Shown: piece by piece, positions 1-61,351 of the stretch
How the letters are laid out: every line of letters begins with the position of its first letter
Numbering within the stretch: position 1 is the first letter of the stretch
DNA from: Magnetococcales bacterium DCbin4
Lineage (GTDB): Bacteria > Pseudomonadota > Magnetococcia > Magnetococcales > UBA8363
Reading direction: 5' to 3'
DNA: 61,351 bases
Assembly (NCBI GenBank): GCA_002753735.1
Contig: PEAN01000018.1
Coordinates: 1 to 61,351, forward strand
The notes under the pieces: generated by a model
Databases searched by the model: none
Told to the model about the DNA's origin: nothing
What the model saw: the letters and a program-made list of their open reading frames with translations, nothing else
Made by a program: the position numbers and the translations under genes

Positions 1-86
1 TTTTCTGCCATGGGAAACAAGATGAAATCCTGGTTGACACCTTTCTGGCGGCATGCCGGGCCAGTTGTTCGGCTTCGCCGGGTATT

Positions 87-188
87 TCATTGAATTGTTA
101 TTCCACGAAGAAGATAAGGATATATCCGGTGTTCAGGATGGGGCTTGTTGGTGTCCGGCTTTTGGTAGATGGCCTCGATGCCCATCAT
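87..188 (-). pseudogene. IS3-family transposase OrfB remnant
   Basis: The minus strand encodes about 33 residues beginning MMGIEAIYQKP and continuing through HPEHRIYPYLLRG before a stop. This is the characteristic linker just ahead of the integrase core in IS3-family OrfB (MGIEAIYQKPNT..HP.H..YPYLLRG). Neither the DDE core nor OrfA is present and the flanks are not in frame with it, so it is a decayed scrap. The rest of positions 1-418 shows no other gene that I can support. Confidence 0.7.
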
Positions 189-418
189 ACTCCAGGGTTC
201 ACAGCATTTTTTTCCATACCTGGCCGTGGTAGAGTTATCAAGTCACGTTCATGATGACATCCTTCACCACGGCGAGGCAGGGGTTTGCCAAGCCAATTGA
301 ACCGTGTTCATCCGAGTTTTGCGCGATTGTTTGGAAACCGGGGGAAAGACCCATCGGAGGCGGTGTTTCTGATCCGATCTGTCAAGCTGCGGGGAATGGC
401 CAGGGAGGCGTTTGCGTG

Positions 419-1540
419 ATGAATGCCCCACGCAAGATTATCCACATCGACATGGATGCTTTTTTTGCCTCTGTGGAGCAGCGGGATAACCCTGAATTCC
501 GGGGGCGTCCGCTGGTGGTCGGAGGCAACAGCGAGCGGGGTGTCGTGGCAGCCGCCAGTTACGAGGCGCGCAGGTTCGGTATCCGCTCTGCCATGGCGAT
601 GCGCAAAGCGCTGACAAAATGTCCCGGCTTGGTGGTGGTTCCACCCAGAATGAATATCTATCATGCGGTTTCTTTGGAAATTCGGGAGATTTTCCTGGAG
701 TACACCGATCTGGTAGAACCGCTTTCCCTGGATGAGGCGTTTCTGGACGTTACGCGCAATAAAAAGGGGATGGCTTCCGCTTCCCTCATCGCCCAGGAAA
801 TCCGGGCACGTATTTATGAACGGACTGGATTGACTGCTTCGGCGGGGGTTTCCATCAATAAATTCCTGGCCAAGGTGGCTTCTGACATCAACAAGCCGAA
901 CGGATTGACCCTTGTTGCCCCCGAACAGGCCGATGCCTTTGTAGCAACGCTTCCCATCGAGAAATTTTATGGCGTTGGCAAGGTCACTGCCGACAGGATG
1001 CACCGGTTGGGCATCAAGACCGGTGCTGATCTTCGTCGGTGGCCTCTTGATCAACTGGAGGCTCAGTTCGGCAAAGCTGGGCGTGGCTATTACCACATCG
1101 TTCGCAATCAGGACGCCCGTCCGGTCAATCCCAACCGGGAACGACATTCTGTGGGGACGGAAGATACCTTTGAACGGGATTTGCATGATCGGCGGGAGAT
1201 GTTGATCCGGTTGGAGGCAATTGCCCATGAGGTGGCACGACGCATGGCAAAGAACCATTTCACCGGCAAGACGCTTACACTCAAGGTGAAGTTTGCTGAT
1301 TTTCGGCAGATCACGCGTAGTAAAACGGTGGACGATGCCATCGTGGATCCAGTGCGGATGATGATCTTGACCAGACGTTTGTTCGCAGGGGTGCAAATTC
1401 CCCCAAGAGGGGTACGGCTGCTGGGTTTGACGGTTTCCAATACCTGTAGTGAACAGGTTCGGGGCTGGAAGCAATGGGTTTTACCGCTGTTTGACGGGCC
1501 TGATATGCAAGCGGATCCCATTGAGACTCCTGTTGGCTGA
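419..1540 (+). CDS. dinB: DNA polymerase IV (Y-family translesion polymerase)
   Basis: 373-residue Y-family polymerase that bypasses damaged template bases with low fidelity. The metal-binding aspartate lies in IDMDAFFASVEQ (D11) and the second catalytic pair in SLDEAF (D105/E106); the KVASDINKPNG and IEKFYGVGKVT stretches fit the palm/thumb helix-hairpin-helix, and the last ~110 residues fit the little-finger domain. Length is typical. An in-frame extension to 251 exists, but ATG 419 is preferred because AGGGAGG lies about 10 nt upstream and family homology begins there (GTG 416 is an alternative). The C-terminus runs a few residues past the little finger and shows no recognisable beta-clamp motif. 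Nothing nearby suggests an SOS operon, and no LexA box was identified. Confidence 0.95.
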   Translation: MNAPRKIIHIDMDAFFASVEQRDNPEFRGRPLVVGGNSERGVVAAASYEARRFGIRSAMAMRKALTKCPGLVVVPPRMNIYHAVSLEIREIFLEYTDLVEPLSLDEAFLDVTRNKKGMASASLIAQEIRARIYERTGLTASAGVSINKFLAKVASDINKPNGLTLVAPEQADAFVATLPIEKFYGVGKVTADRMHRLGIKTGADLRRWPLDQLEAQFGKAGRGYYHIVRNQDARPVNPNRERHSVGTEDTFERDLHDRREMLIRLEAIAHEVARRMAKNHFTGKTLTLKVKFADFRQITRSKTVDDAIVDPVRMMILTRRLFAGVQIPPRGVRLLGLTVSNTCSEQVRGWKQWVLPLFDGPDMQADPIETPVG

Positions 1541-1625
1541 AGCCGATGAATGATTTCCAGGCAATGATTTTGAGCAAGTCACCATGCAGCAATGGCCATC
1601 ATGTTGAAATCGAAAGTATGATCTT

Positions 1626-2090
1626 TCAGGATGGATTGGGGGTTGAGGAAGGAGAGGTCCGGGCGAGGTATCCCACCAACCCACAAGGTTTGGATTGACA
1701 GAAAAAGTCCAGGGAGATCTCTTTAATCGCAGAGTGGATGACTTCATTGACGACGCGCCAATGCGCGGGAAGATCACACTGGATGATTCGCTGACATGAC
1801 GCGTGGGGCAATGCACAATCGGTAACATGCAGCGGGCCTTCAATGGCTTCCAGGATTTCTGTAATCGATATTCTTCCAGGGGATCTGGACAGCCGATACC
1901 CGCCCTGCTTGCCCCGGTGTGAATCCAGCAAACCATGGTGGTTCATCAGTTTGAGCACCTTGGCCACCGTCGGCTTCGGGAGGTTCAAAGATGCGGAAAG
2001 CTCTGCAGCACTTGACCATCCCTGTGGGTTTTTGGCCATATGCGTCAGAATCAGGATGCCATAGTCGGTCAACATTCCAATTTTAAACAC
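1626..2090 (-). CDS. Rrf2-family regulator, SUF Fe-S assembly type
   Basis: 154-residue winged-helix regulator. The N-terminus (KIGMLTDYGILILTHMA) and the HTH at about 25-60 (ELSASLNLPKPTVAKVLKLM) match Rrf2 proteins, most closely the SUF-system regulator group. Three cysteines at about 92, 99 and 105 lie in the region that ligates an Fe-S cluster in IscR-like members, so an Fe-S sensing role is inferred. Start is GTG at 2090 with GGAGAG five bases upstream. No suf genes lie in this window, so it is an orphan here. The AT-rich 2100-2230 segment on its 5' side is where autoregulation would be expected. Which of SufR, IscR or another Rrf2 member it corresponds to is not certain. Confidence 0.8.
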   Translation of the reverse strand: MFKIGMLTDYGILILTHMAKNPQGWSSAAELSASLNLPKPTVAKVLKLMNHHGLLDSHRGKQGGYRLSRSPGRISITEILEAIEGPLHVTDCALPHASCQRIIQCDLPAHWRVVNEVIHSAIKEISLDFFCQSKPCGLVGYLARTSPSSTPNPS

Positions 2091-2539
2091 AATTCTCTCC
2101 GTGTGTTACCCAAGGGTTGATGCCATCGGCCAATTCTGTCCGTCCTACACCTGCTTGGACAATAGCGTACAAAATAAGTTCTATATTAACCGCTCTTATG
2201 GTGAACATGGCAAGCATTCCCATTCAGGTTGTTCATTTTAGAAGGAAGTCGCCCGGTGTGACATGGCGTGCCTGACCTTCATTGATCGATCCACGGTGCG
2301 CCTGTACCCCTGGATCGGGTTCAACCGGGCAATCTGGAAGATCAACCTTTGAACACCCAATCATGCGTGCGACTGAAGGGGGGAAAAAATCAGTGCATTT
2401 TTTATGGAACTAATTTTGTACCATATCACTCCAACGTACAGAAGGGGAAAAACCGAAGACAAACGTGGATCACAACCTCCAGTTTGATCGAGGTCATGGT
2501 CCCAATCGGTTGGACAACACGAATCCGGGAGTCACGATC
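2091..2539. other. Intergenic region upstream of the Rrf2 gene
   Basis: About 450 bases separate the Rrf2 gene from a small plus-strand reading frame. The part next to the Rrf2 start is AT-rich and should contain its promoter. I see no convincing gene, RNA or palindrome here. Confidence 0.5.
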
Positions 2540-2719
2540 ATGAAATCCCACATTTCGAGGCAGTCACGGCAGCAAAAATCCAAACACCGTCGTTTGACGA
2601 GCCGCAACAGTTCACGTCAGGGCCAATCCATCAGCGAAGCGGTCAGGTTTGATCGAAAGGAAAAGCTGGACCAGGACATCTTCGATCTCCATCTGCTGGG
2701 TTACGGTGCATGTGGATGA
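2540..2719 (+). CDS. Small basic hypothetical protein
   Basis: A 59-residue reading frame begins at ATG 2540 with GGGAG about nine bases upstream. The N-terminal half is very rich in Lys, Arg, Ser and Gln (RQSRQQKSKHRR), the C-terminal half is acidic then hydrophobic (DQDIFDLHLLGYG). I recognise no family. It lies 80 bases before a TPR gene on the same strand, so the two may be cotranscribed. It could be non-coding; the ribosome-binding site and the biased composition are the only support. Confidence 0.35.
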   Translation: MKSHISRQSRQQKSKHRRLTSRNSSRQGQSISEAVRFDRKEKLDQDIFDLHLLGYGACG

Positions 2720-2799
2720 GGATGGATTCCGCCTGATGGATTTTGGGTCACGAAATAGTGGCACTCCAATTTTTGGCGTCATGGATCAGGAGCGAAAAG

Positions 2800-3354
2800 A
2801 TGAATACCCAAAAACATTTCCAACTTGGTATGGATCACTTGCGAAAGGGGCATTATGAGTGGGCCGCGAAGGATTTTCGCAATGCCATCCGGTCTGGAGG
2901 GGGCTCCAGCATGCATTGGATGGCCTTGTGTGCCGCACACTTGCAAGCCCATTGCTGTGAGGATGCCATCAATGATTGTAACCAAGCGGAGAAATTGGAT
3001 CCCGGGAACGCCAAAATCCCCTACTACAGGGCGGTGGCTTTCATGCAGCAGAAGATGTACCAGGATGCCATCGACAATCTGGATATCGCCCTGGAGCGGA
3101 ATCCCAATTACCTTCCCGGCATTCTGGCCAGGGCCACATGCCATAATGCCTTGGGGCATGAGGAGGCTGCGGATGAAGATGTCAAAGACGCCATGAAATA
3201 CGAAAGCGCACAGGTGCAGGGTTTTGCTAATGAGTATGGCGTGCTGCGTACCCACTTTGATGCTTTTCAGGCCCAGATGGATGGAGATCGTCCCATGCCG
3301 CGGATGGAAATGACGCAGATCCAGATTGACCAACTGATCGCATCATTGCACTGA
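2800..3354 (+). CDS. Small TPR-repeat protein
   Basis: 184 residues with three or four tetratricopeptide repeats, e.g. GMDHLRKGHYEWAAKDFRNA at the N-terminus and YRAVAFMQQKMYQDAIDNLD then YLPGILARATCHNALGHEEA. TPRs are helix-turn-helix scaffolds for protein-protein contacts, so an adaptor role is likely; no catalytic domain or signal peptide is visible. ATG 2800 is chosen over an earlier in-frame GTG/ATG because AGGAG lies directly upstream. It precedes a small hypothetical gene and a c-di-GMP phosphodiesterase on the same strand. The partner cannot be predicted. Confidence 0.75.
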   Translation: MNTQKHFQLGMDHLRKGHYEWAAKDFRNAIRSGGGSSMHWMALCAAHLQAHCCEDAINDCNQAEKLDPGNAKIPYYRAVAFMQQKMYQDAIDNLDIALERNPNYLPGILARATCHNALGHEEAADEDVKDAMKYESAQVQGFANEYGVLRTHFDAFQAQMDGDRPMPRMEMTQIQIDQLIASLH

Positions 3355-3494
3355 CGACGGTCTCATTGCATCAAACCTTGCCACGGTGCTGAACGTGGGT
3401 GTGACCTGCGCCCCGTTGCCACCGCGGCAGGGTTGGAAATCGTACCGACCCTGGTTGCGAAAATAAAACTCGAATGAACAAAGGAGTGAATACC

Positions 3495-3746
3495 ATGCAG
3501 AGGAATGAACAAGCGGGTGCTGCCTTGGATGTGCCAATACCGGATCGCCGCAGCAATCCCTATGACCTTGAAGCATTCAGGAATAGCCCACTTGGGGTAT
3601 TTATTGTTGAGAATGGATTCCAGGTTTGTGAAACACACCGGGGCATCTGTCCGGTTCCAGCAGTTTCCGATTGGGAGCGGGCCATGGAATTGTTGGATGT
3701 ACTCACCAGGTGTGACGGTGACAGGCGCAAAATCTGCCCCGCATGA
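3495..3746 (+). CDS. Hypothetical protein next to HD-GYP gene
   Basis: 83 residues from ATG 3495, preceded by AAAGGAG at 3479. Features are a charged N-terminus, a LEAFRNSPLGVFIVENGF segment, three cysteines (CETHRGICPVP and a later CDG/ICPA) and an amphipathic helix WERAMELLDVLTRC. No family is recognised. It lies 44 bases upstream of the GAF-HD-GYP gene on the same strand and probably shares its transcript; an accessory role to that enzyme is only a guess. Confidence 0.5.
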   Translation: MQRNEQAGAALDVPIPDRRSNPYDLEAFRNSPLGVFIVENGFQVCETHRGICPVPAVSDWERAMELLDVLTRCDGDRRKICPA

Positions 3747-3790
3747 AGCGATGGGAAAAAAAGCCATAAGCGGGTCAACACCGAGGAACC

Positions 3791-5440
3791 ATGAACATGG
3801 ACAACAGGGAAATCCAAGCAGGTATACAGCAATTGGAACGGCTTATTTCCACGGGGCTGGCCCTTTCGGCGGAAAAGGACATCACTCGCCTCATGGAGAC
3901 CATCCTTTTGGAGGCCAAGAACCTGACGCATGCCGATGGCGGGACGCTTTACACGATGAGTGATGATGGGTCTTGTTTGCATTTTGCCACCATCCATAAC
4001 GATTCGCTGAACATCGCCATGGGTGGAACCACGGGAGTCCCCATATTGTTCCAACCGATTCCTTTGCGCCTGGAAGATGGCACTGCCAACGACCACATGG
4101 TGGTGGTGCGTGCCGTTCTCGAGGGACGGGCTTTCAACATACCGGATGCTTATCATGTTGAAGGTTTTGATTTTTCCGGGACTCGGGCTTTTGATGAACG
4201 CACTGGATATCGGTCCCAATCGTTTTTGACCGTCCCCATGAAAAATCATGAGGACAAAATCATTGGCGTTCTTCAGTTGATCAACGCCCAGGATCCACAG
4301 ACGCATGAAGTGATTGCCTTTTCGCCTTCGATCCAACGTCTTGTTGAAGCCCTGTCGTCTCAGGCTGCGATTGCCATGACCAACAAGATGTTGCTGGATG
4401 GGCAGCGCAAACTTTTTGAGGCATTCATCGAACTGATTGCATCGGCAATTGATGACAAGTCCCCCTATACCGGGGGACATTGCCGTCGAGTTCCTGAGCT
4501 GACAATGAGGCTTGCCGAAGCGGCGCACCGAACCCGGGAAGGTCCGTTCCAAGGGTTCCAGATGACCGGGGATGATCGCTACGAGCTTCGGATTGCCGCT
4601 TGGTTGCATGATTGTGGCAAGGTGGTCACGCCGGTCCATGTTGTTGACAAGAGTGTCAAACTGGAGACCATTTACGACCGCATTGAAACCGTTTCAGCCC
4701 GGATGGAGGTGATACGGCGCGATTTGGAAATCCGTTACTTGAAGGAGGAAATGGCGGCCATGAAAGCGGGCCGGGCGCCGGAAATCGATCTGGAGCAACG
4801 TGCTGCGGAAATAAACAAGCTCAATGATGACATGAATTTTCTGCGGCGGATCAACACGGGTGGTGAATTCATGCCACAGGAGCAGCAGCAGCGGGTATGC
4901 GAGATTGCGCGGCAGTGTTTCCTGGACGGTCAAGGGAACCGGGTACCCCTGCTGTCTGAGGATGAGGTGAAAAATCTCACCATTTCACGGGGAACGCTCA
5001 CGGATAAAGAACGCGAGGTCATCAACTATCACATTGTTGCCACGATCAAAATGCTGGAGTCGTTGCCTTTCCCCAGCTATCTGAAGAACGTACCCGAATT
5101 TGCCGGTGGACATCATGAACGTATGGACGGCAGGGGCTATCCCAAAGGTTTGCGTCGGGAGCAAATGTCAGTTCAAGCGCGCATGATGGGTATTGCCGAC
5201 ATCTTTGAAGCGTTGACGGCACGGGATCGACCCTACAAGAAGGGGAAAACACTGTCGGAAACCTTGAAGATCATGGAACAAATGAAAAAGGACCAACATA
5301 TCGATCCCGATTTGTTTGACCTGTTCATTCGCGAAAAGGTGTATCTGGACTACGCCAACATCTACCTGGAGCCGGAACAGATTGATGAGGTGGATGAATC
5401 ACGCCTTTTGGGATATCGTTCCCTGGCAGATGCGGCATGA
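3791..5440 (+). CDS. GAF-HD-GYP cyclic-di-GMP phosphodiesterase
   Basis: 549-residue cytosolic protein. A GAF domain (about 28-205) should bind a small ligand and control the C-terminal HD-GYP domain, which hydrolyses c-di-GMP to pGpG/GMP. The HD pair is H273-D274 in WLHDCGK; the signature HHERMDGRGYPKGL is at 441-454. The two are separated by ~175 residues, roughly 100 more than in standard HD-GYP domains; the extra part (about 290-400) looks like charged coiled coil (RIETVSARMEVIRRDL, LEQRAAEINKLNDDM). No membrane segment is present. The start has GAGGA upstream. With the 11.7-21.2 kb array this is one of two HD-GYP genes in the window. Confidence 0.9.
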   Translation: MNMDNREIQAGIQQLERLISTGLALSAEKDITRLMETILLEAKNLTHADGGTLYTMSDDGSCLHFATIHNDSLNIAMGGTTGVPILFQPIPLRLEDGTANDHMVVVRAVLEGRAFNIPDAYHVEGFDFSGTRAFDERTGYRSQSFLTVPMKNHEDKIIGVLQLINAQDPQTHEVIAFSPSIQRLVEALSSQAAIAMTNKMLLDGQRKLFEAFIELIASAIDDKSPYTGGHCRRVPELTMRLAEAAHRTREGPFQGFQMTGDDRYELRIAAWLHDCGKVVTPVHVVDKSVKLETIYDRIETVSARMEVIRRDLEIRYLKEEMAAMKAGRAPEIDLEQRAAEINKLNDDMNFLRRINTGGEFMPQEQQQRVCEIARQCFLDGQGNRVPLLSEDEVKNLTISRGTLTDKEREVINYHIVATIKMLESLPFPSYLKNVPEFAGGHHERMDGRGYPKGLRREQMSVQARMMGIADIFEALTARDRPYKKGKTLSETLKIMEQMKKDQHIDPDLFDLFIREKVYLDYANIYLEPEQIDEVDESRLLGYRSLADAA

Positions 5441-5596
5441 ACGGGTGGTCCTGATCCCGAAGATCGGTCGCGGCAGGAACGCCGATTCCCCGGCGTCCTC
5501 CGCACAGATCCCGGCGTTCCTCACGCACCCGGTGCGGGATCAAAGACAACCGACTCGTTGCTGATCCTGTTTGGCTTGCCATGATGACCGGTGGCA

Positions 5597-5977
5597 TCAA
5601 CGGCAAAAATAATCTTCAACCTTTTTGCTCTCTTCTCCAACCACGTAGGTATCCACACACGTCGAATTGCCACGCGAGGGATAAATCCAGGCTTCGGAAG
5701 GAGACCGTCCTGAGATGGTGGAATCGATGGTGCTTTCCGGTGGCCCCAGGGTCCGTTGGAGTTCCTCCATGCTGATTCCGATCAGGCTTTTTCCTTTTGA
5801 ACCCGACGCCTTTGCCTCACCCTCCTTTTTTTCTTCCCCGGATGTTGGTTTCACGGGGGTTTGGGTTGTGGTTGGCGACGCGGGTTGAACCGTTCCAGTT
5901 CCTGGTCCTTTGGTTTGGCAGGACCAAAGGACAAAAGGCAAAGCAATCACGATGATTCTGACAAATGTGCGTACCAT
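5597..5977 (-). CDS. Lipoprotein with SmpA/OmlA-like C-terminal segment
   Basis: 126-residue lipoprotein. The N-terminus is a short basic stretch, a hydrophobic core (VRIIVIALPFVLWSC) and a lipobox cysteine, so it should be processed by signal peptidase II. A Thr/Pro/Lys-rich linker follows, then about 65 residues containing SMEELQRTLGPPES and a closing pair of cysteines, which resembles the BamE/SmpA fold. ATG 5977 is chosen over a longer frame because GGAGGAGAT lies immediately upstream and it places the signal peptide at the terminus. Probably outer-membrane or periplasm facing; specific role unknown. Confidence 0.7.
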   Translation of the reverse strand: MVRTFVRIIVIALPFVLWSCQTKGPGTGTVQPASPTTTQTPVKPTSGEEKKEGEAKASGSKGKSLIGISMEELQRTLGPPESTIDSTISGRSPSEAWIYPSRGNSTCVDTYVVGEESKKVEDYFCR

Positions 5978-6429
5978 GGTATCTCCTCCCCGATGCGGCC
6001 CAGCCGCAACCCGATAGGGAACAACCACACATCGGATGGATAAGGGAACTTCTTCGATGATGTTCCGATGCTCATTCCCAATGGATACCTGCAAGTGCAG
6101 GTAGAGAAACATCGATTGATTGGGTTTAAAGCCCATTGAAGCGAGGCATCTTCCATCAATCGTTCTTTGAGTGCAACCATTTTTTCTCAGATCCCTGCAA
6201 TTTTACGCAGGGGCTGGATTGTTATATCGATAGATTTATTATTGGTTCCAAACCAGCAATCCTCAATGGATCGGATCCATCCGGGCACGAGCGACCAGGA
6301 TCAGGCGGTATCCTGGCGGTGGTGCTTCCGGGAGGACTGCATGTCATTCGAACATTTGATGGTGGCGGGTGATCTGCGACCGTTTCTCGGCGGCATCATT
6401 TCATGGTATGAAAACTTTTCCGATGTACC
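5978..6429. other. Intergenic region between divergent genes
   Basis: About 450 bases between the divergent lipoprotein (-) and AbrB-type (+) genes, expected to hold both promoters. I see no further gene, repeat or structured RNA with confidence. Confidence 0.5.
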
Positions 6430-7491
6430 ATGAAGGAAATTTCAATTGCAATGAAGAAGGACCATCCTGCAACCGTCATCACCCTTCTGGTGGGACTTGC
6501 CGGTGGGGGATTGGCCAGGCTGCTGGGTTTTCCCGCTTCGGCTCTGTTGGGCAGCACCTTGTTCGTTTCGGCGGCGGCGCTTCTGGGACAGCCCATGAGG
6601 ACACCCACCTGGTTGCGCAATATCGCCTTTACCGTCATCGGTTGTTCCCTCGGCAGTGGTTTCACGCCGGACTTTCTTGCTCATGCCGCCCTGTGGCCGG
6701 TGAGTCTTCTCCTGCTGACCCTGACGCTGGTATTGATCATGGTGTGCTCGAGTTGGATTCTGACCCGTTTTTTTGGGCATTCTTGGGAAACGGCGGTGCT
6801 ATCCTCCTCGCCTGGTGGATTATCGTTCGCCATTGCCCTGGCTGAGTCTGGTGCGGGCGATGGCCGAGCCATTTCCGTCATTCAGAGCCTGCGTCTCCTC
6901 TTCATTGTCTTGGGCCTGCCGCCTTTGCTGTATTTGATCGGATTGAATGGCGGACATCCCGAATCCGGGACGAAGATCCTTCTCGGCCATGATCAAGCCA
7001 TCTTCCTGTTCCTGGGCGCATATCTCCTGGGTGGTGTTGGAAGCAAACGGGGGGTGCCGGCCGCGTATCTTGTTTCCGGGATGATTCTGAGTGGCGGACT
7101 CCATGGATGCGGGATCCTCTCGGGCATTTTTCCCTTGTATCTGTTGAACATGGGATTTGTGATCACGGGTTCGGTGATCGGATCCCGGTTTCAAGGGATG
7201 ACCATGGGACACCTCCGCCGCTTCATGGGAGCGGCCATGCTTTCCATCCTCGGGGCCATCGTTTTTTCCGCTGCCGCCGCCTTTTTGATTTCCCGTTATC
7301 TGGCCATCCCGTTCGGACAGGTCTGGGTGGCCTATGTCCCCGGTGGGGTGGAGGCGATGGCGGCCATGGCCTTTTCTCTGGGCTATGATGCCACGTTCGT
7401 CGCGACGCACCACCTGTTCCGAATATTGGTATTGATCGTTTTGCTTCCGCTCTTTCTCAAAATGGTGCGCAACCATGGAACACAGCGATGA
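6430..7491 (+). CDS. AbrB-family integral membrane protein
   Basis: 353 residues, almost entirely hydrophobic, with about ten membrane segments arranged as two similar halves. Each half has the family pattern: ALLGSTLFVSAAALLGQPMR then GCSLGSGF in the first, VSGMILSGGLHGCG and VIGSRF in the second, followed by YVPGGVEAMAAMAFSLG. These match the AbrB (COG3180) membrane duplication family, often mis-annotated as ammonia monooxygenase. Its substrate is not established; transport is inferred. The gene stands alone between the divergent lipoprotein gene and selO. A second possible start is ATG 6451. Confidence 0.85.
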   Translation: MKEISIAMKKDHPATVITLLVGLAGGGLARLLGFPASALLGSTLFVSAAALLGQPMRTPTWLRNIAFTVIGCSLGSGFTPDFLAHAALWPVSLLLLTLTLVLIMVCSSWILTRFFGHSWETAVLSSSPGGLSFAIALAESGAGDGRAISVIQSLRLLFIVLGLPPLLYLIGLNGGHPESGTKILLGHDQAIFLFLGAYLLGGVGSKRGVPAAYLVSGMILSGGLHGCGILSGIFPLYLLNMGFVITGSVIGSRFQGMTMGHLRRFMGAAMLSILGAIVFSAAAAFLISRYLAIPFGQVWVAYVPGGVEAMAAMAFSLGYDATFVATHHLFRILVLIVLLPLFLKMVRNHGTQR

Positions 7492-7693
7492 TGGGTTTGG
7501 TGACCGCCATGACATCGATTATATTTTCTTGTCCGTATCCTCCTTGCAAGCCATCAAGGAACTATGTGTGCGTGAATGAGTCTCAATCCATCAAATCTCC
7601 GATATTTTCGCCAGGGCGTGTTGACGTTTAAATAATCGAATGAATATCAACATGTACAAGCGTTAGCGTCCATTTCCAACAGGGGCTGATCCA

Positions 7694-9172
7694 GTGGTGA
7701 ATCTTGGGTTTGATCACAGCTATGAGCAGATGCCGGAGCGGTTTTTCAGCCGCCTCGCCCCGACATCGGTGTCCGATCCCCGGTTGCTTCTCTGGAACGA
7801 TCCCCTCGCCAGAGAACTGGGTCTGGGTGATGCGGTTGGGGACGAAACCGAACTGGCACTGCTTTTTTCCGGCAACCGTCTCAGCATGGATGCCAAGCCC
7901 ATTGCCATGGTCTATGCGGGTCATCAATTCGGGCAGTTTGTACCGTGCCTGGGGGATGGCCGGGCCATTCTGCTCGGGGAGTTGATCGATCAAAATGGCA
8001 GACGTCGGGATCTCCAGTTGAAAGGCAGTGGGCGCACCCCCTACTCTCGGAGGGGGGATGGACGTGCCTGGCTGGGTCCTGTGCTACGGGAATATCTGAT
8101 CTCCGAGGCGATGCATGCCTTGGGCATTCCTACGACCCGCGCCCTGGCGGTGGTGACCACCGGCGAGCCGGTGTTCCGGGAGGAGGGGGCCATGCCCGGA
8201 GCGATTCTGACCCGGGTGGCTTCCAGTCACATTCGAATCGGCACCTTTGAATATTTCGCGCGGACGCAAGACCTTGATGGCCTGCGGCGACTGGCCGATC
8301 ATGTGCTGATGCGCCATTATCCCGATCTGCTTGAAGCCGATGAACCTTATCTGGCACTGCTTCAGGCGATTACGGCCAATCAGGCACGGCTGATCGCCCA
8401 GTGGTTGGGGGTCGGGTTTATTCACGGTGTGATGAATACAGACAACATGGCCATCTCGGGCGAGACCATTGACTACGGACCCTGTGCGTTCATGGATGAG
8501 TATCATCCATCCACGGTGTTTAGTTTCATCGACCAGGGGGGCCGTTACGCTTTTGGCAATCAGCCGCGGATTGCCGCCTGGAATCTGGCACGGCTGGCTG
8601 AGGCACTGCTGCCGATGATGGATGATGATCCCAGGCGATCCCTGGTCAAGGGGCAGGAGGTGATCGCTGGATTTCAGCAGCTTTTTGAAGATGCCTGGCT
8701 GAGCCGGATGACCGCCAAGCTGGGCCTTGCAAGCGTTCGGGAAGGGGATGCCGGCTTGATCGGTGAACTGCTGAACATCATGGAAGTCGGAAGGGCGGAT
8801 TATACCCTGACCTTTCGGGGTCTGGCCGATCTTGCGACCGATGCCAACGCTGCGGTTCTGGTGGCCCGGCGATTCACCAAGCCGGCACCGTTTCTGGCCT
8901 GGGTCGAACGTTGGCGGACACGGTTGATGGTTGAGGGACGTTCTGGGGCGGAAGTGTATCAGGGGATGCGCCGGGTCAATCCAGCGCTCATTCCCCGCAA
9001 TCATCGGGTGGAAGAAGCCTTGGTGGCGGCGGTGCAGGAAGGGGATCTTGCACCCTTTCTGCGTTTGCATCGTCGCCTGGCCGATCCCTTTTCAGACCAT
9101 CCGGAAAGCACGGCGTTGGCGAACCTTCCTGCAATGCATGAGCGGATTGAGCACACATTTTGTGGAACCTGA
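7694..9172 (+). CDS. selO: Protein adenylyltransferase SelO
   Basis: 492-residue pseudokinase-fold enzyme of the SelO/YdiU family, which transfers AMP from ATP to hydroxyl side chains of target proteins, in E. coli with a role in redox stress. Diagnostic blocks are YAGHQFGQFVPCLGDGRA, LKGSGRTPYSRRGDGRAWLG, the metal-binding NTDNMAISG and IDYGPCAFMD. Length is normal for bacterial SelO. Start is GTG 7694 (followed by another GTG) with AGGGG upstream, giving the conserved FDHSYEQMPERFFSRL opening. Alcohol dehydrogenase follows 37 bases later on the same strand, so the two may be cotranscribed. Confidence 0.95.
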   Translation: MVNLGFDHSYEQMPERFFSRLAPTSVSDPRLLLWNDPLARELGLGDAVGDETELALLFSGNRLSMDAKPIAMVYAGHQFGQFVPCLGDGRAILLGELIDQNGRRRDLQLKGSGRTPYSRRGDGRAWLGPVLREYLISEAMHALGIPTTRALAVVTTGEPVFREEGAMPGAILTRVASSHIRIGTFEYFARTQDLDGLRRLADHVLMRHYPDLLEADEPYLALLQAITANQARLIAQWLGVGFIHGVMNTDNMAISGETIDYGPCAFMDEYHPSTVFSFIDQGGRYAFGNQPRIAAWNLARLAEALLPMMDDDPRRSLVKGQEVIAGFQQLFEDAWLSRMTAKLGLASVREGDAGLIGELLNIMEVGRADYTLTFRGLADLATDANAAVLVARRFTKPAPFLAWVERWRTRLMVEGRSGAEVYQGMRRVNPALIPRNHRVEEALVAAVQEGDLAPFLRLHRRLADPFSDHPESTALANLPAMHERIEHTFCGT

Positions 9173-9209
9173 CTGTGGTCGGATGACCTGTCGTTACCAG
9201 GAGATCAGC

Positions 9210-10394
9210 ATGAACTTTGAATTCCAAAACCCGACACGGATTGTATTTGGCGCTGGCGTCCTCTCCCGTCTCGGCGAGGTTGCGCGGGAAGGGGGACGGC
9301 GTGCCTTGCTGGTGATCGGAGGAGGCAGCGTCAAGCGCAATGGTGCGTTTGATCGAGCCGTGGCCAGCCTGAAGGCGGCTGGGGTGGGGGTGGTGGCGTT
9401 TGAAGGGGTTGAACCCAACCCCCGTTTGGCAACGGTTGTGCGTGGCGCGCAGTTGGCCAAGGCCGAACAGTGTGATTTGGTGATCGCCTTGGGGGGCGGC
9501 AGTGTCATGGATGCAGCCAAGGTGATGGCGGCGACGGTTTATTATGAGGGGGATCCCTGGGAAATGATGGTCCACAGCCCCATCGGGACGCGCCTGCCCA
9601 CCCGCGCCCTGCCCATCATCACCGTTCCCACTTTGGCGGCGACGGGTTCGGAGATGAACATGGGGGCAGTCATTACCAACGAGCAAAGGGTCGAGAAATC
9701 CTACGTCATCGCTGATTGCCTTTATCCCTGGGTGGCGTTGGTGGACCCCGCCCTGACCCTCACCGTGCCGGCAGACCAGACCGCTTACGGCATCTGCGAC
9801 CTGATGACTCATGTGACCGAGGGGTATTTCAACGGCGACGATGGTACCCCCTTGCAGGATCGATTTGCCGAAGGGGTCATTCTCACCGCCATGGAATGGG
9901 GACCCAAGGCGGTCGCCAATGGCCAGGATCTGGAGGCACGGGCCCAGGTGCAATGGGCTTCGGTGGTGGCACTCAATGGTTGGGTCCAGGCTGGCGCCAA
10001 TGCGGTGGGTTTTCCGGTCCATATGATTGAACACACCATTTCCGCCATCCATGATGTGGCCCACGGGGCCGGACTGGCGGTGGTCAACCCGGCCTGGATG
10101 CGGGCCGCTGCCAGGATCCGTCCCAACCGTTTTGCGCAGTTCTCCAGGCGTATTTTTGGCCTGGAGCAACCTGATGTGCTTGCTTGCGCCTTGGAGGGTG
10201 TGGCGCGTTTTGAAGGATTCCTGGGCGGCATCGGCTGTCCGACGCGGCTGTCGCAATTAGGGCTCGACGGGACGCTCATTGAGCGCTATGCGCGTGAGAC
10301 ATTACAGGCAATCCATGACGAATCGGGTTGCCTCCCTGGTCGTCCCGCCATGCGCGAAGCGGAAGTCATTGACCTGTTGCGCACGGCGTTGTAG
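9210..10394 (+). CDS. Iron-containing alcohol dehydrogenase
   Basis: 394-residue type III dehydrogenase, NAD(P)H-dependent, reducing aldehydes/ketones or oxidising alcohols. The nucleotide-binding GGGSVMDAAKVMA, the GSEMNMGAVIT segment and the metal-ligand region (D..THVTEGYF, HMIEHTISAIHDVAHGAGLA) are all intact and resemble the YqhD/butanol dehydrogenase group. ATG 9210 is preceded by AGGAG and is chosen over a longer in-frame extension that overlaps selO. Substrate is not predictable from sequence; an aldehyde-detoxifying role would fit the neighbouring SelO but is inference. Confidence 0.9.
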   Translation: MNFEFQNPTRIVFGAGVLSRLGEVAREGGRRALLVIGGGSVKRNGAFDRAVASLKAAGVGVVAFEGVEPNPRLATVVRGAQLAKAEQCDLVIALGGGSVMDAAKVMAATVYYEGDPWEMMVHSPIGTRLPTRALPIITVPTLAATGSEMNMGAVITNEQRVEKSYVIADCLYPWVALVDPALTLTVPADQTAYGICDLMTHVTEGYFNGDDGTPLQDRFAEGVILTAMEWGPKAVANGQDLEARAQVQWASVVALNGWVQAGANAVGFPVHMIEHTISAIHDVAHGAGLAVVNPAWMRAAARIRPNRFAQFSRRIFGLEQPDVLACALEGVARFEGFLGGIGCPTRLSQLGLDGTLIERYARETLQAIHDESGCLPGRPAMREAEVIDLLRTAL

Positions 10395-10496
10395 CACCTT
10401 GGGCCGTTGCGCCGACCGACACGTCGTTTTGTCGGGGGGCAAGGGGGGGTTGAACCCCAGGTCGGAAACAGCGACATGAGTTGACGGGCGGCTGTA

Positions 10497-10946
10497 TCAA
10501 CCGGGTGAGGCTTGTTTCGCTGCCCGTTCCCAGGCATTGATTCCACCCTCGATCAGGGTGAACAAAGGGTGGGGATCCGGGGTGGTCACCGAAAGCAGTG
10601 TTGCATGATGCATGGGGCTTCGGAGGGCGGTTTTGGTCAGGAGGTGGTGCCATTCGAACAAGCGTTGCCCTGTGGTCTCCTGGATGACCCCTTCCCATGT
10701 GGTTGGGGCGATTCGGGTGATGTCGAACCGATAGCCACGTCGTGTTGCCTCCTGGTGAACGCCACGCAGATAGACCACGATTGCGCCGACCGGATCATCC
10801 TGTTTTCGGAATCGCATCAATTGAGGATGATGGACATAGCCTCGGGTCAGCCCTTGAAGGACCTTTTGCGCCAGTAATGCCTCCCGCCACAGGGCGACCA
10901 AACCTTGGGTGTCGAGGTAACGGGGGTGCAGGGTCCAGAGTCTCAT
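10497..10946 (-). CDS. Pyrimidine-dimer DNA glycosylase-like protein
   Basis: 149 residues. The opening MRLWTLHPRYLDTQGLVALW and the following REALLAQKVLQG and HHPQLMRFR match bacterial members of the T4 endonuclease V fold (Pyr_excise family), which excise UV-induced dimers using an N-terminal amine and a glutamate. Here residue 2 is Arg rather than the Thr of T4; the Glu in WREALL may correspond to the catalytic acid. Length fits the family. It faces the alcohol dehydrogenase gene convergently, with GGGGTTGAACCCC near 10447 as a possible weak shared hairpin. Activity is inferred by family only. Confidence 0.75.
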   Translation of the reverse strand: MRLWTLHPRYLDTQGLVALWREALLAQKVLQGLTRGYVHHPQLMRFRKQDDPVGAIVVYLRGVHQEATRRGYRFDITRIAPTTWEGVIQETTGQRLFEWHHLLTKTALRSPMHHATLLSVTTPDPHPLFTLIEGGINAWERAAKQASPG

Positions 10947-11002
10947 GCGTGGCAGGTTTTCCTGGGCGTGGTGTTATTGAATCTTTTGATTTGGAAATGG
11001 AA

Positions 11003-11446
11003 TTACCTGTCAGGGTTTGGCAAGGTACCGAAAAGATGCAATGCGGCCATGGCCAGTGATTTGCGCATGGGGGCTTCTTCGGGAGTGTTCATCAAAAGGT
11101 GTGTGACGAACGCGGTCATGCGACCCTGGTTTTCGACCCAGCCGACGTACCAGCCGACCATCGGTTTGGCATTCATCGCCCAACCGGTTTTTCCGAAGAG
11201 ACGGGCTGTACCGATGTCTTCCTGTGGCATGAGACGGCGCACTTCCGCCAATGCCTGTTCTGAAAAGGGGAGTTGTCCCGTTGAGACTCTGGCCATGAAC
11301 CTGACCTGTTCCAGGGGAGAGATGGCCAAAGGGCCATCCAGCCAGAAACGATCGATGTTCGTTCCGATTTCGGCATTGCCGTAGCCGATTTTTGCGACAC
11401 CATCCGCCATGCGTTGCAGGCCGGTGCGTCGGGCAATGATTTTTGC
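11003..11446 (-). pseudogene. Class D beta-lactamase, N-terminally truncated
   Basis: The minus strand carries the C-terminal half of an OXA-type serine beta-lactamase. Visible are the YGN motif (KIGYGNAEIG), the FWLDGPL..SPLEQV segment and the KTG motif (LFGKTGW), ending near the normal family C-terminus. Homology can be followed back to KIIARRTGLQRM at about 11444. The N-terminal domain with the STFK active-site serine and SxV motif is absent. The break coincides with the start of a dispersed ~44-bp repeat (11443-11487), suggesting that a repeat-associated rearrangement removed the 5' half. It cannot encode an active enzyme. Confidence 0.8.
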
Positions 11447-11487
11447 CAGCCATCCTCTCCAGTTAATGAATGTGACAAAGTAGAATT
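11443..11487. repeat. Dispersed 44-bp repeat, copy 1
   Basis: This segment (TTGCCAGCCATCCTCTCC, then AGTTAATGAATGTGAC and AAGTAGAA) recurs nearly identically at 57101-57142, with only a few substitutions, and more loosely at 41443-41474. Copy 1 lies exactly where beta-lactamase homology stops. I know no named element with this sequence. The rest of 11488-11725 contains no gene I can support. Confidence 0.75.
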
Positions 11488-11725
11488 AATGGCCTCTTTT
11501 ACGGCCCTGGAAATAACCACTACCGCCCATTGATGGCAAGTGGCGTTTGATCAATTCCCGGTGAACCAGTACAACCATACACGTCCACTGAAATTTCTCA
11601 AGAGCGGCTCCTGTCGCGTCCAAAATCTGGCGGGATGGACCAATCGGGAGGGGCAGGGACAATAAATTCAACTGGTTACGAGTCTATTGTTCCACGAATA
11701 CGGGCTTTTTTCAGTGGACTCAATT

Positions 11726-12094
11726 TTAGTCTAAAATGCTATGCACTACTTTCAGTACATTTTCCTTGACAAGAGGTTTGTTTAATTGCTCAACTACACC
11801 CATGCTCTTTGCAATCCGCAAGCAAAGGTGCCTATCAATGATATTCCCTCCCCCTGACATGGAAACTATTTTTACATCTCTACAACTCAATTTAAGTTCA
11901 GCAATAAATTCAACGCCATCTTTCTCTGGCATCAATATGTCTGTAATTACAAGGACTATTGGGTTCTCAGAAAAGAGAATGCTTCCATGTTCAACATTAT
12001 CTGCCTCGTGCACTTTATATCCATCCATTTCAAGCCATTCACGCAATATAAATAGTACAGACTTATCATCATCAACGATCAGTATCTGCTGCAC
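11726..12094 (-). CDS. Single-domain response regulator
   Basis: 122-residue CheY-like receiver with no output domain. The acidic pocket is in ILIVDDDKSV, the phosphoacceptor Asp in ITDILMPEKDGVEF, and the conserved Lys in LNKPLVKENV. GTG 12094 (with AGGT upstream) is preferred to an earlier start at 12235, which would overlap the upstream gene and add a non-homologous tail. It is the last gene of the minus-strand receiver array and could be a phosphate sink or an allosteric partner for the kinases upstream. It closes the cluster next to the intergenic region with the beta-lactamase fragment. Confidence 0.85.
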   Translation of the reverse strand: MQQILIVDDDKSVLFILREWLEMDGYKVHEADNVEHGSILFSENPIVLVITDILMPEKDGVEFIAELKLSCRDVKIVSMSGGGNIIDRHLCLRIAKSMGVVEQLNKPLVKENVLKVVHSILD

Positions 12095-12179
12095 GGATTT
12101 ATACCTATATATTAGAAATTTATGATATGGACATAAACATATTTGAACAATTACATCTTTATCCAACACACTTCTAGGA

Positions 12180-13169
12180 TCATTCGCCCACAAACCTGTT
12201 TCTTCCTGATTTTTTTGACTTGTACAGGCGTTCATCTGCCTTTCCTATCAGAAAATAAGGAGAAAAATTCTGAGAAGGAACCATAGTGGCACCGCCCATG
12301 CTGATGGTGACATGCTTGGCAACGCTGGAAAATTCATAAGGAATGCATAGTAAATTAATATTTTTTCTTATTTGATCGCAAACTATAACCAGGCCGACAT
12401 GATCTGTATTCGGAAGAATGCATGCAAATTCTTCCCCACCATAGCGAGCAATCAGGTCAATGGATCTCACCATGGTAGACGCTAAGGTTTGAGCAATCTT
12501 TCTTAGACATTCGTCGCCAACAACATGCCCATAGCTATCGTTAAATAATTTAAAGAAATCAATATCGATAATAATTATTGAGATCGGAGTTTGGTCTCTT
12601 AACGCTCTATTCCACTCTTGAATCAAGTATTCATCGAATTTTCTTCGGTTCGGGATGCCTGTTAACCCATCAATGGTTGCCATATCCTCTAGAATTTTAT
12701 TTAGTTCCTGAAGCTGTATATTTTTTTTATCAAGTTCTTCGATTTTCTGACGCAAATCCTTTTTGGCTCGTTGATGGGCAATCGTGCTGCGACATCTTGT
12801 TAGGACAACCAAAGGACTGCTGGGTTTGCGGATAAAATCTACCGCTCCAAGCTTCAACCCTACCATCTCATCATTCTGGGTATCTTTACTGGTCAAAAAT
12901 ATTACTGGGATCTCTTGTGTCGCAGGATTATTTTTCAATTGTCGACAGACCTCATACCCATCCATACCGGGCATCATAACATCCAGTAGAATTAGATCAA
13001 TACCTCCTGCATTGCACATCTGTAATGCGAATTCCCCTTGGATCGATGCCTTGACAAGAAAATTTTTCTCCAATATCGAGTGAATAATATCAATTTGCTC
13101 CGGTTGATCGTCCACCAACAAGATCGTACCTTCAATTTGATTAAGCATTTCTGATTTGATTGTAATCAT
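12180..13169 (-). CDS. Receiver-GGDEF diguanylate cyclase
   Basis: 329 residues: receiver (about 12-130, phosphoacceptor D63 in LLDVMMPGMD), a coiled linker (130-165), and a GGDEF domain (165-329) that makes c-di-GMP from two GTP. The active site is GGEEF at 244-248, compatible with activity, and an RSID inhibitory site lies five residues upstream, so product inhibition is expected. PleD/WspR-like in logic. Its receiver is strikingly similar to that of the protein encoded at 13750-14922, implying tandem duplication with output-domain exchange. Start has only a weak ribosome-binding site. Confidence 0.92.
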   Translation of the reverse strand: MITIKSEMLNQIEGTILLVDDQPEQIDIIHSILEKNFLVKASIQGEFALQMCNAGGIDLILLDVMMPGMDGYEVCRQLKNNPATQEIPVIFLTSKDTQNDEMVGLKLGAVDFIRKPSSPLVVLTRCRSTIAHQRAKKDLRQKIEELDKKNIQLQELNKILEDMATIDGLTGIPNRRKFDEYLIQEWNRALRDQTPISIIIIDIDFFKLFNDSYGHVVGDECLRKIAQTLASTMVRSIDLIARYGGEEFACILPNTDHVGLVIVCDQIRKNINLLCIPYEFSSVAKHVTISMGGATMVPSQNFSPYFLIGKADERLYKSKKSGRNRFVGE

Positions 13170-13749
13170 GTCTAAACTCTAATAGATGTGAATTGTACTC
13201 CGGTGCCACGACAGTTTTTTAATAATAAGATCAGGCATTTTTGTGTTTTGGTTGTTTACTATGTATTTTCCTTATTTGAATACTGGAAAGACGTGCATCT
13301 CGGGTAACCTTGAAAGCGTCTCAAAATATTTTTTATTAAGCAATTGAAATCATTGTAATCTTGCATGTTTGCCGCTCAAGTCCTGACGTGCTCATGGATA
13401 CATGCGGTATAATAAATAATAAAAGTTATTAAAGATGTTTATAATGATTTACGCTTTGCCTCCATGCCAAAATTGAGTCCACTGATAAAAATATGAATTC
13501 GCGAGGCAATAAACGTTCAAATTGTTAAATTCATTGCGTTCAAATATTATTGCGTAATCTTACAGTCTTTGAATTACATTTTATAAATGTTTTATGTGGA
13601 GTTCAAATCGGCTTAAATCATGTATCAAAAAATTGACTCAGTAAATCGTAAGAAAACGTAGATTATTACGACAGGTTCAAGTGATTTTCATGGTGCCAAG
13701 AATCAAAAAAATAAGTATAGAAGGTGAATATATGGACAGCCCAGTGTTA
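13170..13749. other. AT-rich intergenic region
   Basis: About 580 bases, clearly more AT-rich than the rest of the window, lying between two minus-strand receiver genes. It presumably contains the promoter of the diguanylate cyclase gene. No reading frame with a plausible start site, tRNA or clear hairpin terminator was found. Confidence 0.5.
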
Positions 13750-14922
13750 TTACGCCAGGTTTTCATTTTGTGATTCAAAATTTACTCCATAATTTACAGC
13801 AGAACATGGCAATGAAACAATAATTGAAGTTGCACCGCACTGACTCATGTCTGCATCAATTCTTCCTCCTTGGGTTTTTGCAGAGATCCAAGCAGAATAA
13901 GTTCCCAATCCGGTTCCAAATTTTTTGCCGTAAGTGACGTATTTGTCAAAAAAATGATCCCTGATGGCGATGGGAACCTCTCCGGAGTTGGTGACTCTAA
14001 TGATTCCAAATCCTCCGCTGGTCATCAAAAATATATCGACCTTACCGCCGTTGGAAGATGCCTCAATGGCATTCAATATCAAGTTATAGAAAAGCGGATA
14101 ACAGAGCATTTTTTCTCCAAAAACAAAGAATGATACGATATGCTGATTTCTTTCATATCCATGAAAAATAATGTCAATATTCTTGTGTCGAATATGTGCC
14201 TCGAGATCGTCTACAATTTGCTTTAATATTGCAAGCAAATCAATATTGTCTGGGTTGAGGCTATAGGTATTATTTTCCATCTTCACCAAATCAAGCGATC
14301 TATTGATCATATCCAGCAATGTATAGCCGGATCTTGTTATGGTTTTGATTAGAAATTTTTGCTTTTCTGTGAGGTTATCATCAGAAATTAGAAGCTCAGG
14401 TATTCCAATGATGGCCGACAAGGGGCCTTTGAGATCATGCTGAGAAATATACTGCATATCCTCACGGATCTTGATCATCTCCTTGAGTTCAGTGTTCTTC
14501 TCCCGCAAAGCCATTTGCGCACGTTGATAGGCAATGGTACTGCGACACCTGGAATAAATGACCGAAGGACTACTGGGTTTGCGGATGAAGTCAACAGCTC
14601 CAAGCTCCAATCCTAACGTTTCAGCATCCTGTGAATCTTTACTGGTCAAAAAGATCACCGGGATCTCTCGTGTCGCAAGATTACTTTTCAATTTTAGGCA
14701 GACCTCATACCCATCCATATCGGGCATCATTACATCCAGAAGAACGAGATCAATTCCACCAGCACTACATATCTGTAATGCACTTTCTCCTCGAATAGAT
14801 GCCTTTACAATAAAATTCCGATCCAATATCGAGTGAATAATATCAATCTGCTCAGGTTGATCATCTACCAGCAGAATGGTTCCTTCTTTTAGTTGAAGCA
14901 GTTCGTACGGCTCCGTAATCAT
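13750..14922 (-). CDS. Receiver-histidine kinase hybrid protein
   Basis: 390 residues: N-terminal receiver (about 10-135, phosphoacceptor in LLDVMMPDMDG), coiled linker, a HisKA-like dimerisation helix with phosphorylatable His in SQHDLKGPLSAIIG, and a HATPase_c domain with N box (LILNAIEAS) and G boxes (GFGIIRVTNSG, GTGLGTYSAW). No membrane segments, so it is a cytosolic kinase controlled by phosphorylation of its own receiver. Its start overlaps the preceding phosphatase gene by four bases (ATGA), so they are translationally coupled; GGAGA lies upstream. The receiver is a close paralogue of that in the neighbouring diguanylate cyclase. Confidence 0.9.
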   Translation of the reverse strand: MITEPYELLQLKEGTILLVDDQPEQIDIIHSILDRNFIVKASIRGESALQICSAGGIDLVLLDVMMPDMDGYEVCLKLKSNLATREIPVIFLTSKDSQDAETLGLELGAVDFIRKPSSPSVIYSRCRSTIAYQRAQMALREKNTELKEMIKIREDMQYISQHDLKGPLSAIIGIPELLISDDNLTEKQKFLIKTITRSGYTLLDMINRSLDLVKMENNTYSLNPDNIDLLAILKQIVDDLEAHIRHKNIDIIFHGYERNQHIVSFFVFGEKMLCYPLFYNLILNAIEASSNGGKVDIFLMTSGGFGIIRVTNSGEVPIAIRDHFFDKYVTYGKKFGTGLGTYSAWISAKTQGGRIDADMSQCGATSIIVSLPCSAVNYGVNFESQNENLA

Positions 14923-16055
14923 ATATGAATCTCCACCAAGGTTATATCATCATTGTGTGAAGAGCAACTGACATGTTCATTGAGCAGAACGATCAGGTCT
15001 TCCAGGACAAGGTCTCCTGCAACCGCCTGGGTTAGGAAATCCTCCAGCCGCTGTATTCCGAACATGTCACCACTAGCATCTCTGGCCTCGGTGATGCCAT
15101 CAGAAAAAGAATACAATAGATCTCCAGGCTCCAAAGACAGACTCATTGCAGCGTTAGGAATATTCAAAGCAATGGAAACCCCGAGAAACGTTACGGTAGC
15201 TGGGAAACAACCTTGAATGGAACTTCGACGTATCAACAGTGCCTGGGGAAGACCCGCATTCCAGAGTGAGGCATGCTTGCGTTCTGGTGCAATCTCCACC
15301 AAGGTGGCGGCAAGAAAAATATTGGCTGGCATCCTGATACAGAGTTGCCTGTTGATCTCGTCGAGGATTTGCCCTCCAAAGATTCCACATTTGGTCAAAT
15401 TATAAAAGATATCTGTGACCATTGGACCACCGATGGCAGCTGGAAGACCATGACCCGTGAAGTCACCCAACAAAACCAACTGCCGTCCATCTGGAGTAAA
15501 AGAGGACAGGAGCATGTCGCCCGCAGTGACCTCAACTGGTGCGATGAGATAACGCAAATGTCGAGCATCAAACCTGTCAGACTGACGCATCTTGAGGATA
15601 ATGCTTTCGATTAATTCCCGTTCTTCCAGTAAAATTCGATTTTGATCTTCCAACTTGCGAAGGGCAACACTCAGGTCCAATTGGGTTTTGACTCTTGCCA
15701 ATACAATGGGAATACTGAATGGCTTGGTGATGTAGTCTACCGCCCCCAACTTCAATCCCTCTAGCTCGTTCGCAATTTCAGATTTACCCGTGACGAAAAT
15801 GATGGGGATCTCACTGGTGGCTGAATTCGCTTTCAGTCTACGACATACTTCGTAGCCATCCATATCCAGCATCATGATATCCAAAAGAATCAAGTCAGGA
15901 TGGGGTTTCATGTTGGCAGCCTTCAATGCATCTTGGCCGGAGGTCGCTGATCTGACTGTATGGTTGGATATTAAAGCATCGTTTAATACGTCAATATTTT
16001 CTGCGATGTCGTCAACAACCAGAATAATCGGCCTTCGAGTTTTACTATGTAACAT
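14919..16055 (-). CDS. Receiver-PP2C (RsbU/SpoIIE-type) phosphatase
   Basis: 378 residues: receiver (about 9-125, phosphoacceptor in LLDIMMLDMDG), a short coiled linker, and a SpoIIE/RsbU serine phosphatase domain. Metal-binding motifs are visible as VTAGDMLLS, LGDFTGHGLPAAIGG and SFSDGITEARD. Such proteins dephosphorylate anti-sigma-factor antagonists or other phosphoserine targets when the receiver is phosphorylated. No STAS or anti-sigma gene is present in this window, so the target lies elsewhere. It is coupled to the downstream kinase gene and sits one base from the upstream HD-GYP gene. Confidence 0.9.
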   Translation of the reverse strand: MLHSKTRRPIILVVDDIAENIDVLNDALISNHTVRSATSGQDALKAANMKPHPDLILLDIMMLDMDGYEVCRRLKANSATSEIPIIFVTGKSEIANELEGLKLGAVDYITKPFSIPIVLARVKTQLDLSVALRKLEDQNRILLEERELIESIILKMRQSDRFDARHLRYLIAPVEVTAGDMLLSSFTPDGRQLVLLGDFTGHGLPAAIGGPMVTDIFYNLTKCGIFGGQILDEINRQLCIRMPANIFLAATLVEIAPERKHASLWNAGLPQALLIRRSSIQGCFPATVTFLGVSIALNIPNAAMSLSLEPGDLLYSFSDGITEARDASGDMFGIQRLEDFLTQAVAGDLVLEDLIVLLNEHVSCSSHNDDITLVEIHI

Positions 16056-16056
16056 A

Positions 16057-17154
16057 CTAAATTCGCCTATGATTCTTTATGTTGGTGTCGCAAAGGGGAT
16101 TTTCCTGATAGCGTTCCTTGATTGTCATGATTTGGGCTTCCAAGCCAACAAAGATTGCCGCCAGCCTTGGATCGAAATGTGTGCCTGCTCCTTTAGCGAT
16201 CAGGCTCAATGTGTTCTCAACTGACCAAGCGTTTTTATAGGGCCGAGCCGTTGTCAGGGCATCAAAAACATCCCCGATGGCAACCAGACGGCCTTCCAGG
16301 GGAATGGCTTCCCCGACCAGCTTGCCCGGATATCCGGTACCGTCCCATTTTTCGTGATGGGTCAGGGCAATCAACGCCCCCAGGTTCAAGATCTCCGACT
16401 TTTGTTTGCCAATAATATTGAAGCCCATGGCGCAATGCGTCTGGATCACTGCAAATTCCGCCTCTGTAAGTTTGCCGGGTTTAAGCAAAATATCATCTGG
16501 AATACCGATCTTACCCAAATCATGCATCGGTGCCGCAAGCATCAACTTCTCCCCTTCCGGCTCACTCAAGCCCGAATGTAACGCCAGGAGTTTGGCATAG
16601 TGGCTCATGCGCACAACATGCATGCCCGTTTCGTTATCCCGATACTCCGCAGCCCGTCCCAGCTGGCGAATCACCTCCTGTCGTGTCTCTTCCAACTCCA
16701 ATTTCTGTGACATAAACTGTTGAGTTCGCACTTTAACCTGATCTGCGAAATGTCGCGTTTGGTCATTCAAGGCCAAGTGGGTCTTGACCCGTGCCAAGAC
16801 GATGGACGGGAAGACAGGCTTGAACAGATAATCCGCCGCCCCCAGCTCCAATCCCTTCAGCTCGTCTTCCACCTCGGATCTGGAACTAACGAACAAAACG
16901 GGAATATCCCGGGTTCGATCATCCTTTTTGAGCAGCCGACACACTGCGTACCCATCCATCTCCGGCATCATCACATCCAGCAATATCAAATCTGGAGGCG
17001 TCGGCGAGAAGGCCACCTTGATCGCCAAACGGCCATTGGTCGCTACCTGAACTCGATAATGCGTATCGAGTATCCCATTGAGGATGTCAACATTCTCCAA
17101 GACATCATCAACGATAAGAACAGTCTTTAATGGCATCTCTTCCTGACCAAGCAT
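16057..17154 (-). CDS. Receiver-HD-GYP c-di-GMP phosphodiesterase
   Basis: 365 residues from ATG 17154 (AAAGGAG upstream, six bases after the kinase stop). Domain order is receiver (phosphoacceptor in LLDVMMPEMDG), coiled linker, HD-GYP. The HD site is MHDLGKIGIPD and the signature is HHEKWDGTGYPGKL, all intact, so c-di-GMP hydrolysis under phosphorelay control is expected (RpfG-like). Together with the diguanylate cyclase downstream, one hybrid kinase could raise or lower c-di-GMP through opposing outputs. An upstream in-frame start at 17217 would overlap the kinase gene and is less likely. Confidence 0.92.
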   Translation of the reverse strand: MLGQEEMPLKTVLIVDDVLENVDILNGILDTHYRVQVATNGRLAIKVAFSPTPPDLILLDVMMPEMDGYAVCRLLKKDDRTRDIPVLFVSSRSEVEDELKGLELGAADYLFKPVFPSIVLARVKTHLALNDQTRHFADQVKVRTQQFMSQKLELEETRQEVIRQLGRAAEYRDNETGMHVVRMSHYAKLLALHSGLSEPEGEKLMLAAPMHDLGKIGIPDDILLKPGKLTEAEFAVIQTHCAMGFNIIGKQKSEILNLGALIALTHHEKWDGTGYPGKLVGEAIPLEGRLVAIGDVFDALTTARPYKNAWSVENTLSLIAKGAGTHFDPRLAAIFVGLEAQIMTIKERYQENPLCDTNIKNHRRI

Positions 17155-17159
17155 GTTTA

Positions 17160-20100
17160 CTACTCCTTTAATGGGATCCCTTCCTCTGTTGCCCAAGAAT
17201 GAAAGAGTGATAAGCATGTCTCAAAATCATAACGATTTAGAGCGTTTTTGATGCTATTCAGCCTTTCCTGGCGACGTTTACCATGTGACAAGGCAGAGAT
17301 CTTCTCGACCATCTTTAACGCTGCAGTATCAAATGTAATGAGTTGTGCGACAGTTTTTTGAAACAAAGGAGCCAGCTCTATTGGATCTGCATCAACCCAG
17401 GACAGCTCAGTTTCTGCCACAGTTGCTACTGGTTGTATCAACGTGGTTTCGATAACCGATATAATGCACGCCAGTTCAGTGGCCGTTGAACCAATTAACT
17501 TTGGCAATTCCACAAATTCCTCCGGAATTTTGGACTGTTTCTCAATTTTTTCTGCCAATTCCGCCAATTTCAAGGCGCCGAGAGTTAAGGATATCCCCTT
17601 TAAAGAATGGGCCAGGTGTTCCAACTTCCTGAGATCCCCGGAAGCGAAACACTGGTCCATCCCCCTACAGATCTCCGCGTGATTGTGGGCAAATTTCAGA
17701 AGAATATCCAAATAAAGTGTTGTTTTTTCTCCCGCGTTACGCAGTCCCCTGGCAACATCAATTCCCGGAAGTAATGGAATTGATCGCATGTCTCCCCTGT
17801 CCATACCACACAGAGACAAAACAGCCGATTGTGGGACAGTTCCGGATTTTGTTCGGATCCATTTTTCCAGGATGGTGTATAATTCATGCGGGATCACTGG
17901 TTTGGCGATATGGTCATTCATCCCAGCCACCAGACATTTCTCCCGATCATTTGTCAAGGCATTGGCCGTCATGGCGATGATGGGCAATACTTTGGCACTC
18001 TTTTCCTGCCGAATGTGTAGCGTAGCCGTCAGTCCATCCATGACCGGCATTTGAAGATCCATCAGAATGATGTCAAAAGGACCCTTATGCTCCAGATCAA
18101 TGGCCTCCTGGCCGTTGTTGGCAATGATGACCTCAATGCCGACCAGCTCCAACAACTCACGCGCCACCTGCTGGTTGATGTCGTTGTCCTCGGCAAGGAG
18201 CAATCTGGCCCCCTCCAAATTGGCGCGATGACGGTCAAGATTGCCCTGCTTCTGTCGCTCCGGTGTAAACCCAAAGGCGACCATGATGGCATCCAACAGG
18301 GCGTTGATCGTAATCGGCTTTATCAAGAATCCATCAATGAGGTCCTTCTCCTCGGACGATGACAGGGCATACTCCGAACCGTGAGCAGTCACCATGATGA
18401 TATGTGGTTTTTTTTTCAGAGATAATTCCTTGTTGATGCACCGAACCGTCTCCAAGCCATTCATGCCGGGCATTTTCCAATCCATAAAAACCAAATCAAA
18501 GGGAGCATCTGCCGTATCAGCTGCTGTGAGTGCTGCAAGGGTCATCTCGCCGCTGGCAACACAAACCGGATGGTAGGTCAAAGATTCCAAATACCCGGCA
18601 ATGATCTGCCTAGCACTATCATTGTCGTCCACTACCAGGATATGCAAGCCACGAATGGTTTTTTCAGGCATGTGAAGTTCCTGCACCGAGCCGTCGGCTC
18701 TGCCAAAACCGGCGGTAAATATGAAGCGGCTACCCGACCCGAGTTTGGTTTCAACACGAATCCTTCCCCCCATCAATTCAACCAAACGCTTGCTGATTGT
18801 CAGTCCCAGCCCGGTTCCGCCAAATCTTCGGGTAATTGAAGCATCCCCCTGGTGAAATGCCTGGAACAATTTTCCTTCTTGTTCCGGAGTCATGCCAATG
18901 CCGGTATCTTGAACGGTGAATTGAAGAAGTATGTTGTCCTGTGTTTCCTCCAACATTTCGGTCGTTATGCAAACTTCGCCCTTTTCGGTAAACTTGATGG
19001 CATTGCCGATTAGGTTGGTCAAAACCTGCCCTAGACGGGAGGAATCCCCTTTCAGGCCAAGAGGAACATCCCCCCTGATATCCAACAGCAATTCCAAACC
19101 CTTTTCCTTGCTTTTGACGTCCAGGATGGCAGCCACGCCATCCAGAACGTCATCCAGGGAGAAATCTACATTTTCCACAGTGAGCTTGCCCGCCTCAATT
19201 TTGGATATGTCCAGGATGTCGTTGATTAATTGCAGCAGTACATTGGCACTAACGCTGATCTTGACCAGATAGTCTCGCTGCTGCTTGGTTAATTCTGTCT
19301 GAAGGCACAAATGGGTCAAGCCGATCACGCCATTCATCGGTGTGCGGATTTCGTGGCACATTGAGGAGAGAAACTCCGATTTGGCAAAATTGGCTTTTTC
19401 TGCTATACGCTTTGCATTCTCCAACTCGGCGTTTTTATCCTGGAGGACATGATCCAAACGTTTGCGTTCCGTCATATCACGAACCGCAGCAAATACACCC
19501 TGGAGTTTCCGGTCGCGGTTGTAGAAGGTGGTTGCATTCAGGGACACGGGTGTTTCTTCACCATCCATAGCACGCACGGTGAGTTCATAGTCGATAATTT
19601 TTTTTTCGCGCAGCACCAGATTGATGCCCGTTTCGGCCAGTTCCGGATCCGTGAAATGGTTCTTGAATGGTGCCCCTATGAGTTCGTTTCGTGTACAACC
19701 GGTGATGGCCTCCATCTGCTTATTGGCATCAGTTATAATGCCCGCTGGATCGGTATTCACCAGCGCGTCGATGCTGGATTCGATAAGAGAGCGAGTATAG
19801 AACTGCTGGTCGCGAAAACGCTGATCAAGTTCCTTTTGCCCTTCTTCAACCTGTCTGCGAGCGGTATTGTCCGTGCCAATCAGCAGGTAGCCGATGATTT
19901 CATCTTGAGCATCGCGCTGAGCCGTAATCGACACAATCGCTGGGAAACGACTGCCATCCTTGTGGATGTATGTCAGTTCGGAAATGTCCTCAATGCCGCG
20001 TGAGGCTTTGAACACCAACGCCTCAAAGCCCGGCGTAATCGGCGTATCAAATTCAACGCTCAGTGCCTTGGCACGTGCGACCACTTTCTGTGGATCTGAA

Positions 20101-21203
20101 ATGTCAGCGGGAGTGATTTTGTTCATCACTTCGGCGGCTGTATAGCCTAACAAGCGCTCAGCACCGACGTTGAATATCTGAATAACGCCTTTGGCGTCCG
20201 TAGCGATACTGGAGACATTGGCACTGTTGAAGATTGCACTCTGCAGTTCACTTGACTTGAGCAGTGCCTCTTCTGCTTCCTTGCGGGCGGTATTGTCCGT
20301 TCCAATCAGCAGGTAGCCGATGATAATGCCCCGTTCATCACGCAGGGCCGTGACCGACACGACCGCCGGAAAGCGGCTGCCGTCCTTGCGGATGTAGGTC
20401 AGCTCGTAAATATCTTCAATACCGAGTGACGCCTTGAACGCCAAAGCTTCAAAGCCAGGGGTGATCGGTGTGTCCAGTTCGGTACTCAATGCTTTGGCAC
20501 GTACGATCATTTCTAGCGGATCAGAAATGTCAGCTGGAGTGATTTTGTTCATCACTTCGACCGCTGTATAACCTAGCATGCGTTCGGCGCCAACATTGAA
20601 GATTTGAATAACACCCTTCGCGTCAGTGGCAATACTTGAAAAAATGGCACTATTAAAAATGGCATTTTGCAGAGCCCCAGCTTTGATTAATTCCGCCTCC
20701 GCCTGCTTGCGAGCAGTATTGTCCGTGCCGATGAGTAAGTAGCCAATAATTTCATTTTGATCATCCCTCAGCGCCGTGACTGACACGACCGCCGGGAAAC
20801 GACTGCCATCTTTGCGGATATAGGTTAGTTCATAGATGTCCTCAATACCGCGTGATGCCTTGAACACCAGTGCTTCGAATCCAGGGGTGATCAGTGTGTT
20901 AAGCTCGGCACTCAATTCTTTGGCCCGGACGATTATTTCCTGTGGATCAGAAATATCGGCTGGGGTGATCTTGTTCAGGACTTCGATTGCCTCATAACCC
21001 AACATGCGCTTGGCACCGACGTTGAAGATCTGAATAACGCCATTTGCGTCAGTGGCAATACTTGAAATGTTGGCACTGTTAAAAATAGCTTTCTGTAAGC
21101 TCACGGTATCAAGCAATGCATCCTTGTGTTTGTTATTAATTGCAACATCTTTTGTTTTGTGTGCGTGACCGGGAAAGGTTGGATCGTGAATTTTCTCTGA
21201 CAT
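17160..21203 (-). CDS. Soluble hybrid histidine kinase with three tandem PAS repeats
   Basis: 1347 residues, no membrane span. Order: three nearly identical PAS-PAC units (about 36-165, 178-306, 320-447), a fourth divergent PAS (about 470-590), HisKA (FLSSMCHEIRTPMNG), HATPase_c (GTGLGLTISKRLVELMGG), two receivers (HILVVDDND... and RLLLAEDND...LMDLQMPVMDG) and a C-terminal HPt domain (LAHSLKGISLTLGA). This is a full BarA/ArcB-like phosphorelay able to donate phosphate to the receivers encoded downstream. The start has AGGGG upstream. PAS ligand is not predictable; lack of a transmembrane segment implies an internal redox, light or metabolite cue. Confidence 0.93.
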   Translation of the reverse strand: MSEKIHDPTFPGHAHKTKDVAINNKHKDALLDTVSLQKAIFNSANISSIATDANGVIQIFNVGAKRMLGYEAIEVLNKITPADISDPQEIIVRAKELSAELNTLITPGFEALVFKASRGIEDIYELTYIRKDGSRFPAVVSVTALRDDQNEIIGYLLIGTDNTARKQAEAELIKAGALQNAIFNSAIFSSIATDAKGVIQIFNVGAERMLGYTAVEVMNKITPADISDPLEMIVRAKALSTELDTPITPGFEALAFKASLGIEDIYELTYIRKDGSRFPAVVSVTALRDERGIIIGYLLIGTDNTARKEAEEALLKSSELQSAIFNSANVSSIATDAKGVIQIFNVGAERLLGYTAAEVMNKITPADISDPQKVVARAKALSVEFDTPITPGFEALVFKASRGIEDISELTYIHKDGSRFPAIVSITAQRDAQDEIIGYLLIGTDNTARRQVEEGQKELDQRFRDQQFYTRSLIESSIDALVNTDPAGIITDANKQMEAITGCTRNELIGAPFKNHFTDPELAETGINLVLREKKIIDYELTVRAMDGEETPVSLNATTFYNRDRKLQGVFAAVRDMTERKRLDHVLQDKNAELENAKRIAEKANFAKSEFLSSMCHEIRTPMNGVIGLTHLCLQTELTKQQRDYLVKISVSANVLLQLINDILDISKIEAGKLTVENVDFSLDDVLDGVAAILDVKSKEKGLELLLDIRGDVPLGLKGDSSRLGQVLTNLIGNAIKFTEKGEVCITTEMLEETQDNILLQFTVQDTGIGMTPEQEGKLFQAFHQGDASITRRFGGTGLGLTISKRLVELMGGRIRVETKLGSGSRFIFTAGFGRADGSVQELHMPEKTIRGLHILVVDDNDSARQIIAGYLESLTYHPVCVASGEMTLAALTAADTADAPFDLVFMDWKMPGMNGLETVRCINKELSLKKKPHIIMVTAHGSEYALSSSEEKDLIDGFLIKPITINALLDAIMVAFGFTPERQKQGNLDRHRANLEGARLLLAEDNDINQQVARELLELVGIEVIIANNGQEAIDLEHKGPFDIILMDLQMPVMDGLTATLHIRQEKSAKVLPIIAMTANALTNDREKCLVAGMNDHIAKPVIPHELYTILEKWIRTKSGTVPQSAVLSLCGMDRGDMRSIPLLPGIDVARGLRNAGEKTTLYLDILLKFAHNHAEICRGMDQCFASGDLRKLEHLAHSLKGISLTLGALKLAELAEKIEKQSKIPEEFVELPKLIGSTATELACIISVIETTLIQPVATVAETELSWVDADPIELAPLFQKTVAQLITFDTAALKMVEKISALSHGKRRQERLNSIKNALNRYDFETCLSLFHSWATEEGIPLKE

Positions 21204-21350
21204 TGTCGACCCCTATGAAGCTATAATAATTATTTTTCATGATTCATTGGTGACTGAACGATAACCCAGACTTTTTTATTAATTTACCGATATTTTGGCT
21301 ATCAGAACCAACCAGGTTCTCCTTTTCAAGCAACGAATAGAAGTGGGAAT

Positions 21351-21945
21351 TTAAATATAGAAATAATAAGACAACTTATTTCTGCTTCTGTAATAATTAA
21401 GTATTTTTGATCCAATCATTTGAATATTTCTCGACACTACCGCAAGTGCAACACAACGTTTGAACCCATCAATTACGTGGTCTGGACATCTATCCAATCC
21501 ATTAACTTCTAACGAATTGTTGGCAGATTCTACAGTGGAGTATTTACGGAAATATAGTCTATATTTTTCTCTTTCCTCAACATTTTTAGCCACCGATGAC
21601 AACTGTCCTTTATCTTGAATAATGCATTTATCCAATATATTGGCAAGTTCTTAGATGTTTGAATTGGAATATAATATTTTATTAAAACTGCTGGAAGTCA
21701 CATCATGAACTTTTTTTATGTTTACTTTACCGCCAAACATTTTATCCAAGTTCCACTGGAACGCCAGATTTCCTATTGTTTAACCATTCAGTATGTGTTT
21801 TAACAATGGAAAATCATTTTCATTGTGCGAGATTTTCTCGCCATGGATGACTCGACGTTCAATTTGATCAATTTGACGATACGCATGCACAATTAACTTC
21901 ACGATATCCTCATAGTGCATTTCACAGACGCCAGGATGCCATCTA
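21351..21945 (-). pseudogene. ISNCY-type transposase remnant
   Basis: The last open piece (21351-21635) ends with SLEVNGLDRCPDHVIDGFKR then VALAVVSRNIQ, the typical C-terminus of one ISNCY-type transposase group as I recall it. Further upstream on the same strand, in other frames and with stops, are IVKLIVHAYRQIDQIERRV and THTEWLNNRKSGVPVELG, which belong to the same protein family. At least two frameshifts and stops separate the pieces and most of the catalytic core is missing. The region is AT-rich and decayed. I could not delimit terminal inverted repeats. Confidence 0.65.
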
Positions 21946-23033
21946 AAAACTATATTATAAACAATGGTTATGGGTAAATGTTCTCGCGTCAGCTTAAAAT
22001 GATTCAGATGCTTTTATATTATCATTTTGATTATCTCTTTGTTCGGGCACGAACGATGATATATTATTTCTCTATCTGTACAATCATTAAGGCGATTAAA
22101 ATAGCCTGCTTGACATTGCTTATAATGTTTCTGTTGTAACGATGTTTATGTTGACTATTGCAAATTCTTGGTGCTATGTATCCGATAAAACACTTTGTTT
22201 CAGCAGCGGCAATTTCCTTTTGTACAACCATGAGCGCTATTCCTGCCCTATATGGACATTTCATTTTAATGGCCCGACGTGCAGCGAAATATGCCTTCAT
22301 AAATGGTTCTGTACTTTTCCATGGTTTGAGAAATGATACAGCCAACATGATTTTCTGTTGCCGACGTGTCCTCATTATTGTTTCTATGTTCTTCATACTG
22401 TTTTTTTTTATTACCTCTCATCCTTTTCGTATATATGACTAATGCTTTGAAGCTGTCAAAAGCGCCCTGAACCTGCCACGCCAACCAGGTTCTGACTCTA
22501 TTTTCCAAGGGGGCGCCTCGGATTTTGGTGCCGATCTGGCCGGGTTATGGGTTTATTAAACAGCTTCTCAGGAATTCCAGCATTTTCTGATTCGACCTTG
22601 TGCCTCTTTTTGGTTTCGTTAATTCATTTGTCAGTCAGCAGGAATGAGGATCAATTCCCTGAATTTCATTAACTATATTGCAAAATTTGATCCATTATGT
22701 TTGATGTCACAAATTTATAATTATAACAGCATATTATGTTGTTCGTTGGGAACATGGTTGAGCAAGTCCCACGCAATCAAAGCAAATCTCAAAATGATAT
22801 ATTATGAAATATTTATTTGTATTATTAACTAAAACAGTTAGTTGCACTGAATATTCCGTTTGATCCAAAATTGATATTTGTCACACCTCTTTCCAAAGCA
22901 GATTCTGAATTTGTTGGCTGTTCACCCTGGGGTTCCTCGGAAGAATCATAAAAAATTGCGTCAAACATTATTGATTATGCAATCATTTTAAACGCTACTC
23001 AGCATGCAGAATGTGGGCATGTAGATTATTATT
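21946..23033. other. AT-rich decayed region, no supportable gene
   Basis: About 1.1 kb of AT-rich DNA between two transposase remnants. Several short frames occur on both strands, none with a good ribosome-binding site or recognisable family. Some of it (22440-22560) is GC-richer and may be eroded coding sequence. I read it as mobile-element debris. Confidence 0.5.
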
Positions 23034-24180
23034 TTACACTTGATATATGCAGTATAATAGGTGATCATCATGGCATCTACATCCCAGGGACTCGTCAAAG
23101 TCGGTTGGTTCATGCGTCACACCCCCAAGAGGCGCAGTGCCTGCCATGGTTTGGCGGCGAGTTCCCTGTTGGCAGGGGCGATATCCTGGCATCCTGCCAA
23201 CCTGAGCAGGCTCATGGCGAGATTGCGCAGGCACGCCATTGTTGCATGTGAGGAGATGTTCAGGTGTGCCTCTTTCCTGGTCAAGGCTGGTGATACCGTA
23301 AGCGATTTCCGTGGCGGTCTTGCCGGTCTTGAGGTGTTGGACTTCTCGCTTGATGGTGAAGAACGGTTTGATATGTGGCAGAGGAAGGTATTCAACGAAA
23401 CGGGTAGAGGTCCAGATGGATCGGATTTCGAGCCGTCCACGGCTTTTCCCGACGGTTTGGAACTGGATTGGTCCTTCCTCAAGCCGCAGGTTGGCGATGG
23501 TGTGCATGACCGTAGGTTGGTTCTCCTTGACCGTGAAGAGGAAGTCAGCCTTCTTCTCTTCCACGAGGAACAGCCATTGTCCGATCACCTCGTCCACTGC
23601 CTGCACATTGATCTCTTGCAAAACCCTGCGAATGGTGGGCTCGCTCGGGGCCTCAAGGGGATTGCTGGTCGGGTTGCGGCGGCAGCGTCGCCGAATAGCT
23701 TGTGATGTCCGCTGAGCCCATTGGCCGATGGCCAGGTGGCTGCGGGAACCGCCGGGAATGGCGCCAGATGGCGATCAGTAGCACGGACCGCAGGTTATGC
23801 CGCAAGCCGATGGGTTTGCGGAAATCAGGCAGGGTGGCCAGATGCTGCCGCAGAGTCTCGATGTGGGGGATGGTGAGGGTGAGTGTCGTCATGGGACATC
23901 TCCAGGCAGGGTCCGGCACCAAGTTCGCGAGCCATTGACGGGCCAAGGGCCGGAGCGGTTTGACAAAAACGATTTTGGGTTGGCCATGGTGCCGGTAACG
24001 GGTGGGGTTTTCTGCAAATCCCCTGGTCATGCCGAGTTCCTGCCACCCTGCGGCCCGGTAGCGGGTACCGGCAAAACGGGCTGGATCGACAAAGGTTTCC
24101 GCCAAGGGGAGAGGATGGCCGTGTACCTGTTGCCAATCATCGCCGAGGCGTTGCAGAGCAAGGCCCAACTTGACGTGGCC
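23034..24180 (-). pseudogene. DUF4338-ISAs1-type transposase remnant
   Basis: Three frames on the minus strand make one broken gene. The 5' part (to about 23740) has the end of a DUF4338 (DruA-like) domain: LALQRLGDDW, ETFVDPARFAGTRYRAAGW, LGMTRG. It runs directly into an ISAs1 N-terminus (HIETLRQHLATLPDFRKPIG, LRHNLRSVLL). After a frameshift comes APSEPTIRRVLQEINVQAVD and, after an internal loss of roughly 100 residues, KENQPTVMHTIANL and YGITSLDQERG. A second shift leads to ATMACLRNLAMSLLR. The first catalytic Asp region is gone, so it is inactive. Confidence 0.8.
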
Positions 24181-24191
24181 CTGCCCTTGTG

Positions 24192-24280
24192 GATTGAGAT
24201 TGATACGGGCGGGTGGTCTATATATATTTGCTCTAATTTTTTATAGATTGAGATTGACACGGTCAGGTGGTCCATATAGG
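24192..24280. repeat. Tandem 54-bp direct repeat
   Basis: Two copies of a ~35-bp sequence (GATTGAGATTGAYACGG, then RGGTGGTCYATATA) begin at 24192 and 24246, so the period is 54 bases, with about six differences between them. They mark the junction between the transposase remnant and the Abi gene leader. They may be the eroded end of the element or a local duplication. Confidence 0.6.
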
Positions 24281-24296
24281 ATCTTCCATAATACGG

Positions 24297-24342
24297 CCCG
24301 CTCCTCTGCGTCGAAAGACATACGAGCGGGTTCTCTTTTTTT
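24297..24342 (+). promoter_or_regulatory. Attenuator/terminator-like hairpin ahead of abi gene
   Basis: CCCGCTC at 24297-24303 pairs perfectly with GAGCGGG at 24324-24330, followed by TTCTCTTTTTTT. This has the form of an intrinsic terminator on the plus strand and ends only 11 bases before the abi start codon. It could terminate read-through from the mobile-element debris or attenuate the abi transcript. Confidence 0.5.
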
Positions 24343-24353
24343 GTGGGGGGCGC

Positions 24354-25322
24354 ATGTCAACCCATCGCAAGCCCTATCTCACCTTTCAGCAGCAATTGGA
24401 GTTACTTAAGGCGCGCGGCTTGGAGGTGACGGACGATGCGGCTGCGCGCTCTTATCTCAGAAGGATCGGGTATTACCGTATCAGTGCCTACTGGTATCCC
24501 TTCCGCAAGACGTCGCAAAAATCAGTCAACGGCGAAACCATCGCGCAGCGGGAGGACGATTTCCATCCCGGTAGCCGCTTTCAGCACGCGCTGGACCTTT
24601 ACGTTTTCGACAAACGCCTGCGACTGTTGGTGCTTGATGCCATTGAACGGATCGAGGTTGCGATTCGCGTCGATGTTGCCGACTGTCTGGGTGCCAAAGA
24701 TCCGTTTGCCTACACCAACCCTGAGTGGCTCCACGGAGACTTCACAAAAAAGGTCAATCGGGTTACCAAAAAGACTCGCCACCAAGTCTGGCTTGAGAAA
24801 TACGACCGTGTACGGGAGCGATCAAAAGAAGATTTCGTGCGGCACTTCGAGGTGAAATACGGATTGCCGCTGCCAATTCGGGTTTCCGTCGAACTTTGGG
24901 AGTTCGGCATGCTTTCAACGTTCTACCAGGGCATGACCATTGTTGAAAAAACTGCCATTGCAATGAAGTATGGCATTTCGGATTGGGAAGTCATGAGTTC
25001 TTGGTTGCGATTATTGAATTACGTTCGTAACGTTGCAGCGCACCACAGTCGGCTCTGGAACAAAAATCTGGCGGACCAGCCGAAATTGCCCAAGTTGGGC
25101 GCGATTGCGGAATTCGATCCGCTTGTGGGCAAACCCCATATCATTTCCCGTGTGTATGTCGTTTTGTGCATCCTGATCCACTTCATGCGCCGCATTTGCC
25201 CGAATTCGACGTGGCTGCATCGCCTGCGAGCTTTACTCCTTGGTTTTCCAGATGTGCCGAGGCTCACCATTGGGGATATGGGGTTTCCTACGGACTGGGA
25301 GACGCATTCCTTCTGGAGATGA
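24354..25322 (+). CDS. Abi_2 family abortive-infection protein (AbiD/AbiF-like)
   Basis: 322 residues matching the Abi_2 family: the N-terminal KPYLTFQQQLELLKARGL and LRRIGYYRISAYWYPFR, central DLYVFDKRLRLLVLDAIERI, and C-terminal WLRLLNYVRNVAAHHSRLWN. The R225-x4-H230 motif is the HEPN-type ribonuclease signature, so phage-triggered RNA cleavage and growth arrest is the likely role, by analogy with AbiD/AbiF. Start ATG 24354 follows a G-rich stretch. It sits beside transposase debris, typical of acquired defence genes. No second defence gene is adjacent, so it is probably a single-gene system. Confidence 0.85.
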   Translation: MSTHRKPYLTFQQQLELLKARGLEVTDDAAARSYLRRIGYYRISAYWYPFRKTSQKSVNGETIAQREDDFHPGSRFQHALDLYVFDKRLRLLVLDAIERIEVAIRVDVADCLGAKDPFAYTNPEWLHGDFTKKVNRVTKKTRHQVWLEKYDRVRERSKEDFVRHFEVKYGLPLPIRVSVELWEFGMLSTFYQGMTIVEKTAIAMKYGISDWEVMSSWLRLLNYVRNVAAHHSRLWNKNLADQPKLPKLGAIAEFDPLVGKPHIISRVYVVLCILIHFMRRICPNSTWLHRLRALLLGFPDVPRLTIGDMGFPTDWETHSFWR

Positions 25323-25399
25323 TTGGGCGGCGACAACACCTTCGGCGATGTCCGGCGTGGAACATTTTAAGATGAAGTGAACCCCCCGTGGAGGAACCC

Positions 25400-27091
25400 A
25401 TGTACGGCGACCTCGAATTCCACCAGGTACTCCGACGTGCCGAAGCATGCTTTCATCGCGCCAACCAGTTGGTGGAATTGGGGCGGTTGGAGGCGGCGGT
25501 GGCTGATTATCGCCAGGCGGTGACCCTGGTACCCCAATGGGCCGAAGCCCATTTCAATCTGGGCAATACCCTGATCGCCCTGGGGCAATTGCCGGAAGCG
25601 GAAGCCTGTTATCGCCAGGCGACGGAGGCCAAACCTGATTTTACCGTCGCCTGGTTCAATCGTGGCCATGCCCTGGGGACACTGGGCCGGTTGGAAGAAT
25701 CCTTGAACTGTTTCCTTCGGGGACTCGACGTGCAGCCCGAAGATGCGGGAGGATTCAACGGGTTGGGGAATACCCTCCTGGATTTGAACCGTCTCGATGC
25801 GGCGGAGGCGGCTTATCGTCATGCCGTCGCCCTGGATCCCACTCTGGCGGAAGCGGCATACAATCTCGGCCGGGTTTTGGCGTTGCGGGGGGCGTTTCCA
25901 GAGGCTCGGACGTGTTATCAGACCGCCGTCTCCCTGAAGCCCGGTTTCGCTCAGGCACACTACAATCATGGCAATACCCTGGTCCACCTGGGGTTGCTGG
26001 AAGAGGCGGTGCATGCCTATCGCCAAGCCGTGGCGCTATGGCCCGGCTATGCCGAGGCATGGTATAATCTGGGCAATACGCTGCGGGAATCGGGAGCTTT
26101 GGACGCTGCGTTGGCGACGTATGACCAGGCGCTGGCACTCAAGCCCGACTTTGCCGAAGTCCATTTCGGCATCGGGGTGATCCGTCTGTTGCGCGGGGAC
26201 TTCGCGTCAGGATGGCCCCTGTACGAATGGCGCTGGAAAAAACAGGATTTCCCCCCGCACCACCATCCCCAGCCATTGTGGCAGGGACAACCGTTGCCGG
26301 GCGCAACCCTCCTGGTTCATTGCGAACAGGGGTTTGGGGATGCCATTCAGTTCGTCCGCTATCTGCCACAAGTCAAGGCGCTTGCCCGGTCGCACATCAT
26401 CCTTGAGTGTCCGCAACCGTTGCGCCGCCTGTTCTCCACGCTGGCTGGAGTCGATGGGTGGGCAACCCCCGGTGGGGCAGCGCCGCCCGCCTGCGTTGCG
26501 CAGATCCCCCTGATGAGTCTGCCCCATCTTCTGGGGCGGCATTGGACCTTTCTGCCGGTGGAGTTGCCCTACCTGACCCCGGCCCCGGAGGATGTGGCCC
26601 GGTTTGGCAAACTTTTGGCACGGGTTGAAGGATTCAAGATCGGGATCGCCTGGCGTGGTTCACCTGACCATAAGAATGATGGCAACCGTTCCATGGACCC
26701 TGAATGGTGGCAGACCCTGCGTGAAATACCGGGGTGTCGTTTCATCGGCATTCAAAAGGGTGCCCGCGAAGGGGATCGGGATCGGCTTACAGGGTGGGAC
26801 CGGTTTGAGGATTGGAGTGGATTGCTGACCGACTTCGCCGATACCGCTGCCCTCATGGTCCATCTGGATCTGGTGCTTGCGGTCGATACCAGCGTGATCC
26901 ATCTGGCGGGTGCCCTGGGTCGTCCTTCCTGGTTGTTGCTCCCGTGGATTCCCGATTGGCGCTGGCTGCTGAATCGGTCGGACAGTCCGTGGTATCCCGG
27001 CATGCGTCTGTTTCGTCAAAAGACCCGGGGCGATTGGGGGGGGGTGATGGAGGAAGTGAAAAAAGGTCTTGAGTCCATGTTGAAAAAATGA
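25400..27091 (+). CDS. TPR protein with GT9-like glycosyltransferase domain (paralogue 1)
   Basis: 563 residues. About 1-265 are seven or eight TPRs (e.g. AHFNLGNTLIALGQLPEAEA). The remainder is a two-lobed glycosyltransferase-like domain with HCEQGFGDAIQFVRYLP, GIAWRGSPDHKNDGNRSMD, DLVLAVDTSVIHLAGALG and PDWRWLLNRSDSPWYPGMRL, resembling the heptosyltransferase (GT9) fold. The TPR part probably selects the protein acceptor; donor sugar unknown. ATG 25400 follows GGAGGA. Two paralogues lie at 29924 and 36093. Convergent with the chemoreceptor gene, ending at a dispersed repeat. Confidence 0.85.
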   Translation: MYGDLEFHQVLRRAEACFHRANQLVELGRLEAAVADYRQAVTLVPQWAEAHFNLGNTLIALGQLPEAEACYRQATEAKPDFTVAWFNRGHALGTLGRLEESLNCFLRGLDVQPEDAGGFNGLGNTLLDLNRLDAAEAAYRHAVALDPTLAEAAYNLGRVLALRGAFPEARTCYQTAVSLKPGFAQAHYNHGNTLVHLGLLEEAVHAYRQAVALWPGYAEAWYNLGNTLRESGALDAALATYDQALALKPDFAEVHFGIGVIRLLRGDFASGWPLYEWRWKKQDFPPHHHPQPLWQGQPLPGATLLVHCEQGFGDAIQFVRYLPQVKALARSHIILECPQPLRRLFSTLAGVDGWATPGGAAPPACVAQIPLMSLPHLLGRHWTFLPVELPYLTPAPEDVARFGKLLARVEGFKIGIAWRGSPDHKNDGNRSMDPEWWQTLREIPGCRFIGIQKGAREGDRDRLTGWDRFEDWSGLLTDFADTAALMVHLDLVLAVDTSVIHLAGALGRPSWLLLPWIPDWRWLLNRSDSPWYPGMRLFRQKTRGDWGGVMEEVKKGLESMLKK

Positions 27092-27115
27092 GCTTCAGCT
27101 TTTGACTTTGTTTTA

Positions 27116-27175
27116 AAAAATCAAAACCCCGGGGGCAATCCCCCGTCATTCCCGCGAAGGCGGCCCCCCCTTTTT
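27116..27175. repeat. GC-rich palindromic repeat, composite copy
   Basis: Reads AAAATCAAAACCCCGGGGGC, AATCCCCC, then GTCATTCCCGCGAAGGCGG and a C/T run. The first part is the right-arm form of the repeat seen at 35856, 49215 and 57188; the second is a common proteobacterial-style TTCCCGCGAAGGCGG unit also present at 33205 and 55690. It lies between convergent genes and supplies the stop codon region of the chemoreceptor gene. Confidence 0.7.
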
Positions 27176-29635
27176 TTCCTCGATCCCTTGGTGCCATAAC
27201 AGTTCGAACAGATGGTCCAGTTCGACGGTCAGGTTTTTCCTGACCTGTCCCATGAGGCGGAATTTTTCCTGACCGATTCTTTTTTTGTCTTCAGGGGACA
27301 GGTAGAAAATTTCTTTGGCCAACAGGTGATATTGGTCGTGGACCTGGAGCAGGGAATCCAGGGGGAGATGCCGTGGCAGGGTATCCCGATGTTCGTCGAG
27401 CCAGTGATGCAGTGCGCAGGGGAGTTCGGGTGACAAGGGGGAAATATCCGCTCCCCCCAGCGATTCCTGGAGGCGAACCACCCATTTGAAATCGTCCCCC
27501 TTGATCAGTTCCATGTCGAAAGGGGGATCGCCGACATCGAGGTTGCCATGGGCCGATTCCATGGTGCTGCATACGTCACGCATGGAATTGACCACATGAT
27601 CGAGGGCGATGGTCAGATTGCGCACGTTCTCGGTCAACTGGAACGCTTCGACCATGTTTCCCTTGACCACGCCGGAAATGGTTTCGGTCTTTTTGGCGAA
27701 TTCCAACAGGTCAAAGATGACGCCATGCACGTTGCCGGCTTTGCCCGTGACGCTGATGGCGCTTTGGGAGGCTTCTTCGATCAGGCGGGCGATTTCCTGA
27801 TTGCTGTCGGCGGCCTCGGCAGCACTGTGGGCGGTTTGTTGTGCCGCCTGTCCGATCCCTGCGGCCTGTTCCATCAGGATCCGGGTTTCCCGATGAACGT
27901 TCTCGGTGGCGTTGTCGATGCGGGTCAGGGCGATGCCCTGGGTTTTGACCGCCTGCTCGATCTCCTGGTTGGCGGCGACGATCTGCTTGGTAATCGCGGT
28001 CATCTCGATGATGGCGTTGGAAGCCTTTGCAGCATTTTCCTGTACATGGGTGATCATTCCGGAGATCTTGAGGGTTGCCTGTTCGGTCCTGATGGCCAAT
28101 TCCCGAACCTCCTTGGCGACCGCAATGAACCCTTTGCCGCTCTCTCCGGCCCTGCCCGCCTCGATGGCGGCGTTGATGGCTACCATCTGGCTGTGGCTGG
28201 CGATGAGGCGGATGATATTGACGATGCTGCCGATCTCGGTGGCAGCTTGTGTCATCTCCAACATGGTGCGATCCGCGTTGGCGGCGGTTTCAGCGGTGTT
28301 GTCGGCAGCATCCATGGCCCGGCTGGAGCATTTTTTTACATGCATCGCCGAGGTTTTCATGTCATTGCCCGCCTTGATCACATCCTGTACGGTGGCGTTG
28401 ACCTGATCCAGACCTTCCCGCACCCGAAGGGTGCGTTGCGAAACGTCTGCTGACAACGCGGCGATCTCCTTGACATTGTTGGAGGCTGATTGGGCTGCAT
28501 GGGCGATCAGGGTGACGTTGCCGGAGAGTTGTTCCATGGCACCGGCAACCACATTGGTGTCGATGGAGGCTTCACCGAGGGCATTGCGCATGTTCACCAC
28601 GTCCCGGTCCAGGTTGCGGTTGAGCTCGACCACGTTGTGGGAGATCGCCTGGGCCATCTCGGTGCCATGGAACAGCTTTTCCTTGATCTCGACGATATTG
28701 CGCAGGTCGGCGAACAGGTTGTGCGACTCCCGTACCACCATGCGGATGTGGTTCACCAAACTGTCTGCCATCACGTTGACATCCTGGCGGATCAGGCCGA
28801 TTTCATCGGGATGTTGGTCGGTACCGGGGATGCGGTCGCACAGGTTGCCCTTGGCGAGGGCGCGGATGCCATCCTGGACCGTGGCAATGGGGCGATTGAT
28901 GGCGTTGCGCAGGACCAGCCGCAGCAGAAACAAAAATACCGACAAAGATGTGACCAATAGAACAATACCCTTGATCCGGGCGGTCGTGATTTTTTCCCTG
29001 ACCTCGTCCAGGGAGGTGGACAGCAGGAGCACGCCACGCACCTGCCCCTCCTTGCCGTGGCAGCGGTAGCAGGCTTTTTCGTTTCGGATCGGAGCCAGGT
29101 AGTTCAACAGCTTCCGATCATGGTCGGGATGGTACGACAGAATGTTCCCTTCTTTGGCAACCTTGTTCAGTTGTTCGTGATCCGGTTTGAGTACGACGAC
29201 ATGTTCTTCCTTGTCCCGGGGCAGGAACCGCTCTTCGCCGACGCGTTTGTTGACGTCGTCAATGGTGGTATTGTCCTTGAACGCCTCCATGCCGTTGACG
29301 CGTAGAATACGAAAATCATTCAGGTTTTTTACTTCCTTGATCTGCTTGGCATATTCATGTGCGATCTCGGCGTATCCGGCCAGCATGATGGCTTGCAGCC
29401 CCCTGCTGGCGGTTTCGGCCAGTTTACTGTGGATGTGTTCGTTCTGTTCCATCAACCCTTTTTCAAGGTCCTTGATGGATATAAGACTCATGGTCGCCAG
29501 GATGAGTGATCCTAAAATCCCCACCACCAACAGCACTCTGTTGCCAATCGAGTGTTGGAACGGGGCGATCAGGAAGGAATGAATTGGACGTTTTGCCAGG
29601 CGTGGTCGGGAGAACCAACGCAAGATTCTTATCAT
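27146..29635 (-). CDS. Methyl-accepting chemotaxis protein with haem-c site and CZB domain
   Basis: 829 residues. A first membrane helix (RVLLVVGILGSLILATMSL), a periplasmic domain (~60-225) with a CYRCH haem-c motif, a second helix (GIVLLVTSLSVFLFLLRLVL), HAMP, then the methyl-accepting signalling domain with its tip around FIAVAKEVRELAIRTEQ. The end is a zinc-binding CZB-like domain (FKWVVRLQESL, C.LHHWLDEH, HDQYH). The periplasmic part resembles the haem-binding Tll0287-like sensor domain, so oxygen or redox taxis is inferred. ATG 29635 is preferred to GTG 29668. It has a close architectural paralogue at 49972-52371. The C-terminus lies inside a dispersed repeat. Confidence 0.88.
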   Translation of the reverse strand: MIRILRWFSRPRLAKRPIHSFLIAPFQHSIGNRVLLVVGILGSLILATMSLISIKDLEKGLMEQNEHIHSKLAETASRGLQAIMLAGYAEIAHEYAKQIKEVKNLNDFRILRVNGMEAFKDNTTIDDVNKRVGEERFLPRDKEEHVVVLKPDHEQLNKVAKEGNILSYHPDHDRKLLNYLAPIRNEKACYRCHGKEGQVRGVLLLSTSLDEVREKITTARIKGIVLLVTSLSVFLFLLRLVLRNAINRPIATVQDGIRALAKGNLCDRIPGTDQHPDEIGLIRQDVNVMADSLVNHIRMVVRESHNLFADLRNIVEIKEKLFHGTEMAQAISHNVVELNRNLDRDVVNMRNALGEASIDTNVVAGAMEQLSGNVTLIAHAAQSASNNVKEIAALSADVSQRTLRVREGLDQVNATVQDVIKAGNDMKTSAMHVKKCSSRAMDAADNTAETAANADRTMLEMTQAATEIGSIVNIIRLIASHSQMVAINAAIEAGRAGESGKGFIAVAKEVRELAIRTEQATLKISGMITHVQENAAKASNAIIEMTAITKQIVAANQEIEQAVKTQGIALTRIDNATENVHRETRILMEQAAGIGQAAQQTAHSAAEAADSNQEIARLIEEASQSAISVTGKAGNVHGVIFDLLEFAKKTETISGVVKGNMVEAFQLTENVRNLTIALDHVVNSMRDVCSTMESAHGNLDVGDPPFDMELIKGDDFKWVVRLQESLGGADISPLSPELPCALHHWLDEHRDTLPRHLPLDSLLQVHDQYHLLAKEIFYLSPEDKKRIGQEKFRLMGQVRKNLTVELDHLFELLWHQGIEEKKGGPPSRE

Positions 29636-29923
29636 GGACGGTTTTTTCCCTGATCGAAGAGCCGACACGATGTTCCAAAGTTTCGTCTTTGCCTGGTCAT
29701 GACGTTTGAAGACAATGGATCCCGGGTGGGGTCCTTGTGACTGGATCCGCTGCTGCCAAACAGGCTACAGATTCATCTTGACGTTTTCAATCATTCAAGC
29801 GGGACAAGACTTGAATTTCGAGTAAACTATTTTTACTTCCTGGACTTTTTCGGTATGATTCATTCGGGGATGCACAAAGAAAAACCGATGAGTGAAATTC
29901 AACGCCGTATTTGATGGCCAAAC

Positions 29924-32728
29924 ATGAACTCTGATCTTGAATCATTTTTGGAGCAGGCGCTGCAACACCATGCCGCGGGAAGGTTGGCGGAGGCCGGGGC
30001 GCTTTATCGGGCGATCCTGGAGGTGGATGAAACCCATCCCGACGCCCTGCATCTGTTGGGGGTGGTGGCCCATCAATCGGGGGCGGATGAATTGGCGGTG
30101 GCGTTGATCTCCCAGGCGCTGGCCGTCCGGCCCGGGGATGCCGCAGCCCATAACAATCTGGGCAATGTCCTGAAAAAACTGGGCCGTTTGCCGGAGGCCC
30201 GTGCCAGCTTCCAGCAGGCCCTGACGTTGCGTCCACATTATCCCGAAGCCTGCAATAATCTGGGCAACACCCTGAACGAACTGGGAGACCTGGAGGCGGC
30301 CATCGAACATTACCGCCAGGCGCTGCGTTTGCATCCCGGTTATGCCGAAGCCTGCTTCAATCTGGGAAACGCACTGCGGGAGGCGGGCCGTCTGGCGGAT
30401 GCGGTGCCACATTATGAACGGGCCATCGCCCTCAGACCCGACCGGGTTTTGTGGTTGATTGACCTGGGTCATCTCCTGTACCGGCTGGGTGCTCTGGAAC
30501 AGGCCGCTGGGCGCTTCAAAGACGCCTTGAACCTTGATTCCAATGGGGTGGAAGGGTGGATCGGCCTGGGACGGGTGTTGGCGGCAATGGGGCGGTCGGC
30601 GGAGGCCATCGCCTGTTTTGAAGCGGCGTTGCAACGCAACCCGCAGCACCCTGAAGGGTGTTATCATCTGGGGTTGGCGTTGCATCAAAGCGGGCAGGTG
30701 GACGCCGCCATGACATGGTACCGGCGCGCCCTGGAATCCCGGCCCGATTTTGCCGAAGCGCTCAACAATCTGGGAATCGTGTTGCAGGAACGGGGGCGAT
30801 TGGACGAGGCGTTGTCCGTCCTGCGCCGGGCCGTGGCGGTGCAACCCGATGAACCCCGGGTGCGCTACAATCTGGGTTTGGCATTGCAGACCGCAGGGGC
30901 GCTGTCCGAGGCGGAAGCATGTTACCAGCAGGTGTTGCGCCAACGTCCCGGAGATCCCGAGACCTGGACCAATCTGGGGTTGCTCCGTCAGCGGGAAGGT
31001 CTCTGGGACCAGGCGGAGGCGATGTATCGGACGGCGCTGGGGCACCGTCCCGATCATCCCGAAGCCTGTTCCAATCTGGGGGTGGTGTTCGAGCGTCAAG
31101 GGCGTTTGGTGGAGGCGCTGGAACAATTCCGCCGCGCACTGGTACTGCGTCCCGATTTTCCCGAGGCGCGGGTCAATCTGGGAAATGTTTTATACAAACT
31201 CAAACGTCCCGAAGAGGCCATCGCGACGTTCCAGGAGGCGCTCCGGCTTCGGCCCGATGACAGCGATGCCTGGTCCAACCTGGGGATCGTGCTGCAAAAA
31301 CAAAACCGTTTCGCCGAGGCGCTGGACCATCATCGCCGGGCGCTCGCACTCAAGCCCGGTTCCGCCAAGGGGTTGACCCATCTGGGCAACACCCTCCAGG
31401 CGATGGGCGACCGGGAACAGGCGATGGCCGCGTTTCGGCAGGCACTCGCATCCGATCCGGAATGTGTCGCGGCGATCTCCAATCTGGGCAATGTGTTGCT
31501 CGAACAGGGCGACCTCGATGCCGCCATCACCCATTATCGGCAGGCGCTCGCACTGAAGCCCGAGGATCCCGATGCCCGTTCCAACCTGGGGGTTGCCCTG
31601 CAAAAACAGGGGCATCTGGAAGATGCCATCGTCTGCTACCGACAGGTCCTGGCCCTCGATCCCGATCATGCGGAAACCTTGTCCAATGAGGGCAACGCGT
31701 TGCATTGCAAGGGACGGTTCGATGAGGCACTGGCCCGGTTCGATCGGGCCAGGCACCTCGACCCTGAACTGCCCGATCCCTGGTTCAACGAGGCGATCAC
31801 CCGTTTGTTGCTGGGGGAGTTTGACCGGGGTTGGTCGCTGTATGAATGGCGTTGGCGCAGTCGGGATTTTCAATTCCATGGACGTCCCGAACCGTTGTGG
31901 GACGGTACCTCCTTGACAGGGCGGCGTATTTTGTTGCATTGCGAACAAGGGTTCGGTGACAGCATTCAGTTTGCGCGGTATGCCGGAAGGGTCAAAGCCA
32001 CCGGGGGGACGGTGGTCCTGTTGTGTCCCGAACCATTGCGGCGTCTGTTTGCAACCCTTCCCGGAGTCGATCATCTGGTGACCCGGGATCCTCCCTCATG
32101 CGACTGTCAGGCCCCGTTGCTCAGTCTGCCCCGAATTTTTGCGACCCGGTTGGAGAACATTCCCACCGATATCCCCTATCTCGGGGCCGATCCCCAACGG
32201 GTTGCATCGTTTGGCAAATCATTGTCCCGGGTGCGGGGGTTGAAGGTGGGAATTGCATGGCGGGGCAATCCCAGGTACAAGAATGACCGTGACCGTTCCA
32301 TGGACCCGGCGCTGTTGACGGTGTTGCGGGATCTTCCAGGGTGTTCCCTGGTCAGTCTGCATCCCGATATGACCGACCGGGAACGGGATTGTTTCGGTGA
32401 TGGTTTGTTTGACCCGGGACCGATGTTGGGTGATTTCGCCGATACGGCGGCGCTGATTGCCAATCTGGATCTGGTCCTCGCTGTCGATACGGCGGTGATT
32501 CATCTGGCGGGGGCGATGGGACGTCCGGCATGGGTTATGCTTCCTTTCGTTCCCGATTGGCGCTGGTTGTTGGAACGAAACGACAGTCCGTGGTATCCCT
32601 CGTTGCGCCTGTTCCGGCAACCCGCTTCGGGGGGGTGGCAGGCGTGTATCGCGGCGGTGGTGCAGGGGTTACAGGGGTGGCCTGATTCTGTGCGTGTCGC
32701 ACACCGTCGGGGCGGGAGGGAGGAATGA
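29924..32728 (+). CDS. Large TPR protein with GT9-like glycosyltransferase domain (paralogue 2)
   Basis: 934 residues: about 18 consecutive TPRs (1-630), each with the pattern NLGNVL..LGR..EA...YR.AL.L.P, then a ~300-residue GT9-like domain (HCEQGFGDSIQFARYAG, GIAWRGNPRYKNDRDRSMD, DLVLAVDTAVIHLAGAMG, PDWRWLLERNDSPWYPSLRL). The superhelix is more than twice as long as in the two paralogues, which suggests a larger protein acceptor or binding of several partners. The resemblance to O-GlcNAc transferase is architectural only. No signal peptide, so probably cytosolic. It is followed by a minimal nucleotidyltransferase gene. Confidence 0.87.
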   Translation: MNSDLESFLEQALQHHAAGRLAEAGALYRAILEVDETHPDALHLLGVVAHQSGADELAVALISQALAVRPGDAAAHNNLGNVLKKLGRLPEARASFQQALTLRPHYPEACNNLGNTLNELGDLEAAIEHYRQALRLHPGYAEACFNLGNALREAGRLADAVPHYERAIALRPDRVLWLIDLGHLLYRLGALEQAAGRFKDALNLDSNGVEGWIGLGRVLAAMGRSAEAIACFEAALQRNPQHPEGCYHLGLALHQSGQVDAAMTWYRRALESRPDFAEALNNLGIVLQERGRLDEALSVLRRAVAVQPDEPRVRYNLGLALQTAGALSEAEACYQQVLRQRPGDPETWTNLGLLRQREGLWDQAEAMYRTALGHRPDHPEACSNLGVVFERQGRLVEALEQFRRALVLRPDFPEARVNLGNVLYKLKRPEEAIATFQEALRLRPDDSDAWSNLGIVLQKQNRFAEALDHHRRALALKPGSAKGLTHLGNTLQAMGDREQAMAAFRQALASDPECVAAISNLGNVLLEQGDLDAAITHYRQALALKPEDPDARSNLGVALQKQGHLEDAIVCYRQVLALDPDHAETLSNEGNALHCKGRFDEALARFDRARHLDPELPDPWFNEAITRLLLGEFDRGWSLYEWRWRSRDFQFHGRPEPLWDGTSLTGRRILLHCEQGFGDSIQFARYAGRVKATGGTVVLLCPEPLRRLFATLPGVDHLVTRDPPSCDCQAPLLSLPRIFATRLENIPTDIPYLGADPQRVASFGKSLSRVRGLKVGIAWRGNPRYKNDRDRSMDPALLTVLRDLPGCSLVSLHPDMTDRERDCFGDGLFDPGPMLGDFADTAALIANLDLVLAVDTAVIHLAGAMGRPAWVMLPFVPDWRWLLERNDSPWYPSLRLFRQPASGGWQACIAAVVQGLQGWPDSVRVAHRRGGREE

Positions 32729-32734
32729 GTGTCG

Positions 32735-32845
32735 ATGTTCGAACCCAGGTGGATTAAACGCATCCCCCCGGATGTGGCACGTCGTTACATCGTCGAAGTC
32801 CAGGAGATTAAAACATGGTTGCGCCAGACATTGTCCGCACCATAA
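32735..32845 (+). CDS. Possible 36-residue ORF before the nucleotidyltransferase
   Basis: A short frame (ATG 32735, or GTG 32729) lies behind GGGAGGGAGGA, a very strong ribosome-binding sequence. It encodes a basic peptide with an amphipathic helix (ARRYIVEVQEIKTWLRQTL) and overlaps the next gene's start by 31 bases. It is much too short to be a HEPN partner. It may be a real small protein or a decayed gene end. Confidence 0.25.
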   Translation: MFEPRWIKRIPPDVARRYIVEVQEIKTWLRQTLSAP

Positions 32846-33141
32846 AAAATTATCTGAACCGGCTGGAAGAGCGGGGAATGCCCGTTGCATTCGGGGTGTT
32901 GTACGGTTCTTTTTCGCGTGGGGACGAACATGCCGACAGTGATGTGGATCTTGTGGTTGTTTCGCCCCGATTCGACAATCCAGACTCCTGGTCGGATACC
33001 GAGTTGTTGTGGGAGACTACTGTGTTCACCGACAGCCGCATCGAACCTGTTGGCGTCGGTTTGAAACAATGGCACGAGGAGGATGGCATTCCCCTGATTG
33101 AAATCGCTCGTCGCGAAGGTCGGATCATCCAACCGTATTGA
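32815..33141 (+). CDS. Minimal nucleotidyltransferase (MNT) domain protein
   Basis: 108 residues with the pol-beta-type signature GSFSRGDEHADSDVDLVVV (GS then DxD). Such MNT proteins usually pair with a HEPN ribonuclease and silence it by AMPylation. No HEPN gene adjoins here; only a short overlapping frame precedes it and a repeat follows. The lone copy could be an orphan antitoxin or have another substrate. The second carboxylate expected further on may be the Glu in SRIEPVGVGL. ATG 32815 is retained on homology; AGGAG lies ten bases upstream. Confidence 0.75.
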   Translation: MVAPDIVRTIKNYLNRLEERGMPVAFGVLYGSFSRGDEHADSDVDLVVVSPRFDNPDSWSDTELLWETTVFTDSRIEPVGVGLKQWHEEDGIPLIEIARREGRIIQPY

Positions 33142-33195
33142 AGTAATTTTGCCAACGGTGCGTGATCCTGTGGCAGCGTAGAATCAAAATGAGAA

Positions 33196-33250
33196 AAGTA
33201 GGTTCCCGCTTTCGCGGGAATGACGGGGGATCGCCCCCAAGGATTTGTTT
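33196..33250. repeat. GC-rich palindromic repeat, composite copy
   Basis: Contains TTCCCGCTTTCGCGGGAA, a short hairpin, then TGACGGGGGATCGCCCCCAA and a T-rich end. It is the same composite as at 27116-27175 in the opposite orientation. Confidence 0.7.
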
Positions 33251-33298
33251 TTTTACCCGTAGGGCAACATGATTCGGTGAATCGAACCGGGGTGGACC

Positions 33299-35143
33299 AT
33301 GAGGGAACACGAGTATGATGAGGCGTTGCCGGGTTTTGCCAAAGGACGGGGGATCGTCTGGCTGACCTGCGCTGTTGTGGTGGGGTCGTTATGGTTGACC
33401 TATGGCAAGGTTCTTCCGTTTCCGAACGGTGACCTCGGGCATGATTACAGCCTGTTCATCCCCAACCTGGTGGTCGGGCTGATCAAGTTCAAGGTCAACG
33501 GCCTGTTCTCCCTGCCCTGGTTTTCCCCGGCGCAATGCGGTGGTTTTCCCTTTTTCCCCGATGCCAATGCACCCTATTTCAGCCTCCCCCAGTTTTTGAC
33601 CCTGCTGGTCGATCCGGTCATCGCCCTCCAGATCACGTTCATTGTCTTTGGGGCCATCGGCTTCCTGGGAGGGTATCTGCTGCTGCGCAATGGTTTTTCG
33701 TGCAGTCAGGGGGCCAGTCTGCTGGGGGCGTTCATCTTTGCCCTCAATGGTTTTTATGCCCACCGTTTCGTCAATGGGCATCTGGCCTTTCATGCCTTCG
33801 CCCTGGCGCCATGGGCAGCGTGGGCGGTGTTTCATGGCCTTGAACGGGGTTGGCGCGCGCATGTGCTGACCACCTGTGTCCTGGGCGGGTTGTTCGCCGC
33901 CATGCTCCATGCAGGCATGGTCCATGGGATCCCGCCGATCATCCTGGGAATCGTCATCCTGCTTTTGGTCCGTGGCATCCTGGGCCACTGGGGCCATGCC
34001 CCCTGGGTGCGTCTGGCGGTGGGCGGCATCCTGGGCATCTGTCTGTCGGCCATCAAACTGGTTCCCCTCATGGCACTTCTCAAACAGTTTCCCCGGGATC
34101 AATATGCCCTGCCGGGGTTCGACAGCATTCCCAATGCCGTTTGGTTGACGGCCCAGACCCTCTTTGTCTATCCCCCCATGGCGGAAATCCATGCCCATCT
34201 GGCCAATGGTTCGATCCTGTTGCAGGCGCACGAGTTCCAATATGGCATCGGCGTTGTACCGGCATTGGTGTTGTTCATATTTCTGGTTCGTCAGGCGTGG
34301 AAACAGGAAGATAAGACATCCATGCGGACGATTCTCGCGATTTGGGCTGTGGGATTGTTGATGACCATTCCCATTTTGTTGAACTATTACACCCCATGGT
34401 GGAACGGCATCATCAAAAGTCTCCCTTATTTCAAAAACAGCTCCAGTCTTGTCCGTTGGTTTGCCCTGTATGTCTTCGTCCTGCCGGTGATGGCAGCCAT
34501 CATGCTTGATTTTCTGGAGTTGCCTAAAAAACGCTTTCTCTTCGTCTGTGGTCTGGGGATGTTGATCACCTGGGTACAGGCGGTCAACAGCAATCTGGAG
34601 TACATGTCTACGGTATTGGCCCGTTATCATCCGGGGCATCAGGTTGATTATTGGCGCAAGGTCAAGTATGGGGAGGAAAAGCCCAACATCAATTTCATGA
34701 CCTTGTCCTTCGATATTCGTACCATGGAGCCGATCACCCCCATCGACAGAAACGATGCCATGACCCACAGTGCCAGTCAGATCATGTGTTATCAATCGAT
34801 GATGGGGTATGGTTTGGAATCATTTCCCATTGCCCCGTTGGGACCGAAGGCGGCGATGAGTGTGGTGGGGGAACGGTTTTTGAACATCAAACGGCCTGAA
34901 TGTTATTTGTATCCCGAAGAAAATGGGTGCAAGCCGGGAGATCATTTTCCGGTCGATGATGAACGAACGGCGAAAAATTTCCTGTTTTACAAGGATTATG
35001 AATTCAGCAAGCCAAAAATCCATGAGGGTGCCGTGGTGGTCAATGCATTGGCATTGTTGTTGACCGTCGGGGCAGTGGCCCATGCCTTGTGGGGGCGGCG
35101 TTCTCGTGACCAGGATGGTATTGATCTGACAAGGATTCCCTGA
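33299..35143 (+). CDS. Polytopic membrane protein, GT-C/YfhO-like
   Basis: 614 residues with about twelve hydrophobic segments. After the first helix comes a conserved-looking FPNGDLGHDYS loop and FSPAQCGGFPFFPDANAPYF, typical in position and composition of the acidic first loop of GT-C-type, lipid-linked-sugar glycosyltransferases and YfhO-like proteins. The C-terminal ~150 residues are mostly soluble, followed by a last helix (ALALLLTVGAVAHAL). It lies one base upstream of a polyprenyl-phosphate sugar synthase gene, so it may use that product to glycosylate an exported substrate. Exact family is not certain. Confidence 0.7.
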   Translation: MREHEYDEALPGFAKGRGIVWLTCAVVVGSLWLTYGKVLPFPNGDLGHDYSLFIPNLVVGLIKFKVNGLFSLPWFSPAQCGGFPFFPDANAPYFSLPQFLTLLVDPVIALQITFIVFGAIGFLGGYLLLRNGFSCSQGASLLGAFIFALNGFYAHRFVNGHLAFHAFALAPWAAWAVFHGLERGWRAHVLTTCVLGGLFAAMLHAGMVHGIPPIILGIVILLLVRGILGHWGHAPWVRLAVGGILGICLSAIKLVPLMALLKQFPRDQYALPGFDSIPNAVWLTAQTLFVYPPMAEIHAHLANGSILLQAHEFQYGIGVVPALVLFIFLVRQAWKQEDKTSMRTILAIWAVGLLMTIPILLNYYTPWWNGIIKSLPYFKNSSSLVRWFALYVFVLPVMAAIMLDFLELPKKRFLFVCGLGMLITWVQAVNSNLEYMSTVLARYHPGHQVDYWRKVKYGEEKPNINFMTLSFDIRTMEPITPIDRNDAMTHSASQIMCYQSMMGYGLESFPIAPLGPKAAMSVVGERFLNIKRPECYLYPEENGCKPGDHFPVDDERTAKNFLFYKDYEFSKPKIHEGAVVVNALALLLTVGAVAHALWGRRSRDQDGIDLTRIP

Positions 35144-35144
35144 C

Positions 35145-35852
35145 ATGTCCGAATTGGCGATCATCATCCCGACCTACAACGAAAGCCGGAACATCCGTCC
35201 TTTGGTGGCCCGGCTCGATGTGGCGTGTGACGGGATTGATTGGAACGTTTTGTTTGTCGATGATGATTCCCCTGATGGAACGTCGGAGGTGGTGGTTGAA
35301 GTTGGGCGGAGTCATCCGCGGGTGTCGTGTTTGAAGCGGGTGGGGCGGCGGGGGTTGTCTTCTGCCTGTATCGAGGGGATGCAGCGGGCGAAGGCTTCGG
35401 TGTATGCGGTCATGGATGCCGATTTGCAGCATGATGAGTCACGGTTGCCTTTGATGTTTGCGGAGATCCGGTCGGGGGCTGACATTTGTATTGGAACGCG
35501 GTATGCGGCGGGGGGGAGTGTGGGGAATTGGGGGATGTGGCGGCGTTTCGTCAGTCGTTCTGCCACTTGGATGACCAATCTGTTGTTGGGTTCGCGCATG
35601 TCGGATCCGATGAGTGGATTTTTCATGGTACGAAATGAGGTCATGCAGGGGGTTTTTCCGCAGTTGGAGGGGCAGGGGTTTAAAATATTGTTGGATATCG
35701 TGGTGCATGCGGATCGGTCGGCGGTGATTCGGGAGGTACCGTATACGTTTCGTCCCCGGTTGGAGGGGGAGAGCAAGTTGGGCGGGGGGGTGATTGTGGC
35801 ATTGTTGGTATTCCTGATGAAAAAGGCTCCCCGAAGATTGTTGGGTCGTTAA
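35145..35852 (+). CDS. GT2 polyprenyl-phosphate sugar synthase (Dpm1-like)
   Basis: 235 residues. The GT-A fold is clear: IIIPTYNESRNIRPLVARL, FVDDDSPDGT, GLSSACIEGMQRA, the DxD-like MDADLQHD, and the acceptor region SDPMSGFFMVRNEV. The overall length and the tail EVPYTFRPRLEGESKLG match dolichol/polyprenol-phosphate mannose synthases, which transfer a sugar from a nucleotide donor to a lipid phosphate at the inner membrane face. It lacks the C-terminal flippase helices of larger relatives. The start is one base after the stop of the GT-C-like gene, indicating coupling. Donor sugar is not predictable. Confidence 0.88.
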   Translation: MSELAIIIPTYNESRNIRPLVARLDVACDGIDWNVLFVDDDSPDGTSEVVVEVGRSHPRVSCLKRVGRRGLSSACIEGMQRAKASVYAVMDADLQHDESRLPLMFAEIRSGADICIGTRYAAGGSVGNWGMWRRFVSRSATWMTNLLLGSRMSDPMSGFFMVRNEVMQGVFPQLEGQGFKILLDIVVHADRSAVIREVPYTFRPRLEGESKLGGGVIVALLVFLMKKAPRRLLGR

Positions 35853-35855
35853 ACT

Positions 35856-36082
35856 ATTGAAAAAAAAAAGGGGTCTGGGGGATTGCCCCCAGGGTTTTGA
35901 TTTTTGTTTTTGTTTTTTCCATCCCCCACAGGGGGTCTGGGGGACGAAGTCCTCCAGGGTTTCTGATTTTTGTAGTCAATGAAAACCATAATAGATAATT
36001 CTTTGGATCACTTCGCCCCCCTCTGTGGAGGATGTGAGATCAAAATCAAAACCCTGGGGGCAATCCCTTAAGACCCCTTTTT
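35856..36082. repeat. Inverted pair of GC-rich repeats
   Basis: The left arm (TATTGAAAAAAAAAAGGGG, TCTGGGGGATTGCCCCCAGG, GTTTTGATTTT) is matched in reverse complement by 36029-36082 (AAAATCAAAACCCTGGGGGC, AATCCC, GACCCCTTTTTTTT). A related CCCACAGGGGGTCTGGGGG motif lies between them. The right arm abuts the start of the next TPR gene, leaving almost no leader. Confidence 0.8.
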
Positions 36083-36092
36083 TTTCTTGATC

Positions 36093-37856
36093 ATGAGAAT
36101 CAACCCCCCCATGTCACCACTCGAACGGGCCCTGCACCACCACGCCGCCGGGCGTCTGGCGGAAGCCCAAGCCCTCTACCAGGAAATTCTCGCCATCCAT
36201 CCCGAACACCCCGATGCCCTGCACCTCCTGGGTGTCGTCGCCCACCAGGTGGGACGGGACGAACTGGCCCTCCCCCTGATCCAACACGCCTTGACCCTGC
36301 GTCCCGATCATCCCGAATCCCACAACAATCTGGGCAATGTCCAACGTCGTCTTGGACACTTCACCGATGCGGTCGCCAGTTTCACCCGGGCACTCGCCCT
36401 CAAACCCCACTATCCCGAAGCCCACAACAATCTGGGCAATGTCTTCAGAGAGATGAATCGCCTGGAAGAGGCCGTCACCTGTTATCACCGGGCACTGACG
36501 CTCAATCCCAATTATGCCGATGCCCATGTCAATCTGGGGATGGCCCTGTGGCGGCAGGGATTATTGGCAGAGGCGGTCGCCAGCCTGCAACAAGGGATCC
36601 GCCTGGCGCCCAATGTCGCGGGCGGTCACCTGAATCTGGGCAATGTCCTTGTCGCAGCGGGCCGTCTGAACGAGGCGGTGGCGAGTTACCGCCAGGCGTT
36701 GACCTTGCAGCCCGAAAGCGCCGAAGTCCACATGAATCTGGGAAACGCCCTGGTGACCCTGGAGTCGTTTGACGAAGGACTTCACCATTTGCATCATGGA
36801 TTGTCTTTGAATCCCGCGTCGGCCCGGGGACATTACAATCTGGGCAACGGTTACCAGAAAATGGGATTGCCCGAACAGGCGATCCCCCACTATCGCCAGG
36901 CGATCCGTCTGCAACCCGATTTTCCCGACGCCCGGTTCAATGAAGGATTGTCGCATCTGCTCCTGGGGGCGTTGACGGAGGGGTGGGCGGGCTATGAATG
37001 GCGTTGGCAAAGCAGCGGTTTCATTCCCCACGGGCATACCGCTCCCCCATGGCGTGGTGAATCCTTGGCAGGACGAACCCTGCTGTTACACTGCGAGCAG
37101 GGATTCGGCGACAGCATTCAGTTCATCCGGTTTGTCCCCCGGCTCAAGATGCGAGGCGGGCGGGTGGTGCTGTGGTGTCCTCCCGCGCTCAAACGGTTGT
37201 TTTCCTCAATCGAGGGGATCGATACCCTCGTCAGCACGGTGGATGACCTTCCCCCCGCGTGCGATTGCCAGCTTCCATTGATGAGCCTGCCCCATGTGCT
37301 GGGGGTCACCCTGGAGACGCTGCCGGCATCGATCCCTTATCTGAGCGCCGAGCCGGAGTTGCTGGCGGAGAAACGTCTTCCTTCCCTGCCTGGACTCAAG
37401 GTAGGCGTCGTCTGGCGTGGAGATCCCCGGCATGGCAATGATCGCCATCGCTCCCTGGAGGCCAGGGCATTGGCGGTTCTGACGACCGTCCCGGGGTGCT
37501 GCCTGATCGGCCTGCAAAAGGATGTATCCGTGACGGAAGGGGCGGTTTTTGCTGCGATGGGGGAACGTTGGTTGGATCTGAGCGAAGGGTTGCATGATTT
37601 TGCCCATACGGCGGCGGTGATCGCCCAACTCGACCTCGTGATCGGAGTCGATACCGCCGTGGTTCATCTGGCCGGGGCGTTGGGGTGTCCCGCCTGGCTC
37701 CTGTTGCCCCGGGTTCCAGATTGGCGTTGGTTTCTGGATCGTGACGACAGCCCCTGGTATCCTGGCATGCGCTTGTTTCGGCAACGGGTTCGGGGCAACT
37801 GGGATGCGGTGCTGTTGGATGTGGTCCAAGCCCTGCGTGTCGTTGCCGGTTCATGA
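36093..37856 (+). CDS. TPR protein with GT9-like glycosyltransferase domain (paralogue 3)
   Basis: 587 residues: about eight TPRs (1-285, e.g. HNNLGNVQRRLGHFTDAVAS), then the GT9-like domain (HCEQGFGDSIQFIRFVP, GVVWRGDPRHGNDRHRSLE, DLVIGVDTAVVHLAGALG, PDWRWFLDRDDSPWYPGMRL). The opening LERALHHHAAGRLAEAQALY is almost the same as in paralogue 2. Start choice between ATG 36093 and ATG 36111 is uncertain because the arm of a repeat with a T run lies directly upstream and no ribosome-binding site is visible. Its end overlaps the next gene by four bases, starting an apparent three-gene operon. Confidence 0.85.
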   Translation: MRINPPMSPLERALHHHAAGRLAEAQALYQEILAIHPEHPDALHLLGVVAHQVGRDELALPLIQHALTLRPDHPESHNNLGNVQRRLGHFTDAVASFTRALALKPHYPEAHNNLGNVFREMNRLEEAVTCYHRALTLNPNYADAHVNLGMALWRQGLLAEAVASLQQGIRLAPNVAGGHLNLGNVLVAAGRLNEAVASYRQALTLQPESAEVHMNLGNALVTLESFDEGLHHLHHGLSLNPASARGHYNLGNGYQKMGLPEQAIPHYRQAIRLQPDFPDARFNEGLSHLLLGALTEGWAGYEWRWQSSGFIPHGHTAPPWRGESLAGRTLLLHCEQGFGDSIQFIRFVPRLKMRGGRVVLWCPPALKRLFSSIEGIDTLVSTVDDLPPACDCQLPLMSLPHVLGVTLETLPASIPYLSAEPELLAEKRLPSLPGLKVGVVWRGDPRHGNDRHRSLEARALAVLTTVPGCCLIGLQKDVSVTEGAVFAAMGERWLDLSEGLHDFAHTAAVIAQLDLVIGVDTAVVHLAGALGCPAWLLLPRVPDWRWFLDRDDSPWYPGMRLFRQRVRGNWDAVLLDVVQALRVVAGS

Positions 37857-38368
37857 AGGAGAAACCTCGAATGCGTGAGAAAAAAAAAGAATGGGAACGG
37901 ATTGAGGGAATTGCGCTCAATGTTCAAACCGTGTTGAACGCCCATGGCCGGTCAACCATCACTTTGCATGTCGAGAACCGGTATGTGGCAATTGAATTTT
38001 TCCTGAGCCATCCCAAGGGTGATGAGATCAGGGAGGGGGATCGGGTGGTGGTGATCGGACATGCCAATGATGAATGGTTCCTGGCAACCGCTTATCACAA
38101 TCTGACCCGGGGGACTTCCGCCATCAGCCTCATGATCCGGCGTTACCTTTATTTCAGCATCGGCAGCATGATGTTGGCCTTGGGCCTGCTGTTTGCCGTG
38201 ATGGCGGGCTGGAAAGGTCCCCTCATCCGTTACAGCAACGAGGAACTGGCCATCGCGGCCATCATGTTTTTCTTTGTCAGCATGATCTTCACCCTGCGTG
38301 GCCGGCTGATGAAACGGGCCTGGAACAAGGCGCTGCAGTTTTCTTCCGATCCCGGTGGAAACTCATGA
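37853..38368 (+). CDS. Hypothetical two-helix membrane protein
   Basis: 171 residues, ATG overlapping the preceding stop. The first ~95 residues are soluble and predicted beta-rich (LHVENRYVAIEFFLS, DRVVVIGHAND), perhaps an OB-like fold. Two membrane helices follow (YFSIGSMMLALGLLFAVMAG and AIAAIMFFFVSMIF), then a short basic tail. No family recognised. It overlaps the next gene too (ATGA), so it is translationally coupled between a TPR-glycosyltransferase and a methyltransferase-glycosyltransferase, and may anchor or present their substrate. Confidence 0.65.
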   Translation: MKEKPRMREKKKEWERIEGIALNVQTVLNAHGRSTITLHVENRYVAIEFFLSHPKGDEIREGDRVVVIGHANDEWFLATAYHNLTRGTSAISLMIRRYLYFSIGSMMLALGLLFAVMAGWKGPLIRYSNEELAIAAIMFFFVSMIFTLRGRLMKRAWNKALQFSSDPGGNS

Positions 38369-39795
38369 AGGAGTCGGAAAAAAAACGTGCCCTGATCGCC
38401 TGGTTCGATGATCTGGCACCGCAGCGGAAAAAATGGTTGGCGAAAAATGCCTTCTTTTATGAGGATGACCTCCAATATCTCCGTTTTTTGATTCCAGAGG
38501 GCAAACGGGTGTTGGAACTCGGGTGTGGTACGGGATCATTGCTGCGCGGCCTCAATCCTTCCCATGGTGTTGGGGTCGATTTCAGTATCGAAATGATCCG
38601 CACTGCCCGGGCCGACCATCCCGATCTGGTGTTCGTCTGTGCCGACATGGAGCATGAGGAGGCGTTGCATCGCCTGGATGGCCCTTTTGATTTCATCATT
38701 CTTTCCGATGTCACCGGGGTCATGGAAGATGTTGCGGCAACCTTGACCGCCCTGCATTCGCTCTGCACCCCTGAAACCCGGCTGGTGATCACCCATTTCA
38801 ATCAATATTGGGAACCCATTCTGCGTCTTGGCTCAAAAATCGGGCTGCGCATGCCGTCGAAGACTGAAAACTGGATGACCTCCAGCCAGATCATGAATTT
38901 TTTATTTTTGGCCGATTTTGAACTGGTGCGCCGGGAATGGCGGCAACTGCTGCCCTTGAGATGGATGGGCCTGGGCCGGCTGTGCAATCGCTATCTGGGG
39001 ACATTGCCCCTCCTGCGCCATCTGTGTCTGCGCCGGATCTTTGTCGCCCGTCCGGTCTCAAAAGGGTTGGCGGTGGCGCCTTCGGTTACCATCGTCATCC
39101 CCTGTCGCAATGAATTCGGTAATATCGAAGCCGCCGTCCGGCGCATCCCCCCTTTTTGCGACGATATGGAACTCATTTTCGTCGAGGGCCACAGCCGGGA
39201 TGGCACCTTCGAGGAGATCGGACGGGTGATCCATGCCTTTCCCGAGCGTGACATCAAACGTTTCAAACAATTGGGAACCGACAAGGGAGATGCGGTCCGT
39301 CTCGGATTTCATCACGCCCGGGGCGAGCTGCTGATGATCCTCGATGCCGACCTGACCGTTCCGCCGGAAGATCTGCCCAAGTTTTATCAGGCGGTGGTTC
39401 AGGGCAAGGGGGAGTTCGTCAATGGAACCCGTTTGATCTATCCCCTCGAAAACGAGGCGATGCGCACCCTGAACCTGTGGGCCAACATGATTTTTTCCCG
39501 GCTGTTCTCCTGGCTGCTCAACCAACCGATTTCCGACACGTTGTGCGGGACCAAGGTGCTGTTCAAGCGCGATTACGAACAGATCGCCGCCAATCGCGCC
39601 TATTTCGGCGATTTCGATCCCTTCGGCGATTTCGATCTGTTGTTCGGTGCCGCCAAGGCCAACCTGAAAATCATCGAGGTTCCCATCCGCTACCGCGCCC
39701 GCGCCTATGGCCAAACCCAGATTTCTCGTTTCACGCACGGATGGTTGTTGTTGCGCATGGTCGTCTTCGCTTTCAAAAAGCTCAAATCTTTCTGA
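38365..39795 (+). CDS. Fused SAM methyltransferase and GT2 glycosyltransferase
   Basis: 476 residues. The N-terminal ~215 residues form a class I methyltransferase (motif I VLELGCGTGSLLRGL, acidic VGVDFS, VCADMEHEEA). A ~25-residue linker leads to a GT2 domain (VTIVIPCRNEFGNIEAAVRR, FVEGHSRDGT, GDAVRLGFHHARG, DADLTVPPEDLP, SDTLCGTKVLF), ending with a basic amphipathic segment. ATG 38365 overlaps the previous gene by four bases and is clearly preferred to longer upstream frames. Fusion implies that methylation and glycosyl transfer act on one lipid or glycan. Substrates unknown. Confidence 0.88.
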   Translation: MKESEKKRALIAWFDDLAPQRKKWLAKNAFFYEDDLQYLRFLIPEGKRVLELGCGTGSLLRGLNPSHGVGVDFSIEMIRTARADHPDLVFVCADMEHEEALHRLDGPFDFIILSDVTGVMEDVAATLTALHSLCTPETRLVITHFNQYWEPILRLGSKIGLRMPSKTENWMTSSQIMNFLFLADFELVRREWRQLLPLRWMGLGRLCNRYLGTLPLLRHLCLRRIFVARPVSKGLAVAPSVTIVIPCRNEFGNIEAAVRRIPPFCDDMELIFVEGHSRDGTFEEIGRVIHAFPERDIKRFKQLGTDKGDAVRLGFHHARGELLMILDADLTVPPEDLPKFYQAVVQGKGEFVNGTRLIYPLENEAMRTLNLWANMIFSRLFSWLLNQPISDTLCGTKVLFKRDYEQIAANRAYFGDFDPFGDFDLLFGAAKANLKIIEVPIRYRARAYGQTQISRFTHGWLLLRMVVFAFKKLKSF

Positions 39796-39903
39796 ACCCG
39801 ATTTTGTTTTTGAAAAAATACACGGGGTTAGGGGAATCAATCATCCCCCTGTTGGACCAGGGGAGATGTTGGATCTCCCTTGTTCCAACCTTTCGCGGAT
39901 CGA

Positions 39904-41295
39904 TCATCCGGGAATGTTGACCCCCGATCCGCGAATGGCCTTGATCAGCTCCATGGTTGAATCCTCCAGGGTTTTGATGGCTTGCTCAAAATGACCCGCC
40001 TTCCCTTGCTGATCGGCTTGGCGTCGGAGTTCAGCCGACTGGATGATCAGTTTTTTAATCATCGGATCCATTGCGTCGAACGCTTCCTCGATCAGGAGTC
40101 CGATCAGCATGCGGTAGGTATCATTGCGATCCAATTCATAAATATATTCCTCCTCCGCAGAGGCGAAGTGGAGGATCTTGACCAGGACATCACCATGACG
40201 AAGCTGTACGATGTTCGCCTTGACAATCACATAGGCTTTGTCCAGCACATTGCGTCCCTGATCCAATGCGCCGGCGCCGACCAGTTTGCGCGCTTCTTCC
40301 ATGTACTGGTGGACCTGAGAACTGGCATCCTGGACCTCCTTGCCCGCATTTTTTTCTTTGATGATACGGTCCAGGGCGATGGTTAACGCATCAACAGTCT
40401 TCAACCGCGCCTCGAAATTTTGTTCACCATACGATGAATCATCGCCATCCCTTTTTTCTTTTGTAACTAAGAAATGTCCTTCAACTTCATTGACAAGGGT
40501 ATCGCCGCGTCGCATTTGTTCAATGGCGGTTTTCGCCATTGCATAAGCCCGGTCAAGCAGGGTGTGTCCTTTGTTGAATTCGCCTCGACCGGCCAATTGT
40601 TGCGCTTCCCGGGTCAACAGGTGAATCTGACCACTGACCTGTTCCGTCTCTTCGCGCACCTTTTTTGCTTCACGAATGCGATCCATGGCATCGGTCAGCG
40701 TTTGGACACTCTTTAAACGCAGTTCAAAATGCTGTTCGATGAAGGATGAACGGGTCGTGTTGTCTTCACGATCGGGTACGATTTTGAACTGATCCTTGTT
40801 TGCCTCATGGGTCAGGATGTCGCCCTGACGCAATTGTTCAATACCCACCTTGGCCATCTCATAGGCTTGGTCCAAAAGTGCCCGTCCCTTGACCATTTCC
40901 CCCTTGTTCGCCAGTTCACTGGCGGCCATGGTCAGTTGTTGAATCCGTTCACTGAGCGCTTCCGCCGCTTTGCCCGCATTTTTTTCTTTTCGAATCCGGT
41001 TCAAGGCTTCAGTGAGGGACGAAACACTTTTCAAACGCAGGGAAAAATTTTGTTCATCTGCCGCCGGACCGTTGCTGCCGCCATCAGCCCCAACCTCCGT
41101 GATGTGGCCCGCGAAAACGAATAACCATGCCAGCAGCAACCATTGTGTCAGCCGCAATGGGTTGAAGCCAAAATCCCTGCGGGGCAAAGGATCAACGGCA
41201 AAACCACAGGGGTTTGCCTCATCCCCGGAGAACCGAAGGGTTCCAATACCCTGACCATCATCAAACCTTCCCATTTCAATTCCTCTCCCGCTCAT
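39904..41295 (-). CDS. Envelope protein with three ~80-residue internal repeats
   Basis: 463 residues, family not recognised. A membrane/signal helix lies at about 50-69. Three repeats start near residues 82, 187 and 291 (period about 106): each has F..RLKSV..LT.A..RI..EKNA.K, then I..L..EA..L...G....GR.LLD.AY..AK..I.Q.R.GD.L. All are predicted helical. A fourth shorter helical region closes the protein. The repeat pattern resembles paired helices of a scaffold or coiled-coil bundle facing the periplasm. A start later than 41295 is possible, since residues 1-45 look unusual. It is transcribed alone, convergent with the methyltransferase-GT2 gene. Confidence 0.6.
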   Translation of the reverse strand: MSGRGIEMGRFDDGQGIGTLRFSGDEANPCGFAVDPLPRRDFGFNPLRLTQWLLLAWLFVFAGHITEVGADGGSNGPAADEQNFSLRLKSVSSLTEALNRIRKEKNAGKAAEALSERIQQLTMAASELANKGEMVKGRALLDQAYEMAKVGIEQLRQGDILTHEANKDQFKIVPDREDNTTRSSFIEQHFELRLKSVQTLTDAMDRIREAKKVREETEQVSGQIHLLTREAQQLAGRGEFNKGHTLLDRAYAMAKTAIEQMRRGDTLVNEVEGHFLVTKEKRDGDDSSYGEQNFEARLKTVDALTIALDRIIKEKNAGKEVQDASSQVHQYMEEARKLVGAGALDQGRNVLDKAYVIVKANIVQLRHGDVLVKILHFASAEEEYIYELDRNDTYRMLIGLLIEEAFDAMDPMIKKLIIQSAELRRQADQQGKAGHFEQAIKTLEDSTMELIKAIRGSGVNIPG

Positions 41296-41442
41296 GACCG
41301 TCCGTGGAAACCGTCAGCAAGGACATCCCCCCTTGATCTGTGTCCAGGCCACACGCCCGCTTCAGGAGGGAACCATGGAGACGCCAAAGTTCAATGGACT
41401 TGCGCCCATTGCACACAAAAGTTGCGCAGTTTGCTGCGTCTG

Positions 41443-41474
41443 GTTATTGAATGTCATGAGGTAGAATTAAAAGC
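41443..41474. repeat. Possible diverged copy of the 44-bp repeat
   Basis: GGTTATTGAATGTCATGAGG followed by TAGAATTAAAAGC aligns to the second half of the repeat at 11443-11487 with about eight differences in 32 bases. The first half is not recognisable. It lies in the ~290-base gap between the three-repeat protein and the KdpE-like gene, where I see no gene. Confidence 0.4.
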
Positions 41475-41587
41475 TGTTGATATCGGTGTCAACATTTATT
41501 TGGCTGGATGACCCTGGAGGCTGTTTTTTTTTGTACCGCGTGTCGATACGATTCAAGCTGGCGGATCTGGGGATTTCCGTTGCCGCA

Positions 41588-42289
41588 TTACCGGACCAGC
41601 CGGTAACCGATGCCGATTTCGGTCATGAGATGTTTGGGGTTGGAGGAGTTTTCCTCAATTTTGCGGCGCAAGCCCGCCATGAACACCCGCAGATAGTGGG
41701 GGCGGTCAACATAATCGGGTCCCCATACCTTTTGCAGGATGAAGCGGTGGGTCAGTACCCGGCCAACATTGGCCACCAGCAGGGTCAGGATCTGGTATTC
41801 GATGGGGGTCAGATGGATCAATTGTTCGCCGCGTTTGACCCGGCGATGGATCATGTCCACCTGGATGTCGCCGAACTCGAAAATACCTTCCTCAATGTCA
41901 CCTTCGCCCTCCTGGCGTGATTTCCGCCGCAGGACGGCGCGGATGCGGGCCTGCAATTCGGGGACGCCGAAAGGTTTGGTCAGATAATCATCCGCCCCCG
42001 CATCCAGGGCGGCGACCTTTTGCACCTCTTCGGTCCGGACCGACAACACCAGGATGGGGATCTCACACCACAGGCGGATTTCCCGGATGACATCCACCCC
42101 ATCCCGATCAGGCAGTCCCAGATCGAGAATGATCAGGTCGGGACGCCGCGAGGCGGTTTCCAGCAATCCCTGCTCCGCCGTCTCCGACTCCCATACCTTG
42201 AAACCCGAAGCCGTCAAAGCCATGGCGACATAGCGGCGAATCATCTTTTCATCCTCGATCAGGACGACATGTTGCATGGTTTCGGTCAT
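41588..42289 (-). CDS. KdpE-like OmpR-family response regulator
   Basis: 233 residues: receiver (VVLIEDEKMIRRYVAMAL, phosphoacceptor in IILDLGLPDRDG, TKPF Lys) and OmpR-type winged helix (LTPIEYQILTLLVANVGRVL, LRVFMAGLRRKIEE, TEIGIGYRL). The closest match from memory is KdpE, which activates the potassium-uptake operon kdpFABC. The start overlaps the upstream kinase gene by four bases (ATGA). No kdpABC genes occur in this window, so the regulon may be elsewhere or different. Confidence 0.85.
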   Translation of the reverse strand: MTETMQHVVLIEDEKMIRRYVAMALTASGFKVWESETAEQGLLETASRRPDLIILDLGLPDRDGVDVIREIRLWCEIPILVLSVRTEEVQKVAALDAGADDYLTKPFGVPELQARIRAVLRRKSRQEGEGDIEEGIFEFGDIQVDMIHRRVKRGEQLIHLTPIEYQILTLLVANVGRVLTHRFILQKVWGPDYVDRPHYLRVFMAGLRRKIEENSSNPKHLMTEIGIGYRLVR

Positions 42290-43809
42290 GAGAGTTCCTC
42301 GGTGTCCAAGGTGACGGAAGGGGGGTCGCCCATGGGAAGTTTGATTTCGAATCGGGCTCCCCCCGCGTTTCGGTTTTCAGCCAGAATGGTGCCGCCATGG
42401 GCCAGGATGACCGCCCGGACAATCGACAGTCCGAGCCCGACCCCACTGGTGCCAGCGGTGTTGCCATGCACGAACTTGGCAAAGATCGCCTCTTCCTGTC
42501 CCGGAGGAAAGCCCGGGCCGTTGTCGGCCACCTGGATGACGACATGGCGGTCAACAATCTTGGCATCGATTTCGATGCAACTGCCGATGGGGGTATGACG
42601 GGTGGCGTTTTCCAGCAGATTGCAGAAGACCCGCTCCATCATCATGGCATCCATCTCCAGCAGCGGAATGTCATTGCCCATGGTGATGCGAACCTCGTAT
42701 CCCGTCAAAACATCCATGCTGGTTTTGAGTGCCGCCCCCACCACCTCTTCCAGGACCTGCCATTCCTTGTTCAAGGTGACGATATCTCGATGCAGACGTG
42801 CCATATCGAGCAGTTTATCGACATCGGACAGCATCAGGTCAATCTGGTGCCGCATCCCTTCCAACATGGTTTGGTGGTGCGCGGGCAGGGGGGGAGGGCT
42901 CAATTGCATCGCGTCCGCCATCCCCGCCATCGCGGCGACCGGGGTTCGGATGTCATGAGAAAGGCTGGACAACAACGCATTGCGCAACCGTTCCGATTCA
43001 ATCTGCACCGAAGCCTGCTGTGCCCGGGCGGCATAACCCAACCGTTCCAGGACCAGCCCGACAAAGGTGATACAGGTCTTCAGCAGTGATTCCTGCTCCG
43101 GCGACAGCGGGTTGGCATCATGATTGGATATCAGAACCAATATCCCTTGATTCCTGTCGTTGCCGCGCAAGGGGAGGTACAGGCATCCGTCCCGTCGCCC
43201 GGAAATGAGTTCCTGCCAGGTGATCGGTTCATGTTCGAACAGTTCCTGCGCCCGGGACAGGAGGATCGGGGTTGAAACGGGGGAGGGGAGTGGTTGAAGG
43301 CTCCCTGTTTCATTGGGGACGAGCATCATGGCCTCCTCATCGAAGTTGTCCCGGATGAAGCGGCGGCATGGTGGGACAATCTGTCCGGAGTCGACGATCC
43401 CGGTCAATTCACTGGCCAGATCATACAGTGAGCGAATATGGCGTTCCCGGTTTTCCGCAAGGTAGACCTGGGTGCGCAACCCGGAGGTCAAATGGCTGGT
43501 GATCAGCGCAATGAGCAGCATGAACGAGAGGGTCAGCAAATATTGGAGATCGATGATTTCAAAGGAGGAGTGTGGCGGAAGAAAAAAATAGAAAAAGGCC
43601 AACAGGCTGAAAATGGTCGCAAGGACCGACAATTTCCTTCCCCGTTTGAGGGCGATCAAAAAGACGAGGAACAGGTAGATCATCAGAATGTTGGCAACCA
43701 GTAGATGGTTGCGCAAGGGGAGAAGGCACAACGTGACGACCCCTACCCACAGGACCACCAGGAACTCATCCCTGACCGTCAGCAACACAGAGAACCGGGG
43801 TACATTCAT
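42286..43809 (-). CDS. KdpD-like histidine kinase lacking the N-terminal half
   Basis: 507 residues. It begins with a four-helix DUF4118 membrane domain (about 15-115), then a GAF-like domain, HisKA (SSLSHDIRTPVAAMAG) and HATPase_c (ADNGPGFPPGQEEAIFAKF, GVGLGLSIVRAVILAHGG). Full KdpD has ~400 extra N-terminal residues carrying the KdpD sensor and Usp domains; these are absent, and the ATG at 43809 with AAGGG upstream fits a native short form rather than a truncation. Coupled to the KdpE-like gene. The signal is therefore likely sensed by the membrane or GAF domain. Confidence 0.85.
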   Translation of the reverse strand: MNVPRFSVLLTVRDEFLVVLWVGVVTLCLLPLRNHLLVANILMIYLFLVFLIALKRGRKLSVLATIFSLLAFFYFFLPPHSSFEIIDLQYLLTLSFMLLIALITSHLTSGLRTQVYLAENRERHIRSLYDLASELTGIVDSGQIVPPCRRFIRDNFDEEAMMLVPNETGSLQPLPSPVSTPILLSRAQELFEHEPITWQELISGRRDGCLYLPLRGNDRNQGILVLISNHDANPLSPEQESLLKTCITFVGLVLERLGYAARAQQASVQIESERLRNALLSSLSHDIRTPVAAMAGMADAMQLSPPPLPAHHQTMLEGMRHQIDLMLSDVDKLLDMARLHRDIVTLNKEWQVLEEVVGAALKTSMDVLTGYEVRITMGNDIPLLEMDAMMMERVFCNLLENATRHTPIGSCIEIDAKIVDRHVVIQVADNGPGFPPGQEEAIFAKFVHGNTAGTSGVGLGLSIVRAVILAHGGTILAENRNAGGARFEIKLPMGDPPSVTLDTEELS

Positions 43810-43970
43810 GAAGGAACCCTTGTGGCAACGGCGGTGGCAGATGAAAATAATCATCATGGGCCGTGCGCATGGAGTCGGGCACAAGGCGGTGTATCAAGAA
43901 TCTTTACATCTTTCCTTGTGATTTCATGAACAGTCTACATTATTTTTCTTCTGACGGGAATGCCGATCCT

Positions 43971-44381
43971 TCATCCCCTGAAAATGAAATAGACCGCTCC
44001 CATGAGGCATATACCGGCCCACAGGAAATCCAGTTTGATGGGGTTGCCCATGTAGAAGACGGAAAAGGGGACGAAGACCGACAGGGTGATCACTTCCTGG
44101 ATGATCTTCAATTGAGGGAGCGTCAATGTGCCGAATCCGATGCGGTTGGCGGGAACCTGCAACAAATATTCAAACAGGGCGATCCCCCAGCTCGTCAGCG
44201 CTGCAACGATCCATGAGCGCTGGTCGAGATGCTTCAAGTGGGCGTACCACGCAAATGTCATGAATACATTCGACAGGATGAGCAAAACAACCGTCTGGAG
44301 GAGTGGCATGGGATTGATCGGTGACACGGTGGCAGGTTTGTGATGATCCGCCATGTCAGCACTGGGATTGATCTGGTTCAT
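43971..44381 (-). CDS. DMT_6 (DUF486) small membrane protein
   Basis: 136 residues with four helices: LLQTVVLLILSNVFMTFAWYAH, SWIVAALTSWGIALFEYLLQV, an amphipathic KIIQEVITLSVFVPFSVFYM and FLWAGICLMGAVYFIF. The pattern matches DUF486/DMT_6 proteins, small drug/metabolite-transporter-like proteins that probably work as dimers. Substrate unknown. ATG 44381 is inside one arm of a perfect hairpin, so a later start at MADHHK is also possible. Monocistronic on the minus strand, ahead of the KdpD-like gene in transcription direction. Confidence 0.75.
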   Translation of the reverse strand: MNQINPSADMADHHKPATVSPINPMPLLQTVVLLILSNVFMTFAWYAHLKHLDQRSWIVAALTSWGIALFEYLLQVPANRIGFGTLTLPQLKIIQEVITLSVFVPFSVFYMGNPIKLDFLWAGICLMGAVYFIFRG

Positions 44382-44410
44382 GCCGATGGCCGTTTGAGGC
44401 CATCGGCATG
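44379..44410 (-). promoter_or_regulatory. Perfect 13-bp hairpin containing the DMT_6 start codon
   Basis: CATGCCGATGGCC at 44379-44391 is exactly complementary to GGCCATCGGCATG at 44398-44410, with a six-base loop. In the minus-strand mRNA the start codon lies in the 3' arm. No T run follows, so it is not an intrinsic terminator. It could hide the start codon or serve as a protein-binding dyad. Confidence 0.55.
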
Positions 44411-44463
44411 GAAATTTGCAATGACATGTCGGCAACGGGGACGATCAGGAGGGGACACCGGTC

Positions 44464-44772
44464 TCAGGAGCGGCACATCTCGTCAAGAATCGAATGCGAC
44501 TTCATGTTTGGAAAACACGAAACATGACGCCGCGCGAGAAATTTATCCAGGGCATGAGCCATGCGGCGTTCACGCGCCAACAAGCGTATGACATCTTGAT
44601 CCAATCCATCTTCCCTGGCCTCGGAGAGAATCCCTTCAATATGATTGCGGGCTGCTTCCCTGGCCGCTTGCCGTGCCCGCTCGATCCGGTCCACATAGCG
44701 ATTGAGCTTGTTGACCACGGGAGGGGTGGTGGACGGGGTGGTGTCATGATTGAGAATCGTGTTCATGGCCAT
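44464..44772 (-). CDS. GapR-like (DUF2312-type) small protein
   Basis: 102 residues from ATG 44772, with AAGGAG nine bases upstream. The central part (LNRYVDRIERARQAAREAAR then IEGILSEAREDGLDQDVIRLLARER) resembles the helical core of GapR/DUF2312 proteins, which clamp overtwisted AT-rich DNA in Alphaproteobacteria. The usual acidic tail is replaced by a segment with two cysteines (HVSCFPN, DEMCRS). Similarity is by pattern, so membership is tentative. It is divergent from the MamB-type gene. Confidence 0.5.
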   Translation of the reverse strand: MAMNTILNHDTTPSTTPPVVNKLNRYVDRIERARQAAREAARNHIEGILSEAREDGLDQDVIRLLARERRMAHALDKFLARRHVSCFPNMKSHSILDEMCRS

Positions 44773-45163
44773 GGATCTAATGCTCCTTAAGCGTGATGAG
44801 CCAATGGGTTGTCTGTCGGGTGAAGGTCTGACCATTTGACGGCCTGACTCGCGATAGCCAAATTTAATGCAACTTATGTGCCGCACTGGTGGAATTTCGA
44901 TTAACAATCTGATATAAAAGGATAAACAATCATGACTCCCCCATGATCCATGATTCCATCCGACATGGTTTCCTCTATTGGGATGTGGTTCTTTTGACGA
45001 TCACATGTCCAAGTCATGACTGGGGGCCATCCGGGGTTACGTTGAAAACAGGTGCGGCAGGTCCTGGGATGGGTCATAATCCGTCCCGTGGGGACAAAAG
45101 GCCGGTTCTCGCCCGTGCAGGCGAAGGATCAAACGGTCTTTATTCGAGGATTCGAGGGTGCGG
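44773..45163. promoter_or_regulatory. Divergent promoter region before mamB-like gene
   Basis: About 390 bases between the GapR-like (-) and MamB-type (+) genes. It contains an AT-rich GATATAAAAGGATAAAC stretch at 44911-44926 and a dyad ATCATG-N7-CATGAT at 44929-44947, with a further CATGAT at 44949. These are candidate operator elements for one or both genes. No reading frame inside is convincing. Confidence 0.4.
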
Positions 45164-46066
45164 ATGCGTCGAAAGCCGGAGTGTGTCGATTGTGTGTTCA
45201 AGGCGGCGAAACTGGACCTGGCGGTGGTTGCGGGCCAGGCCTTGTTTACCGGTGCGATCGGGTTTCTGACCGGGAGCGTGGCGTTGCATGCCTTTGCGTT
45301 GCAGTTTGTCGGTGATCTCCTGGCCAAAAGTGTCAGCTTCATCGGTATCCGTGCCTCCATTCGGCCACCGACGGAAGATTTTCCTTATGGTTATGGCAAG
45401 ATACAATTTTTGACAGCCCTTTTCGTCGGTTTGGCGCTTCTTTTGGGGGCCGTCTCCTTCATGGCGTTCAACGTCATTCACCTCCATGAAGGGATGGTGT
45501 CGGCACCGTCGGGATTGGCCATTCCGGGAACCTTGTTGACCGCTGCGGTGTGTGAGTTGATGTATCGCTACATGTCCTGTGTCGGCAGGGAAAACAACAA
45601 CCTGGTCATCACTGCCGCCGCCTGGGACAACCGCAATGATGCCTTGTCGGCGCTGGCCATCCTGGTCGGGGTGGTGGCGTCAAAACTTGGCGCGACCTGG
45701 GCCGATCATCTGGCGGCGCTGGCGGTGTCGCTGTTGGTGATCCGGGCCGGTCTGGTCATCGTGACCGATGCCGTCAAAGGTTTGCTCGATGTCACGGCGC
45801 CGGAACATGTGCTGCACGAGGTTGAAGAGGTGGTGGGCATGGTGCCGGAAATACGGGACCGTATCGATTTTCGCAGTCGCCGCCTGGGAGATACATGGGA
45901 GCTGGATCTGCGCCTGGGGGTCGATGAAGGTCTTTCGGTGACCCGTCTGCACCAGCTTGAAATCGAGTTGATCCATCAAATTTACCAACACGTCCCCCAT
46001 ACGGGCCATGTTCATGTCAGTTTCGTCCCCTGCCCCCGGGATCAAACAGGGCCTGACGATGCCTGA
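45164..46066 (+). CDS. mamB-like: MamB-type cation diffusion facilitator
   Basis: 300 residues. The closest family I recognise is magnetosome MamB: N-terminal CVDC pair, GFLTGSVAL, PYGYGKIQF, then ELMYRYMSCVGRENNN and AWDNRNDALSA, almost residue for residue as in MamB; a soluble C-terminal dimerisation domain follows (WELDLRLGVDEGLS). MamB inserts in the magnetosome membrane and moves iron with MamM. In the metal site, TM5 DxxxD (155/159) and TM2 D51 remain, but the first TM2 ligand (His/Tyr/Asp in relatives) is Q47, and the nearby conserved ADS Asp is F44. It may be a divergent paralogue with a structural role. ATG 45164 preferred over GTG 45158. Confidence 0.8.
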   Translation: MRRKPECVDCVFKAAKLDLAVVAGQALFTGAIGFLTGSVALHAFALQFVGDLLAKSVSFIGIRASIRPPTEDFPYGYGKIQFLTALFVGLALLLGAVSFMAFNVIHLHEGMVSAPSGLAIPGTLLTAAVCELMYRYMSCVGRENNNLVITAAAWDNRNDALSALAILVGVVASKLGATWADHLAALAVSLLVIRAGLVIVTDAVKGLLDVTAPEHVLHEVEEVVGMVPEIRDRIDFRSRRLGDTWELDLRLGVDEGLSVTRLHQLEIELIHQIYQHVPHTGHVHVSFVPCPRDQTGPDDA

Positions 46067-46196
46067 TGGCAAGGGATGGCCTGATTTTTCCGTTTCCTGA
46101 CAACCCTTTCCCCGGTGTTGACCCCCCTGTGCCAGAAGTGGCTTGGATTGTGCAAATTCATCTGTGTCATCCAATTCTTGATGCGGGAGATTGCTT

Positions 46197-46391
46197 ATGA
46201 TGGACAGATTGTTAACGGAGCCGCCTGAACGTGCAGCACAGCCCCACAGCGTTGATATCGATCCCCTCAATCTGAAGGGAAGTTATGACGCCCCTGCCTT
46301 CATTCGCCTGGGCCGGAAATTGGGTAGCGATATTCCAGTGGATTCTGCCGGAATGATCATGGGGTCGGAGATGGCCGGACGCTGTTCCTGA
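46197..46391 (+). CDS. Hypothetical small protein in magnetosome islet
   Basis: 64 residues from ATG 46197, with GGGAGA seven bases upstream. Composition is ordinary, with PPERAAQPHSVDIDPLNLKG then DAPAFIRLGRKLGSDIPVDSAG; no membrane helix or known motif. It lies 130 bases downstream of the MamB-type gene on the same strand and faces the FeoA-like gene convergently. It may be cotranscribed with the transporter. No family recognised. Confidence 0.45.
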   Translation: MMDRLLTEPPERAAQPHSVDIDPLNLKGSYDAPAFIRLGRKLGSDIPVDSAGMIMGSEMAGRCS

Positions 46392-46528
46392 TCTGTCGGA
46401 ACAATGGAATCCAGCTGCAGAGGACACAGAAGAACGCCACGGGATCAGGTTGCTGTTCTCTTGGTGTCCTCTGTGGCTGAACACGTCTGCGTTTTTCCCG
46501 CCCGGGATCGTGTTCAATGCCGAAACCG

Positions 46529-46837
46529 TCAGTCTTGGACGGGCGAGGTGTTCAAAGAATGTGCGGGGTGGTTGGGGGACGGATGTCCTTTGGTGATGAT
46601 GATGTTTTTGGCTTGGTTGTTGGGAACGCAGATGCGGTATCCCAGTATGGAATAGATCCCGGGGCCGCCCCAGGGGGCATGAGTTTCCATGGTGATGGTT
46701 TTTCCCGATACGAACCCCATGGACATCAAACGTTTGCGCGCGGTGTCGTCTCCTTCGATGCGCCGGATGATGCCGGTTTCTCCGGCTTTGAGATCGGCAA
46801 GGGTGAGGTGTTGTTGATCAGGAAGCGGATGTTTCAT
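46529..46837 (-). CDS. feoA-like: FeoA-domain protein
   Basis: 102 residues. The SH3-like FeoA pattern is plain: LTLADLKAGETGIIRRIEG, RKRLMSMGFVSGKTITM, and the terminal IYSILGYRICVPNNQAKNI. FeoA is a small cytosolic partner of the ferrous iron transporter FeoB; FeoA-like genes also occur in several magnetosome clusters. No feoB is in the window. A ~17-residue C-terminal extension beyond the domain is unusual. A Fur-like box lies 14 bases upstream of the start. Placement between MamB-type and mamI genes supports a link to iron supply for biomineralisation. Confidence 0.85.
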   Translation of the reverse strand: MKHPLPDQQHLTLADLKAGETGIIRRIEGDDTARKRLMSMGFVSGKTITMETHAPWGGPGIYSILGYRICVPNNQAKNIIITKGHPSPNHPAHSLNTSPVQD

Positions 46838-46850
46838 GGATAAACCCCGC

Positions 46851-46869
46851 GATATTTATTATTATTCTT
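46851..46869 (-). promoter_or_regulatory. Candidate Fur box upstream of feoA-like gene
   Basis: GATATTTATTATTATTCTT matches 13 of 19 positions of the classical Fur consensus (GATAATGATAATCATTATC) and lies 14 bases upstream of the FeoA-like start. Iron-dependent repression would fit the gene, but AT-rich chance similarity is possible. Confidence 0.4.
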
Positions 46870-47143
46870 GACCATCGCAAAGATCGGCACACGCTCGCGT
46901 TTTTGAAAAACATCGGGCGACTCGGCTTGATGATTGCGCGGGTGTCATTGCATTGCAGCTTCTTTTATACCCTGTTCGGTCTGCATGGGCAATTGAATCA
47001 TCCCTATTTCACACACCCAACGCCGCCTGTCGATGGCAGAGTGGATTCCAATTTCAAAACGCCATTCCAGGATATTCATGTTCATTGGGCAGGGCGGAAA
47101 GGGCGCGTTGCGTGACCGTTGCGGTTTGATTGACACCCTCATC

Positions 47144-47166
47144 CGCGCTTCGGCGCGTATTTTTTG
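47144..47166 (+). terminator. Intrinsic terminator (UUCG tetraloop) on plus strand
   Basis: CGCGC-TTCG-GCGCG followed by TATTTTTTG. It is oriented to stop a plus-strand transcript, yet 46838-47143 shows no convincing plus-strand gene. A weak frame begins at TTG 46903. The segment could carry a small RNA, or the terminator could insulate the minus-strand genes around it. Confidence 0.55.
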
Positions 47167-47191
47167 ACATGAACGGTTCCAGGCGCCGGGA

Positions 47192-47755
47192 TCAGTGGTA
47201 CCTTGCAATCGTCAACCGGGTTTGTGGCCCGGGTGCCTGTGGCGCTTCCCGGGGGTTATCCTTGAGCCACCGTTTGAGTTCCTGATGATCGGGGCGGATT
47301 CTGATCGCTTTGCGCCAGGCGGCGATGGCTTGGCTTGAGTGATCCCTTCGGGCATGGGCCAGGCCAAGGTAATAATGCAGGTGGAACCGGTGGGGATGTG
47401 CCAGGGCGGCCGGGGCCAGAATGGCAATGGCCTCCTGCGGTTGATCCGAGGTGAGCAATGCCTTGCCCAAAAGAATCGAAATATCGGCATCATGAGGAGA
47501 TTGTTGCAATGATTCCATGAGCAGCGATATGGCCTCTGCCAAGCGACCGACATTCAGATAGGCCAGGGAAAGATTCATTTGTGACACATAATCACCCGCT
47601 CCCTGCCGGACCGCCCGCTCCAGGCAAGGGATGGCGTGTTCAAGCTTCCCCTGGTTGACCAGCCGGATCCCCAGGGTTCTTTGTTCGGTGTCGGGTGTGG
47701 CATCATCGTTGGCCTGAAAGGGGGGGGCGTGATCACCTCCTCGATCATGTTCCAT
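47192..47755 (-). CDS. TPR protein in magnetosome islet
   Basis: 187 residues from ATG 47755. After a charged, disordered start come four TPR-like units (RTLGIRLVNQGKLEHAIPCL, MNLSLAYLNVGRLAEAISLL, ILLGKALLTSDQPQEAIAIL, YLGLAHARRDHSSQAIAAW), ending with a Pro-rich tail. It is not a close copy of MamA but has the same type of fold. It is divergent from mamI and could scaffold protein assembly on the same membrane. AAGGAA lies upstream of the start. A longer frame to 47959 exists but has no family-like sequence. Confidence 0.7.
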   Translation of the reverse strand: MEHDRGGDHAPPFQANDDATPDTEQRTLGIRLVNQGKLEHAIPCLERAVRQGAGDYVSQMNLSLAYLNVGRLAEAISLLMESLQQSPHDADISILLGKALLTSDQPQEAIAILAPAALAHPHRFHLHYYLGLAHARRDHSSQAIAAWRKAIRIRPDHQELKRWLKDNPREAPQAPGPQTRLTIARYH

Positions 47756-48132
47756 GCTGAGGGCTTTCCTTAAGGTTTGGGTGAAGATACGGCAAATTGT
47801 TTGCTTTAATGCAAGATAAAGGCCGATTCGTATTGTTTGAATGCCCCGTTCACCCCGTTCTTCCGACCCGGGCTTGCAATTTTTGTCACCATGGCCTATA
47901 TTTGCCTGACCCAGTGGTCTGAATTCGTGATGATGGCCACGTCTTGGGGGATGAACCACTCTTTGCCCTGGATCGGCCCCTTGACTCCGGGTGTGTTACC
48001 TTCGAACCCCCGCTTGGGATTCCCACAAGCCCGCTTGTTCAAGTACACCGAGGGGGTTCCCGGCACGGGGTTTTTGGTTGACGTGATACGACTCGAACCT
48101 GAAACACAAACGGCAGGGAGTGAACCGGCGGT
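47756..48132. promoter_or_regulatory. Divergent promoter region between TPR gene and mamI
   Basis: About 380 bases between the divergent TPR (-) and mamI (+) starts, so it should contain both promoters. A moderately AT-rich part lies near 47790-47830. I see no strong dyad, gene or RNA. Confidence 0.45.
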
Positions 48133-48399
48133 ATGGCCAACATCATTTTCGGGCTGATTGCCCTTGCCCTTGGCCTTTGGGGCCTTTCCGTCTGGTGGTG
48201 GTCGGTGGTGGAGCTGCTGCGTGGTATCGTTCCATTGTTCCTGATCATGCTTGGGTTCGTCGCCCTGGGGGCGGGGGTCATTCGCGTGCGTGACGAGGAG
48301 CGTGGGGTGGAAACGGTCGATCTGACCGAAGAATCGGGTGGGCAACCCGGTTCCAGGGACGAGCCGATACCCGATGCCCCCGGGTCCGCCCAATCGTGA
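48133..48399 (+). CDS. mamI: Magnetosome membrane protein MamI
   Basis: 88 residues, two membrane helices. The sequence IIFGLIALALGLWGLSVWWW then SVVELLRGIVPLFLIMLGFV and ALGAGVIRVRD fits MamI, a ~70-77-residue protein required for magnetosome vesicle formation in Magnetospirillum; the GL.GL..WWWSV.E.LRG.VP core is diagnostic as I recall the family. An acidic C-terminal tail of ~30 residues makes this copy slightly longer. GGGAG lies 13 bases upstream. It is 70 bases ahead of mamA on the same strand, so both are probably one transcription unit. Confidence 0.85.
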   Translation: MANIIFGLIALALGLWGLSVWWWSVVELLRGIVPLFLIMLGFVALGAGVIRVRDEERGVETVDLTEESGGQPGSRDEPIPDAPGSAQS

Positions 48400-48469
48400 A
48401 ACCATGTGGGGTTCGCGGGTGGGGGCATGGTGAAAACCCTGTGCAATTGCCTGATGAGGAACATGCCTG

Positions 48470-49132
48470 ATGAAGTCCGGAAACCGCAGCCCGAATCCAC
48501 GCTCCGAGATCGGTTTTTTTGCCCATGCCGCCCTGTATGTGATCAAACGGGCCTTCATTTCCGCTACGCAACGGTTCAACGAATTTTTTTCGGTGGATGA
48601 TGCGTTGCGGGGGCAATATTTCCGGCAACGGGGGGTCGAACATACCCGCCGCGGGCGCTATGAGGTTGCTGTTGCACCGTTGGAACAGGCGCTTGATGCA
48701 TGGCCGCGGGATGAGGAAACCCTGTTTCATCTCGGCTTTTGTTATCTGAAATTGGACCGCCCTCAAAAAGGCATTGAGGTATTGGAGCGTGCCCTGACCT
48801 TGGGGCGCGGTGGTGTCCGGGTCCGTTCCATCCTGGGAATGGCCTTTTTGCAGACCCGGGAATATGACAAGGCGGTGCAGGTGTTGGAACCGGCCCTGGC
48901 AGAGGATCCGCAAAATTTTCACCTCAATTATCGGATGGCCTTGGCGCTCGACCACCTGAAGATGTTCGACCGTGCGCTGGTCTGTTTCAAAAATGCAGCG
49001 GCGGTTCGTCCTGATGATCCGAAAGTCTATCGGTTCATGGGTTTGACCTTGGAGCGGATGGGGCGCCACGAAGCGTCGGTGATGCAGTTCAGAAAGGCGG
49101 CCAGCCTTGAGGAAGGATCCCCGAGCAGTTGA
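48470..49132 (+). CDS. mamA: Magnetosome TPR scaffold protein MamA
   Basis: 220 residues, matching MamA in length and layout: an N-terminal helix pair (EIGFFAHAALYVIKRAF, FNEFFSVDDALRGQYFRQRG) followed by five TPRs (HTRRGRYEVAVAPLEQAL through GLTLERMGRHEASVMQFRKA). The FSVDD.R..Y.R..G start and the GRHE....FKKA end are nearly those of Magnetospirillum MamA. MamA coats the magnetosome surface and self-assembles through its TPRs. Start ATG 48470 has GAGGA upstream. A long palindromic repeat follows its stop and could terminate transcription. Partner genes mamE, M, O, P, Q and K are not in this window. Confidence 0.88.
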   Translation: MKSGNRSPNPRSEIGFFAHAALYVIKRAFISATQRFNEFFSVDDALRGQYFRQRGVEHTRRGRYEVAVAPLEQALDAWPRDEETLFHLGFCYLKLDRPQKGIEVLERALTLGRGGVRVRSILGMAFLQTREYDKAVQVLEPALAEDPQNFHLNYRMALALDHLKMFDRALVCFKNAAAVRPDDPKVYRFMGLTLERMGRHEASVMQFRKAASLEEGSPSS

Positions 49133-49214
49133 ACCCAACGGGGGCGGAAAAAAAGGCTCTCCCAGCGTTAAATGTGGGTAAACACATCGTTTTACTGCAA
49201 TATGATGATTTTAA

Positions 49215-49428
49215 ATTAATTATTGAAAGAAAAAAGGGGTCTGGGGGATTGCCCCCAGGGTTTTGACTTGAAACAAAAAGCTTCATTCTCCGTTTTTGAA
49301 CTTGCTCTTGAATTTGCTTTTGAATTTAAACAAGATCAAAAGCGAAGAATGAGGCTTTTTGTTTCAAGTCAAAATCAAAACCCTGGGGGCAATCCCGCAG
49401 ACCCCTTTTTTCTTTCAATAATTTTCCA
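49215..49428. repeat. ~210-bp palindromic element (inverted repeat pair)
   Basis: Left arm about 49215-49300 begins ATTATTGAAAGAAAAAAGGG, GTCTGGGGGATTGCCCCCAG, GGTTTTGACTTGAAACAAAA. Right arm about 49335-49428 is its reverse complement with few changes and one small insertion. Arms are ~85 bases. It lies between the convergent mamA and two-CW genes and could act as a bidirectional terminator. Structure recalls a MITE, but the single unit also occurs alone elsewhere in the window. Confidence 0.85.
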
Positions 49429-49479
49429 GGGGGGGATCTGAACGGTTATCAAAAATGTCCTTTTGATATGGAAGTGGAA

Positions 49480-49797
49480 TTATTCTGGCAAGCGGACCGT
49501 ACGATCTTCCTGAAACGTGTTTCCCTCTTCCGCGCGCACCCGTGCTTTGAATTCGCAACGGTCACAATGATTCTCCTTGAACCCGATGATGCCGCGTTGG
49601 TCGGGCGGATTGCCACAGGCGGATATGGAACAGAACGTCCCTTCGATATTCCAACAGGCCCGTCCAGCATTGACGCCACCGTTGACGCCATGGTAGACGC
49701 CGATCAAACTGACGGGGCAATGGCTGCCATCCGGTTTTTGACTGAACCTGCTGCGCGGACAGGAAAAATGATCCCAACAGTTCATTTTGTTACTCAT
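49480..49797 (-). CDS. Two-CW domain small cysteine-rich protein
   Basis: 105 residues. Pattern NCWDHFSCPRS, then CPVSLIGVYHGVNGG, NAGRACWNIEGTFC, KENHCDRCEF and VRAEEG matches the small two-CW (CW-C...CW) family whose cysteines probably bind a metal; members often appear next to, or fused to, chemoreceptors and histidine kinases. Function not established. AAGGTG precedes ATG 49797. It lies directly downstream of a chemoreceptor gene on the same strand (180-base gap), suggesting a shared sensory role. Confidence 0.75.
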   Translation of the reverse strand: MSNKMNCWDHFSCPRSRFSQKPDGSHCPVSLIGVYHGVNGGVNAGRACWNIEGTFCSISACGNPPDQRGIIGFKENHCDRCEFKARVRAEEGNTFQEDRTVRLPE

Positions 49798-49971
49798 GGG
49801 GCACCTTGGTTGCTCAAGTGACTGGCATTGGGAAAAGGTGTTGCCAGAGTGTATGAATCAATTGAAGTGGGATTGAGAAAAATAAAGCGTTTACCGTCGC
49901 AGGAATAACGGGGAATCCTTCGCAGCCCTTTATTTTGATTTGTTGTTTGACGCCAACACTTCCTGCAAAGA

Positions 49972-52371
49972 TTACGAATGGTAGGCTTCCAGATACAGTT
50001 CGTCCATCAAGTCGAACAGCCGGTCTTTGATCTCATTGAATTCATTCATTCTGTTCTCGGCTGCGGCTATGTTTCCCTCGCTGACCAGTTTGACCGTCTC
50101 CCGTGCAACTTCATGAACCTGCAGATGAACCTCACCAACCTGTTGGAAGATGGCCAGCCGACCGAAGCGCTCACTTCCTTCACTGTAATACCATTTGCCA
50201 AAGTCACATTCGCGACCACTGGCCACCTGATCCGGTTTCAGGTCGGAACGGCCACGGATGACGTTTTCCAGTTTGCCCAGCCATTTCAAATGGGCACCCT
50301 TGATCTTTTCCACGGCAAACGGTTCAGGAGGAACCACAAGATCATGAACTGAATGTTCCAGCTTCTTTCCCGGAATGGCAATCGACCCGATCAACAGGGA
50401 GGTATGGTGGATCGCCCCATTGACCATCACCGTGGTTTGAAAAATCTCTTGGACCTTCCTGTTGGCGCTTGAGGTGAACTCTGCCGCTTCATCCGCTGAT
50501 TGCGAGACTTTCCGTGCCATGGAATGGATGCGTTCCATCTGTTGGGACAGGGTGTCCGCAGCGGTTGCCGCATTGTTTGCATTTTGTGCCACATCCTGGG
50601 CACCATTGGATGCCTCCATGGCAGCACGGGCGATGTCCTGGGCCGCCATGTTCAATTCCTGGGCGTTGCGGGTGACCTCGCCCGCAGCATGGGCAACTTC
50701 ATTCATTGAACGGGCAATATCAGTGACACTTGCCGCTTGTTCATCCACGGAACGGGCAATTTCCCCGTTGGCCCTGTCGATGCGCCGAATGCTGTCGGTG
50801 ACTTCCGTGTTGGCCGTAGCCACTTCACGGGTATTTGCCTGGATTTCAAGGATTTTTTCAGCAATCATATGGGTCGCTTCGGTGGTCTGCCGGGCCAGAT
50901 CCTTCACTTCGTTGGCCACCACGGCAAATCCCTTGCCCGCGTCTCCCGCTCCCGCCGCTTCGATGGAAGCATTCAAGGCCAGCATGTTGGTTTGCTCGGC
51001 AATGTGACTGATCACGGCAACGACCTCGCCGATTTCGGTCGCTGATTGCGCCAGTCGGTTCATCACTTCATGAGTCCCCTGCGCCTTGTCATCGGCCTGC
51101 CGCGATTCCTGGCTTGCATGTTGGCAGCGTTGCCGAACCTGATCCAGTGAGGCATTCACCCCCCGGACCGCTTCCGCGACCGTTGATACCGATCGATCAA
51201 CCGAACTCAAACTTTCGTTGACACCCGCCAGATTGGCCGTGATCTCTTCGGCAGCCGAGGCCATGGTGTTGATGTTGGTGCTGGCTTGACTTGCACCCGT
51301 GGCAATGTTGTTGATATTGAAGGAGAGTTGCTCGGTAGCAGCAGAAATGGTCCCGATCTGCTGGCTGGTCTCGTTGACCGCTTCCCGAATGGTTGCGACT
51401 TGCGAATCGACCTGTTCATGATCATGAGCCGTCTCACGGGCGAGATTGAAACCATGCATCGAATCCTTCTTCAGTTCGTCGCGCACTTCGGTCAGGTCGG
51501 AAATACATGCTGCCATCGAGTGGGTCTGGAGAAAAACCTGCCGGATGGTGGATTGAAACCGGGCGGTCATCGAATTGAGTTCCTGCGCGATCCGTTCCAT
51601 CCCATCCAGCGGTCCCGGGGGCAGGGGGAGCACATGAGTCAAATCCCCTTGGGAAATGCGTTCGATGGCCGTGTTCAGGGTTGCCAGCGGGCGTTGGATG
51701 ATCCGTATCAGAACCAGATGAATCAGCAATATCAATATGGGAATGGAAATGCATACCATGAGGACGGCAACAATGCGGGCGGTTCTGATATTGGCTTCCT
51801 TATCCGCCAGTGAAATGGTCAATTGAAAGACACCACGTACGGGTGGGGCGCTTTCATGACACTGATGACATGGCTTCTGGTTCAACAATGGCACCAGAAT
51901 CGTCATCCGTTCCGCGCCATCATCGCCAATATTTGAAAAAACAGCCTCCTGGTGTTCCGCAACAACCTTGTTCAGGGTCTCCTGCAAATGATCATCGATC
52001 TTTTTCCCCTCGGTCTCCGGATAAAACGCTTCAGAGCCATCGATTCTGAAAATTCGGAGCGTTTCCAAACCTTCCACATCCTTGATCATGCTCATGTAGT
52101 TCTGGGCAATACTGGCCTGCCCCATCAACATGATGGTCTGCAATCCCTTGCTTGCCGTTTTCGAGACCAGATCAATACTCTCAAGGTGTTGCTCCTTCAA
52201 ATTTTCTTCCATGAAGACGAGCAGTGCCCAACCCAGTGCCATCAGCAGCAGTGTTCCCAATACTCCAGTGAAAAAAAGAATTTTTCCACTTACGGATCGG
52301 CGAAGTGTGTCAGGGAGATGATGAATGATGTCCATGATTTGGTATTTGTTGTGAATTAAGATGCGAGTCAT
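49972..52371 (-). CDS. Methyl-accepting chemotaxis protein with haem-c site and CZB domain (second copy)
   Basis: 799 residues: first membrane helix (ILFFTGVLGTLLLMALGWAL), periplasmic domain with CHQCH haem-c motif followed by APPVRGVF, second helix (IVAVLMVCISIPILILLIHLV), HAMP, methyl-accepting domain (GFAVVANEVKDLARQTTEAT), and a C-terminal CZB zinc domain (HLKWLGKLENVI, CDFGKWYY, HLQVHEVA). Ligand is probably redox or oxygen state at the haem. It has the same architecture as the receptor at 27146-29635 but is well diverged. Start could instead be ATG 52335; neither site has a strong ribosome-binding sequence. No other che genes are in the window. Confidence 0.9.
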   Translation of the reverse strand: MTRILIHNKYQIMDIIHHLPDTLRRSVSGKILFFTGVLGTLLLMALGWALLVFMEENLKEQHLESIDLVSKTASKGLQTIMLMGQASIAQNYMSMIKDVEGLETLRIFRIDGSEAFYPETEGKKIDDHLQETLNKVVAEHQEAVFSNIGDDGAERMTILVPLLNQKPCHQCHESAPPVRGVFQLTISLADKEANIRTARIVAVLMVCISIPILILLIHLVLIRIIQRPLATLNTAIERISQGDLTHVLPLPPGPLDGMERIAQELNSMTARFQSTIRQVFLQTHSMAACISDLTEVRDELKKDSMHGFNLARETAHDHEQVDSQVATIREAVNETSQQIGTISAATEQLSFNINNIATGASQASTNINTMASAAEEITANLAGVNESLSSVDRSVSTVAEAVRGVNASLDQVRQRCQHASQESRQADDKAQGTHEVMNRLAQSATEIGEVVAVISHIAEQTNMLALNASIEAAGAGDAGKGFAVVANEVKDLARQTTEATHMIAEKILEIQANTREVATANTEVTDSIRRIDRANGEIARSVDEQAASVTDIARSMNEVAHAAGEVTRNAQELNMAAQDIARAAMEASNGAQDVAQNANNAATAADTLSQQMERIHSMARKVSQSADEAAEFTSSANRKVQEIFQTTVMVNGAIHHTSLLIGSIAIPGKKLEHSVHDLVVPPEPFAVEKIKGAHLKWLGKLENVIRGRSDLKPDQVASGRECDFGKWYYSEGSERFGRLAIFQQVGEVHLQVHEVARETVKLVSEGNIAAAENRMNEFNEIKDRLFDLMDELYLEAYHS

Positions 52372-52380
52372 CTCAAATGC

Positions 52381-52414
52381 AAAGAACCTTACCCGAAGAA
52401 TGATAAGGATCTTT
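52381..52414. promoter_or_regulatory. Inverted repeat upstream of chemoreceptor gene
   Basis: AAAGAACCTTA at 52381-52391 pairs with TAAGGATCTTT at 52404-52414 (10 of 11 positions). It is 10 bases upstream of the chemoreceptor start and downstream of the coiled-coil gene. It may be an operator or a weak transcript-end hairpin. Confidence 0.4.
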
Positions 52415-52441
52415 GGGGGGCATATCCAGGCTTGATCGTGG

Positions 52442-53161
52442 CTACCAGGGCATGAACCGGTTGATGAAGCTCATGGGACGGGTCGCACCGTTCATGTCGT
52501 AACTCATGGCATGAACCGCACCGGTCATGGAATGAACCGCCTGTGTGATCCCTTGGAGATTTTGTGCCATGGGGGTCAGGTTGTTGAGCTTGCGGCCGAT
52601 CTCTTCCATGGTCACATTCATTTCAAGGATGCTCTTGTTCATCCCCTGAATGCTTTTTTCCATGTTGCCGACACTGCCCGCCATGGTGGTGATCTTGCTG
52701 CTCATCGTCTCAACGCTGTCGGCCATGTTTTGCATGTCCACCGACATGGTCTCCATGTTGTCGCTGATGTACTCCAGATGGGTGGACATCAGTTCGACAT
52801 TGTTGGACAACATGCCCACGTTGGAGGAGAGCGACCCCATGTTGAATCCCATTTGCGGGTCAATGGATGAGGCCATGATGCGGATGTCCTGGGTGAGGCT
52901 GAAAATCAGAAAAAATCCATACATCGCTAGGATGATGAAGGCAAAAAGCGAAGGGTAGACGATCAATTCCCAGCGACGGGCACTTTTGTCGAAACTTTTG
53001 GCAAATTCAGAGATGACCTTCCCGGAACAATCGTTGCACTCGTCATATTTTCCCACGGGCAGGAAGGGGGCGGGATTGCGAAACGTCTTATCTGGACGTT
53101 CTCCAGCACAAGGGGCCGGTTTTCCCGCAGGGGTATCTGAAGAATTTTCGCTGTCCGACAT
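52442..53161 (-). CDS. Membrane-anchored Met/Asn-rich coiled-coil protein
   Basis: 239 residues. A Pro-rich cytosolic N-terminus with an ECNDC pair (41-45), one membrane helix (about 67-90), then ~120 residues of regular pattern such as MSTHLEYISDNMETMSVDMQ, i.e. heptad-like M..NM..M..S spacing, ending FINRFMPW. I know similar Met-rich proteins of unknown role from sulfur-oxidising and magnetotactic bacteria. The long helical part should dimerise or trimerise outside or along the membrane. It lies between the chemoreceptor and the ParA gene, all on the minus strand. Confidence 0.65.
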   Translation of the reverse strand: MSDSENSSDTPAGKPAPCAGERPDKTFRNPAPFLPVGKYDECNDCSGKVISEFAKSFDKSARRWELIVYPSLFAFIILAMYGFFLIFSLTQDIRIMASSIDPQMGFNMGSLSSNVGMLSNNVELMSTHLEYISDNMETMSVDMQNMADSVETMSSKITTMAGSVGNMEKSIQGMNKSILEMNVTMEEIGRKLNNLTPMAQNLQGITQAVHSMTGAVHAMSYDMNGATRPMSFINRFMPW

Positions 53162-53361
53162 GAATCAGGTATCTCCCGAGGTTTGCCATTCTGCAGGTTT
53201 CTTGAAATGAAATACAACAAGGACCGGCCTTCCGCCGTCGCTTGTGGTCAATAACATCCCCCTGTCGGACCATTGTAACGCCGATACGGCCATTATCAAA
53301 GTATACATTTTATTTATGTCATTTTGCATGGGGCTTCCAAGGGATGCAGCGGTGCATGTGT

Positions 53362-54003
53362 TCAAGGGGCGGCATCGGGGTAGAGTGCCCGGGCCAGCTC
53401 GATGGTTTCATGGGTTGCCTTGGCGTCGGCACCGAGTTCGAAGACGGCCCGTCCTTCGCTGAAGGAGCGGCGATAGACAGTCCTTTGATAAATGCGGTTT
53501 TCCATGACGGTGACCCCGGAGAGGGTACGCAGTGCCTCTTGGGTTTCGATGGCTTCCCGCATGCCCGGGTGGGTGTCGGCGCGATTGATGAACATGAAAA
53601 TCTCCGGCAAGGCTTTTTTGCCGGCGACGGTTTCAGCAATGATATCGCGAAAGCGGGCGGTGGACCAAACATCGGCCTGGCTGGGTGGAACGGGGACGAC
53701 GACCCGGTCCGCCATGGCGATGGCCTGGCGCATGGCCCACAGGTTGGAGGCACCCACATCCACCAGGACTTCCCCGACGTGTTGGCGCATGATCTTGGTG
53801 GGGTTGCTGTCGGGGCGGAAAATTTTGAGTTCGGGCTGAACCCCTTCTTCCATGCGCACTTCGTTGACATCGCTCAAGGTGGATTGGGGATCGAGGTCGA
53901 AGCAGACGACGTTGCGTCCTTTGACCGCAAGCCATACGGCAAGATTGAAGGCAATGGTACTCTTGCCACATCCCCCCTTCAGATTTCCAATGACTGTAAT
54001 CAT
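53362..54003 (-). CDS. ParA/MinD-family positioning ATPase
   Basis: 213 residues. The deviant Walker A motif is NLKGGCGKST, the A' motif FDLDPQST and the Walker B VLVDVGAS; these define ParA/MIPZ/McdA-type ATPases, which form ATP-dependent gradients on nucleoid or membrane and place plasmids, chemoreceptor clusters, carboxysomes or other cargo. It lacks the N-terminal HTH of plasmid ParA and no ParB gene is adjacent, which favours a cargo-positioning role. The most likely partner is the coiled-coil membrane protein 200 bases downstream. Start ATG has no strong ribosome-binding site. Confidence 0.85.
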   Translation of the reverse strand: MITVIGNLKGGCGKSTIAFNLAVWLAVKGRNVVCFDLDPQSTLSDVNEVRMEEGVQPELKIFRPDSNPTKIMRQHVGEVLVDVGASNLWAMRQAIAMADRVVVPVPPSQADVWSTARFRDIIAETVAGKKALPEIFMFINRADTHPGMREAIETQEALRTLSGVTVMENRIYQRTVYRRSFSEGRAVFELGADAKATHETIELARALYPDAAP

Positions 54004-54233
54004 GTTTCATCAAAGTCCATCTGCCGCACGCGCCTGGAGGTTTGTCCCAGTACAATCCCATGGTTGCGAGTTTCACGTATAATGCGCGTTATTGCAAGAC
54101 CCGACGTGGGATGGGTTGGCATTCATGATCAAGAAAAAAACAGGGGCTGGGGATGGGTCCGAGGGGGTTGCAATATTCCAATGGATGCAAAGGGGGTGAT
54201 CCGGGGAAACGGGGTATTCACTTCGACTGGGTA

Positions 54234-54260
54234 AATATACGACAATGCCTGTCGTATATT
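54234..54260. promoter_or_regulatory. Perfect 11-bp AT-rich palindrome
   Basis: AATATACGACA at 54234-54244 and TGTCGTATATT at 54250-54260, five-base spacer, no mismatch. It lies just past the fic stop codon and about 230 bases upstream of parA. No T run follows. It looks more like a regulator-binding dyad than a terminator. The rest of 54004-54288 holds no gene. Confidence 0.55.
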
Positions 54261-54288
54261 GATTTCATGGAAAAAAACTGCACGCCCC

Positions 54289-55644
54289 TTATCCAGGATC
54301 AGGCTCAAACCCCAACAAATCTTTAACGATATTATTTATCAGTTGCGCTGGCGATATTTTTTCAATGGCGTTGTGCCGATCCCGGACGACCCATTGTGAC
54401 AGGTCTTCGGGAAGGAGGGTCAACTCGACATATTGGGGGGATTGGGTTGTGTCGGTGATCCACCGTGGGGATCCTTCCGGGTTGGGAACCGACCAATATA
54501 GGGCGGGTCCATTGGTTTGGTGGAGATATTTGATCACATCGGGAGACCGGAATCCGAACCAGGCGAGACGGACGATGGATCGAAAGGATGGGATATCCAC
54601 TGCGATGGTGAAGGACCAACTCCTTGATACCGATCTCCCTTGACTGAGCGCAATATAATCGTCCAGATCCAACGAATCCTCGTAGAACCTCAAGGACGCC
54701 TTGCCCCCGAGGGACGAAATTCTTTCCTGGAGCGTCTCCGCAAGATTTAAGGCGAGGAACTTGACCTGGGTCATCCAGATTTCCAGTCGCCGTTTCTGTT
54801 CCTGACGAAGCCTTGCCAGCAACGCATCATATCCCTCCTCCTTGTGGGCAGACAGTTCCAAGCCCACCAGCGATCCTTCCATTTGTTCCAGCATGAACTC
54901 GAAGAAATCCTGGAGATTTCCCCCTTCATCCGCATCTCCCAGGCTATCTAAATAACGGGAGCGCTCCTTCTTCTTGATGATCACCGGGGGATATCCGGCG
55001 CGCACCAGTTCCAGGTTGCCGATTGCTCGGGCGGTACGTCCGTTGCCATCGATGAAAGGATGGATGTGAGCCAGCCATGCATGCAAAACGATGGCTCGAA
55101 TCGGCGCGGCCAATGACGCATACCGCTCTGACCATCGCTCCCATGCTTCCATTGCCGACATGATGTCGCGCCAGGTTTCAGGAGGACGATGGCGGGAGCC
55201 GGAAATAAATACCGGTTGTGTGCGGAACATTCCGGCACCGGATCGATTACCCAGGATCAGGGTATGTAATTCCTTCAAATTGTCCAAACTGGTGGGGCTG
55301 TTCTTGTCTTGGGCGATGTCTACCAGGCGTTGCAAGGCATTGTCCAAGGCCAAAGCATCACGCACATAAGCCGGATCGTGCCCTGTAATGGTCACTCCTT
55401 TCAGAATGGCCAGTTCTGTTTCGCCTGCGGAAAGGGTACTCCCCTCCAACGCATTGGAAGCGGCCACCTGCTCGAACCTTTTTTCTCCATAATATTTTTT
55501 CAAGGTGGACGGCGAAAGGATTCCGTTGCCCCTGAGAAGTTCGACGCGCTCCTCCAACTTGGAAATCCTGTTGAAAATTCCATTGGCAACAGGGGGGTCC
55601 AGTGAATAGGGGCTTCCTGTCATACCTGATTTGTGGTTTTTCAT
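54289..55644 (-). CDS. Fic-domain protein AMPylase
   Basis: 451 residues. The core HPFIDGNGRTARAIGN (H195) is a complete Fic motif, which transfers AMP (or another nucleotide part) to a target hydroxyl. The inhibitory helix SNALEGS lies at 63-69, N-terminal to the core, so it is a class II, self-inhibited Fic. A winged-helix-like C-terminal part (about 290-450) is of unclear family. The N-terminus shows FNRISKLEERVELLRGNG. No separate antitoxin gene adjoins. A dyad upstream of the start may mediate autoregulation. Start could be MTGSPYS seven residues on. Confidence 0.9.
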   Translation of the reverse strand: MKNHKSGMTGSPYSLDPPVANGIFNRISKLEERVELLRGNGILSPSTLKKYYGEKRFEQVAASNALEGSTLSAGETELAILKGVTITGHDPAYVRDALALDNALQRLVDIAQDKNSPTSLDNLKELHTLILGNRSGAGMFRTQPVFISGSRHRPPETWRDIMSAMEAWERWSERYASLAAPIRAIVLHAWLAHIHPFIDGNGRTARAIGNLELVRAGYPPVIIKKKERSRYLDSLGDADEGGNLQDFFEFMLEQMEGSLVGLELSAHKEEGYDALLARLRQEQKRRLEIWMTQVKFLALNLAETLQERISSLGGKASLRFYEDSLDLDDYIALSQGRSVSRSWSFTIAVDIPSFRSIVRLAWFGFRSPDVIKYLHQTNGPALYWSVPNPEGSPRWITDTTQSPQYVELTLLPEDLSQWVVRDRHNAIEKISPAQLINNIVKDLLGFEPDPG

Positions 55645-55648
55645 AATC

Positions 55649-55670
55649 GTTTTCTCGTCGAGAAGAAAAC
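55649..55670. promoter_or_regulatory. Dyad immediately upstream of fic start
   Basis: GTTTTCTCGTCGAGAAGAAA plus AC, a 22-base palindrome with 9 of 11 pairs matched, only four bases from the start codon. It covers the place where the ribosome would bind, so a bound protein or the mRNA hairpin could limit expression. Confidence 0.4.
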
Positions 55671-55733
55671 TATTCGTATCATCCCTCGGGCATTCCCGCG
55701 AAGGCGGTAACCCTTTATTTTCACATGATCATG

Positions 55734-56891
55734 TCAATTCGCCAGGAGCAGCTTTTCCAGGATGCGTTGATAGATCAGCGCCAGATGATTCAGGTCGTCG
55801 GCAGGGGTCGATTCATTGACCTTGTGCATGGTGGCGCCGACCAAGCCGAATTCGACGGTTTGGGGACAGTAGCGTGAAATGAACCGGGCATCGGAGGTGC
55901 CACCACCCGTAGAACATTCCGGGGTCAGGTGCATCAGTTCATGTACCGCCTCCTGGACCGCATACAGTAATGGACCTTCCCGGGTCAGAAAAGGGAGGCC
56001 CGAAACCTGCAGGGTCAAATCGAAGCGTCCTTCACCCTGATTCAATGGTTCCAGGAGGGAACGGATCCGGGCTTCGAGCGATTCGGGGGTATGTTCGGTG
56101 GAAAAACGCACATTGAATTGTGCGGAGAGTTGGGCAGGGATCACATTGGTGGCGCCATCGCCCGCCTGTATGCGGGTCAATTGGAAACTGGTGGGGGGGA
56201 AATGTGGATTGTCGTTGGCGTCAAAACGATGTTGGGCCAGGTTTGTCAGAACGGGGAGGGCCAAGTGGATGGGATTGCATGCCAGATGGGGATAGGCGAC
56301 ATGTCCCTGCAGGCCATGGACGGTCAGAACGCCATTGAGGGAACCCCGACGGCCATTTTTGAGACAATCCCCGAGCCGATGGACACTGGTCGGCTCGCCG
56401 ACCAGGCAATAATCCAACCGTTCCCCCTGATCGGCACACCATTCGAGCACCCGGACGGTGCCATCGATGGCGTGTCCCTCTTCATCGCCGGTGATGAGAA
56501 AAGAAAGGCTGTTGTGCTCGAAATGTTCAGAATGCTGGATGAGACATTGTTCGACCGCGGTCACCATGGCGGCGATGGCCCCTTTCATGTCGCAGATCCC
56601 CCGTCCCACAATCTGTCCTTCGTGATGTTGAGCGGCAAAAGGGTCACACTGCCATAAGGCGGGTTCGCCGCTGGGGGTGACATCGGTATGCCCGGCAAAA
56701 CAAAAATTGCGCCCATGCCGGCCCCGTCGGGCGTAAAAATTGGAAACCTGGCCAAATACCAAAGGATAAACGGTAAACCCCAACCGTTCCAGACGTTGGA
56801 TGATCCGCTGTTGACAGCCACCATCAAAAGGGGTGACCGAGGGGATTTGAACCAGTTCCCGGGCCAGGGCCACGGTTTTGGAAATATTCAT
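55734..56891 (-). CDS. dapE: Succinyl-diaminopimelate desuccinylase
   Basis: 385 residues, M20 metallopeptidase family. It cleaves N-succinyl-LL-diaminopimelate to LL-DAP plus succinate in lysine and peptidoglycan precursor synthesis. Zinc and catalytic sites are present: FAGHTDVTPSG, the D in RGICDMKGAIAAM, ITGDEEGHAIDGT, STGGGTSDARF and ATMHKVNE. Length fits DapE. ATG 56891 is chosen on homology; an earlier frame to 57014 has no family-like sequence. dapD and dapC lie upstream on the same strand, separated by a nuclease-like gene and repeats. Confidence 0.94.
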   Translation of the reverse strand: MNISKTVALARELVQIPSVTPFDGGCQQRIIQRLERLGFTVYPLVFGQVSNFYARRGRHGRNFCFAGHTDVTPSGEPALWQCDPFAAQHHEGQIVGRGICDMKGAIAAMVTAVEQCLIQHSEHFEHNSLSFLITGDEEGHAIDGTVRVLEWCADQGERLDYCLVGEPTSVHRLGDCLKNGRRGSLNGVLTVHGLQGHVAYPHLACNPIHLALPVLTNLAQHRFDANDNPHFPPTSFQLTRIQAGDGATNVIPAQLSAQFNVRFSTEHTPESLEARIRSLLEPLNQGEGRFDLTLQVSGLPFLTREGPLLYAVQEAVHELMHLTPECSTGGGTSDARFISRYCPQTVEFGLVGATMHKVNESTPADDLNHLALIYQRILEKLLLAN

Positions 56892-57011
56892 GCGAGGATG
56901 TTTCCATCTCATGGTTAAAGCGTAAGGTTGGGCCAATGGGATGGGCTCTGGACCATCGATCATGATGAAATTTTTGCAATATTTGTAACTTTTCAGATCC
57001 CCTCCCGGGAT

Positions 57012-57080
57012 CAATGATTATTGAAAGGAAAAAGGGATCCGGGGGGGCAATCCCTCAAGCCCCCTTTTTTATTTCAATGT
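57012..57080. repeat. Short palindromic form of the GC-rich repeat
   Basis: ATTATTGAAAGGAAAAAGGG, ATCCGGGGGGGCAATCCC, TCAAGCCCCC, TTTTTTATTTCAAT. Its arms pair imperfectly over ~28 bases. It is the compact counterpart of the 49215-49428 element and shares the same end sequence (ATTATTGAAAG). Confidence 0.75.
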
Positions 57081-57100
57081 TTTTATGCATATCAGTTAAT

Positions 57101-57142
57101 TGCCAGCCATCCTCTCCAGTTAATGAATCTGACGAGGTAGAA
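57101..57142. repeat. Dispersed 44-bp repeat, copy 2
   Basis: Starts ATTGCCAGCCATCCTCTCC and ends CTGACGAGGTAGAAC. It matches copy 1 (11443-11487) with very few differences over its length. It lies in the gap between dapE and the PD-(D/E)XK gene, between two GC-rich repeats. Confidence 0.75.
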
Positions 57143-57187
57143 CGAATTAAGTTGTTTCTGTTTCCGGCCAAGCGCTGTTCATCAAGG

Positions 57188-57228
57188 AGAAAAGGGGCTT
57201 GGGGGATTGCTCTCAGGGTTTGGTCGTC
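57188..57228. repeat. GC-rich repeat, single unit
   Basis: GAGAAAAGGGGCTTGGGGGA, TTGCTCTCAGGGTTTGG. Single left-arm copy, overlapping the last codons of the PD-(D/E)XK gene, whose stop is at 57213. Confidence 0.65.
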
Positions 57229-58169
57229 CCTTGGTCGCCAAAAACATCATTTAATGAACGAGCATCAATCGCCCGGTCGATCCACGCATCCAGGGTGTCG
57301 AGGTTGGCGGCAATCACCTTTGACTCCACCCCGGCGGGCAGGTTGGAAAAATGACGCCGGAGGATCCGGAGCAGGATACCGGATCTTTCTTCCTGAAGTT
57401 TTTGTTCCAGGCAAAGCCCAAATTTTGGCAGGGAAAAAAGTTCGTCATTGGGCGTGACGTCGACCAACCAATCAAGCCACTCCTTCCCAAGTTGTGAAAC
57501 GTACTCGGGTGTGATCCCTTCCATTTCTGGGCTGTTCAATGATCCCTTCATGAGCAATCTCCATAAGCCGACAATCGTCCGTTCAAACGCAACGGAGATC
57601 CTGAACAACCCTGCATGTTCGATCGTCTCAAACGCTTTCTTCCGCTCTTCCTGGCGGCTGGCAAAACACTTCAAAGGAGCGTTTTGGGCTTCATCCGCCA
57701 GTTCGTTGAGCAGAATCAGACGAACGGTACCACCCCAACAGGGCCTGCTTTCATAAACACCACCAGGTCCAACGGGTTCAAAGGCATATTGCTCAAGGAA
57801 GCCAGGCCGGGGGGTTGTGGAACTGATGACAACGCTTTGTAACTGATGGCGTTTCAGACGTGCCGTCTCCAGGTACAGGGTGTCGTACACCGTGATTTTG
57901 GACAAAACGTCCTCGTTCAGGTTTTCAGTGATCTTCAACTCAGCCAGAATCTGGTCTGCATCAAGATCCCGCAAACCGTCCGCCAGGAACAAACGCTGAT
58001 CATCCGTCCAACCCCCCCCTGTTCGCCGAATCAGGATCAGGTCCGCCTTGGGAGGGAGTGAAACGATCTGGACTTCCGAACGCACCTCGATACCAATGGG
58101 TTCCAGCAGCATTTTCAACGTTTCGCCGACCAGACAGTGCCAGCAGGTTTTCGTTGCGCGATGATCCAA
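57213..58169 (-). CDS. PD-(D/E)XK nuclease-like protein with DUF4351 tail
   Basis: 318 residues. The N-terminal part has the pattern of a PD-(D/E)XK nuclease: KADLILIRR then ILAELKITEN (D...ExK). The C-terminal ~55 residues (ILLRILRRHFSNLPAG, LDTLDAWIDRAIDARSL) resemble the DUF4351 tail frequent on Rpn-type recombination-promoting nucleases. It may act in DNA breakage or be a selfish accessory gene. TTG 58169 follows AGGA, but the start is uncertain. It interrupts the dap cluster and sits among repeats, suggesting insertion. Its end overlaps a repeat. Confidence 0.6.
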   Translation of the reverse strand: MDHRATKTCWHCLVGETLKMLLEPIGIEVRSEVQIVSLPPKADLILIRRTGGGWTDDQRLFLADGLRDLDADQILAELKITENLNEDVLSKITVYDTLYLETARLKRHQLQSVVISSTTPRPGFLEQYAFEPVGPGGVYESRPCWGGTVRLILLNELADEAQNAPLKCFASRQEERKKAFETIEHAGLFRISVAFERTIVGLWRLLMKGSLNSPEMEGITPEYVSQLGKEWLDWLVDVTPNDELFSLPKFGLCLEQKLQEERSGILLRILRRHFSNLPAGVESKVIAANLDTLDAWIDRAIDARSLNDVFGDQGTTKP

Positions 58170-58273
58170 AAATTCCTACTCCTTGATCAAACCCATTTCC
58201 TTTCCGTATCATTATGTTGAATGGATCCGGGAAGGGCGCGGTCCCTCCCCGGACCCCAAGGATCGGTTTCCGA

Positions 58274-59125
58274 TTAAAACTCTCTGAGGATCTCGTTGAT
58301 CCCCGTCTTGGAGCGGGTTTGGGCATCGACCGTCTTGACGATGACGGCACAATAAAGGTTGGGACCCGGTTTGCCATCAGGCAACGGTTTGCCGGGCATG
58401 GTCCCGGAGACGACGACCGAATAAGGGGGGACATACCCCATGTGGATCGCTCCCGTCTCCCGATTGATGATGCGCGTGGAAGCGCCCAGGAATACCCCCA
58501 TGGACAGGACGGCACCGCGGCCCACAATCACCCCTTCCGCCACTTCGGCACGGGCACCGATGAAACAATCATCCTCGATGATCACCGGATTGGCCTGCAC
58601 CGGTTCCAAAACCCCGCCAATGCCGGTCCCCCCGGAAATATGCACGTTTTTGCCAATCTGGGCACATGATCCCACGGTGGCCCAGGTGTCGATCATGGTA
58701 CCCGAATCGACATAGGCGCCAATGTTGACAAAAGAAGGCATGAGCACCACCCCCGGGGCGATGTAGGATCCCGCCCGGACCGTGGCAGTGGGAACCATGC
58801 GGAACCCTTTTTCGCGAAAGTGGATTTCATCCCAATCATAGGTTTTGAGCGGCACCTTGTCGAAGTGGTTTTGCGGACCACTGTGGATGCATGCATTGTC
58901 GTTGATCTTGAAGGAAAGCAGAACCGCCTTCTTGAGCCATTGGTTGACGATCCAGCCATGCTTGGCTTCCGGATGGCCGGGCCTGTACTCGGCAATCCGA
59001 CGTTCCCCGGCATCCATTTCTTCAAGAGTGGCCGTCACCGCATCCTTGACTTGGGCCGAAAAATCGTCTGAAAGCGCATCTCTCTGCTCCCAGGCTTGTT
59101 CAATGATGGCTTGATTTGTGGACAT
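58274..59125 (-). CDS. dapD: Tetrahydrodipicolinate N-succinyltransferase
   Basis: 283 residues. Transfers succinyl from succinyl-CoA to tetrahydrodipicolinate, the first step of the succinylase DAP branch. The left-handed beta-helix is clear as hexapeptide repeats ([67 protein letters not shown]). The N-terminus ([10 protein letters not shown]) and the C-terminus (INEILREF) are typical. ATG 59125 has AGGAGAT upstream; a longer frame to 59164 is not needed. It lies ~100 bases after dapC in the same direction. Confidence 0.95.
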
Positions 59126-59227
59126 GGGACATCTCCTGATTGAATGGGGTGAATGACCGGCCATGGTCCATGATTCAGGTATTCATATAAAAAAACAGCA
59201 TGAAACAGCCGAATGATGGCGCTGCGA

Positions 59228-60424
59228 TCAGGCCAGGTCACGGATCGCTGCGGCAATACGCTGAATTCCCTCCTTGTTTTCGTTTCGAGGTTGGACCATG
59301 GCAATTCGGACATAAGGCAACCCCGGGTTGTCCGTGCCATGACCCCGGCCCAGATAAGCACCCGGCAATACAGTTACATTATAACGCTGAAACAGGTGTC
59401 GGGCAAACAATTCGCCACCTTTTGGCACCTTGAGCCATAAATAAAAACCCGCTTCCGGAATGCGTACCGGCAACAGCGGTTGAAGGATTTCCAGGGCATC
59501 GGCAAATTTCTGCCGGTATTGAATACGGTTTTCCTCGACGTGGGTTTCATCGTTCCAGGCGGCGATGGCGGCCTGTTGAATGAACGGGGGGGTGGCGCAT
59601 CCGGTATAGGTCCGGAGTTGGAAATAATCATTGAGGATCGCGGCATCGCCCGCGACGAAACCGGAACGCGCCCCGGGCATGTTGGAGCGTTTGGAGAGTG
59701 AATGGAAGACCAGGCAACGCTCAAATCCCATGCGCCCTTGATCCTGAGCCACCTTCAACAGGCCCGGCGGGGGCGAACGGTCCCATATTTCGGAATAGCA
59801 TTCGTCGGCCGCCAGGATGAATTGGTAGGTCTCGGCCAGATGCAGCAACCGGATCAGTTCCGCTTCGTGGGTGACCGCCCCGGTGGGGTTGGCGGGCGAG
59901 CAGAGAAACAGCAGCCGGGTCCGTGCCAGGAGTTCGGGCGGCAGGGAGGCGTAGTCGGGGAGGAAATGGTTATCCTCGGTGGCGGGGACGTGAATGGGGG
60001 TCGCACCGGCCATGAGGGCGGCCCCTTCATAGATCTGGTAGAAGGGGTTGGGCATCAGCACGACGGCCCCGGGATCCCGGGGGCCGGTCACCGCCTGGAC
60101 AATGGAAAACAAGGCTTCCCGGGTGCCGTTGACCGGAAGGAGCTGGGTTTCGGGATCGACCGAACCGGGAATGAGGGTGAAACGGCGTTCAAGCCAGCGG
60201 GCGGCGGATTGCCTCAACCCTTCCTCCCCGCGCGTGGTGGGATAGCGGCTGATGCCATCCAATGCCTGCGCCATGGTTTCCCGAATCCATGGGGCCACGG
60301 GATGCCGGGGTTCGCCAATGGAAAGATTGATCGGCGTGTGTTCCCGTGATGGTGTGACCTCTTTGAGGAGGGCGTGGAGCTTCTCAAAAGGATAGGGTTG
60401 CAATCCCCGGAGCATGGTATTCAT
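59228..60424 (-). CDS. dapC: Succinyldiaminopimelate aminotransferase
   Basis: 398 residues, class I PLP aminotransferase. It makes N-succinyl-LL-DAP from the 2-amino-6-oxopimelate derivative, between DapD and DapE. Landmarks: LSIGEPRHP, YPTTRGEEGLR, LPVNGTREALF, NPFYQIYEGAA, SPANPTGAV, and the PLP lysine in HSLSKRSNMPG. The opening MNTMLRGLQPYPFEKL is the DapC type. Its start overlaps the stop of the upstream M14 gene by four bases (ATGA), so they are translationally coupled. Confidence 0.93.
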   Translation of the reverse strand: MNTMLRGLQPYPFEKLHALLKEVTPSREHTPINLSIGEPRHPVAPWIRETMAQALDGISRYPTTRGEEGLRQSAARWLERRFTLIPGSVDPETQLLPVNGTREALFSIVQAVTGPRDPGAVVLMPNPFYQIYEGAALMAGATPIHVPATEDNHFLPDYASLPPELLARTRLLFLCSPANPTGAVTHEAELIRLLHLAETYQFILAADECYSEIWDRSPPPGLLKVAQDQGRMGFERCLVFHSLSKRSNMPGARSGFVAGDAAILNDYFQLRTYTGCATPPFIQQAAIAAWNDETHVEENRIQYRQKFADALEILQPLLPVRIPEAGFYLWLKVPKGGELFARHLFQRYNVTVLPGAYLGRGHGTDNPGLPYVRIAMVQPRNENKEGIQRIAAAIRDLA

Positions 60425-61351
60425 CGTGATGTCTGCCTGGTTTTACCTGCTGAAGAAGATGGATCGGGTGGAATTCGGCGGCGAACATGGGTGGTCAGCC
60501 ATTTGACAAGGTCCATCCAGATGGCGGCGATCTCCGGTTTGTCCGGCATGATGCCGGCATGTTCCAATTCGATGGTGATGATGGGAATCTTGATGTTGTC
60601 ACCGCAGTATCGCCCCAGGGATCCGGGATAGGTGCCCAACAGGGACAGATAGAGTCGGCCCAATCGTTCCGGGGGGGTGTTGGGAGGACCGTCAAAATCC
60701 AAAAGGCCGTAGGGGGCGTGGATCGAAACCACGGCATCCGGTTTGAAGCGGGCGATTTCCTCGGCAACCCAGCGTGATTCCGGTTCACTCAAGGCGGCGG
60801 GACCGGGATAACGCCTGGGGTCCCGATGGGTCTCGTTGATCCAATAGTTCTGGCTGGCTTCGATCCACTCCTCGTGGGTGGGGGAGGTGGGAAAGTTTCG
60901 GTTGAGATCGACATTGTGTGCGTTCATCCGTTGCGCATTTTTTTGTAACAGTCCATCGGGGTTCACCAGTGGCGCCAACCGCCAGTGAAACATGCCGGAA
61001 TGATATTTGTTGAGAATTTCCATCCAGCGGAACACGATGCTGATGGAAGAATATTCATCGCCGTGGATGCCGCCCAAAAGCAGAATTCGTGCCCGGGATT
61101 CGCGGCCCGGCAGCGGTGGGTATTCCTTGATCATGATGGGCACGCCGTTGACCGAAACCCCTCCCGACAGCATCAGGCGGTGGGAGAGACAGTCGGCAGT
61201 GCTGACGCTGCCAAGTTTGTTGCCGATCAATTCACAGGTCTGTTCCATGGTCAATGCCTTTCCAGCCGGTGGCGTGGTGGCATCAGACCGGGTTTCTCCT
61301 TTGGGGGGGATGGTTTCCCGTGGTTGCGCAGGGGGGGGGGCCGGTGCCGTG
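60421..61351 (-). CDS. M14-family zinc carboxypeptidase, MpaA-like (partial, runs off the window)
   Basis: Zinc and catalytic motifs are GIHGDEYSS (HxxE), SIHAPYG (third zinc His) and ITIELEHAG (catalytic Glu), with NPDG, NVDLNRNFP between; this is the murein-peptide amidase (MpaA) type, which releases DAP from muropeptides and recycles peptidoglycan. An ATG at 61248 with AAAGG upstream would give 275 residues, but the frame stays open to the window edge through a Pro/Thr-rich stretch, so a longer form with an N-terminal linker is possible. Coupled to dapC, which suits a role in DAP salvage. Confidence 0.8.
   Translation of the reverse strand, partial: TAPAPPPAQPRETIPPKGETRSDATTPPAGKALTMEQTCELIGNKLGSVSTADCLSHRLMLSGGVSVNGVPIMIKEYPPLPGRESRARILLLGGIHGDEYSSISIVFRWMEILNKYHSGMFHWRLAPLVNPDGLLQKNAQRMNAHNVDLNRNFPTSPTHEEWIEASQNYWINETHRDPRRYPGPAALSEPESRWVAEEIARFKPDAVVSIHAPYGLLDFDGPPNTPPERLGRLYLSLLGTYPGSLGRYCGDNIKIPIITIELEHAGIMPDKPEIAAIWMDLVKWLTTHVRRRIPPDPSSSAGKTRQTSR

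Follow-up and report, generated by a model that had tools for sequence, protein, structure and literature searches.

Iron loading of magnetosomes is usually explained with two cation diffusion facilitator (CDF) proteins, MamB and MamM. We analyzed a 61,351-nucleotide stretch of DNA from Magnetococcales bacterium DCbin4 (contig PEAN01000018.1, here called the window) that carries a CDF gene with unusual residues in its second transmembrane helix (TM2), and this locus raises the question of whether the gene encodes an altered MamB, as the initial annotation had it, or a separate component of the magnetosome, and what such a component might do.

Family assignment of the gene

The gene under study is as follows:

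45164 to 46066, plus strand: MamV-like cation diffusion facilitator gene, with an open reading frame of 300 amino acids plus stop (assigned by PF01545, NCBIfam profiles, and tree clade)

The frame runs from an ATG at 45164 to a stop at 46064 to 46066; an alternative GTG start is present at 45158, and the starts of relatives align with the ATG. The interval first annotated, 45278 to 45646, falls within this gene and comprises only residues 39 to 161, from TM2 to TM5. The protein scored 126.9 bits against Cation_efflux (PF01545; curated cut-off, 26.6) and 25.3 bits against ZT_dimer, slightly below the cut-off of 26.7. Its AlphaFold2 model (pLDDT, 90.3) matched the YiiP structure 5vrf (Z score, 24.0; RMSD, 4.7 over 280 residues) and has the YiiP-like six-helix fold with a C-terminal domain. 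Among the NCBIfam profiles, MamV (NF040994) gave 290.5 bits, the MamB equivalog (NF033616) gave 279.1 bits, and MamM gave 151 bits; these three were the best matches above the general CDF level, and none reached its cut-off (500, 350, and 350 bits, respectively). As the NF040994 score is below 500, we refer to the protein as MamV-like and not as MamV.

A tree of 84 proteins (LG+C20), which has long branches, one of them flagged, resolved a MamM clade (support, 100/99), a MamB clade (88/80), and a MamV-like clade of 44 proteins (100/100). The window protein lies outside the MamB clade and falls, together with Magnetospirillum MamV, in the MamV-like clade, where the proteins of its genus form a group (100/100) that joins 14 Magnetococcales and Thiotrichales proteins (99/92). 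It also has both of the traits of the MamV clade, a lysine at position 55 and the loss of metal site B. The source genome (4.52 Mb in 148 contigs) contains five CDF genes. Canonical copies of both mamB (C32:30254-31111) and mamM (C32:22617-23471) are found on contig C32, so that the second mamB proposed as a check in the initial annotation does exist; their TM2 motifs are VADAFHSAAD and VADGLYSAKD, respectively. The window protein is approximately 35% identical to this MamB and 29% identical to this MamM.

With that level of identity, with T70, F73, and Y77 at the site-B positions, and with several other metal positions changed, the description of the protein as matching MamB almost residue for residue beyond TM2 does not hold, and its framing as a MamB type with an altered TM2 gives way to that of a MamV-clade protein. 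The accompanying suggestion, that it might be a paralogue with a different metal choice or a structural partner, is borne out as far as paralogy is concerned by the canonical mamB and mamM genes and by the separate clade. On phylogenetic grounds, the gene is a member of the MamV branch, a third ancient magnetosome CDF paralogue beside MamB and MamM.

Two other observations concern mamB itself. In Magnetospirillum sp. SS-4 (L146, L158, L187), mamB appears to be split or to carry a frameshift, and a further partial copy lies elsewhere in the genome; the bin HA3dbin1 (L120, PEAK01000004.1) has a second, divergent MamB that is 52% identical to the query MamB and is encoded outside the main cluster.

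Metal-binding positions

Residues were tallied across the 44 MamV-clade, 26 MamB, 11 MamM, and 3 outgroup proteins, and transmembrane positions were related to YiiP by profile alignment. The features concerned are the following:

45278 to 45358, plus strand: TM2 helix, residues 39 to 65, with the altered site (helix in the AlphaFold2 model, mean pLDDT 90; mapped on YiiP TM2)
45293 to 45295, plus strand: F44, replacing the conserved TM2 Asp of MamB and MamM (residue tallies)
45302 to 45304, plus strand: Q47, the first site-A ligand position (residue tallies)
45314 to 45316, plus strand: D51, the site-A Asp that is kept (residue tallies)
45326 to 45328, plus strand: K55, the clade-signature Lys one helical turn past D51 (residue tallies)
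45371 to 45394, plus strand: T70, F73, and Y77, at the YiiP site-B ligand positions Asp/His/His (YiiP alignment and tallies)
45626 to 45640, plus strand: D155 and D159, the TM5 ligand pair that is kept (residue tallies)
45899 to 46015, plus strand: E246, D248, and H284, at the central metal-site positions of the C-terminal domain (aligned to MamM W247/D249/H285)

Numbered from the ATG at 45164, F44, Q47, D51, D155, and D159 are as first reported. Q47, D51, D155, and D159 align with D45, D49, H153, and D157 of YiiP site A; TM2 aligned free of gaps, so no shift restores the missing ligand. Position 44 is Asp in all MamB, MamM, and outgroup proteins (26/26, 11/11, and 3/3) and in 0/44 members of the MamV clade. 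Position 47 is His in every MamB (26/26) and Tyr in every MamM (11/11). Within the MamV clade it is His in all 10 proteins of the Magnetospirillum-type group and Tyr in 8 of the 9 proteins of a second group, and in the coccus branch it is Gln in all 6 proteins of the window genus and Leu, Gln, or Lys in the sister group, with Leu in 9 of 14; this degeneracy argues against a fourth ligand. The MamB site-A set of D44, H47, D51, D155, and D159 is therefore incomplete in the window protein, and F44 and Q47 are not standard residues of Magnetococcales MamB proteins, which keep D44 and H47. Sequencing noise was rejected as their source, since all five congeneric orthologues share both residues with differing synonymous codons (TTT/TTC and CAG/CAA). 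The remaining ligands are nearly invariant in the MamV clade (D51, 44/44; D155, 43/44; D159, 44/44).

The most distinctive change, which the initial annotation missed, is the Lys that replaces Ser/Thr at position 55. It is present in 43 of the 44 MamV-clade proteins, the other having Arg, and was found in none of the MamB, MamM, or outgroup proteins of the tally. Nor did it occur in a further 29 CDFs from across the phylum, a few of which are MamB or MamM and two of which repeat tree proteins, giving about 65 distinct CDFs from outside the MamV clade overall. At site B, the histidines are lost clade-wide, and position 70 is Asp in three congeners.

The C-terminal positions correspond to the published central site of the MamM C-terminal domain, W247/D249/H285 (PMC7170241), and E246, D248, and H284 are kept in all six proteins of the window genus. 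A phmmer search of PDB sequences with the C-terminal part alone returned no match at E 0.01; the family profile matched the C-terminal domain structures of MamB and MamM.

Gene surroundings and distribution

The neighbors of the mamV-like gene include the following:

44467 to 44907, minus strand: GapR-like gene, whose proximity to mamV is conserved among congeners (PF10073, 20.9 bits, just below the cut-off of 22.6)
46529 to 46837, minus strand: feoA, convergent to the mamV-like gene (PF04023, 69.7 bits)
47192 to 47959, minus strand: TPR gene, start codon uncertain (55% identity over 151 amino acids to the main-cluster TPR gene L006:5229-6011)
48133 to 48399, plus strand: mamI, one of three genomic copies (NCBIfam MamI, 88.7 bits; cut-off, 80)
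48470 to 49132, plus strand: mamA-like TPR gene, present three times in the genome (196.5 bits against NCBIfam MamA; cut-off, 200)

The mamV-like gene and these neighbors are thus on a contig other than C32, whose magnetosome cluster contains mamH, mamI, mamE/O, mamK, mamM, mamP, mamA, mamB, mamS, and mamT, names given mostly by resemblance and gene order without a profile test. The window locus keeps the relative gene order of that main cluster, with the remainder missing. The C32 cluster has no mamV, and a tblastn search detected no remnant of one between its mms gene and the gene that follows. We infer that the window locus duplicates part of the magnetosome cluster in reduced form.

Orthologues of the GapR-like gene (67 to 76% identity) are present in four congeners, where the genes run from the GapR-like gene through an mms-like gene to mamV; in the two of these whose contigs are longer, mamH, mamI, and other mam genes come next downstream. 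On single contigs of G001 and G005, mamV lies 15 to 17 kb from mamM and 24 to 25 kb from mamB. In three other magnetic cocci, "Candidatus Magnetaquicoccus" UR-1 among them, mamV adjoins feoB, and in two of these three a gene for a DtxR-FeoA fusion is there as well. The mamV-like genes are therefore linked to both magnetosome and ferrous-iron (feo) genes.

Several features of these regions were recorded in passing. The three mamI-mamA sets of the genome are at window positions 48133 to 49132, on contig C28 (G000 C28:6307-7300), and on C32; the pairs of the window (C119) and C28 are 81 to 82% identical (83% in DNA), and the main-cluster copies are approximately 63 to 66% identical to the window pair. 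The C28 pair belongs to a small islet (L256, 897 to 7303) with a second mamK (65%), feoB, mamI, and mamA. Elsewhere in the window, three related long TPR proteins (25388 to 27091, 29924 to 32728, and 36087 to 37853) are encoded beside glycosyltransferase-like genes, the first two being 44 to 45% identical to the third. The genome contains about 178 copies of a palindromic repeat (AGGGGTCTGGGGGATTGCCCCCAGGGTTTTGA), 81 of them forward and 97 reverse, against 0 in a reversed control; copies lie at window positions 35869 to 35900 and 49235 to 49266 and on many contigs, and the repeat also matches a congener (L222). Finally, the next gene after Tyr-type mamV in L159, L160, L205, L218, L262, L266, and L267 encodes a protein of approximately 120 amino acids; both of the proteins tested (L159 and L218) have a chemoreceptor zinc-binding (CZB) domain according to Pfam, and a hemerythrin identity was accordingly rejected.

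In a search of 61 genomes, orthologues of the window protein (71 to 85% identity) were found in five of seven congeners; one of the two congeners with no match is merely 78% complete. As read from the hit table of the homologue search, at least 27 of 48 Magnetococcales genomes, including the source genome, have a member of the MamV group, and since most are draft bins, absences are uncertain. Six magnetotactic genomes, all named genomes found by a MamB scan, have a MamV above the NCBIfam cut-off, and further members of the clade come from Thiotrichales and SAR324 bins. No MamV was found in G018, which has MamB, MamM, and one further CDF. According to the published view, Magnetospirillum acquired mamV recently and magnetotactic cocci lack it; the gene was reported absent from strains MC-1 and IT-1 (PMC3934378). 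Our data correct this view, which rested on those two genomes, within an open-access literature that leaves room for a prior description of a coccus MamV. Magnetic cocci appear to carry MamV more often than was thought, and MamV is common in Magnetococcales and Magnetospirillum-like bacteria.

Possible function and comparison with known systems

The replacement of metal residues, including the gain of a clade-conserved Lys, suggests that the protein is a helper or regulator and not an ordinary iron pump. The combination of a lost D44, a weak position 47, a gained K55, a lost site B, and a retained set of three Asp residues and C-terminal site is best fitted by a protomer that has ceased to cycle metal and instead pairs with MamB/MamM or regulates them. 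Our leading proposal, to which we give slightly less than even confidence, is that the protein may be a noncanonical, possibly nontransporting subunit that works with MamB and MamM. Judging from helix spacing, K55 would sit on the cytoplasmic side of site A, a turn below D51, and could act there as a built-in cation paired with the Asp cluster. F44 would block the lumenal side of the path. It can be envisaged that the protein, lacking MamB-style metal cycling, acts as an auxiliary protomer or regulator that dimerizes, most probably with MamB or MamM, through its C-terminal domain, and that this domain senses iron. MamB-MamM heterodimers are known in Magnetospirillum, and the mamV gene of AMB-1 has been described as being of unknown function (PMC10470508). 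There are precedents for parts of this scheme: mammalian ZnT6, putatively an auxiliary partner of ZnT5, lacks two ligands, and in ZIP2 a metal position is occupied by lysine (PMC7949119). Against an auxiliary subunit, three of the four site-A ligands are nearly invariant, which would be needless in a purely structural protein. The more complete proposition, that MamV is an ancient CDF family turned nontransporting, in which Lys has replaced the site metal, serving as a ZnT6-like auxiliary or regulatory protomer of MamB and MamM and commoner in cocci than thought, is possible but on balance rather unlikely.

The nearly invariant Asp residues also leave room for real transport with another selectivity, and the His found together with K55 in Magnetospirillum MamV indicates that K55 alone may not abolish transport. 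It is a credible alternative, although we think it probably incorrect, that a site of three Asp and one Gln moves Fe2+ or Mn2+ in a homodimer or in a heterodimer with MamB. The Mn transporter ZnT10 has an Asn that is comparable to this Gln. The fixation of Q47 in the genus despite synonymous change, the feo linkage, and the full CDF fold would all agree with transport, but most sister-group proteins have Leu at position 47, D44 is lost clade-wide, and a Lys beside the site with all site-B ligands gone would be unusual for a metal exporter.

A third reading, which we consider improbable, is an iron-sensing or feo-linked regulator that would bind metal at its C-terminal site and tie either FeoAB uptake or the activity of MamB/MamM to cytoplasmic iron, with no stable heterodimer. 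The conserved E246, D248, and H284, the adjacent feoA in the window, and the feoB and DtxR-FeoA neighbors in other cocci point in this direction; however, feo adjacency is not universal, and four congeners have mms and GapR-like neighbors instead.

Far less probable is a decaying remnant, in which both the second-locus position and the lost ligands stem from pseudogenization. The gene does lie outside the main cluster, in a reduced locus, but its frame is intact, the five congeners show the same residues, and in at least four of them the gene keeps the same neighbors. Within the genus, pairwise dN/dS values in the same genomes were 0.08 to 0.14 for the mamV-like gene versus 0.06 to 0.11 for mamB (Nei-Gojobori; synonymous sites partly saturated). 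Purifying selection thus acts on the mamV-like gene about as strongly as on mamB, and a pseudogene was rejected on these grounds. The weakest candidate, a recent mamB duplicate with a changed TM2, has general likeness to MamB and the NCBIfam MamB score in its favor and was ruled out by the tree, the subthreshold value of that score, and the low identity to the canonical MamB encoded on C32.

A noncanonical subunit beside MamB and MamM remains our preferred reading. A third paralogue that is selected about as strongly as MamB and has a Lys next to the transport site is a component that the two-CDF model does not explain, and it makes auxiliary CDF subunits in magnetosomes a directly testable question.

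Among known systems, the closest is Magnetospirillum MamV, which shares the clade, K55, the three Asp residues, the loss of site B, and the CDF fold. It differs in having His at positions 44 and 47, in its location near mamT and mamB, and in belonging to a profile, NF040994, whose cut-off the window protein does not reach; the His at 47, a trait of that profile, is Gln here, but Tyr-type proteins (L159 and L160) also pass the cut-off, so that His 47 is not strictly defining. MamB has in common with the window protein the fold, D51, D155, D159, an N-terminal CxxC, and the magnetosome gene set and differs in D44, H47, Ser/Thr at 55, often a site-B His, and a separate clade. MamM shares the fold, D51, and D159, whereas D44, Y47, H155, its site-B His, its low identity, and its clade set it apart. 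YiiP (FieF) is alike in overall fold and site-A position, but its site A is D45/D49/H153/D157, it has Ser at the K55 position, and its site B is complete. ZnT6, a functional analogue and not a family member, is likewise a paralogue without some transport-site ligands beside a canonical partner; unlike the window protein, it is eukaryotic, its heterodimer has been shown experimentally, and its two missing ligands are replaced by hydrophobic residues (PMC7949119).
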